DNA of 32,996 nucleotides from a virus (IMGVR_UViG_3300035693_000002:1-32996), one strand, 5' to 3'; shown: positions 1-32,996, counted from the stretch's first letter. Notes: generated by a model not told the origin, from the letters alone. Numbers and translations: made by a program.

Positions 1-288
1 GTTGAGACCTTCACCGTCACTGCCCAGACCGCTCGTCTCAGTCAGCAACCAGTACCGATGGAAGTCATCGGCGTCCTGAAGTTCCTCGCTCGCCGCTCCA
101 GCGCTCAACTCCAGATGCAGACTCCAGCAGCTGCCAAACGATTCTGTTCCGACGCCCAACTGCGGAAGATCGGCCTCTGGCAACCCGGCAAGGACCACGC
201 TCGCGACGCCATCCGGCACCTCATCTTGGGAATAGTTACCCACGGGACTGGACAAGCACGCGAAGAGTTGATACAATCTCTAATATGA
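1..288 (+). CDS. RuvC/RNase H-like protein, C-terminal fragment (5' end outside window)
   Basis: The frame is open from the first base to a TGA at 286-288, so this is the last 95 residues of a gene that starts upstream. The tail contains the motif DHARDAIRHLILG preceded by a short basic stretch (KRFCSDAQLRKIG). From memory, this kind of ending is common in phage RuvC-like Holliday-junction resolvases and RNase H-fold nucleases, where the Asp/His-rich helix contributes to the active site. The N-terminal catalytic acidic residues are outside the window, so activity cannot be judged. An in-frame ATG at 58 exists, but the frame is open and protein-like before it, so I do not take it as the start. 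A role in recombination or replication would suit the helicase that follows. It could instead be an uncharacterised RNase H-fold protein. Confidence 0.55.
   Translation, partial: VETFTVTAQTARLSQQPVPMEVIGVLKFLARRSSAQLQMQTPAAAKRFCSDAQLRKIGLWQPGKDHARDAIRHLILGIVTHGTGQAREELIQSLI
249..277 (+). promoter_or_regulatory. Candidate sigma70-type promoter for the helicase operon
   Basis: TGGACA (249-254) and TACAAT (272-277) are separated by exactly 17 bases, and the -10 box is preceded by TGA, giving an extended -10 element. Transcription would start near 284 and leave an untranslated leader of roughly 27 nt before the helicase start at 311. The site lies inside the 3' end of the preceding gene. The same TGATACAAT core occurs ahead of two other genes in the window. 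This is motif evidence only. Confidence 0.5.
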
Positions 289-310
289 CGACGACACAGA
301 CAGGACGCTG

Positions 311-2116
311 ATGCCTCACGTCCACGTCAGACACGACACCCCCGCCAAGCGATTGGACGTGTCGTGCGATTGGTCTGACAAAGAACTGATCAAGACGGTG
401 CCTGGCGCCCGCTGGGATGCGAACCGGACGGTCTGGCACGTACCGATGACTTGGGCTGCTGCCGTGCAGCTCAGAGGTACGTTCGGTCACCGCCTCACGA
501 TGGATGACGTCGTAAGGGATTGGGCGCGCGTTCGCAGAGAAGAGGTCGAGACGGCGCGCAAGTGGCACGACGTCATCGATCCTGGCGTGGAGGTCGAAGG
601 CCTCTACCCTTGGCAGGTCGCTGACTACTACTGGGCGAACGCCGCCGGCAGCGGGATGTTGCTCGGTAACGATCAGGGAACTGGCAAGACGATGGCCGTC
701 GAGGTCGCTCTCCGCAGTATGGAAGGCGCCCTGCCCGCCCTCGTCATCTGCCCGAATAGCGTCAAGCGAGTCTGGGAAGCTGAAGCGGCTCGAGCGATGC
801 CGGATGTCAACGTGTACGTCATCGGCGGGGGCGCTACTGCTCGACAGAAGACGATCGCTGCCGGACTCGCCGATTCGCGTGGCGTACTCGTCATCAACTA
901 CGAATCACTGCGATCTCACTCTAGGCTTGCGCCTTACGGCAGCATTCGGTTGAAGCGGTGCCAGGCTTGCGGCGGTGAAGACCCGAAGGTACGCCCCGCT
1001 CAGTGTCATAGTCACCACAAGGAACTGAACGGTACGGGCGTCATCAAATCGGTCGCGATCGATGAAGCGCACCGTTTGAAGGATCCGAAGAGTCAGCAGA
1101 CACGAGCCGTGTGGGCAGTCTGTCACGATCCCTCTGTGACACGTCGGATCGCCATGACCGGCACACCGATCGCGAATCACATCGGCGATCTCTGGTCGAT
1201 CATGCACGCCGTCGCGCCAGACGAATACCCGACACGTTCAGCCTTCCTCGACCGCTACGCACAGATGAGTTGGAACGCCTTCGGTGGACTCGATGTCGTC
1301 GGCCTTCGACAGGACCACGCTGCCGAGTTCTATTCCTTCTTCGACGCCCGGTACCGTCGCATCACCAAGGCGCAGGCTGCACCCTGGCTGCCAGATAAGT
1401 ACCGCAGCGTCAGGTACGTGTCACTGCCGACAAAGATGCTGAAGGCGTACCGGGAACTCGACGAGCAACTCATCACGCGGCTCGATGACGGAACGATCGT
1501 CTTCGCATCCAACAACCTCACGCAATCAACACGTCTCCTCCAGATGTCGTCTGCTTATGGGACAGTTGAGGCCGATGGACGGTACATCCTCACCGAGCCG
1601 AGTCCGAAATTGGACGTGATGGAGGAAATCCTTGCCGAGCGTGAGGGCCGTCCACTCGTTGTCGCGGCACTCAGTCGTCAACTCATCGATCTCGCCGCAA
1701 AGCGACTCGAGAAGAGTGGCGTATCGTTTGGCCTGATCACGGGCGCCATCCACGAGAGTGACCGGAGACGGAACCTCGATGCCTTCCAAGCAGGCCGGCT
1801 CGCGGCGTTGCTGGTGACCATCGGAGCGGGCGGTGAAGGCCTCACGATGACAGCGGCTGACACCATTCTCTTTCTCCAACGGTCCTGGAGTCTCATCCAG
1901 AACTTGCAGATGGAGGACAGGGTGCACCGCATCGGCAGTGAGATTCATGATGCCATCCACGTCATCGACGTCATCACGGAAGGCACGATTGAGGAGGACC
2001 AAATCTTGAGAATACATGACAAGTTGACACGCCTGGAAGAGGTCCGCCGTGACGGGCTTGACTTCGCTGTCGCCGGGTCCGACGATCTACGAGTAACAGA
2101 GAAGAGTACATCATGA
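311..2116 (+). CDS. SNF2-family DNA helicase/translocase
   Basis: This 601-residue superfamily 2 ATPase probably translocates on double-stranded DNA in phage replication or recombination. In order, one sees an N-terminal segment of about 95 residues that resembles the HARP-like region of SMARCAL1-type proteins, a Walker A motif GNDQGTGKT (119-127), a DEAH box (251-254), TGTP (283-286), and a C-terminal RecA-like lobe with GAGGEGLTMTAA and the arginine-finger motif DRVHRIGS. An insertion just before the DEAH box carries C217, C220 and C232 plus His233/235/236, which looks like a small zinc-binding knuckle. The ATG start is 22 nt after the upstream stop and has only a weak AGGA in front. The stop overlaps the next gene by ATGA. 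Helicases of this kind are common in actinophages. The family call is secure, but the exact role is inferred. Confidence 0.9.
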   Translation: MPHVHVRHDTPAKRLDVSCDWSDKELIKTVPGARWDANRTVWHVPMTWAAAVQLRGTFGHRLTMDDVVRDWARVRREEVETARKWHDVIDPGVEVEGLYPWQVADYYWANAAGSGMLLGNDQGTGKTMAVEVALRSMEGALPALVICPNSVKRVWEAEAARAMPDVNVYVIGGGATARQKTIAAGLADSRGVLVINYESLRSHSRLAPYGSIRLKRCQACGGEDPKVRPAQCHSHHKELNGTGVIKSVAIDEAHRLKDPKSQQTRAVWAVCHDPSVTRRIAMTGTPIANHIGDLWSIMHAVAPDEYPTRSAFLDRYAQMSWNAFGGLDVVGLRQDHAAEFYSFFDARYRRITKAQAAPWLPDKYRSVRYVSLPTKMLKAYRELDEQLITRLDDGTIVFASNNLTQSTRLLQMSSAYGTVEADGRYILTEPSPKLDVMEEILAEREGRPLVVAALSRQLIDLAAKRLEKSGVSFGLITGAIHESDRRRNLDAFQAGRLAALLVTIGAGGEGLTMTAADTILFLQRSWSLIQNLQMEDRVHRIGSEIHDAIHVIDVITEGTIEEDQILRIHDKLTRLEEVRRDGLDFAVAGSDDLRVTEKSTS

Positions 2117-2379
2117 ATCACTCCACCACCATCCAATGGACGCTCCGCCTCGCGGACGCCGCGCTCATTCATGACACCTTGCGCGACGCCGCCCGCCAGG
2201 CCGAGCAGAGCGCCGACTACTTGGAAGGCCCTCGCTACGCCGAACAAGAGCAGGCCAAACAAATGGCGAAGCCAAAAGAGGAACGGGGCGCACCGTGGAC
2301 CCTGTCCACGCATGATCTCGAACGCATCGGTGAGAGCAGAGCCAAGGCCGCCAGACTCTATGACCTTGCCGAGGCGTGA
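2113..2379 (+). CDS. Small hypothetical helical protein
   Basis: This 88-residue protein starts at an ATG that overlaps the helicase stop (ATGA), so it is translationally coupled to the helicase. It is rich in Ala, Glu, Arg and Gln and looks almost wholly alpha-helical, with a charged centre (EQEQAKQMAKPKEERG). I see no recognisable catalytic or metal-binding motif, signal peptide or membrane segment. It could be an accessory factor for the helicase or an unrelated small phage protein. Its reality rests on the overlapping start and stop at both ends and on the protein-like composition, not on recognised homology. Confidence 0.7.
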   Translation: MNHSTTIQWTLRLADAALIHDTLRDAARQAEQSADYLEGPRYAEQEQAKQMAKPKEERGAPWTLSTHDLERIGESRAKAARLYDLAEA

Positions 2380-2531
2380 TGGCGAAGGCAGAGATCACCG
2401 TCACGGTGAAGGACTTCGACAAGGTCAAGGAGCTGTTCGAAGCGGCCTCGGCCGTGCTTCCGTACGTACCTCGAGGGCGACGACAGTCACGTCTCGCTCG
2501 CGCACTCACGGCCTTCTCGGAGGAGTCATGA
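2379..2531 (+). CDS. Very small hypothetical protein (50 aa)
   Basis: A 50-residue frame begins at an ATG that shares one base with the preceding TGA (TGATG) and ends in a TGA overlapping the next ATG (ATGA). It therefore fills exactly the gap between its neighbours. The sequence begins MAKAEITVTVKDFDKVKELF and ends in an Arg-rich tail. The first half predicts a beta strand followed by a helix, a shape often seen in short phage proteins of unknown role. It is short enough to be missed by gene callers with a length cut-off. The evidence is the exact tiling and a sensible composition. Function is unknown. Confidence 0.65.
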   Translation: MAKAEITVTVKDFDKVKELFEAASAVLPYVPRGRRQSRLARALTAFSEES

Positions 2532-3082
2532 TCGTCGCATTCGACTTCGACGGCACTGTCTGCGACAGCATGGGCGGATTGGAAGACCTCGCCGTGAGTG
2601 TCATCCGACGTCACTGGGACATCGCTGACGAAGATGTGATCCGGGAACGGTACCGTGAGACGGCGGGCGACCCATTCGACGTACAGTTGCCGCGAATCAT
2701 GAGTTCCAACGGCCGTGAGGTGAGTATTGCTGCCGCGGAATACGCCATCGAGAAGATCAACGTAACAATGCAATCAGCACCGAAGTGGAACGTGATCGAC
2801 GTCATGAGTGACTTGGTCGTTACCGGTGCAGGGGTTCACGTTATCTCATCCACGACGGCGCCACTGATTCGTATGTGGCTGCGGAAGCACTTCGACAAAC
2901 TTGAGTATCGCATTCACTGTCACGGCATCGACATGGGAACGAAAGTCGAGAACCTCACGAGGTGCCAGCCGGACTACTTTGTCGGTGACAGCGTTAGTGA
3001 TTGCATTCGCGCCGCGCAAGTTGGAGTCAAATTCTTCCACGTTGACTCAATCGAGGACCTCCTCGCCGAGGTACTGAAGTGA
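2528..3082 (+). CDS. HAD-superfamily phosphatase
   Basis: This 184-residue haloacid dehalogenase-fold hydrolase has all four signature motifs. Motif I is DFDGT (Asp6 as nucleophile, Asp8 as acid/base), motif II is Ser107/Ser108 in VISSTTA, motif III is Lys139, and motif IV is GDSVSD (153-158). A small helical cap would lie between motifs I and II. Such proteins remove phosphate from small molecules or nucleotides, and in phages some act as 5'-nucleotidases. The true start is the ATG at 2528, which overlaps the preceding stop. The longer upstream open frame runs antisense in character and across the neighbouring genes. The gene is coupled by GTGA to the amino acid:DNA transferase-like gene, which suggests a role in nucleotide or modified-base metabolism. 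The substrate is unknown. Confidence 0.85.
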   Translation: MIVAFDFDGTVCDSMGGLEDLAVSVIRRHWDIADEDVIRERYRETAGDPFDVQLPRIMSSNGREVSIAAAEYAIEKINVTMQSAPKWNVIDVMSDLVVTGAGVHVISSTTAPLIRMWLRKHFDKLEYRIHCHGIDMGTKVENLTRCQPDYFVGDSVSDCIRAAQVGVKFFHVDSIEDLLAEVLK

Positions 3083-4014
3083 GTGCAGAGGCATACCGCG
3101 AACTCTTCGTCGACTTCTGCCGAGCCGAACTCGCGAGCGGCGGTCCCGATCCGCAGGTGACACTCGTCGGCCGTGCTGTCCGAGAGCGAACGGATCTCGT
3201 GCCGGCCGAACAGGCTGTCAGGTGCGGCTTGTTTGTCGTGCCATACACAGTCGGTGCCGGAGCAGTCCTTTGGAATCTCCGCGATTGGGGGCAGGCAGAT
3301 TGGGCGTCCTTTCTTATCGAGCACAAGGACGGATTCCCGATGCGACGTGAGCGTCGGTCGGTCTGGGGCGACGACCGTCGCAAGTTGATGGAGTCCGTCG
3401 TGTCATGGATCGACTTCTGCTATCGCGTCCTCCCTGACGCAGCCGACGGTACGTACGATGAGTTGTACGCGAGCATCGGCAAATACGTGAAGTACTTCGG
3501 CAGGTACGCGACGATGAAGGTCATTGAGACGATGCACCAGGCCGGCCTTCACGTCCCGGCGCAGTCGTCGATCGTCGCCAAAGGTGCGAAATACCCTCGG
3601 AAGATGCTCGCAATGTTATTCCCTGAGCATGCCGAACGGATGAACTCGAAAGCGAACGACACCGAGACGATCAAGCTCGCAAATGATCTCGCCTACATGG
3701 CGTATCAATTCATCGGCGAGCGCGCAACATGGTTCCAACTCGAGACCCTCCTCTGTAACGCTAGGCAGGCGCACGATGGTAAGTACCCGGGCCGGAGTCA
3801 CGATCGCGAGCTCGCGCACTGGCGGAAGGCCAATGGGTACTTCAGGCGAAAGGGGATGGACCTTCGAGAAGTCATCCCATTCTACGGACTGCGGCAGACG
3901 CTGTTCCCGCACGAGTATCTCGGCGAACTTGGCGCTCCGCCCTGGTGGCAGTCGAGAGAACACCTGGAAGTCGCCCAGAAAGAGAAGGTACGCGGTGCCC
4001 TGGCAGATCGATGA
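3079..4014 (+). CDS. Putative amino acid:DNA transferase-like DNA hypermodification protein
   Basis: This 311-residue protein starts at a GTG overlapping the HAD stop. Its all-helical sequence, with landmarks such as FCRAEL near the N terminus, KYFGRYATMKVIE in the middle, WFQLETLLCNARQ and a C-terminal LFPHEYLGE, matches what I remember of actinophage proteins. Those are annotated as alpha-glutamyl/putrescinyl thymine pyrophosphorylase or amino acid:DNA transferase (helix-hairpin-helix glycosylase-like fold). In characterised phages these enzymes replace a phosphate or pyrophosphate on a hydroxymethylated base in DNA with an amino acid or amine. The P-loop kinase four genes downstream would supply the needed phosphorylation. 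The assignment is from pattern memory without an alignment. A hypothetical helical protein is the alternative. Confidence 0.55.
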   Translation: MSAEAYRELFVDFCRAELASGGPDPQVTLVGRAVRERTDLVPAEQAVRCGLFVVPYTVGAGAVLWNLRDWGQADWASFLIEHKDGFPMRRERRSVWGDDRRKLMESVVSWIDFCYRVLPDAADGTYDELYASIGKYVKYFGRYATMKVIETMHQAGLHVPAQSSIVAKGAKYPRKMLAMLFPEHAERMNSKANDTETIKLANDLAYMAYQFIGERATWFQLETLLCNARQAHDGKYPGRSHDRELAHWRKANGYFRRKGMDLREVIPFYGLRQTLFPHEYLGELGAPPWWQSREHLEVAQKEKVRGALADR

Positions 4015-4411
4015 TCAACTGTGGGTGTGCGGCACACCGACTCTTGAGCAGACTGTTGCGCGCAATTGGACAGCAGGCGTCACGGTTTGCACCAAGTTGC
4101 CACCCACTGACGTGCGTAACGTACTTACATGGTGGCAGCACATTCCCGTGAGAGATGGGAAACGTCTTCAAGTTGATGACTATGTTCGTGCTCGTGATTA
4201 CGTCCTGGCAATGCTGCAGAACGGACATCGCGTCGTCATCAACTGTCTTGCCGGCCGTAATCGCTCATGTCTCATCGCCGCTCTCGTCCTGATGGAGCGA
4301 TATCAAATCGACGGCGCGAGTGCGGCGTACATAGTACGTGCTCGCCGACCGAACGCACTTGTCAACCCGGTCCACCTCGAGTGGCTCACGAGTCTGGAGG
4401 CTCGAACATGA
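3995..4411 (+). CDS. Dual-specificity (cysteine-based) phosphatase
   Basis: This 138-residue phosphatase has the CX5R active-site loop C84-LAGRN-R90-S and a likely general acid Asp54 in the IPVRDG segment. The usual His before the catalytic Cys is Asn here. Enzymes with this fold remove phosphate from protein Ser/Thr/Tyr, nucleotides, RNA caps or other small molecules. The chosen start is the GTG at 3995, which has a good purine-rich ribosome binding site (AGAGAAGG) 7 bases upstream and overlaps the preceding gene by 20 nt. The longer open frame upstream is a shadow of that gene. Its place between a putative DNA-modification transferase and a P-loop kinase suggests it acts on a phosphorylated intermediate, but the substrate could equally be a host protein. 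Confidence 0.8.
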   Translation: MPWQIDDQLWVCGTPTLEQTVARNWTAGVTVCTKLPPTDVRNVLTWWQHIPVRDGKRLQVDDYVRARDYVLAMLQNGHRVVINCLAGRNRSCLIAALVLMERYQIDGASAAYIVRARRPNALVNPVHLEWLTSLEART

Positions 4412-4611
4412 TTGAACGTCAAGCAATGCGCAGCACCAAGAAGGAACTCACCGATTGGCTCAACGAGGACGTCGTCGAGTTCGTCATCCGACGTCACAAG
4501 CACGACGGCCAGTCATATACCGAGATCGCGGCAGAACTGCGCAAGAGCGGATTCTCGGTGACGACGAAGATGCTCGTCAACTGGGTGTATGAGAGCAAGA
4601 GGACGAAGTGA
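4408..4611 (+). CDS. Small helix-turn-helix-like protein
   Basis: This 67-residue protein starts at an ATG overlapping the phosphatase stop, with GGAGG about 8 bases upstream. The C-terminal half (SYTEIAAELRKSGFSVTTKMLVNWVYE) reads like a helix-turn-helix of the kind found in small DNA-binding proteins and transposase or regulator N termini. The N terminus is charged. It may bind DNA as a regulator or serve as a specificity factor for its neighbours. Both ends are coupled to adjacent genes (ATGA and GTGA), so it is co-translated with the putative modification genes. No specific family is recognised. Confidence 0.7.
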   Translation: MIERQAMRSTKKELTDWLNEDVVEFVIRRHKHDGQSYTEIAAELRKSGFSVTTKMLVNWVYESKRTK

Positions 4612-4847
4612 TCTCCGACGACGATCGCGAATTATGCGGCCCGAGTGTCGACATCTGCGCATGGTGCAGCGATTCCGAGTGTGATGGGATCTCGTGCATC
4701 GCATCCCTTGACGTAGAGAATGCTGAGGATCACCCAGCGATCGAGCAACTCCAGGCATGGATCAGACGTGGTCGTTTCTTCGAGCAAGTTGAGCGAGTTC
4801 TTGCGGAATCTGAGAATCGTCCAATCCCTTCAAGGTGGGGATCATGA
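4608..4847 (+). CDS. Small cysteine-rich hypothetical protein
   Basis: This 79-residue protein has a GTG start overlapping the preceding stop (GTGA) and a TGA overlapping the kinase ATG. It is acidic at the N terminus and carries a cysteine cluster (CAWCSDSECDGISC, plus Cys10), which may bind zinc. The C-terminal half (IEQLQAWIRRGRFFEQVERVL) looks helical. No family is recognised. The conserved-looking spacing and tight coupling to the phosphatase and kinase genes argue that it is translated. Confidence 0.65.
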   Translation: MISDDDRELCGPSVDICAWCSDSECDGISCIASLDVENAEDHPAIEQLQAWIRRGRFFEQVERVLAESENRPIPSRWGS

Positions 4848-5614
4848 TCCTCAACATCCGCGGCTCGTCGTGCAGCGGCAAGTCCACCAACCTCTATCGC
4901 CTCCTGCAGGACTATCCCTCAGTTGAGGTGTGGGAGAAGGTCGGCTGGAACAAGGTGAAGCCTCGGCAGGTCGGTCACCTTCTCGCCGGCGGGTTGTTCA
5001 TCGTCGGTCCGTATGCATCGACAGCAAAGACCGGCGGGATGGACATGTTGATGCCGGGTAAGACCGAACTCGTCACGAGTTGGCTCGAACGAAATTGCGC
5101 GATCTATTCGCATACATGCTTCGAGAGCATGATGGCGAGCCTGGCGATCGGTCGCTATCACGAACTTCGCAAGCGCCTCGACGTTACGCTCGGCGTCCAG
5201 AACAGCATCACATTCGCCTTCCTTGACACACCGCTCGAGGTCTGTCGTGAGCGCATCCTGTCCAGGAATGACGGGAAGGGACCGACCGGGAAGGGCATCA
5301 ACGAGGAAGCGACCGTCGATCACCAGTGGAAGCGAGTCCGACAGATCAGGGAACGCTTCGTTGAGAAGGGCGAGCGGTGCGAAACCCTCCCGTACGAGTC
5401 GTCGTATGAGGTGATGATTGCCCTCCTCATGTCCGGCGGGTGGGACCCCTTCTCGTCACCACCGCCTCAGCACGCCAAGGTCAAGACTCGGGTCTCACTC
5501 GAGCAGGTGTACCGCGAAGTCGCGGCTGGTCAATACCCTGATGCGGACCCAGATCGCATCCAGCGATTCAAGAATGAAGTCGCGAAACACTCTGAGAAAT
5601 TCCCACAGGTGTAG
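4844..5614 (+). CDS. P-loop kinase, possibly acting on hydroxymethylated bases in DNA
   Basis: This 256-residue protein begins MILNIRG and runs straight into a Walker A motif, GSSCSGKST (residues 7-15). It continues with GPYASTAKTGGMD (55-67), an H-x2-FES segment near 90-95, a Walker B-like strand FAFLDTP (125-130) and Arg-rich lid residues (RERILSR, then GPTGKG). Phage P-loop kinases of this type are linked to DNA hypermodification, where they phosphorylate 5-hydroxymethylpyrimidines in DNA before amino acid or amine transfer. Nucleoside or polynucleotide kinase activity is an alternative. The ATG at 4844 overlaps the previous stop and follows AAGGTGGGG. A GTG at 4835 would add three residues. 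The transferase-like gene at 3079 supports the modification reading. Confidence 0.75.
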   Translation: MILNIRGSSCSGKSTNLYRLLQDYPSVEVWEKVGWNKVKPRQVGHLLAGGLFIVGPYASTAKTGGMDMLMPGKTELVTSWLERNCAIYSHTCFESMMASLAIGRYHELRKRLDVTLGVQNSITFAFLDTPLEVCRERILSRNDGKGPTGKGINEEATVDHQWKRVRQIRERFVEKGERCETLPYESSYEVMIALLMSGGWDPFSSPPPQHAKVKTRVSLEQVYREVAAGQYPDADPDRIQRFKNEVAKHSEKFPQV

Positions 5615-5618
5615 ATAT

Positions 5619-6089
5619 ATGACTAAGAGAAAGAACGGGTATCACCGCATCTTCATCGAAGCAAACGGCCCAGGACCATGGCCGTGCTACGGATGTGACG
5701 AGTTAGTCACTAAGTTGCTCATACACCACTTGGATAAGGACGCATCGAACAACGACCCAAACAATCTTGTCGCGATGCATAGTCCATGTCACCACAGATT
5801 GCATCAACTTGGAAGGAAACACTCAGACGAGTCGCGCCAGAAGATGAGTGAAACGCGATTAGGTAAGAAACTCTCGCCGGAACATAGCCGAAGAATTGGT
5901 GAAGGACATCGCGGGAAGATCATTTCGGCTGAACACCGAGCTGCATTACGAGCGTTTCGGCTCGGGAGGCCTATGGTGCAACGTCTGTTCAAGTGCGGTG
6001 ATTGTGACTTGATAACAATCGGATCAGCTCTTCATCCACACCAGAAAGCGACAGGGCACCAGGGTAAGACTGAGGTTGGCACGACATGA
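5619..6089 (+). CDS. HNH homing endonuclease with NUMOD3 repeats
   Basis: This 156-residue free-standing HNH endonuclease starts at an ATG four bases after the kinase stop, with no strong ribosome binding site. It has a CxxC pair (23-26), an HNH core (His36/His37, Asn49, Cys57-His-His) and three NUMOD3-type DNA-binding helix repeats (HSDESRQKMSETRLGK, LSPEHSRRIGEGHRGK, then ISAEHRAALRAFRLG). A C-terminal zinc-finger-like CxxC...H...H (Cys126, Cys129, His139/141/147) follows. Such enzymes cut DNA at specific sites and spread with their flanks. Its codon choice looks more AT-rich than its neighbours. The stop overlaps the next gene by ATGA, so it is neatly fitted into the operon rather than inside a visible intron. 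Confidence 0.88.
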   Translation: MTKRKNGYHRIFIEANGPGPWPCYGCDELVTKLLIHHLDKDASNNDPNNLVAMHSPCHHRLHQLGRKHSDESRQKMSETRLGKKLSPEHSRRIGEGHRGKIISAEHRAALRAFRLGRPMVQRLFKCGDCDLITIGSALHPHQKATGHQGKTEVGTT

Positions 6090-7030
6090 GGTACTTCACC
6101 AACTCGGAGATGTCCACCTTCCGCGACTGCCGTCGCAAGTGGTGGCTGGGGACATACCGTCGGCTGCGACCAAAGGCGCGAAAGTTGGTGGGGCCAGCAC
6201 CAATCGGATCTCGGACGCACCAGGCGCTCGCGCAGTGGTACGTGCCAGAGGGTACACCGCGAATGGACCCGCGTGAGGCGCTTGAGGCGATCATCACGCA
6301 GGACAGGGCGGACCTGCTCGCCTCACTCGGCGAGGATGAGGTCGCGAACGGTGAGACCGTGAAGGAGTTCGAGAAGGAGAATGACCTTGTCCGGGCGATG
6401 ATTGAGGGATACGTCCAGTGGCTCGAGGAGACCGGCATCGATAGCGACTACCGGGTCATTGGCAGTGAAGTCGCAGTTGAGTACAAGTTTGCTGATGGGC
6501 TCTCGATCGCAGGTCGGATCGACACGCAACTCGAGCGGATCAGCGATGGCGCACATCTCGGCATGGACCACAAGACGGGCGACTTCGGTAATCTCCGGAA
6601 GCAACTACCCATGGACGAGCAGATGTTGTTGTATGAGATTCTCAGGCGACTGACAACCGACGGTCGTAGCGACGGCATGCTGTTCAACATGATCCGGAAG
6701 GTGAAACGAACAGCCGCCGCCAAACCACCATTCTACGAGCGCCTCCCGGTGCCATTCAATCAGCACCAAATCAACAGCGCATGGTACCGGGTGATGGCGA
6801 TCATCAATGACATCCTCGCTGTGACCGCTCGGCTTGACTCAGGGGAGTCTCACCTTACTGCGGCGTACCCGCGCCCGAACAAGGATTGCTCGTGGAAATG
6901 TGAATTCTTTGCGGTTTGCACAATGTTCGATGATGGCAGTCGCGCTGAAGACATGATACAATCTCTATACGTCGTCGGCGATCCCCTCGACAGATACCCG
7001 GACCTTACAGGAGGGACCGCCGATGAATGA
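6086..7030 (+). CDS. Cas4/RecB-like PD-(D/E)XK nuclease with iron-sulfur cysteines
   Basis: This 314-residue exonuclease of the Cas4/AddB (PD-(D/E)XK) group starts at an ATG overlapping the homing endonuclease stop. Catalytic-type residues are visible as Glu128 (SEVAVEY), Asp146 (GRIDTQ) and Asp161-x-Lys163 (MDHKTG). One cysteine near the N terminus (Cys15) and three near the C terminus (Cys268, Cys272, Cys278) match the arrangement that holds a 4Fe-4S cluster in this family. These enzymes resect double-stranded DNA ends to give single strands. The next two genes, a Sak4-like annealase/recombinase and a single-strand binding protein, make a phage recombination module with it. No CRISPR array is present, so a CRISPR adaptation role is unlikely. 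Confidence 0.85.
   Translation: MRYFTNSEMSTFRDCRRKWWLGTYRRLRPKARKLVGPAPIGSRTHQALAQWYVPEGTPRMDPREALEAIITQDRADLLASLGEDEVANGETVKEFEKENDLVRAMIEGYVQWLEETGIDSDYRVIGSEVAVEYKFADGLSIAGRIDTQLERISDGAHLGMDHKTGDFGNLRKQLPMDEQMLLYEILRRLTTDGRSDGMLFNMIRKVKRTAAAKPPFYERLPVPFNQHQINSAWYRVMAIINDILAVTARLDSGESHLTAAYPRPNKDCSWKCEFFAVCTMFDDGSRAEDMIQSLYVVGDPLDRYPDLTGGTADE
6933..6962 (+). promoter_or_regulatory. Weak candidate promoter ahead of the Sak4-like gene
   Basis: An extended -10 element TGATACAAT (the TACAAT hexamer at 6957-6962) matches the one ahead of the helicase over 14 bases. ATGGCA (6933-6938) is a 4-of-6 match to the -35 consensus at 18 bases' spacing. Transcription would start near 6969, about 54 nt before the Sak4-like ATG. 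The site lies inside the end of the Cas4-like gene, so coding constraint could explain it. Confidence 0.25.
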
Positions 7031-7802
7031 CCCGAGGACGCTGAGCATCCTTGTTCACGCCGAGAGCAAGGTTGGAAAGTCCACGCTTGGGGCAACATGT
7101 CCCGCGCCGGTCTGCATCCTCGATGCTGAGGGTGGCACCAAATTCTTGCCAGGTAGCCCATACCTCACGCAGAGGCTCGGTCGGCCATTCGTAGTTACGC
7201 ACTGGGAACCGTCACAGCCACCACCAATTCCCGACGGAACATGGGATGCTGCCGTCGTGACAGTCCGTAGTTGGCAGGATGTCCAATACGCGTGGCAGTG
7301 GTTAGCGCAGGGCAATCATTACTTTGCGTCAGTCGTCGTCGATTCGATCACAGAAGTCCAACGTCGTGCCAAGGCAAACTTGAAGGGCACTGAAGCGATG
7401 TTGATCCAGGACTGGGGTCAACTCCTCACGGTTATGGACACCGTCATTCGCGGATTCCGCGACCTTACCATCGACCCGTATAACTCGATTCGGGTTGCGA
7501 TGTTCGTTGCTGAGACTCGACAGATCGACGGCAAGTTTCGCCCGTACATGCAGGGGCAAATCAGCACATCCCTTCCGTACTGGGTCGATGTTTGCGGGTA
7601 TCTCTATGTCGACCAGATCCCGGATGCCAACGGACAGAACACGCAGACTGTTCGTCGCCTGCTCGTCAATCAGACGGCACTCTACGAAGCTGGCGAACGA
7701 GTCCAAGGTCTCGTTGGCCCCGTCGTTGATCACCCTGACATCTACCAGATGCTTGAACTTATTTATCCGCACTACACACAACCACAGGAGACAAACGCAT
7801 GA
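7023..7802 (+). CDS. Sak4-like RecA-fold ATPase (single-strand annealing/recombinase)
   Basis: This 259-residue P-loop ATPase has a Walker A motif AESKVGKST (13-21) and a Walker B strand VVVDS (104-108), with the overall length and layout of phage Sak4-type recombinases (AAA_24/Rad51-like). Sak4 proteins anneal or exchange single strands and usually work with a dedicated single-strand-binding protein, which is the next gene here. The ATG has a strong ribosome binding site (AGGAGG around 7009-7015) and overlaps the nuclease gene by 8 nt. The stop overlaps the next ATG (ATGA). It is predicted to act in phage DNA recombination and recombination-dependent replication. Confidence 0.85.
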   Translation: MNDPRTLSILVHAESKVGKSTLGATCPAPVCILDAEGGTKFLPGSPYLTQRLGRPFVVTHWEPSQPPPIPDGTWDAAVVTVRSWQDVQYAWQWLAQGNHYFASVVVDSITEVQRRAKANLKGTEAMLIQDWGQLLTVMDTVIRGFRDLTIDPYNSIRVAMFVAETRQIDGKFRPYMQGQISTSLPYWVDVCGYLYVDQIPDANGQNTQTVRRLLVNQTALYEAGERVQGLVGPVVDHPDIYQMLELIYPHYTQPQETNA

Positions 7803-8557
7803 GCACAATCGACTTCGGCGCCCTCATGGCCGAGGCAGGCGAGGGATTCCAGCCGGTTCCATCAGGACCGTACAATGTTCAAGTCTCGAAAGCCGAGGCA
7901 GTCACATCATCGACGGGCAAGCCCATGATCAAGGTGCAACTCAGGATCATCGGCGGACCGCATGACGGCCGACTCCTCTTCGATCAGTTCGTGATCACGG
8001 CCGGCAATCCGAATGCTCTTGCATTCTTCTTCGATCACATGGCCGCATTCGGACTCGACCGTCCGTGGTTCGCCCAGAACCCGCCGATGGAGACGGTCGC
8101 CGCGACACTCATGAACCGGCAAGTCGCCGTCAGCGTGGGTATCAAGCAGTTCAAGGGCAGTGACCGCAACGAAGTCCAGGCATACAGTGCTATCGCTAGC
8201 GGGCAGATCGGCGGCGTCGCACCGACCGGATACGGTCCTGGCGCCGGTGTTCCGCAAGCCGCTCCAATTCCGCAAGTCGCGGCCCCCGTACCGGTCCCTC
8301 AGGCTCCCGTCGCGGCCCCTGTTGCACCTGCCCCCATCGCGCCGCAGGTCGTACCTCCGCCGGCCGCGATCGCGCCGCAGGCTCCCGTTGCTCCTCCGGC
8401 GCCAGTCGCCCAGGTCCCGCCGCCGGCACCTGTCGCACCTCCTGCGCCTGTCGCTCCCGTCCAGGAAGTGCCGCAGGCTCCAGTCTCACAGGCTCCCGTT
8501 GCTCCGGCACCGGTCCCGGCCGCTCCGTACTCGGCCAACGACGAAGAGCCGTTCTGA
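7799..8557 (+). CDS. Single-stranded-DNA-binding protein (Sak4-associated, DUF669-like)
   Basis: This 252-residue protein has an N-terminal beta-rich domain of about 135 residues (GPYNVQVSKAEAV ... MIKVQLRIIGGPHDGRLLFDQF) resembling the phage OB-fold proteins found beside Sak4. A Pro/Ala/Val linker of about 100 residues follows, and the last residues are NDEEPF. An acidic tail ending in Pro-Phe is the hallmark of bacterial SSB, which uses it to recruit partner proteins, so the same arrangement here strongly supports an SSB role. The start overlaps the Sak4-like stop by ATGA. The linker is longer and far more proline-rich than in typical short phage homologues. Confidence 0.82.
   Translation: MSTIDFGALMAEAGEGFQPVPSGPYNVQVSKAEAVTSSTGKPMIKVQLRIIGGPHDGRLLFDQFVITAGNPNALAFFFDHMAAFGLDRPWFAQNPPMETVAATLMNRQVAVSVGIKQFKGSDRNEVQAYSAIASGQIGGVAPTGYGPGAGVPQAAPIPQVAAPVPVPQAPVAAPVAPAPIAPQVVPPPAAIAPQAPVAPPAPVAQVPPPAPVAPPAPVAPVQEVPQAPVSQAPVAPAPVPAAPYSANDEEPF
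8231..8527 (+). repeat. Low-complexity Pro/Ala/Val linker-encoding region
   Basis: Short, imperfect repeats of words such as CAGGCTCCCGT and GCACCTGTCGC encode PQAPVA and PAPVAP units in the SSB linker. The irregular unit length and synonymous variation suggest drift by slippage and selection for composition rather than a recent clean tandem array. Confidence 0.7.
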
Positions 8558-9093
8558 TGGCGGCCCCACTCTCGATTGAGGTTCCGATCAGGATCAAGTC
8601 ACTCGACGTACCGATCAACCTGCAACTCAATGTCACCGCGAATCTCGCGGTCGAGATGGAGGCAGATCGGTCCAACTTCGAGGACGTGGGTGACTTCCAC
8701 CGTAAGTTCGACCTTCACACGAGTGACGACTGTGTCGGTCCCACCAACATCACAGACGAACTCATCGAGTTCAGAACGCAATTCATGCAAGAAGAGCTTG
8801 ATGAGTTCATCGACGCCATCAACCGGATGGATCACGCCGACGCATTTGATGCCCTCATCGATCTCGTCTATGTCGCGATGGGCACCGCCCACCTCTTCGG
8901 CTACCCGTGGCAGGATGGTTGGGACGAAGTCCAACGGGCGAACATGACCAAGCAGCGTGCAGCGACAGCAGATCAATCCAAGCGCGCCAGCACCTGGGAC
9001 GTCGTGAAACCTCCGGATTGGACGCCGCCGGACATCGCCGGCGTACTCAAGGAGGCCGGGTTCGATGTGTCATCACTAGAGGAGAGCAAATGA
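8557..9093 (+). CDS. MazG-like nucleotide pyrophosphohydrolase
   Basis: This 178-residue all-alpha protein has the EExxE motif (Glu79, Glu80, Glu83 in FMQEELDEF) and the partner acidic helix DALIDLVYVAMG (Asp98, Asp102). These bind magnesium in MazG and phosphoribosyl-ATP pyrophosphohydrolase-type enzymes. It also has the typical FGYPWQDGWDEVQRANMTK ending of the domain. Such enzymes hydrolyse nucleoside triphosphates to monophosphates and pyrophosphate, either cleaning up unwanted nucleotides or lowering alarmones. The ATG shares a base with the SSB stop (TGATG). The first 40 residues are beta-like and not part of the catalytic core, so an internal start near 8656 is possible. In a phage that modifies its DNA it might remove non-canonical dNTPs, which is inference. 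Confidence 0.82.
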   Translation: MAAPLSIEVPIRIKSLDVPINLQLNVTANLAVEMEADRSNFEDVGDFHRKFDLHTSDDCVGPTNITDELIEFRTQFMQEELDEFIDAINRMDHADAFDALIDLVYVAMGTAHLFGYPWQDGWDEVQRANMTKQRAATADQSKRASTWDVVKPPDWTPPDIAGVLKEAGFDVSSLEESK

Positions 9094-9530
9094 AGGAACT
9101 AACCCAATCCGAATACGATGAGTTGGTCCGCAAGGCCGGTAGCTACAACGACGACGCCCGCTTCGTGAAGATGATCGCGCGAGGCGCCGCCGTGGTGCTC
9201 GTCGTGCTTGTCGGTCTGATCTTCGTGTGGAAGCTGATCAACCCGCAGTTGATTCTCTACAAGGCCAACACGGAGAAGCAGTCACAAATCGCCATCTCGA
9301 AGGCGAAGGCCGACGCCGCCGTCCACGAGAAGCGCGCCGAGATCACGCGCGCCGAAGGTGTCGCTGAGGCCAACAAGATCATCGCCTCGTCGATCACGCC
9401 GGAGTACATCACCTGGCTATACGTCGACCAGCTCGATCGCATCGAAGGCCAGATCATCTACATCCCCACCGAGGCCGGCATCCCGATCCTTGAAGCCAAC
9501 CGACTCGTTCAGGAAATGCAAGCACCATGA
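9090..9530 (+). CDS. Membrane-anchored mini-prohibitin (SPFH C-terminal segment)
   Basis: This 146-residue protein has a short charged N terminus, one hydrophobic membrane segment (about 33-50) and a helical region rich in Ala, Lys and Glu. It then has a stretch that closely recalls the C terminus of prohibitin/HflC/stomatin proteins: AEGVAEANKIIASSITPEY, then a helix, then IIYIPTEAGIPIL. The SPFH/Band 7 core that normally lies between the membrane segment and this helix is missing. Prohibitin-like proteins form rings at membranes and control proteases such as FtsH. A phage version could oligomerise at the host membrane or modulate FtsH. The ATG at 9090 has AGAGGAG upstream and overlaps the MazG stop. 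A longer in-frame extension upstream is a shadow. Confidence 0.75.
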   Translation: MKELTQSEYDELVRKAGSYNDDARFVKMIARGAAVVLVVLVGLIFVWKLINPQLILYKANTEKQSQIAISKAKADAAVHEKRAEITRAEGVAEANKIIASSITPEYITWLYVDQLDRIEGQIIYIPTEAGIPILEANRLVQEMQAP

Positions 9531-9724
9531 ACTTCGGTAGCTACCGCGTCGTGGGCGTCTATGAGGACACAATCGAGTTGTGGGATGGTGAGTCCAGAAT
9601 TGAGCCGACTCACCCGGCGCCCGCGACGATGATCTGCCCTGTCGGCAACCCGCACGCATTCCAAGTCGACGACATCGTGGACCTGGTCGTCGTACTACGA
9701 GAACGGAAAGATCCGGATGGTTGA
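9527..9724 (+). CDS. Small hypothetical beta-rich protein
   Basis: This 65-residue protein starts at an ATG overlapping the previous stop (ATGA) and runs 8 nt into the methyltransferase gene. It reads as five or six short strands (YRVVGVYEDTIELW ... DIVDLVVVLRERK), suggestive of a small SH3-like or OB-like barrel. There is no recognised motif, no signal peptide and no membrane segment. Function is unknown. The coupling at both ends is the main evidence that it is real. Confidence 0.6.
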   Translation: MNFGSYRVVGVYEDTIELWDGESRIEPTHPAPATMICPVGNPHAFQVDDIVDLVVVLRERKDPDG

Positions 9725-10928
9725 CTTCATCGCCTGTCAGAGTTTCGCAGGTGGAATGGACATGGGTGCGACCCTGGCCGGTCTGCGGATGATCCACAAG
9801 GTCGAGAACGTTGGCGGGTTCGGTATCCCGAACTGCGACAAGAACCGGCACCTCCTCGGGTACGACTGGAAGTACCAGGCCGAGGCACCAGCAGGCTGGG
9901 AGGTTCTCGACGCAGAGGTCGTACTCGGCAACCCGCCGTGTAGCGGATTCTCAGTTGCAAGTAACGTGGAGTTCCGCGGTGCCGACAGTCCAATCAACCA
10001 CTGCATGTGGGACTTCGCCGACTATGTCGCACGAGTCAAGCCGCAGATCGCCGCGTTCGAGAGTGTCATGCCGGCGTACAGTCGTCCTGACGGTCGCAAG
10101 TTGATGGGTGACTTGCGGGAATACCTCGAAGCGATCTCGGGCCTCAAGTACGACCTCACGCACGTCAAGCACGACGCAGCAGCCGTTGGTGGACCGTGCA
10201 CTCGACGTCGGTACTTCTGGGTTGTCCACCGCATACCCTTTCGTGTCGATCCGACGCCGGTGACTCTGCAACCGACGTGGGGTGATGCGATCGGTGACCT
10301 CGTCGACATGCCAGGTGACAACTGGGAGTTCCAGCGGTACGGAGCGATTCCGTCGTCGCTGTGGGCGACGCATCGAGTGCGAGGGCTGGCAGGTACGGAC
10401 GGGCACTGGTCACCGCCACTCACCGACAGGCGTGGGAGTCGACTCGCCATCCTTCTTGAACAAGAGCCATGGGAGCCTGGCACGAATTACGAAGAGGTCC
10501 TCAGACGCAGGACAGTACGGATGGGCGGACATCCTGGTGAACCGTGGACACCGGATGAGATCGCTCAGCACGAACGACGGGGGTGGACATCCGGGTACTT
10601 TCCGACCACGAGATGGAAGTGGGACCGCCCGGGGTACGTGATCTACGGCGGCGCGATCGGCAACGTGATTCATCCGTACTTACCAAGACGAATCACGCAC
10701 CGTGAAGTTGCTCGAGCGATGGGATTCCCAGACACCTGGAAGATCGCGCCGCTCGCCGACGATAAAGGCCTCAAGGACTATTGGGGCAAAGGAATCACCG
10801 TACAGTGCGGACAGTTCCTCGGAAGGTACATCAAGCTTGCTGTCGAGGGTGACGTGTCCGAACTCCCGAAAGGTGCATCAGTCGGTGACAGGGAATGGTT
10901 CTACGATGTTCGTCCAAGGAGGAAATGA
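9717..10928 (+). CDS. Cytosine-C5 DNA methyltransferase-like protein
   Basis: This 403-residue protein has the motif order of C5-cytosine methyltransferases. It shows a SAM-binding motif I (FAGGMDMGATLAGL), catalytic motif IV GNPPCSGFS with the nucleophile Cys, motif VI FESV where most family members have ENV, and motif VIII CTRRRYFWV. A variable target-recognition stretch follows, then motifs IX/X (REVARAMGFPDTW and KGITVQCGQFLGRYI). It would transfer a methyl group to carbon 5 of cytosine, or act as a relative recruited to base modification. No restriction partner is nearby, so protection of phage DNA or feeding a hypermodification pathway is more likely than restriction-modification. The ATG overlaps the previous gene by 8 nt. 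Confidence 0.82.
   Translation: MVDFIACQSFAGGMDMGATLAGLRMIHKVENVGGFGIPNCDKNRHLLGYDWKYQAEAPAGWEVLDAEVVLGNPPCSGFSVASNVEFRGADSPINHCMWDFADYVARVKPQIAAFESVMPAYSRPDGRKLMGDLREYLEAISGLKYDLTHVKHDAAAVGGPCTRRRYFWVVHRIPFRVDPTPVTLQPTWGDAIGDLVDMPGDNWEFQRYGAIPSSLWATHRVRGLAGTDGHWSPPLTDRRGSRLAILLEQEPWEPGTNYEEVLRRRTVRMGGHPGEPWTPDEIAQHERRGWTSGYFPTTRWKWDRPGYVIYGGAIGNVIHPYLPRRITHREVARAMGFPDTWKIAPLADDKGLKDYWGKGITVQCGQFLGRYIKLAVEGDVSELPKGASVGDREWFYDVRPRRK
10916..10922 (+). promoter_or_regulatory. Strong ribosome binding site that decides the next start
   Basis: AAGGAGG is a perfect Shine-Dalgarno core. It lies 5 bases before the ATG at 10928 and only 2 before the ATG at 10925, so the second ATG of the ATGATG pair is the better start. 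Confidence 0.6.
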
Positions 10929-11188
10929 TGACTACGCGTGATGGGATCGGCTCTCCTCGGAGAAGGGAAGTCATCGAACGGGATGAGGCGGCCCTCCAAC
11001 TCATCCACCGACGTGCCGCGGAAGGCCTCTGTACGAGGCTCATCGACATTCGTCGATCGCTCACTGAGCGTGAATCGGGACTGTCCCGAGGGCAGTGCTA
11101 CTACGTTGTGAAGCGGCTCGAGGCCGCCGGGCACATCGAACGGCGTGCCGGTTACCTCTGGTGCATCGCTGAGGATGGGCTAGCGTGA
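10928..11188 (+). CDS. Small winged-helix-like protein
   Basis: This 86-residue protein starts at the second of two adjacent ATG codons and shares one base with the methyltransferase stop. The sequence has a helix (DEAALQLIHRRAAEGL), a second helix (IDIRRSLTERE) and the winged-helix ending SRGQCYYVVKRLEAAGHIERRAGYLWCIA. There a recognition helix is followed by a two-stranded wing. This suggests a DNA-binding regulator similar in outline to MarR or PadR-type domains, but no precise family is recognised. It could regulate late expression, given its position near the end of the + strand operon. Confidence 0.7.
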   Translation: MTTRDGIGSPRRREVIERDEAALQLIHRRAAEGLCTRLIDIRRSLTERESGLSRGQCYYVVKRLEAAGHIERRAGYLWCIAEDGLA

Positions 11189-11222
11189 CCCCTCAGCTTG
11201 TCTCTCTTTGGAGGAATACACC

Positions 11223-11441
11223 GTGATGGATAGCTTTGCTGTCATCAAGCGGAATCATGACACGGCCAACAAGGTGCAGTGGATTCTCGGCTTGCTCGAC
11301 GACCACTGGACTGACGTGCAGGTTGCATTCGGCACGGATGAGGTCGCTACGGCGAAAGTCACCTTGCTCCTCACCGGTGATCAATTGCGGGCATTGGCGG
11401 CCGTCGCCTTCCAACGCAATGCACTCCATGACCCTGATTGA
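11223..11441 (+). CDS. Small hypothetical protein
   Basis: This 72-residue frame follows a 34-nt gap that carries a strong ribosome binding site (TTTGGAGGAAT, 11208-11216). The GTG at 11223 is 8 bases from the GGAGG core. The ATG at 11226 is also possible and is 11 bases away. A TTG at 11208 is in frame but is part of the ribosome binding site itself. The protein is a helix-strand-helix type with no recognised domain, beginning around MDSFAVIKRNHDTA and ending LRALAAVAFQRNAL. Function is unknown. Confidence 0.65.
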   Translation: MMDSFAVIKRNHDTANKVQWILGLLDDHWTDVQVAFGTDEVATAKVTLLLTGDQLRALAAVAFQRNALHDPD

Positions 11442-11688
11442 CGAAGAGATCATCACAGAGATCTCACTCGGCGACGAACGCCCGCACATTGCCTGCTGTC
11501 TCGTCGATACGTTCTTCTGCGGTCGGCCGTTCCACCCTGAACTCCTCGCGACTGAGGATGATCAAGAAGATGATTGCTGTAAGACGTGCATCGAGATCCG
11601 GTACGAAATGCGATGTCCTCCGCATAACCCGCGACACTCACACTGCCCGCTCATGTTGACGCGTGTTTGTCGCGGCGTATCACACTGA
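11428..11688 (+). CDS. Cysteine-rich small protein, probable zinc binder
   Basis: This 86-residue protein starts at an ATG inside the end of the previous gene (14-nt overlap). It carries nine cysteines and several histidines, including ACCLVDTFFCGRPFHP, DDCCKTCIEIR, RCPPHNPRHSHCP and a final VCRGVSH. Zinc binding is likely, but the ligand pattern fits no family I can name. It is the last + strand gene. Its TGA (11686-11688) directly abuts the stop of the converging lysin gene, so there is no room for a separate terminator. An upstream extension of the frame is a shadow. Confidence 0.68.
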   Translation: MTLIDEEIITEISLGDERPHIACCLVDTFFCGRPFHPELLATEDDQEDDCCKTCIEIRYEMRCPPHNPRHSHCPLMLTRVCRGVSH

Positions 11689-12651
11689 TCAGCGCTGTTG
11701 CGCCCGCCACAAGGCGGACAGTTCGACGTCGTTGTAATCGCCGTTGGCATAGGTGGACCCGAACGGGTCCTGAGTGTTCTGCTGGTTCTCGTCGATCGAT
11801 ACGTGGCGTCGGCCGCGATCACGCAGCAATGACATGTACCCGGCCCGGTCGAGTTCCTTCATCGGTACACCGGCTGACTTGTCGATCTCAATCGAGTCGC
11901 CGTCCTGGGCGTGTTCGATCGAGTCGAGGCCGACGCGATCGATGTGCGGCCCGGGCCAGCGGTCAAGCCTATAGCTGACGATGTACATGTCGGTGATCCT
12001 TCCAGATGGTGGAGGTGGCAGGTCAGGTTGATTCTCGAAATCAAGCACAGCCTGTGGGATGACGTCACCTTCAACCCACTGGATGTGCCACGGCTCCGAC
12101 TGAAGTGACCAAGCGAATCCGAACCGGCGAGCATTGGCAATCAGCCAGTCAAGTGCCGGGGTCCAGCCGACGATCCCAGCCGACGTCTTCAATGCCCCAT
12201 CGATCGCACAGCCCCACCCGTGCGGTGACGTCCCTGGCACGGCGGCGGTCGCCGGGTATTTCGGTTGCGTCGGAGTACCGATGTTCTTCTTGATCCAGAA
12301 CTCAGACGCATAACCGAGTGACGGAGCTGCAGGCCACCGTTTCCGATTAGCACTCGGGGCGGCATTGTACGTCGTTTGACTAACCGGCTCGTAACGAGCG
12401 AGGAATACCGCGAGCTGAACCTCGTACGTACGGTAGGTATCGGCCACAAATGTCCACCACAGTGTCCACCCTCCTGCCTTCAGTGCCGCATCTGCGAGAG
12501 CAAACCATCCACGAGCAACCGTATGATGTAGCCGAGCCAAACTTGCAGTATCTGGTAAGAGTTGTACGAGCAATACGCCATCGATATGGCCATTCGGTTG
12601 GCCCATCAGATCAGACGGCGGAACAGTTGACTTGACTGGAAGAACAGCCAT
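11689..12651 (-). CDS. Endolysin with VanY/M15-type D-Ala-D-Ala carboxypeptidase domain
   Basis: This 320-residue lysin has zinc-peptidase signatures of the M15/VanY family: SPHGWGCAID (His144, Asp151) and SEPWHIQW with catalytic Glu186 and zinc ligand His189. They sit in a domain spanning roughly residues 40-195. These enzymes cut peptide cross-bridges or D-Ala-D-Ala stems of peptidoglycan and release the virions. The remaining 110 residues, after a PPPPSG linker, have no recognised family and could be a wall-binding or virion-attachment domain. The gene is the last of the structural operon, downstream of the tail-tip adhesin. It has only a weak ribosome binding site. There is no adjacent holin, so a holin must be elsewhere. 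Confidence 0.85.
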   Translation of the reverse strand: MAVLPVKSTVPPSDLMGQPNGHIDGVLLVQLLPDTASLARLHHTVARGWFALADAALKAGGWTLWWTFVADTYRTYEVQLAVFLARYEPVSQTTYNAAPSANRKRWPAAPSLGYASEFWIKKNIGTPTQPKYPATAAVPGTSPHGWGCAIDGALKTSAGIVGWTPALDWLIANARRFGFAWSLQSEPWHIQWVEGDVIPQAVLDFENQPDLPPPPSGRITDMYIVSYRLDRWPGPHIDRVGLDSIEHAQDGDSIEIDKSAGVPMKELDRAGYMSLLRDRGRRHVSIDENQQNTQDPFGSTYANGDYNDVELSALWRAQQR

Positions 12652-12660
12652 GATGATAGC

Positions 12661-13575
12661 TTACACTGCGCCTTGGAATTGAGTGCCGAGTCGCCATCCA
12701 GCATCGCGGGCGAGGTAGCGGATGACAATGATCCCAGATCCACCAGTTCCGCCATTGAGAGCCGGGAAGTTACGTTGTGCCCCGCCACCGCCACCACCAG
12801 ATCCGATGTCACCCCCTTGCGCAGGATCACCGGCGTCACCACCACCACCATTTCCACCACTTCCAGGTGTAGGGCCGAGGTTACCGCCACCACCTCCACC
12901 GCCGCCATAGAATATTGACGACCCTGTACGCAAGCTGTTCGAAATGCCGTCACCACCATTACCAGGAGCACGAGGTGGACTCGTTGCGCCAAGCACGCCA
13001 GGGAATCCTGCTTGTCCAGCACCACCACCTCCACCAGCGCATCGTGCATCTTGAACACCATTCCCGCCGTTGAATCCGTTGATACCGGTCGCCGTGCCGC
13101 CTGTTCCTGGTGTATTCGGGAAGTTGGTTCCACCACCACCACCACCTGATGCACCATTCCCACCATTGGTCGTGCCGCGACCGCCAAAGCCACCGCCTAT
13201 AGCTGTGACAACAGCACCAATCGATGAGTCAACACCATTCGTAGCTGGAATACCGGGAGTTCCTCCACCACCAATCGTCAATGCCGTCGTTCCTGTGAGT
13301 GCCGCGATCGTGTCCGGCACCACGTCGCCCGCACCACCACCAGCACCACCGATACCATTCTGGGAGTTGCCTCCAGCGCCACCACCACCGACGACGAGCA
13401 CGTCAATGAACGGCGGGGGGTCGGCGACGAGGGTCAGGTCGCAGGTGAACGTGGTTCGGTTGGCGTCCGTGCGAACGAACGTGTGAACGGCATATGGTCC
13501 GTAGAAGGTGAGAATATGTCCGGCAGAACTATGTCCGACGAAGTTCGAGGCATTGTAGCGCGGGCCGAGCGTCAT
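12661..13575 (-). CDS. Glycine-rich tail-tip/adhesin protein
   Basis: This 304-residue protein has about 60 ordinary residues, a switch at IDVLVVGGGGAGG, and then about 200 residues of glycine-rich sequence with runs of up to eight glycines. It closes with GGTGGSGIIVIRYLAR. That frame of a VVGGGG entry and an IVIRY exit is typical of the glycine-rich domains on phage tail fibres and adhesins, where polyglycine II helices pack side by side and the loops contact the receptor. It sits between a small tail protein and the lysin, as host-recognition genes often do. The opposite strand shows proline-rich frames that are only shadows. A host-range role is inferred. Confidence 0.75.
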   Translation of the reverse strand: MTLGPRYNASNFVGHSSAGHILTFYGPYAVHTFVRTDANRTTFTCDLTLVADPPPFIDVLVVGGGGAGGNSQNGIGGAGGGAGDVVPDTIAALTGTTALTIGGGGTPGIPATNGVDSSIGAVVTAIGGGFGGRGTTNGGNGASGGGGGGTNFPNTPGTGGTATGINGFNGGNGVQDARCAGGGGGAGQAGFPGVLGATSPPRAPGNGGDGISNSLRTGSSIFYGGGGGGGGNLGPTPGSGGNGGGGDAGDPAQGGDIGSGGGGGGAQRNFPALNGGTGGSGIIVIRYLARDAGWRLGTQFQGAV

Positions 13576-13576
13576 G

Positions 13577-13984
13577 TCACGTGGTAAGCACGACGCCGAT
13601 GTTGTTCGCTGTGCCGGCGCCGATGCTCGTGATCTCTAATTGGATGTCATCGCCAACGACAACTGGAACTGCAATGCTGAGTGTTTGAGTTCGCGTCGAC
13701 GCTGTTGTGACAGAATCGACGACGGAGCTGCCTACGAGAATGTCGATTCCCAAGACAGCCTGTCCATCTGCCATGACGATGATGAAATTGACGAGTGACA
13801 TGTCGGCGGTAACTGGCCACGGCGGGCCAAGGTCTGTGAAGTTCGCCGCACCTGGCCAGGAGAATGTCGGAAACGCGGATGCTCCGCCACCAGACCCAGG
13901 ACTGTTGCCAACACTGATCGCGCCCAATCGCTTATTCGGGTCGAAGATCGGATCAAGCGGTCGTAATCCGCGAGTCTGAGTCAC
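13577..13984 (-). CDS. Small tail-associated structural protein
   Basis: This 135-residue protein has a GTG start that overlaps the preceding tail gene (GTGA) and ends one base before the glycine-rich gene. The first third is Gly/Pro/Ser-rich. The rest is a run of alternating hydrophobic strands (ADMSLVNFIIVMADGQAVLGIDILVGSSVVDSV ends and similar) suggesting a beta-sandwich such as a fibre shaft or receptor-binding base. No family is recognised. A minor tail role follows from its position only. Confidence 0.65.
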   Translation of the reverse strand: MTQTRGLRPLDPIFDPNKRLGAISVGNSPGSGGGASAFPTFSWPGAANFTDLGPPWPVTADMSLVNFIIVMADGQAVLGIDILVGSSVVDSVTTASTRTQTLSIAVPVVVGDDIQLEITSIGAGTANNIGVVLTT

Positions 13985-15876
13985 GACTGCACCGACCCGC
14001 GCACGACCTGATTCCGTCCTCCAAGTTGCTGGAGGAGGCGAGTCGTCTTACGTTCTGGCACATCGAGTTTGGCATTCAACTCGAGGGTCCAGACTGCGAA
14101 TCCGAATGTCCCCGATTGCGGGTCATCATCCTGGGTGGCTTGAATACTGAGGACCCGAACGACTTCGGTCCCGCCGCCAGCCGCTGGCACCGTGACGTAG
14201 TCACCGACTTCGAATGCCTCGTACGGACAATCCGCCGTTGATACCGGTTCGATCACGGCGACGATCGCAGGGTACTGACTCTGTGCGCGACGAAGGAGTT
14301 CATTCTCACCCTGGAGGATCGCTTCCATCTCAGATGGAGCGTCAGTCGAGAATCCATCTTCAACAGCAGTCCCATACGCCGTGATGGCCGCTGCGTCTGG
14401 TACGACGACGTAGCCACCTTCCCACTGCACCATGAGGGTGTTAGCATACGGAGCTGTCGCACTCCGCTCGAAGGCAACGAGATTCACTCCGGCTGCGAAT
14501 GTCGCAGCAGACGTCGGACTTGCGGGAGCTCGACCGCGCTCCACGTCGAGAATCCACGTCCCGGGCTGGACGTGCCAGTTGATCCATCCTTGCGCATCGA
14601 GTTCTTCGAGCGCGTTCATGAGTGTGGACCAGACCTCAACGGCGAATGTCGGAAGATCAGGTCGTGTGACACTCGCTACTGAAGGACGCCAATCATCGCT
14701 GTTTGAGTCATCTGTGGCAGTGAATGTGTTCGAGTTGTAGATCGTCATCGCTCCGCGTGCCGTTGCCTCGTCGATGAGTTTCTGGATGATCTCCCCTGGT
14801 GTCCAACCCGGCCACGTATCTGGATCGTACATGCTGACCCACGTGTCATCCGATGTGAGGATGTACGTTGGTGGCACCGAGAATGCATCACCTTCGATGT
14901 ACGCCGCGAATATGAGTCCGCCCGGGCTGCCGAACGTAGCGCCGCCGGCGAAACTCTCGGCTGGGCACGCCGGCCATACGATTGCAGCGCCGTCGCCGAG
15001 ATCGGCGTAACTGATGTTGTAGACGGCAGCAGCTACCGTGTATGTCCCAGCCGGAAGCCATACCGTTTGTTCCTTCCAACCCTGCCAGATCCATGCGTCA
15101 CCATTGAGGATCTCTTCACCGAGAATCGGCACCCCCTCGATGAAGAGAGTGAAGAAGTTGTCGCCTGTCACCGTGAATGTGATAGGCGCTCCGCCGCCGA
15201 GTGTGAACTCACCGCGGAAGAAATAGTACCCAGGGTCATTGTAGTTGGGCATGACCGACGAGTCTGGTCTGATCCAGAACGTGTCGACGTAATTCGCAGT
15301 TGGGACAGCATCCACCAAGTTGAATGAGTTCGTTGTCCACGGGAATCCGATCGGCGCCGGGTACCAGATTCCATCTGGAGCGATCTGTGCATGTCCGTAG
15401 CAATCCATCGTCGTGACGCCGTCGAGATACTCCTGATACGCGACTGCATCGGGCCACGCGCCAGCACCCGGATACGCCGGACTCGCGAAGCTGAACAAGC
15501 GCCACGTCGTGCCGATCATGAATTTGAGGTCATACTCTGGATAGGTGATCGCATCATCCATGATGCACGCCCAACCACGACCCGAGATCGATACAACCTG
15601 ATCAAACTCTTCACCCCGCTGAATCACGCGGTATTGCGGCTTGCCTTCGATCTTGAATGTGAAGCGGACCGTGCCTTCAACGAGGCAATTGACGTATCGT
15701 CCCGGGAAGAGTTGTGCACTACCAGCCTCCGACAAGGATAGTGATACCTGACCGCGGCCCGGCCCATTCTCCTCATCGTAGAACTCAATGCCGAATGCAT
15801 TGGCAAGCGGCGTTCCACTGACGGGTGTTCCGGTGTTGTCGAGCAACTGAGCCGTCATGGCCCTTGGGTACGTCAT
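13981..15876 (-). CDS. Minor tail protein (tail-tip/baseplate hub-like)
   Basis: This 631-residue protein starts at an ATG that overlaps the previous stop by ATGA. An in-frame ATG 60 bases further upstream is less likely. The N terminus and C terminus resemble the siphovirus tail-tip proteins of actinophages. The latter has the YEAFEVGDYVTVPAAGG and VRVLSIQATQDDD...WTLELNAKLD pattern seen in ReqiPepy6 Gp37-like proteins. The middle (about 180-340) is rich in aromatic residues and Gly with FTLGGGAPITFTVTGDNFFTL and YTVAAAVYN, which looks like an inserted beta-sandwich, possibly carbohydrate-binding. It would form part of the tail tip that contacts the host and guides DNA exit. Confidence 0.8.
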   Translation of the reverse strand: MTYPRAMTAQLLDNTGTPVSGTPLANAFGIEFYDEENGPGRGQVSLSLSEAGSAQLFPGRYVNCLVEGTVRFTFKIEGKPQYRVIQRGEEFDQVVSISGRGWACIMDDAITYPEYDLKFMIGTTWRLFSFASPAYPGAGAWPDAVAYQEYLDGVTTMDCYGHAQIAPDGIWYPAPIGFPWTTNSFNLVDAVPTANYVDTFWIRPDSSVMPNYNDPGYYFFRGEFTLGGGAPITFTVTGDNFFTLFIEGVPILGEEILNGDAWIWQGWKEQTVWLPAGTYTVAAAVYNISYADLGDGAAIVWPACPAESFAGGATFGSPGGLIFAAYIEGDAFSVPPTYILTSDDTWVSMYDPDTWPGWTPGEIIQKLIDEATARGAMTIYNSNTFTATDDSNSDDWRPSVASVTRPDLPTFAVEVWSTLMNALEELDAQGWINWHVQPGTWILDVERGRAPASPTSAATFAAGVNLVAFERSATAPYANTLMVQWEGGYVVVPDAAAITAYGTAVEDGFSTDAPSEMEAILQGENELLRRAQSQYPAIVAVIEPVSTADCPYEAFEVGDYVTVPAAGGGTEVVRVLSIQATQDDDPQSGTFGFAVWTLELNAKLDVPERKTTRLLQQLGGRNQVVRGSVQS

Positions 15877-16400
15877 GCAAATCGGCCGCCCGGGATGCTG
15901 ATCTGAAGTGTCCCGACCCAAATCGACGGAGAGCACGGATCGGCAGCCGGTGCAAGAGCGTACGATTGAGTGACGACACCATCAACATGAATGTCTGCAG
16001 CACGGTTTGCCGCACCGGGCACGGTAAGAGTCGCAACCCGGATACCTGACACCGGAGAAACAACCGGCAGGAAGACGTTCAAGCGTAGGTACTCAAGGTT
16101 GGCCCTCAGTGCTGACCGAGTATCCACCGTTTCAGCAGCACCGGTCTGCCCGATGACATCGCCGACAACGATCAATCGTAGATCGTGACGCGTTACGGTC
16201 ATTCGTCGTGGGTATGCGATGACTCCGGTTGCGCCGGGAAGAACACGATCCTGTCCGCGAACATCGAAATCGGCCCACAGCTTGACGAGTCCGCCTTCAC
16301 CTCGTTCATCTCCAACGATCCCCCAAGCGCCGTTAGCAGGGTTCATGGAGATGGTACTGATGGTGAGTACTCCCTCGACGTCAGTATTGACAAGTGGCAT
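15873..16400 (-). CDS. Minor tail protein (distal tail protein candidate)
   Basis: This 175-residue protein follows the tape measure gene, where siphoviruses usually encode the distal tail protein. The start at 16400 overlaps the tape measure stop by ATGA and has AAGGA 8 bases upstream. An ATG 36 bases further upstream is open but would overlap more and lacks a better site. It is beta-rich (VEGVLTISTISMN, LRLIVVGDVIG, LRLNVFLPVV, IWVGTLQISIPG), consistent with a tail-tube-like ring domain. No specific motif confirms it, so the role rests on position and composition. Confidence 0.68.
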   Translation of the reverse strand: MPLVNTDVEGVLTISTISMNPANGAWGIVGDERGEGGLVKLWADFDVRGQDRVLPGATGVIAYPRRMTVTRHDLRLIVVGDVIGQTGAAETVDTRSALRANLEYLRLNVFLPVVSPVSGIRVATLTVPGAANRAADIHVDGVVTQSYALAPAADPCSPSIWVGTLQISIPGGRFA

Positions 16401-19400
16401 CAGCGCGGTCCTTGGATCGGTCTGTACTGACTCCAACGAGACGGGTCGTATCGTCCGCCACTCCCGGCTGCGGCGCTCGATGCTGCTACGACTTCACTTG
16501 CCGTTTGTCGCGGACTGCCCGACTCATTGATTGTGATGTCATTGTCGATCAAGACTTGAGTGGCAGCCTCTGGCTGGATGATTCCAAGCTGCACGCCGCG
16601 ATTGATGAAATCCTCGAGCGTCGGGCCGGCACCAGGATTGGGCACACCCTCGGGGCTGATGACACCACCAAGACTGAGGATCATCTGCGTTCTGAAGATG
16701 TCAGCGAATGACGCGCCAACGATTTGCGCCATCGCATCGAGTGCGACCGGATCGAACACGAGTTGACTGTTGAAGTCGAGTGTGATCTGACGTTCGGCCT
16801 CTTTCGCAGCATCGACAATCTGTTGCGTCGTGTTCTTCTGATCGATCGTTGGCAGAAGGTCATTCGTATCCAGAACATCTTGGATCGCTTCTTGAACAAC
16901 CATGGCAGCCTCTGGAGTGATGATCGCCTCGGTTGTGACTTCCGCGTGAATCTCACCGATTGCAGCTTGTACCTGTTCCTGACTGAACTCAACGTCGAGT
17001 TGCATTTCCGCCTGAAGCGCGTCGAGTTGCGCTTGGAGTCCGAGTACGCTTGCGTCAGCACCCGTGATGTTCGAGAATAGTGTGCCGATTTGCTCCGGGT
17101 CGAGGATGCCTGCAAACCACCCTTGGATCTCAGCAGCAGCCTGCGGCGTGAATCCTGACGTCCAATCGAGCGTGCTGATGCGATTGAGTGCCTCGCCGAG
17201 TTCCTGACTGATCGATCCATAGACCGGCTCGAGGAGTCCAATGATCTCTTCCGGACTGAGGCCCTGTTCCAGACCAAGTTGGAAGATTGACCCGAGACCC
17301 TGCCCAGCTTGCCCGAGTGCCTGGCGAACCATCGCCTCACCCTGTGGTCCACCAAGGAGAAGTCCTTCCTCGATATTGGCACCGATGCTGGGGATATCGA
17401 GCACGAGATCGTCGATCGCGCCCTGGATTCCTCCTGTTCCGCCGAGGAAGAACTCATCGAAGGCCTTACGTGCTTCGTCTGCGGCAGCGGTGGCATCCCG
17501 TAGTGCCGCCGAGACTTGATCGATCTGCGCCCGGAGTCTCGTCGTCCGCTGATCTTCGAGCCGGCGGATCGCTTCCCGAATCACATCAGCAGTCGCACCG
17601 AGCTGTCCGTACTTCGCAATCAACGGGTCGACGGTCTCAGTCGTCTGTTCGGTAACCAAGCCGAGTGCCTCAATGACGCCTGCAAGTCCCTGATCGTTGA
17701 GGAGGTCTTCAATCTCTCCGAGCGACAGACCATACTCATCGACAAGAGCACCGACCAAATCACGAGCCTGCTGCCGGACCGACTCTTCAGCAACACGGAA
17801 ATCGAGATCCGCGAGTACGCCAGCAGGTGATTGCATCGCATCAGTGACGTCTTCCGCGAGGCCGACAAGCGACTGGAGGAACGTGTCAATCGACGCTTCA
17901 GGCGGCGGCGTGAGGAGTTCAGCGAGTGCGCGTGCAGCATCATCTGCGACAGTTTCGAGTACTTTGATGAGATCGGTCGCATCTTCGATCATGTCGATCG
18001 GAATCTCGATGATCTGCCCGCTTGACAGCCGAATCGGTCTGACTTCTCTCGCGGCGAAATCGGCTAGCAGATCCTTCATCTCTTGCATTGCGCCCAACCA
18101 ACCCTCGATCTGAGTTGGTGCACCGGCGATAGCGGCGTTGAGTGCGTCGATGATTTCGACCATAGCGCGAGCTCGCGCGAGTTCTTCCTCATTGAGAAGG
18201 AAATCAGCAAACTCTGTACGAAGGGCGTCCTTCAATCCAGGGTCAAGGGATAGTCCGCTAAGGAGGATGTCAAATTCTTCAACGGTGTCGATGCCCTGCC
18301 GGAGTGTTGGCAGTAGCCGTTCCACTTCCGTGCGAATGCTGTCGACTTCGACCTGATTGAGTGCCGTCAGCTGCTGATCGATACCTTCGAGCAAACCGGA
18401 GCGGATATCGCCCGACGGTAATTGCTCGTACTGTGCAGCGAGTTCCAACAGCGACTGTCGCATCTCATCTGCACGGGTGCTGAATTCCTCGAACGTGGGA
18501 GATCCGGCGGACAATTCTGCGGATAGCGCACTTGACGCTTCTGCAACCTCACGGGACCATGTCTCGAATTGCTTAGTGCCGCCGAACAATTCGTAGACGC
18601 CGCGGGCAAGCGACTGGAACGGCTTCTCGAGCAAGGACACTTCACGATACAGCCAGTCAATGTCGCCTTGAGCGCCTCGAATGGCGGCCGTCCACGCTCC
18701 GATTGCGGCAGCACCTAGCGCAAGTGGACCGGCCAACCGAGTAACCGCAGTGATCGCGGCGGCAACTCGCGGGGCAAACCCAGCGAATGCGAGTCCAGCT
18801 GCCCCCGCTTGAAGTTGAAGACTTACGAGAGCGCCACGGAGTGCGTTCATTCCTGTGAACCCGGACGCAATCGCTGTTTGGATGTTCATAGCGACAAGCG
18901 CGGCGGTAAGAAGCCCAATCGCAACAGCAGCGGCAGGAGCGACACTATCGATAAGTTCAAGAACATCAGCAACAAGTTCGATGCCCAGCGCAGTCGCGTT
19001 CAAGACTTCAAGGAGCGCAGGCCCGAATACAAATATGAATGCAGCGCCGGCGTCAAGAATGTCTGGCGCAAGAATACCGATGACGTTAGCAAGTTCTCGA
19101 ATCCCGTCCGCGACGATTGGGAGAGCGTCTCGGGCGAGTATGTAGAGGACACCGAGGAATCGACCAATCGCTGGGAATGTCGGCTGCAAACTTGAGAACA
19201 CGTCCTGGACAAGATCGATGGCGCCAGATAGCGCATCACTGACTTCAGATCCAAATATCGAAATCGCACTAACGACACCCTCAAGTGAGTCACCAGCAGT
19301 CGCATCGCTGAGCCAACCAGAGAATCTCTCAGCGACTCTGCCAACTGAGTCGGCTAGCGACTGAAGAAGATCATTGAACGGCTCGAGCGCACCTGCAAGC

Positions 19401-20200
19401 TCAAAGAGACCGTCACCACCTTCAGTCACAAGACCGCGTAAACCTTCTCGGATGTCACCGATAGCCGTTGTCAGCACACCACCGCTGAATGCCCCGATGA
19501 ACGGCTCGACGATGGCGCTGCCAAGGGCTTTGAAGATGTTCCCGAGACCCTGTACCTGCACACCGAACGTATTGAGGAGTTCCGGAGCGACGTCGCCAAA
19601 TGTTTCCTGCAGGTGATCGTTCAAGATGGGAATGACGTCTTCGGCGAGCAACAGACTCTGTCTGCCGAGTTCCATCACCTCGCCGGTTGTCTTACCGATG
19701 GCCTCAGCAATCACCGCGTACGCATTGATACCGACTTCTGAAAGCTGACGAGCCTCATCACCTTCAAGCCAACCACGGCCCTGGATCTGACCGATCGCTC
19801 GGGCCAACTGCGTGGCTCCCTGCGTACCCTTACCGAGCGCTACCGAAGCAAGCGTGATGTTCTCGGCGAGTTCGCTGACAATGTCGTTTGACACATCGAA
19901 CGTGAGCAGGAGTTGCGCTGCCCGTGACAGTGTCTTCGCGTCGAAGATCGGACTGTCAAGCGACAGTGTGGCGAACTCACGCATCGTGTCGCGGGCCACT
20001 TCCATCGACCCTGTGAGAGCTGAGAACAGCGCTGTCGTCCGCTGCATCTCTGTGTTGAATTTGACACCGGCACCGACAAGTTCGGTCGCGATGATCGCAG
20101 CCGCTGCTGTAGCGGCGAGTCCGATGCCTGCTATCGCTCGGTTGACAGCACTAGTGTTGGCCGAGACATCGAAATACAGGTCACCAATCTTGGTGGCCAT
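16400..20200 (-). CDS. Tail tape measure protein
   Basis: This 1266-residue protein has the typical N terminus of lambda-type tape measures (FDVSANTSAVNRAI followed by an Ala-rich hydrophobic stretch). A conserved-looking TMP domain (FNTEMQRTTALFSALTGS ... ATLSLDSP, GWLEGDEARQLSEVG) follows, then a long helical remainder. A hydrophobic region around residues 360-450 may insert in the host membrane. Length sets tail length, and the usual rule of about 1.5 Angstrom per residue gives roughly 190 nm. The ATG has AAAGGA upstream and overlaps the chaperone frameshift frame by ATGA. It is the longest gene in the window. It has several shadow frames on the other strand. Confidence 0.95.
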   Translation of the reverse strand: MATKIGDLYFDVSANTSAVNRAIAGIGLAATAAAAIIATELVGAGVKFNTEMQRTTALFSALTGSMEVARDTMREFATLSLDSPIFDAKTLSRAAQLLLTFDVSNDIVSELAENITLASVALGKGTQGATQLARAIGQIQGRGWLEGDEARQLSEVGINAYAVIAEAIGKTTGEVMELGRQSLLLAEDVIPILNDHLQETFGDVAPELLNTFGVQVQGLGNIFKALGSAIVEPFIGAFSGGVLTTAIGDIREGLRGLVTEGGDGLFELAGALEPFNDLLQSLADSVGRVAERFSGWLSDATAGDSLEGVVSAISIFGSEVSDALSGAIDLVQDVFSSLQPTFPAIGRFLGVLYILARDALPIVADGIRELANVIGILAPDILDAGAAFIFVFGPALLEVLNATALGIELVADVLELIDSVAPAAAVAIGLLTAALVAMNIQTAIASGFTGMNALRGALVSLQLQAGAAGLAFAGFAPRVAAAITAVTRLAGPLALGAAAIGAWTAAIRGAQGDIDWLYREVSLLEKPFQSLARGVYELFGGTKQFETWSREVAEASSALSAELSAGSPTFEEFSTRADEMRQSLLELAAQYEQLPSGDIRSGLLEGIDQQLTALNQVEVDSIRTEVERLLPTLRQGIDTVEEFDILLSGLSLDPGLKDALRTEFADFLLNEEELARARAMVEIIDALNAAIAGAPTQIEGWLGAMQEMKDLLADFAAREVRPIRLSSGQIIEIPIDMIEDATDLIKVLETVADDAARALAELLTPPPEASIDTFLQSLVGLAEDVTDAMQSPAGVLADLDFRVAEESVRQQARDLVGALVDEYGLSLGEIEDLLNDQGLAGVIEALGLVTEQTTETVDPLIAKYGQLGATADVIREAIRRLEDQRTTRLRAQIDQVSAALRDATAAADEARKAFDEFFLGGTGGIQGAIDDLVLDIPSIGANIEEGLLLGGPQGEAMVRQALGQAGQGLGSIFQLGLEQGLSPEEIIGLLEPVYGSISQELGEALNRISTLDWTSGFTPQAAAEIQGWFAGILDPEQIGTLFSNITGADASVLGLQAQLDALQAEMQLDVEFSQEQVQAAIGEIHAEVTTEAIITPEAAMVVQEAIQDVLDTNDLLPTIDQKNTTQQIVDAAKEAERQITLDFNSQLVFDPVALDAMAQIVGASFADIFRTQMILSLGGVISPEGVPNPGAGPTLEDFINRGVQLGIIQPEAATQVLIDNDITINESGSPRQTASEVVAASSAAAGSGGRYDPSRWSQYRPIQGPR

Positions 20201-20475
20201 CAGAGTCCTTTACCGAGTGCCGTCCTGAACATGTCAAGCTCGTTTGATACTACCTCGTCAGAAACCTGCTCAGCCATCCCCGGTAGTGGACGTATGAGAT
20301 CGATCCTCAATTTGTCGACTGCCTTCTTCGGAGCACCGTCAGTCAGGTAGTGCCATACGACATTGAGTGCTTGTCGTACCGGGAGTTCCCAGATCTTCAC
20401 TCCACGGGCAATCGCCCAACCGTCGAAATCATCACCGACGGCGACCCAGATCAGCCGGACCGCCGCCTCGTAGGG
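20200..20475 (-). CDS. Tail assembly chaperone extension, read by probable -1 frameshift
   Basis: This frame has no convincing start of its own. It is open from 20535 to a TGA overlapping the tape measure ATG, and the conserved-looking part reads YEAAVRLIWVAVGDDFDGWA, then IARGMKIWELPV and on to ALGKGL. It lies one base back (-1) from the upstream chaperone frame. A slip of the Pro codon CCT to CCC at 20472-20475 would join residue 104 of the chaperone to this frame, giving a fusion of about 194 residues. This is the G/GT arrangement known ahead of tape measure genes. An internal ATG at 20400 could start a 66-residue protein instead. The slip site is inferred. Confidence 0.65.
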   Translation of the reverse strand, partial: PYEAAVRLIWVAVGDDFDGWAIARGVKIWELPVRQALNVVWHYLTDGAPKKAVDKLRIDLIRPLPGMAEQVSDEVVSNELDMFRTALGKGL

Positions 20476-20783
20476 CGGTTCCCGGACTGCCCGAGGAGGT
20501 AACGCGCGATCTCGTTGACCTGATCGAGGTCGAAGTCATCGTTGGGATCTTGAAGTCGTCCAAGCACTCGCTCAGCCTGTTCATCGCCGAGACCCTCACC
20601 CAACCAGTTGAGGAGATCTCGGACACTGTCACCATCGCTAGACGGCTTGTCGAGTCCGACCGTCGTGATCGCGGTCATGATCAGCGCAGCCCGCTTGGGC
20701 GGCGTGAATGTGAACGTCTCGCCGTCAAGTGTAAACTCAACAGCCTGTCGTTCACGCTGCTTGGTAGTGAAGTCCTTCGCCAT
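20451..20783 (-). CDS. Tail assembly chaperone (gpG-like)
   Basis: This 110-residue protein directly precedes the tape measure region, the standard place for the tail assembly chaperone. It has a beta-rich start (VEFTLDGETFTFTPPKRAALIM), a helical acidic middle (DLLNWLGEGLGDEQAERVLGRLQDPNDDFDLDQVNEIARYLL) and an Arg-rich end (RPTRRRSG) that would be replaced if the ribosome slips -1. Chaperones of this class coat the tape measure protein before the tail tube polymerises. The ATG follows a GGAGG site. The overlap with the extension frame supports a programmed shift. Confidence 0.85.
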   Translation of the reverse strand: MAKDFTTKQRERQAVEFTLDGETFTFTPPKRAALIMTAITTVGLDKPSSDGDSVRDLLNWLGEGLGDEQAERVLGRLQDPNDDFDLDQVNEIARYLLGQSGNRPTRRRSG

Positions 20784-20793
20784 GACCCTCCAG

Positions 20794-21216
20794 TCATTCG
20801 GACCGAATACGAGGTGCGGTCCGTGTAAACGTGAGACGACGTGACGCCCTCTCGATGCCAGATTGTATCATGTTCTCAGGCGGTGAGGAACCTGGGTGAT
20901 TGACTGATGGTCCGTAGAACATTCGCCCCTCACGCTGCCAAAAGAATGTGAGCTGCGATGCATTCTTGACGACAATCCTGTGCTCTTTAGACTTCTTGAC
21001 GGTAACTCTCAGATGAGTGCCTCGCGTGCCGCGTGTAATCGTCGAATGTACTGGCCACCAAGCACCGCCGGCTCGTTCTCTGAAGACGCCCTTGATCTCC
21101 TTAGTCACGTTTCCTGCGAATCCTGCAACGACAAACCCGACGGCACCGTCACGATCTTTGAGTTCGCGATCAAGTGCTCGCTTGTCGAGTCGAACGTCAA
21201 CTGTGGTTTTGAACAT
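20794..21216 (-). CDS. HK97 gp10-like tail completion/head-tail protein
   Basis: This 140-residue protein has the shape of the HK97 gp10 family: an N-terminal helix region (VDVRLDKRALDRELKDRDGAV), the basic beta middle (GTHLRVTVKKSKEHRIVVKNASQLTFFWQ) and a C-terminal helix (ENMIQSGIERASRRLT). Members help complete or join the tail to the head. It overlaps the preceding gene by ATGA and ends ten bases before the chaperone gene. An extended -10-like TGATACAAT is embedded near its end on the coding strand, but no matching -35 is present. Confidence 0.75.
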   Translation of the reverse strand: MFKTTVDVRLDKRALDRELKDRDGAVGFVVAGFAGNVTKEIKGVFRERAGGAWWPVHSTITRGTRGTHLRVTVKKSKEHRIVVKNASQLTFFWQREGRMFYGPSVNHPGSSPPENMIQSGIERASRRLTFTRTAPRIRSE

Positions 21217-21701
21217 CAGCAGTTACATCCGGCCATCCGAAATCGGAATGTCCAAACGCCACCGACGCACTTACCTAACGGCGGAATTGGACGCCAGCTT
21301 TCAACGATCAAGTCACGACCTTCGACACCCCAACAGCACATGATGGCACGACGGAGTGCTTGTCGATCATCTTCTTGACGTTGGGCATCTTCTGTGATGA
21401 GATCTACATCTGGTAATTCACCGCCGTCTTGAAGGGAACCTTTCTGACAGCGGACGATGCCGAGCTCGACCGTTTCGTTGAGTGGCGCCGCGCAAGTTGT
21501 CGGTAGTCCACTCGGCTCGGGCCAACCAACCAGCGTGTCGCCGTGTCCGACCCAGATCTGACCGTTGCCGTGGAGTGTCGCTTCGCACGAATCGTGCGGG
21601 GCGTTCAGCCCCGGGTACACGAACTTGCGACATACCGGAAGGTCAATCTCCTCTTCCGCGCAGTCGAGGAGATCATGAAGGGCATCGATCAGATCCGTCA
21701 T
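21216..21701 (-). CDS. Head-tail connector/tail terminator-like protein
   Basis: This 161-residue protein is coupled by ATGA at both ends to the adaptor and the gp10-like gene, in the position of the tail terminator or second connector. It has many cysteines (Cys13, Cys24, two near 135 and several at the end CVGG...AGCNC). It also has the LGIVRCQ and GGVWTFRFRMAGC strand pattern that I remember from actinophage connector proteins. The family resemblance is moderate and rests on layout rather than a precise motif. Confidence 0.7.
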   Translation of the reverse strand: MTDLIDALHDLLDCAEEEIDLPVCRKFVYPGLNAPHDSCEATLHGNGQIWVGHGDTLVGWPEPSGLPTTCAAPLNETVELGIVRCQKGSLQDGGELPDVDLITEDAQRQEDDRQALRRAIMCCWGVEGRDLIVESWRPIPPLGKCVGGVWTFRFRMAGCNC

Positions 21702-22381
21702 GACGACTCAGAGCAGGTCCAGGTCGTCTGGCGTGGACGCCTGATGTCTGGAGTGAAGACTGCCGACCTCTTCCACGGGCCCATCTTGGCATTGTTCGTC
21801 GTGATCCAGTCGTCGATCACCCAGATGCCGGTGAATCCATTCTCGAGACCTGAGAAGTTGTCGATCATTCCCATGGTGAGACCTTCACGAGTGACCGTCG
21901 TGAGTCGCTTTGGAAGCTTGCACGTCTGGTCATTACAGATCGACTTTGCGTACTCACAGGCGAGGATTCCAGCGATCAACTCTCCACCTGGCGGGATCGG
22001 CTCACCCTTCAAGTATGTGACTGACCAATCACCATGGAAGGTACCGCCATCAAGACGGACCAGGAACGCGTAGTCGTCGACGCGAAGATCGCAGGGATCG
22101 ATGTCTTCGCCGGCAACGACGAGTTCAAGCGGCTCAGCAATGGGACCCGGAAGGAGAATCTCAGATATCCGACACATCGAGCGGTACCGATCGAAGAGCC
22201 AGCAACACTCCTCACTCTCATTCGTGTACGTGACCTCACAGGGACCGAAACGCTGGTTGGTCCACTCCCAGAGGCGATTGATCGCCCACTCATCGACCAT
22301 GGCCTGGATGTTGTTGTCGAGGTTCTGGTACGGAGCGCAATCTCCGCAGCATCCACTGATGTCCCAGCCACACGCCGGCAT
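21698..22381 (-). CDS. Head-tail adaptor protein
   Basis: This 227-residue protein has the actinophage head-tail adaptor signature: an early cysteine cluster (ACGWDISGCCGDC), ILLPGPIAEPLELVVAGEDIDP, a FLVRLDGGTF strand, the VTYLKGEPIPPGGELIAGILACEYAKSICND segment split across residues 130-160, and LPKRLTTVTREGLTM. Adaptors of this type dock on the portal ring. It starts 30 nt after the glycosyltransferase stop with a poor ribosome binding site, and ends in an ATGA overlap with the connector. It is separated from the capsid genes by the sugar-modification cassette. Confidence 0.8.
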   Translation of the reverse strand: MPACGWDISGCCGDCAPYQNLDNNIQAMVDEWAINRLWEWTNQRFGPCEVTYTNESEECCWLFDRYRSMCRISEILLPGPIAEPLELVVAGEDIDPCDLRVDDYAFLVRLDGGTFHGDWSVTYLKGEPIPPGGELIAGILACEYAKSICNDQTCKLPKRLTTVTREGLTMGMIDNFSGLENGFTGIWVIDDWITTNNAKMGPWKRSAVFTPDIRRPRQTTWTCSESS

Positions 22382-22411
22382 GTGAGCAGACTACCACGCC
22401 GCTGTGAGGTA

Positions 22412-24616
22412 TTACAGAGGCCCGAGGCTTGCTTCTCGCGATTCAGCGGCCCCTGCGGGGTAAGATATCGCTGGCGCCAATGGCCCGCCGTCCTCGCGGA
22501 GGATCGCGAGCATTGCCTCGACGTCGGGTTGAGCATCCGCTGAAACATGATGAACAGCGTGTGTGAGAGCCCGCCCAGCGTCCGGGACACGACCTGCAGC
22601 TTGCGCGTAACGGACTACGAGCGCTGTTGCCGGGTCGTCCATCGTTGGCCGCATCACCTTTCCGTCGACAGGTGGATGATACCAGTGGAGGGCCGGCCCG
22701 TCGATCCGGTTGATACCGCCGCCAAGACACCCGGCTGCCAAATCGAATGCCCGATCTTCGTGTCCCCACTCGACGAATCGTTCGTCGTACCCGCCGAGTT
22801 GCTTCCAGAGCGTAAGCGGTATGGCATTCGCACCTGAGACATGATTCCGACGGCGACGGTTTGTCTTAGCGAGTTGGTGCGCATCGATCTTCTCCATCGA
22901 TCGTTTCTGCATTTGCCTTGTTGTCGCCGAACTGAGTCGCGTGTACGTCGTAAAGGCATGCGTCATCTGTCCGGTCACCATCGCAGAACGGGCAGCGTCG
23001 TAGATTTGCACATGGGGCACCCATGTGTCAGCATCAACGAATACCAGAACGTCTGCGTTACCCGCCCACCGAGCCGCGTCATTGCACATCGCCGACCGGC
23101 TATCTCCTACCCCCTCGAAGATCGGCAGGTTGGCAGCCTTCCACCAACGAACGCACCACTCATGAGCATTACGCCGCCATGGTTCATCTGGGTTGTTCCA
23201 CGGCATGCACAGAGCAATACGAAGTTCGGGCATCACGATCGTAGGCGATTCGGGTTTGACTGTCGGACGAATACGCTGTCGCTTCAGATTGGCTGCATGC
23301 TGGGCAGGAGTGCCCCAACTGTGGTGCCACTTATGTTCGAGGAAGACCCAGGGTTGCCCGCCGCTCTGGCCGAGTCGCGCCTTCTCTAGGTAGTGCGCTG
23401 GATAGAACGCACCTGGCGGAAGGAGGAGAACATCGTCACGGCCGGGGAGGATCTCGGTCGTTCCACCCGGACCTGACGCCCATGCATCCTGACCGCCCTC
23501 AATCGCCTCACGGGCACGCCCGATCAGATCAAGCCAGGCTGGGTGCTCTTTGACAGCGCCCATCACGGCGTCGGGTACGACCTTCTCATCTTCCCAAGCG
23601 GCGAACGCCTTGCACTGGAGGAGTGGATCAAGCGGTCGGTATGGTTCGACGTCGCTGTCGACGTATACGCCTCCGTGCGTGTAAATCGCCTCGAGCCGGA
23701 TGAGACCGGCCTTCTGCGCTCCATTCTGACATCGCTCGAAGAGATCGCCTGTCATCGGCCAATCAACCGGATCAATCGGCTCACGGTACGTTCTGAGGTC
23801 CCAGTCCGGATGGAGTTCTCCGAATTGCTCCCACCACCCCTCAACCTGCGCGCTCGTCACTTCAGGGACGGTCCGGTGGAGAATCCGAGGGATCGTACCG
23901 ACTGCCCGTTCATCGTTGAGATTGAGATTGAGTAGACGCTGGAGTCGTTCTGGATTCCACCTGACGGCTTCGTAACGACGCTTGAGTGCCTGATTCCGTA
24001 TATAGGTGACAGACTTGCGTGACGCTTCGGGGGATTCTGGGTGCCAAAGATGGAAGCACTCACCCTGCACATTGTGGATCGGCATGTTGGTCATCGTTTC
24101 GCACGCAATGTGAAACCCAGTGTCTTCGAATCCCCAGCCGACAAATCGCTCATCAAATCCGCCAACCGCGTCCCACGTCGATCGCGACACTGCCACAGCG
24201 CAACTCACACTATCGGTGTACGTCCGACGGATCATCCTACTGCGGTGCCAGTCGCCGACGTATCCGTCGAGAATCGACATCGTGGCATGTTGACTCATCA
24301 TATGACGTTTGTCGTGCGCGACAGCGAGTCCGCCTGTCCTGACGGCGTATTCGATGGCTGTACGAATATCTGCCGGATTACTGACTGTGTCACTGTCAAT
24401 GATCAATGCCGCGTCCCATCGACCGTCAGCGTCAGCGTCAGCAAGTACAGATGCGGTATTGATCGCTGCAGATCTGTTGAAGGGGCCTGCATCATGATGA
24501 CCCTCATAGATGGGCATAGCCGTGTGATGTTCGAGCCATCGCTTGCGACAGAACTCCCAAAGTCGGTCCCGATGGCCATGATCGAGTCGTCGTGGTACGA
24601 GGATGACGATCCTCAC
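22412..24616 (-). CDS. Three-domain glycosyltransferase
   Basis: This 734-residue protein carries three glycosyltransferase domains. Domain A (1-220) has DSD at 74-76 and GGFDERFVGWGFED (152-165), as in GT2/GT7-C (galactosyltransferase-like) enzymes. Domain B (about 241-440) is GT32-like: HRTVPEV, the GLIRLEAIYTHGGVYVDSD run (DSD 320-322) and HKWHHSW. Domain C (about 464-650) repeats the layout of A, with DAD at 528-530 and GGYDERFVEWGHED (608-621). Together they could build a chain of several sugars on one acceptor. The start is the GTG at 24616, overlapping the methyltransferase stop (GTGA), not the longer upstream ATG. Its location among virion genes suggests the acceptor is a phage structural protein. 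Confidence 0.88.
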   Translation of the reverse strand: MRIVILVPRRLDHGHRDRLWEFCRKRWLEHHTAMPIYEGHHDAGPFNRSAAINTASVLADADADGRWDAALIIDSDTVSNPADIRTAIEYAVRTGGLAVAHDKRHMMSQHATMSILDGYVGDWHRSRMIRRTYTDSVSCAVAVSRSTWDAVGGFDERFVGWGFEDTGFHIACETMTNMPIHNVQGECFHLWHPESPEASRKSVTYIRNQALKRRYEAVRWNPERLQRLLNLNLNDERAVGTIPRILHRTVPEVTSAQVEGWWEQFGELHPDWDLRTYREPIDPVDWPMTGDLFERCQNGAQKAGLIRLEAIYTHGGVYVDSDVEPYRPLDPLLQCKAFAAWEDEKVVPDAVMGAVKEHPAWLDLIGRAREAIEGGQDAWASGPGGTTEILPGRDDVLLLPPGAFYPAHYLEKARLGQSGGQPWVFLEHKWHHSWGTPAQHAANLKRQRIRPTVKPESPTIVMPELRIALCMPWNNPDEPWRRNAHEWCVRWWKAANLPIFEGVGDSRSAMCNDAARWAGNADVLVFVDADTWVPHVQIYDAARSAMVTGQMTHAFTTYTRLSSATTRQMQKRSMEKIDAHQLAKTNRRRRNHVSGANAIPLTLWKQLGGYDERFVEWGHEDRAFDLAAGCLGGGINRIDGPALHWYHPPVDGKVMRPTMDDPATALVVRYAQAAGRVPDAGRALTHAVHHVSADAQPDVEAMLAILREDGGPLAPAISYPAGAAESREASLGPL

Positions 24617-25206
24617 GACGGAGCTGTCCACTCGCAGATCGCGACGGCATTCGCCCACGGACCGTATTCGCTAACAACCGGAAACTCATCCTGCAACCAC
24701 CCATCGCCGCATCGACTGATGGTGCATGATCGCGTGAAATCCATGAGACCGCGATTGACCATATCATCGAGACTGCTATCAACGCCAGTCGGGAACGTCA
24801 CAAGCAACTTCCCGCCAGGACGGGTGAGTCCTTTCAGTACGCCTACCGCAGCAGTACCCGCGCCTGTGTGTTCGATCGTCGAAATCGAACAGACCCACGG
24901 GTACGTGATCTTGCCACCGCGAGGCAATGGCTGAAGATTGAGCAAATCTGCTTCGATCACCTGCTGTCGTTGGTACCAAGCCGACTTCTCATACAGATCG
25001 ATGACATTGTGCCGCCGTCGATCATAATGGCCGAGTACGTTGCCGACCTCGAGGCCGCGGTGGATCATGTTTGCAGGGATCTGAGTCTCGAGCCACCAGT
25101 GCGCGATCGCAACCTCGACCATCCGTTCATTCAGGTGCGTGAGGTTGTACATGTGAAGGAAGTACGGAAGGATCTCATCATGATACTCGAACTCGGTGTC
25201 AGACAT
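24613..25206 (-). CDS. SAM-dependent methyltransferase (class I)
   Basis: This 197-residue protein has a class I methyltransferase signature: GLEVGNVLGHY (51-61, motif I), VIDLYE (68-73, the acidic residue that binds the ribose), an EADLLNL segment and WVCSISTIEHTG, then GGKLLVTFPTG (post-motif strand). It resembles small methyltransferases found with glycosyltransferases in polysaccharide clusters. It sits between the Stealth-like gene (8-nt overlap, AAGGAG ribosome binding site) and the triple glycosyltransferase (GTGA overlap). It may methylate the sugar that the neighbours attach. The acceptor is not known. Confidence 0.78.
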   Translation of the reverse strand: MSDTEFEYHDEILPYFLHMYNLTHLNERMVEVAIAHWWLETQIPANMIHRGLEVGNVLGHYDRRRHNVIDLYEKSAWYQRQQVIEADLLNLQPLPRGGKITYPWVCSISTIEHTGAGTAAVGVLKGLTRPGGKLLVTFPTGVDSSLDDMVNRGLMDFTRSCTISRCGDGWLQDEFPVVSEYGPWANAVAICEWTAPS

Positions 25207-25858
25207 ACGGACTCCTTCTCGGCAGGATATCTTCGATGAACTCCTTGAGTGATGCGAGACTCATCGGCGAGGACGACAGGAATGGCCCATCCGGGATAGC
25301 ACCTCGAGCGTTACGCACTTTCGCATTGTGCGTCCGCTCTCCTCCGATACGGCATATGTTGCCGTACCATGTTCGCCATTTGATACCGCCAGGCGAGAGT
25401 TCAAACGCTTTGAAGACATCATCACGAATGATTGGCAATGGGACGTGTGTCCCGTCGTATGTGAGTGCATCTGGCATGTCGAGTGCAGCGATCGTCTTCT
25501 TGAATCGCTTCCCGATCTGATCACTCGGATGATAATCAGCAGCTGGCCCGCCGTGAAGGATCGGCACCCGCTCGAGAGGCACCATGACGTAGAAGTCATC
25601 GTTGAAGTACACGCATTCGTCTGCGATGTCTGGATCGTGAAGTGCCCCCTTGAGATTTGCCTCAATTGAGTCGAACTTACTCCGAGAGAGTCGGGGGACT
25701 GGCGCATGTACGACGTTCTTCACCCAGGTGGGGCACGAACCGCCGATGATGACTCGACGATGCGGCAGATTCCCGAGTGAGCGGAGTGAGTATCTCAGCG
25801 CGTTATTCCGCTCGCCAGGCTTGACGACGTACACGATGTCTGGCAGGTCGTCCACCAT
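25199..25858 (-). CDS. Stealth-like sugar-phosphate transferase
   Basis: This 219-residue protein begins with the layout of the Stealth family: DIVYVVKPGERNNALRYSLRSL (split here as residues 7-28), a strand of the form RVIIGGSCPTWV, and the family marker FNDDF (85-89). Stealth proteins transfer hexose-1-phosphate in capsule synthesis and resemble the enzyme that makes mannose-6-phosphate tags. The start is the ATG at 25858. A longer open frame reaches back through the hairpin region and is unlikely. There is no clear ribosome binding site, and an extended -10-like TGGTACAAT lies just upstream. It is the first gene of the three-gene cassette after the major tail gene. Confidence 0.75.
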   Translation of the reverse strand: MVDDLPDIVYVVKPGERNNALRYSLRSLGNLPHRRVIIGGSCPTWVKNVVHAPVPRLSRSKFDSIEANLKGALHDPDIADECVYFNDDFYVMVPLERVPILHGGPAADYHPSDQIGKRFKKTIAALDMPDALTYDGTHVPLPIIRDDVFKAFELSPGGIKWRTWYGNICRIGGERTHNAKVRNARGAIPDGPFLSSSPMSLASLKEFIEDILPRRSPYV

Positions 25859-25880
25859 GACATTGTACCATAACCCTATT

Positions 25881-25914
25881 GGCGGGTGCCCCCGCTCGCG
25901 AAGGGACACCCGCC
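25881..25914 (-). terminator. Stem-loop after the major tail gene (possible terminator)
   Basis: GGCGGGTG (25881-25888) pairs with CACCCGCC (25907-25914), with three further C-G pairs inside (25889-25891 with 25903-25905) after a bulged A. No T tract follows in the - strand direction, so intrinsic termination is uncertain. It could also protect the 3' end of the abundant capsid/tail message. Confidence 0.5.
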
Positions 25915-25919
25915 GGAGG

Positions 25920-25939
25920 GTCAGGCGGCGAAGCCTGAC
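25920..25939 (-). terminator. Second short stem-loop after the major tail gene
   Basis: GTCAGGC (25920-25926) and GCCTGAC (25933-25939) form a 7-bp stem with a 6-base loop, seven bases downstream of the major tail gene stop. With the hairpin at 25881-25914 it makes a tandem pair. It also lacks a T tract. Confidence 0.5.
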
Positions 25940-25945
25940 GCCGGT

Positions 25946-26650
25946 TCAGCTACTGCCAACGAGCGGCAGGCAGCCGCAGAACGCATCTGGCGCCGGGATG
26001 GACGTCCACTGCAGATGCGCGTGCGCGTCGCTGGGAAGCGGATCGATCAGCGGGCCGGCGACATTCGCGACGTCCTGCGCGACGACATCGTACGGGCCGG
26101 AGAGCCAGGCACCGTTACCCTTGGTGTAGCCGGCGACAGTAAAGTTGATCGCGTCGTTGGCGATGGTGAAGTCGCCAAGCGGTCCCGCGATGACGTACGG
26201 GAAGAGGACGTATCCGAGGCTATCGACCGGATTGACCGAGTCAGGCGGGCAGTCAACGCCGGGAACACCCATCCAAACCTCAAGCGCGTACCCGCCAACC
26301 TTGACGCCTTCGAGCGTTTGGAAGCCGACAATGGTCAACCCGTCGTAGTCGTAGACGGGGTTGGAGTGCGTCACGAGACTCATCAGCGACGGATCGACTT
26401 CGCAGAATTCGATCGAGAGCGTGTGGTTGGTGAAGACATCCGGCGCCCGGAGCTGGTAACACAGCTCGCCTGCGGCGTTCAACGGTCGGATGCTCGTTCC
26501 AGTGATGGTCTCACTGCCGACCGAGACTTGGACGAATCCGCTCGATACGACACGAGCGCAGTCATCGTCCTCGATCGGGGCACCGCAGGCATCGACTGCA
26601 GTGACTCTGAGGCGACGGCCCTGGGCGAAGGGGAAACACTGTGCGGGCAT
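25946..26650 (-). CDS. Major tail protein
   Basis: This 234-residue protein matches the actinophage major tail protein type. It shows GRRLRVTAVDACGAPI near the start, FVQVSVG, NAAGELCYQ, the HTLSIEFCEVDPSLMSL segment, YALEVWMGVPGVDC, ILGDFTIAND-like LGDFTIANDAINFTVAG, GPYDVV and a closing FCGCLPL. It would stack in hexameric rings to form the tail tube. The ATG has GGAGG about 8 bases upstream. The gene lies after the capsid genes and is followed by a tandem hairpin and the glycosylation cassette rather than by the head-tail adaptor. Being the last gene before the hairpins fits high expression from the capsid promoter. Confidence 0.88.
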   Translation of the reverse strand: MPAQCFPFAQGRRLRVTAVDACGAPIEDDDCARVVSSGFVQVSVGSETITGTSIRPLNAAGELCYQLRAPDVFTNHTLSIEFCEVDPSLMSLVTHSNPVYDYDGLTIVGFQTLEGVKVGGYALEVWMGVPGVDCPPDSVNPVDSLGYVLFPYVIAGPLGDFTIANDAINFTVAGYTKGNGAWLSGPYDVVAQDVANVAGPLIDPLPSDAHAHLQWTSIPAPDAFCGCLPLVGSS

Positions 26651-26651
26651 G

Positions 26652-27431
26652 TCAGGAGCCTCCGGTGCATACTGTAACGGGGAAGGTTACGGTCAGGTTC
26701 AGGCAGGGATCGAACACGGCAAGCGCCAATCTCTGCGCGTACGCGGCGTCTGTGTTCTGGCGCCACTTCATCGGCGGAAGACCGGTGACACCATCAACGA
26801 GGGGGTAAGCAGTAGTGACACCAGCGAATACCGGTCCGGTCGCCCAGAGACTCACCTCATCGACTTCCGGCACGGGATAACCAGGACTGATGATGATCGG
26901 AATTCTAGCAGGACTGAGTCCATTGTCGTCGATGAGGTCCTGCGAACGAAGGTAGGCAGCTGCCCGGAATGGTACATGAATGACGGCGTCCGCTCCGAAA
27001 CCGACATCAGCGATTGCCTGCTCGAGACATGACATCGCGTCAACAGCCGCAGTGCCAGCCGTGATCAGATCAGCATCGGCTAGTGCCGGGTTGGTAGTGC
27101 CAGCACCCGTCGCGAGCAGACGCCCTAGTGCCCACTCAGTTGTGGACTCGAGACGATCGGCCGCGATGTCGGTATGACCCAACTTCGACAGCGTGGAACA
27201 CGCCGATGACTGCTGGACGAAGATCGGCTCGAAGAAGACGCCTTCTCCAGGACGAATTTCAGTCCGGTCGGTGACGACACAGGGAAGATGGAACTCGGGC
27301 TCTTGGCACCCTGTACCGAGGAACCCGACACCATTCTCCCAGCCGTCCGGGAGCGGAAGGGCCTGGGCGAGAATTCCGCCAGGCAAGCGCCTTCCGCTGC
27401 CGAGATCGACCGGCTCATGAAGCATCGTCAT
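26652..27431 (-). CDS. Virion structural protein (capsid-associated)
   Basis: This 259-residue protein lies between the major capsid and major tail genes and overlaps the capsid stop by ATGA. It reads like a phage coat or capsid-associated fold. It has a helix-rich first half with repeated cysteines (FLGTGCQE, SSACSTLSK, MSCLEQAIAD), a HVPFRAAAYLRSQDLIDDNG segment with IPIIISPGYPVPE, and a beta C terminus (RLALAVFDPCLNLTVTFPVTVCTG). Similar proteins occur beside the capsid gene in actinophages without a firmly known role. A decoration or connector function is possible. No catalytic motif is seen. Confidence 0.7.
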   Translation of the reverse strand: MTMLHEPVDLGSGRRLPGGILAQALPLPDGWENGVGFLGTGCQEPEFHLPCVVTDRTEIRPGEGVFFEPIFVQQSSACSTLSKLGHTDIAADRLESTTEWALGRLLATGAGTTNPALADADLITAGTAAVDAMSCLEQAIADVGFGADAVIHVPFRAAAYLRSQDLIDDNGLSPARIPIIISPGYPVPEVDEVSLWATGPVFAGVTTAYPLVDGVTGLPPMKWRQNTDAAYAQRLALAVFDPCLNLTVTFPVTVCTGGS

Positions 27432-29116
27432 GCGGACTCGTCACATCCGGGGGCGTTCATGCAGATCCCGACGGGGATGTTCAGTCGCTTGGCGTTGCAT
27501 CCGCGAGCGAGGACTGCACCGAAGTCTTCGGCGAAGGCACCGACGGCGTTCTGACGGGCGAGGTCCATGTCGCGGATCTCAACGCCCATATTGAAGCCGC
27601 CGCCCTCGAGGTATGAGTAGTACCCCTCGGGTGCGAGGATCGTGCTGGCCAGCGCCGGATAGTCGGCCAGGGGACCGTCTTCCTGCACTCCTGGCTCGAT
27701 CGGATCGGTGTCGATCGACCAGGTGAGGTTGGTGTTGGCCTGGGCAGCGACCGACGCGATCATGCTGTCGACGACCGTGGGGTCCTGAACGTCGACGAGG
27801 CGCCGGTTGATCAGGTCGTTGTGGATTGCTCCACGCATCCAGCCGGGGAGCCACTGGTGAAGTTGGACGTCGGTGTAGCGCTGATCCTGACGGATGGTGT
27901 CCGAAGCGAGGCGAAGGCCGGTTGCCCAAGTCGTGAAGACCGAACCGGTCGCCTCGACGGTGTGCGTGGAGCTGACACCAGCGATCATCTGCGTCCAGGT
28001 CTTCAACTCGGCAAGCCGAGCCTGCAGGGCGAGGGTCGCCTGCAGGATTGCCACCCACTGTTCGGTGGCGAAGCGCCGCTGGAACTCACCGATGGTCAGG
28101 CACCGGTAGATCGCGTCGACGATGGTCGTGTCCGCCTCCGGACATTCGATGAAGGCGCATTCCTTCCACGTCTCGGGATCTTCCGGATCGACGGCTTCGT
28201 CCTGCGAGCAGAGCCACGTCCAGACGCCGTCATCCGGGAGACAAACGGCCGGGAAGTAGGTGACCGCTCCGGTGCTCTGGACGCCGATGGTCGGGAGTGA
28301 GTTGCGAATCGGCGTATCCGTCGAACTCAGAACGTTCTGCGAACGGATGGGCGTCGGAAGCGAGCAACAACCGCCAGCAGCAGCAACGGCCTCCGGGCCA
28401 GTAAGGCTGTCGAGGAGTCGAGTGTTCCCTTCGGGCGTACCGGGCAGGATGAAACCCTCATCCATGTGATTCTCGAACTGGATGATCTCGGTTCGACCCT
28501 TCGACGGCGAACGGACGAAGCGCCGGAATGCATCCGCCGCTTCGTAAAGGGTCGGGGCTGTGGTGACCTCGTGCCCAAGGATGTAGATCGAAGCACCGCC
28601 AGCACCGGCTGCGATCGCCTCAGGTGCGGGGGCCGGCGGGCGGACCCGAACTCGAGCGGCGGCTTCGCGGAGTGACAGCGTCCGAGCGGCGGGCGTCCGA
28701 GCGACTGCGGCGGCGACCGGAATCTGCTCAGGCTCGGCACCGACGGCGGGCGGAGGGAGTTCGACGACGGGCGCGACTTCACCTTCGACGGGCGGAACTT
28801 CTTCCGCCTCTTCACCTTCGACAGGCGGAACCTCTTCAGGCTCTTCCGGCGCATCCGGATCCTCGACCTCGGCGACGAGTTCGGCGACCTGCTCCGCGAG
28901 AGCGGCGGCCTCGGCCTCGGCCTCGGTGAGGGCAGTGCCCGCCGAACTGAACGCGGAGCGGAGTGTGGTCAGGACCTCGAGGTCCGGAGTCTCACTCCGC
29001 GCCTCGGCGTGAATCGCCCTGGCGAGTTCGGTCCGAGCGGTCGTCAACTCGTCGATCGTTGGGCGATTGTCGCCGCCGATCCTTTCGATGATCGCGAGAA
29101 TCGCTTCGAGGTCCAT
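27428..29116 (-). CDS. Major capsid protein with N-terminal scaffold-like domain
   Basis: This 562-residue protein combines a helical, acidic N-terminal part (about 1-125, with two EEVPPVEGE repeats at 94-114) and a linker. The C-terminal coat domain begins near residue 165. Capsid-type signatures include the ADAFRRFVRSPSKGRTEII segment, LTGPEAVAAAGGCCSLP, WTQMIAGVSSTHTV, LPGWMRGAIHNDLINR and the ending GFNMGVEIRDMDLARQNAVGAFAED with a final Cys. The N-terminal part probably acts as a built-in delta/scaffold domain removed by the maturation protease encoded upstream. The ATG has a GAGGAGA ribosome binding site. A strong promoter lies about 100 bases upstream. Confidence 0.88.
   Translation of the reverse strand: MDLEAILAIIERIGGDNRPTIDELTTARTELARAIHAEARSETPDLEVLTTLRSAFSSAGTALTEAEAEAAALAEQVAELVAEVEDPDAPEEPEEVPPVEGEEAEEVPPVEGEVAPVVELPPPAVGAEPEQIPVAAAVARTPAARTLSLREAAARVRVRPPAPAPEAIAAGAGGASIYILGHEVTTAPTLYEAADAFRRFVRSPSKGRTEIIQFENHMDEGFILPGTPEGNTRLLDSLTGPEAVAAAGGCCSLPTPIRSQNVLSSTDTPIRNSLPTIGVQSTGAVTYFPAVCLPDDGVWTWLCSQDEAVDPEDPETWKECAFIECPEADTTIVDAIYRCLTIGEFQRRFATEQWVAILQATLALQARLAELKTWTQMIAGVSSTHTVEATGSVFTTWATGLRLASDTIRQDQRYTDVQLHQWLPGWMRGAIHNDLINRRLVDVQDPTVVDSMIASVAAQANTNLTWSIDTDPIEPGVQEDGPLADYPALASTILAPEGYYSYLEGGGFNMGVEIRDMDLARQNAVGAFAEDFGAVLARGCNAKRLNIPVGICMNAPGCDESA
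28777..28842 (-). repeat. 33-bp tandem repeat (two units) in the capsid gene
   Basis: Two 33-base units, differing at about five positions, encode two copies of an 11-residue acidic-proline unit (EEVPPVEGE plus two residues). They lie in the hinge between the scaffold-like domain and the coat domain, where length variation would be tolerated. Confidence 0.6.
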
Positions 29117-29218
29117 TTGATCCGTCTCCTCAGTCGCTGTAGTTCTGTGGGTGCCGCGCTATGCGCTGCGGCCCTCCGACTGCGCTATGCGACTGCGCGG
29201 TGGACCTATCTGGTGCGG

Positions 29219-29247
29219 ACTGTAGCAGGCCGCTGTGCCTTTGTAAA
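29219..29247 (-). promoter_or_regulatory. Sigma70-type promoter for the major capsid operon
   Basis: On the - strand, TTTACA (29247-29242) and TACAGT (29224-29219) are separated by exactly 17 bases, with TGC just before the -10 box. It lies in the only sizeable non-coding gap of the right arm (29117-29249), directly after the upstream gene's stop. Transcription would start near 29212 and give a leader of about 95 bases. That leader holds two small inverted repeats built on GCGCATAGCGC-like words. This suits strong late expression of capsid and tail proteins. Confidence 0.65.
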
Positions 29248-29249
29248 CC

Positions 29250-29594
29250 TCAGTCGGAATTCGATGGGTTCTTGAACAACTTCGGCTTGGTGGCAGAATC
29301 GTTGCCGTCGAGTGCCTTCTTGAACTCATTGACGACGGTAGCAGATGCTCCGTACGTGAGACCGATGAACAGCAATGACAGCCCGCTAGCGGCATTGAAG
29401 GGGACGTCGGTGCCTGGAATTGGGATACCGCTGAAGTCGGTCTCGGCGAACAGGAACACGCCGATTACGCCGGCAGCCCACACCGACAACTGAGTCAGTG
29501 CACTACCCCATTGAGTGTTCTTGAGGTAGGCGAAGAAGTTGATGACGGTGATGATCAGCGACGTAAGAAGCGCTGCTGGGAGGATTACTTCCAA
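29250..29594 (-). CDS. Small membrane protein, holin candidate
   Basis: This 114-residue protein has three hydrophobic segments (about 5-22, 38-50 and 68-88), a short soluble loop (TDFSGIPIPGTDVPFNA) and a charged, soluble C-terminal tail (NEFKKALDGNDSATKPKLF). Size and layout fit phage holins, and the FAYLKNTQWGSALTQLSVWAAGV stretch recalls actinophage membrane proteins of this kind. The gene lies between the protease and the capsid gene, far from the lysin, so the lysis role is uncertain. The ATG follows AGGAG at good spacing. A structural or assembly-related membrane role is the alternative. Confidence 0.6.
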   Translation of the reverse strand: MEVILPAALLTSLIITVINFFAYLKNTQWGSALTQLSVWAAGVIGVFLFAETDFSGIPIPGTDVPFNAASGLSLLFIGLTYGASATVVNEFKKALDGNDSATKPKLFKNPSNSD

Positions 29595-29619
29595 TGGATT
29601 CTCCTAACGTAAGGTGCAA

Positions 29620-30957
29620 TTACTCTTGCACTTCTTGCGACCGCAGGTGCGCAGCGTACATCTCTCCGAGAGCGAACTCCATACGGCGAAGTCGCTCACC
29701 GACGTCATCGCTCACGAGTTCAGCATCATGCCAAGTGCCACATCCCTCGCCGACGACAGATGCTGATGCAGCCAGGCCGCCCGTGTATTCCTGGTACGTC
29801 ATCCAGCCCTTCGGGAATCCGCCGACATTCACGGCTGGCAAACCGACGAGCGTCGCACGACTCCGTGTCCCGTTGACCGGATACTCCCAGTGTCCCGAAA
29901 CATCACTTGCTTCAAAGGCGTAGATCTGTTCCTTTGTCGCACCAGGCCGGATCATTCCCGAGAACCATACCCCGTAGCGGTCCAGGCCAACCCGAACATC
30001 CGCAACTGCGTGTCCAGTGTTGTCATAGAACTGAGTCGCCTCGAGGACGCCGATCCCGGTCTGACAGTGACCACCACTGACGCAAATCACGCCAGTACGA
30101 AGGCCGCCGGCAGCAGGTGCCCGCCCGCGCATGAATCCTTGGAGATCGCCATCAGGCGGGTTGACGCACTTATCAGGGCGCCCCCGGAGGCAGATGCCCT
30201 GCGGTGTGATGTGTCCATACGCGTGACTGTCGTCAGTCACCGTCGTCGGGCAGCTCCAGATGCTCCGGTCCGGGTCGTACCGCAGGCGTGCGTCAGTCGT
30301 GAAATCGCCAAACTTCGGGTCCTGGAACATCCACTCATGACCGGTCCAGTCACCCGACATCGCCGATGCAGCAATGGCGCCTGTCGCGATAGCGAGTTCG
30401 CCCGACGCGGCGAGACCGAATCGTTCACCGTCGACCATGCAGATCGCGGCAGTGTCGACGATCGCGAGATGCCGGACCCGAGCGGACGTCGTAACGTACA
30501 GGACGTCATCCGCTGCGAATCGGGCCACCACAATCCGTTCACCGTCACTAGATTCCTCGAGCTGCGGCGGATCGATGCTCGCTTCCTGGACTGCACCAAC
30601 CTCGATGAGTTCGCGCTTGACTCGTACCTCGACGTCTTCGCTATCCAAGCGGAGTGACACGCCGACGGCACCCTGCTCGAGGACCTCACGTGCCCGATCG
30701 ACCAGTGCTTGAAACTCTTCAACGTCGCTGTCCTCGACGTATCCGTCACCCCAGATCACGCCATTGGACCGGCGGGTGATGCTCTCAATGGCACCGAGTA
30801 CAGACCCGGAGTGATCGCCATCTTCAGAATCCCAGACGATCGGAACCGGCAACACGCCGTCCCACGTGAGCGAATTGTGCTCAAGCAGACGACCATCTCC
30901 GGTCGGTTCACCTTCGACCGCTAGCGGCCCTGCAACGGGTGTCCGTCTCCGTACCAT
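29620..30957 (-). CDS. Capsid maturation protease
   Basis: This 445-residue protein has the layout of actinophage capsid maturation proteases. An N-terminal protease region (about 1-185, with the VPIVWDSEDGDHSGSVLGAI segment) is followed by a long C-terminal part. The latter includes the TVTDDSHAYGHITPQGICLRG run, the HCQTGIGVL and ATQFYDNTGHAVADV segments, GVWFSGMIRPGATKEQI, the EASDVSGHWEY strand and LVGLPAVNVGGFPKG. These features are characteristic of the group, which trims the capsid scaffold during head assembly. The ATG has AGAGGAG upstream and overlaps the portal stop by ATGA. The exact catalytic residues cannot be assigned by eye. Confidence 0.85.
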   Translation of the reverse strand: MVRRRTPVAGPLAVEGEPTGDGRLLEHNSLTWDGVLPVPIVWDSEDGDHSGSVLGAIESITRRSNGVIWGDGYVEDSDVEEFQALVDRAREVLEQGAVGVSLRLDSEDVEVRVKRELIEVGAVQEASIDPPQLEESSDGERIVVARFAADDVLYVTTSARVRHLAIVDTAAICMVDGERFGLAASGELAIATGAIAASAMSGDWTGHEWMFQDPKFGDFTTDARLRYDPDRSIWSCPTTVTDDSHAYGHITPQGICLRGRPDKCVNPPDGDLQGFMRGRAPAAGGLRTGVICVSGGHCQTGIGVLEATQFYDNTGHAVADVRVGLDRYGVWFSGMIRPGATKEQIYAFEASDVSGHWEYPVNGTRSRATLVGLPAVNVGGFPKGWMTYQEYTGGLAASASVVGEGCGTWHDAELVSDDVGERLRRMEFALGEMYAAHLRSQEVQE

Positions 30958-32714
30958 CAGATCTCCTCTAACTCGACCGGGGACACTAGCACTGTTTCGG
31001 CGATCACATCCACCATCTCATCCGGCACCGGAGGCAGCGGCCACGAGCAGCAGGTAGCAAGGCACCAATCTGTGAATCGATCAGCAAGTAATTGACGACT
31101 TACTGAATTTGGATGTCCTTGTCCCAACCACCAATCTGCGAGTTGATCAGTTGCGGGATGAATTGCAGCACGAAGATCGATACCGAGACTTGCGAGTCGA
31201 TCCACACCGAGCAAACTTGGGAGCCGACCGTTCGATACGGATTCAGGGTCAATCTCTAACGGAGGTTCGATACCGGCGCCATTGAGTCGTCCGAGTCGGG
31301 TCCGGGCAGCAGCACCGACTCGAGAAACGGCGGTCCGGGCTGCCATGGAAACAGCGGCCCGGAGAGCCTCAGTTGCTCCATCCGACAGAACTGAACCAGA
31401 CGCTCGAACAGGCTCATTGCCGGCAACCTCACTGGGGTCAAGTTCTCGGGCGGCACCTGGGTTACTTCCCTTCCGGAGGAGGACGATCCGGTCGAGGTCT
31501 TCTTGAGTGGCGGCATCTTCTTCCTGGATGCCTGAAACTCGACGGACGAATGCGGCATTGACGAGTCCGCGGTCGTAGAGATCCTTCGCATCGGCGACAC
31601 TGTGCCGACGAGCGAGAAGTTCAGTGGCATCCGGATTCACCATGACGCGCTTGTCGTCAAACTCTTCCGCGAGGATCATCTTCAGTGCTCGCGCGTAGAT
31701 ACGCCCGACGAGTTTAGCGATCGGCTCGAGGTGGCTACGGTACGTCGACTCTTCGACTTGGAATGCGACGGCTCGGTTCGTCGCGGTCATACCGAGCAGA
31801 ATCTCGGGTGCGATCGGGAACCCCCAGGCGAGGCGTTGGATGAGGAATCGCATCTTGTCGTCGAGTCGCTCATCGAATCCGTCTGTCGGTGGACGTGTCC
31901 ATTGAACTGCTCGAGCACCATTTGACAGCGCACCGGTCATCATCTCGAATGGACCACGGAGAAGGATTGGGGATGCGCTACTTCGCCGCGGGTCGACGAT
32001 TTGCGCATTGATCGCTTCCTCAAGGCTAGCTGAGAAATCACCACCCGGCGTTGAAAGATCAAACTCATTCGCGACGGTCAGAATCCCCATCTGCGCGATT
32101 CGACTACGGTTCTGACTGTACGCGAGGTCCTGAACCTGCTCAATCTCTTCGAGCACATCGATGACACCACGGAGTGGCGGGTCAGCGACCGTCGGCTTGG
32201 CCGGGTGGGGCCAGATAGCGCGAAGGTTGAGATCCGCTCCCTCAAGCAACTCTTTCCGGTGGTCGTCAACGACGCTGACCGGAAGCCAGAGCGCATCGGG
32301 GTCACCGGCGAATACCGGACCGGCCAATGCCTCAAATCCGGGCTTGCCGGACAAAGTCTCGAGCGCCGCTTCGGTCATTGCAACGTAGTTGAGTTCGCCG
32401 GCAACGATCAGGTTGGTCGTGATGTTGATCGTCGACTCGTTGTTCGCGACTTTGAGCATGAGCTCGTCGGATTCAGCCTGGTCAAGCGTCTTTCCGTCAA
32501 TCGCGACGTCCCAATGGATGCGGCCGATCTGTTCAGAGATCCAGCCCATGACAGAGCGGACTTCGCCGATCGCGCCCTGATTCGCGCGAAGTCCGGCTGA
32601 GTTCGTTCCGTCTGGGGCGCCGTAGTACCGCCATGCCTTGGCTTGCCATCCCAGATTGGCGGTAGCGATTGCGCCGCCCTGACCGAGGAGTACTGCGCCT
32701 GCTGCACTGACCAT
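30957..32714 (-). CDS. Portal protein
   Basis: This 585-residue protein shows the order expected of siphovirus portals. It has an N-terminal helical wing (VRSVMGWISEQIGRIHWDVAIDG), a long central stem region (LEEIEQVQDLAYSQNRSRIAQMGILTVANEF) and the crown motif around FLIQRLAWGFPIAPEILLGMTATNRAVAFQVEESTYRSHLEPIA, split over residues 290-340. A helical tail with repeated Arg/Ala follows. Portals form the 12-subunit ring through which DNA enters and leaves the head. The ATG shares one base with the stop of the partial gene upstream (TGATG). The ribosome binding site is weak. The terminase genes would be expected just beyond the right edge. Confidence 0.9.
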   Translation of the reverse strand: MVSAAGAVLLGQGGAIATANLGWQAKAWRYYGAPDGTNSAGLRANQGAIGEVRSVMGWISEQIGRIHWDVAIDGKTLDQAESDELMLKVANNESTINITTNLIVAGELNYVAMTEAALETLSGKPGFEALAGPVFAGDPDALWLPVSVVDDHRKELLEGADLNLRAIWPHPAKPTVADPPLRGVIDVLEEIEQVQDLAYSQNRSRIAQMGILTVANEFDLSTPGGDFSASLEEAINAQIVDPRRSSASPILLRGPFEMMTGALSNGARAVQWTRPPTDGFDERLDDKMRFLIQRLAWGFPIAPEILLGMTATNRAVAFQVEESTYRSHLEPIAKLVGRIYARALKMILAEEFDDKRVMVNPDATELLARRHSVADAKDLYDRGLVNAAFVRRVSGIQEEDAATQEDLDRIVLLRKGSNPGAARELDPSEVAGNEPVRASGSVLSDGATEALRAAVSMAARTAVSRVGAAARTRLGRLNGAGIEPPLEIDPESVSNGRLPSLLGVDRLASLGIDLRAAIHPATDQLADWWLGQGHPNSVSRQLLADRFTDWCLATCCSWPLPPVPDEMVDVIAETVLVSPVELEEI

Positions 32715-32996
32715 CAGAGGTCAGCTTCCGAGCAATTGACGACGAGTCGTATGTCATCTGCAGCGATGACGCCCGCAGTTCCATAGAACTTCACGATGTA
32801 CGGGCCGTCGTCTGTGAATGGCGTCGGGAAAGTGAATGTCCACGTCCCGACAGTCGGATTCTCGAGATCTGTTTCGTCGTACTCATCGATGGTGGTCCCA
32901 TCCGGGTTGCGAACTCGAACGAGGATACTCGTCGGGTCTGCCGGATTCCCATCGATATCCGTGAAGAGTCCTGTGACAGTCGGTTGATCGCCGACG
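32714..32996 (-). CDS. Beta-sandwich (Ig-like) hypothetical protein, C-terminal part
   Basis: This is the last 93 residues of a gene whose start lies beyond the right edge. The frame is open from the edge to a TGA sharing a base with the portal ATG. It reads as an Ig-like or fibronectin-like beta-sandwich: PTVTGLFTDIDGNPADPTS, ILVRVRNPDGTTIDEY, TWTFTFPTPFTDDGPY and IVKFYGTAGVIAADDIRL. Small proteins of this type often lie between the terminase and portal genes in actinophages. Their role is unclear. It may decorate the virion or act in packaging. Confidence 0.6.
   Translation of the reverse strand, partial: VGDQPTVTGLFTDIDGNPADPTSILVRVRNPDGTTIDEYDETDLENPTVGTWTFTFPTPFTDDGPYIVKFYGTAGVIAADDIRLVVNCSEADL

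Follow-up and report, generated by a model that had tools for sequence, protein, structure and literature searches.

Does a run of six genes in a phage genome fragment encode a pathway of DNA-base hypermodification and, if so, which base does it modify? The genes occupy positions 2528-5614 of the window, by which we mean the whole stretch of DNA analysed (32,996 nt; IMGVR_UViG_3300035693_000002:1-32996). The window is a fragment of a larger phage genome, being 100% identical to positions 23066-56061 of a 62,152-bp IMG/VR contig (3300035168_000171, here G001). The two ends of G001 overlap one another by 915 bp at 93.5%, so that G001 is probably a near-complete genome.

Gene order and the two DNA-modifying families

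All six ORFs of the original prediction are present on the + strand: a HAD phosphatase, an amino acid:DNA transferase (ADDT), a CX5R phosphatase (DSP), two small proteins and a P-loop kinase. Their 4-nt or short overlaps had been taken as a sign of likely co-translation. The overlaps are real (one, between the ADDT and DSP genes, is 20 nt), but between 311 and 10928 nearly every gene is connected to the next by an overlap of 1-8 nt. They reflect one tightly packed early operon rather than a coupling particular to these six genes, and we rejected them as the mark of a special unit. Stronger evidence than the overlaps comes from gene order: the arrangement ADDT-DSP-(small gene)-kinase persists even in relatives whose ADDT is only 33-41% identical.

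Such packing throughout the operon would also suit a set of ordinary nucleotide metabolism or repair genes that share no joint pathway. However, the linkage of ADDT, DSP and kinase holds in highly divergent genomes even where the neighbouring genes change, and the ADDT fold matches that of a DNA-base glycinyltransferase (below). We regard mere packing as extremely improbable. Judged by its families and gene order, the cluster is a real DNA hypermodification module.

The P-loop kinase (4844-5614, + strand) has the motif GSSCSGKST and a C-terminal extension. Its match to the Pfam family HMUDK_HMUD1 (PF18748), at 21 bits, lies under the cut-off of 27. Against M6-like kinases tblastn gave E about 1e-8, and profile-profile comparison with the kinases of M6, CBA120 and Sonora (hhalign) gave a probability of 99.8% and E 5.6e-29, placing the protein in the HMUDK family of 5-hydroxymethyl-pyrimidine DNA kinases as the original prediction had proposed. 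A search of genome contigs with the kinase, for a bacterial host or a prophage copy, found neither.

The transferase (3079-4014, + strand, GTG start) exceeds the cut-off of the ADDT family, although only modestly (PF18724, 31.0 bits against 26.2), and aligns with other ADDTs at an hhalign probability of 99.9 (E 8.6e-35). The best PDB match of its AlphaFold2 model (pLDDT 86.8) is 8z2m/8z2n (Foldseek probability 1.00, TM about 0.52, E about 0.01), the 5-phosphomethyl-dU glycinyltransferase gp46/PUGT of phage PaMx11; in the model this resemblance is at the level of the fold and is not a close match. Family and fold are those of transferases acting on a phosphomethyl base, which is the activity we predict here.

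Source of the hydroxymethyl group and the predicted base

The apparent lack of an enzyme that makes the hydroxymethyl group holds for the window itself, but the same phage encodes a probable one just outside: a thymidylate synthase (TS) homologue at G001:19504-20364, 2.7 kb beyond the window's left edge. The order in G001 is nucleotide kinase-like gene, synthase, dCMP deaminase, family A DNA polymerase, RuvC-like resolvase and then the window's helicase (polymerase and resolvase are named by gene order and by similarity to annotated genes of Kurnik and DSL-LC01). A TET/JBP dioxygenase (PF12851) was rejected as the source of the hydroxyl, with no match in G001-G007.

In an alignment with E. coli ThyA, the G001 synthase carries C146, T147 and D177. 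All three residues are shared by the T4 gp42 dCMP hydroxymethylase and by the DSL-LC01, Kurnik and Sixama synthases; N147/N177 is found in Goe9 (SPO1-like) and M6, whose enzymes are dUMP hydroxymethylases, and in Sonora, CBA120 and other synthases. The G001 enzyme therefore does not have the dUMP hydroxymethylase active site. It has the gp42-type combination of Cys146 and Asp177, and R166, H207 and Y209 are also present. An Asn-to-Asp change at position 177 is the classical means of shifting specificity from dUMP to dCMP. Among solved relatives the best match is the CMP 5-hydroxymethylase MilA (E 3e-16). Independently, the MetaGPA study ranked positions 177 and 147 highest for telling contigs with modified cytosine apart from unmodified ones (PMC8670742). 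On these grounds the modified base is predicted to be cytosine and not thymine, the base of the best-studied systems of this kind.

The same residue admits a second reading, since in TS the single N-to-D change at 177 is enough to give a dCMP methylase (Liu and Santi 1992, as reported in PMC8670742). The synthase would then make 5-methyl-dCMP, with a C5-cytosine methyltransferase homologue, which is indeed present, adding to it; the kinase, ADDT and phosphatases would serve some other purpose or be remnants. Yet the kinase and ADDT families both depend on a hydroxymethyl group, and both are intact and conserved from phage to phage; moreover, MilA is a hydroxymethylase. We consider the methylase reading very unlikely.

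The deaminase raises the question of the base once more. It scores 64 bits against PF00383, its gene overlaps the synthase stop, and it could convert hm-dCMP to hm-dUMP; the modified base would then be uracil/thymine, with 5hmU serving as the substrate of kinase and ADDT, as it does in M6-type phages. The commercial 5-HMUDK is active on 5hmU and not on 5hmC (PMC6457204), so that the G001 kinase, were it to serve cytosine, would need another base preference, which is a property that cannot be read from its sequence. ADDT also occurs in five loci with U-type (N/N) synthases (L042, L055, L080, L083 and L114). Against this, phages that need hm-dUMP encode the N147/N177 dUMP enzyme directly, and the deaminase is also found with T147/D177 synthases in glycosyltransferase-bearing phages. 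A third argument against uracil is the association of ADDT with C-type (T/D) synthases in a survey of 80 IMG/VR loci, gathered with a kinase profile from which the window's kinase was excluded. Taken together, these observations make the uracil route unlikely.

In the survey, the synthases near the kinases fell into two clearly distinct types, N/N at 49 loci and T/D at 10. ADDT was present in 10/10 T/D loci versus 3/49 N/N loci (p = 5e-9, raw), and in 9/10 T/D loci it ran into the kinase gene. With the kinases clustered at 90% identity, ADDT accompanied 8/8 C-type versus 3/35 U-type synthases (p = 1e-6); the counts were 6/6 versus 3/32 at 80%, 6/6 versus 3/29 at 70% and 4/4 versus 3/18 at 60% (p = 0.005). 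The link is partly phylogeny: when a larger set that includes the seed loci is put through 45% single-linkage clustering, the groups fuse and significance is lost. It is not an artefact of seed choice, since an ADDT profile built from U-type seeds only still found most C-type loci. C-type synthases occur with at least two separate kinase clades, that of G001 and that of G013, which is sister to the N/N phage LysYB1, and so the cytosine version seems to have more than one origin.

The CX5R phosphatase and its variable neighbours

The DSP gene (3995-4411, + strand, GTG start) encodes a protein with a PF00782 (DSPc) score of 46.3 bits and the loop CLAGRNR. Both the CX5R loop and the general-acid Asp are present, and the catalytic D54, C84 and R90 are invariant across seven aligned homologues. 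The AlphaFold2 model (pLDDT 94.5) is a clean DSP fold, with a TM of 0.83 to TkPTP.

Within the G001 clade (34-80% identity) DSP comes next after ADDT, ahead of the kinase and with small genes at most in between, save that in L030 an HNH-like ORF separates it from ADDT. The divergent loci L055 and L131 have the order ADDT-DSP-kinase as well, with DSP immediately following ADDT. L042 has a single methyltransferase gene between ADDT and DSP, and its DSP overlaps the kinase gene; in L083 DSP directly follows ADDT and the kinase is further on. The synthases of L042, L055 and L083 are N/N, so DSP is tied to ADDT rather than to either base type. No DSP was found in any ADDT-negative locus. Within the unbiased survey of 80 loci the linkage consists of L083 and L131 only, the other cases coming from seeds of the window's cluster. 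Most C-type loci are without a DSP, so it is accessory and not obligatory. Most of the evidence here comes from IMG/VR relatives, since tblastn searches of named phages with ADDT and with the L030 DSP gave no match.

The original prediction counted both phosphatases as possible new parts of the pathway. For the CX5R protein, which follows ADDT across divergent loci, this looks right, and it has the appearance of an additional pathway component. The best Foldseek matches are nevertheless protein phosphatases, among them TkPTP and MKP5, and actinophages carry DSPs/PTPs in other contexts; it may be hitchhiking beside ADDT as a protein phosphatase for signalling or against host targets, or as a nucleotide phosphatase. 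Wherever DSP was present in the survey it lay just downstream of ADDT, for both base types, and we hold hitchhiking to be a serious possibility, albeit the lesser one. In the open literature searched we found no description of a DSP phosphatase in phage DNA hypermodification; an earlier mention is possible, but a DSP as part of an amino-acid base modification pathway seems not to have been described so far.

The other proteins of the run fared less well, and the HAD, HTH-like and Cys-rich proteins were rejected as core parts for want of conservation. The HAD-superfamily phosphatase (2528-3082, + strand; DxDGT motif; PF13419 (HAD_2), 24.2 bits against a cut-off of 23.8) has 67% identical homologues in G002/G003 and L003-L007 and is absent upstream of ADDT in L028 and L031. 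It is an optional accessory limited to close relatives. A relationship with the HAD protein beside the G013 kinase was rejected, as only the DxDGT motif aligns well. The small HTH-like protein (4408-4611, + strand; no significant family) fills the slot between DSP and kinase and has counterparts at 58% in G002, 51% in L031 and 25% in L030; in L028 and L055 the slot holds an unrelated small ORF. The small Cys-rich ORF (4608-4847, + strand; no family) is specific to this phage, being found only in identical contigs and absent from all 74% relatives. Neither small protein can be upheld as a core part of the pathway.

Further along the operon lies a MazG-like nucleotide pyrophosphohydrolase (8557-9093, + strand; PF01503, 59.9 bits). 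MazG-like domains co-occur with TS homologues in modified-cytosine contigs (PMC8670742), and this one is a possible dCTP remover. The C5-cytosine methyltransferase homologue (9717-10928, + strand; PF00145, 62.7 bits) aligns a Lys with HhaI Asn304. Its family is also found in Kurnik, DSL-LC01 and Gordonia phages that bear synthase homologues, these being T147/D177 where checked. A CmoA/CmoX carboxymethyl route for this protein was rejected: it has NPPC and not SPPC, Lys and not Arg, and there is no CmoA.

A proposed pathway and its relation to known systems

We favour the reading, at a probability of about 0.7, that the cluster represents the half of a five-step cytosine hypermodification pathway that works at the level of DNA. 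The computation establishes families, residues, gene order and co-occurrence; the target base, the amino acid added, the substrate of the phosphatase and the protective role are inferred. First, the synthase left of the window is predicted from its active-site residues to convert dCMP to 5-hydroxymethyl-dCMP. Second, the adjacent nucleotide kinase and host enzymes would raise this to hm-dCTP for incorporation into DNA by the phage PolA, whilst MazG may drain dCTP. Third, the kinase at 4844-5614, whose family is clear and whose base is presumed, would phosphorylate 5hmC in DNA to 5-phosphomethyl-C. Fourth, ADDT would swap the phosphate for an amino acid, glycine being the likeliest candidate in view of PUGT. 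Fifth, DSP would most likely strip phosphate from unconverted phosphomethyl bases, as an editing or recycling activity; this role is suggested by its linkage to ADDT, its conserved catalytic residues and the lack of another obvious substrate. The HAD protein would be optional, perhaps trimming nucleotides. The product would shield the phage DNA from restriction and similar defences. More tentatively, and with the odds somewhat against it, this may be one case of a widespread phage branch in which an HMUDK-family kinase phosphorylates 5hmC and not 5hmU, ADDT produces an amino-acid-substituted cytosine and, in a subset of lineages, a dedicated DNA-base phosphatase edits unreacted phosphomethyl bases.

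The G001 module is thus predicted to be a dCMP-hydroxymethylase-fed kinase and ADDT with an in-line phosphatase. The thymidine systems of M6, PaMx11, ViI/CBA120 and PhiW-14 (HMUDK with aGPT-PPlase/PUGT) share with it a synthase homologue, an HMUDK-family DNA kinase and a transferase that replaces phosphate with an amine or amino acid, PUGT being the nearest solved fold to ADDT. They differ in that their synthases are N/N whereas that of G001 is of the dCMP type (T147/D177); G001 also lacks the HMUDK_hel domain, has a transferase of the ADDT clade and carries DSP and HAD phosphatases. The T4 glucosyl-hmC and MetaGPA 5-carbamoyloxymethyl-C systems have the Asp177 dCMP hydroxymethylase and its MazG-like and dCMP deaminase partners in common with G001 (PMC8670742), but there the hydroxyl is glycosylated or carbamoylated, whereas in G001 phosphorylation and then amino acid replacement are predicted. 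Cassettes of TET/JBP, P-loop nucleotide kinase 3 and ADDT (e.g. Gordonia phage CaiB) also have ADDT adjoining a kinase. In these, the kinase is of a different Pfam family, and it is presumably the TET/JBP-like protein (a sub-threshold Pfam match) that forms the hydroxyl on DNA; no TET/JBP was found in G001. No DSP was seen in the stretch of the cassette. Lastly, the 5-glycylcarboxymethyl-C of phage S-B43 is likewise a glycine-type addition to cytosine, but CmoX/CmoY use Cx-SAM and an amide ligase (PMC12783734), and G001 is without CmoA.

If the cytosine pathway is correct, the amino-acid hypermodification chemistry known for thymine extends to cytosine, with kinases and transferases of new base specificity and a new class of modified nucleosides in phage DNA. 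A simple sequence rule would then indicate the base (T147/D177 versus N/N, plus ADDT), and a phosphatase whose substrate is a DNA base would bring in a step of a new kind, editing or reversal inside a hypermodification pathway. The enzymes could also be useful for labelling, because the available kinase is inactive on 5hmC.

One point of annotation concerns the kinase. Its PHROGs family (phrog_800) is labelled 'terminase small subunit', as are several records of M6-like DNA kinases; on DNA kinases this label looks like a propagated misnomer.

C5-cytosine methyltransferase homologue and associated synthases

At 9717-10928 on the + strand, the window encodes a homologue of the C5-cytosine methyltransferases in which motif X reads GKG, not GNS, and in which, by alignment, the position of the HhaI SAM-contact residue Asn304 is occupied by Lys. 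HhaI Glu40 had no clear counterpart in the aligned homologues from Kurnik, DSL-LC01 and Forza. Kurnik and DSL-LC01 carry members of this family too, as do 13 records of Gordonia phages, and these phages encode thymidylate-synthase homologues as well; among synthases co-occurring with the family, the dCMP-hydroxymethylase-type pair T147/D177 was confirmed for Kurnik, DSL-LC01 and Sixama. Given this co-occurrence, the homologue may be something other than a plain methylase, working on 5hmC or together with it.

In two IMG/VR relatives, a flavin-dependent thymidylate synthase (ThyX; L030:5785-6918 and, assigned by sequence likeness only, L031:12153-12962) is flanked by MazG and a C5-methyltransferase homologue. 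ThyX was not found in the window's parent contig (G001) or in its relative G002.

The kinase and its neighbour

The hydroxymethyl-pyrimidine DNA kinase family, represented by window 4844-5614 and M6 gp54 (L033:11686-12249), is named "terminase small subunit" in PHROG (phrog_800) and likewise in several RefSeq records. Immediately 3' of the window kinase lies an HNH/NUMOD3 homing-type endonuclease gene (5619-6089). Its homologues in relatives occupy different junctions of the same operon, which suggests a mobile gene.

An unrelated phage, G013, has a compact 4.5 kb cassette (L044:7475-11967) comprising an amino acid:DNA transferase (ADDT), a TET-associated-glycosyltransferase-like protein, a small HAD, an HMUDK kinase and a T147/D177 synthase.

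Glycosyltransferase-like protein

Within the structural module, a 748-aa protein (22412-24658, - strand) carries two galactosyltransferase-C domains and one DXD sugar-binding domain (PF02709, PF04488), and is possibly a virion-glycosylating enzyme.
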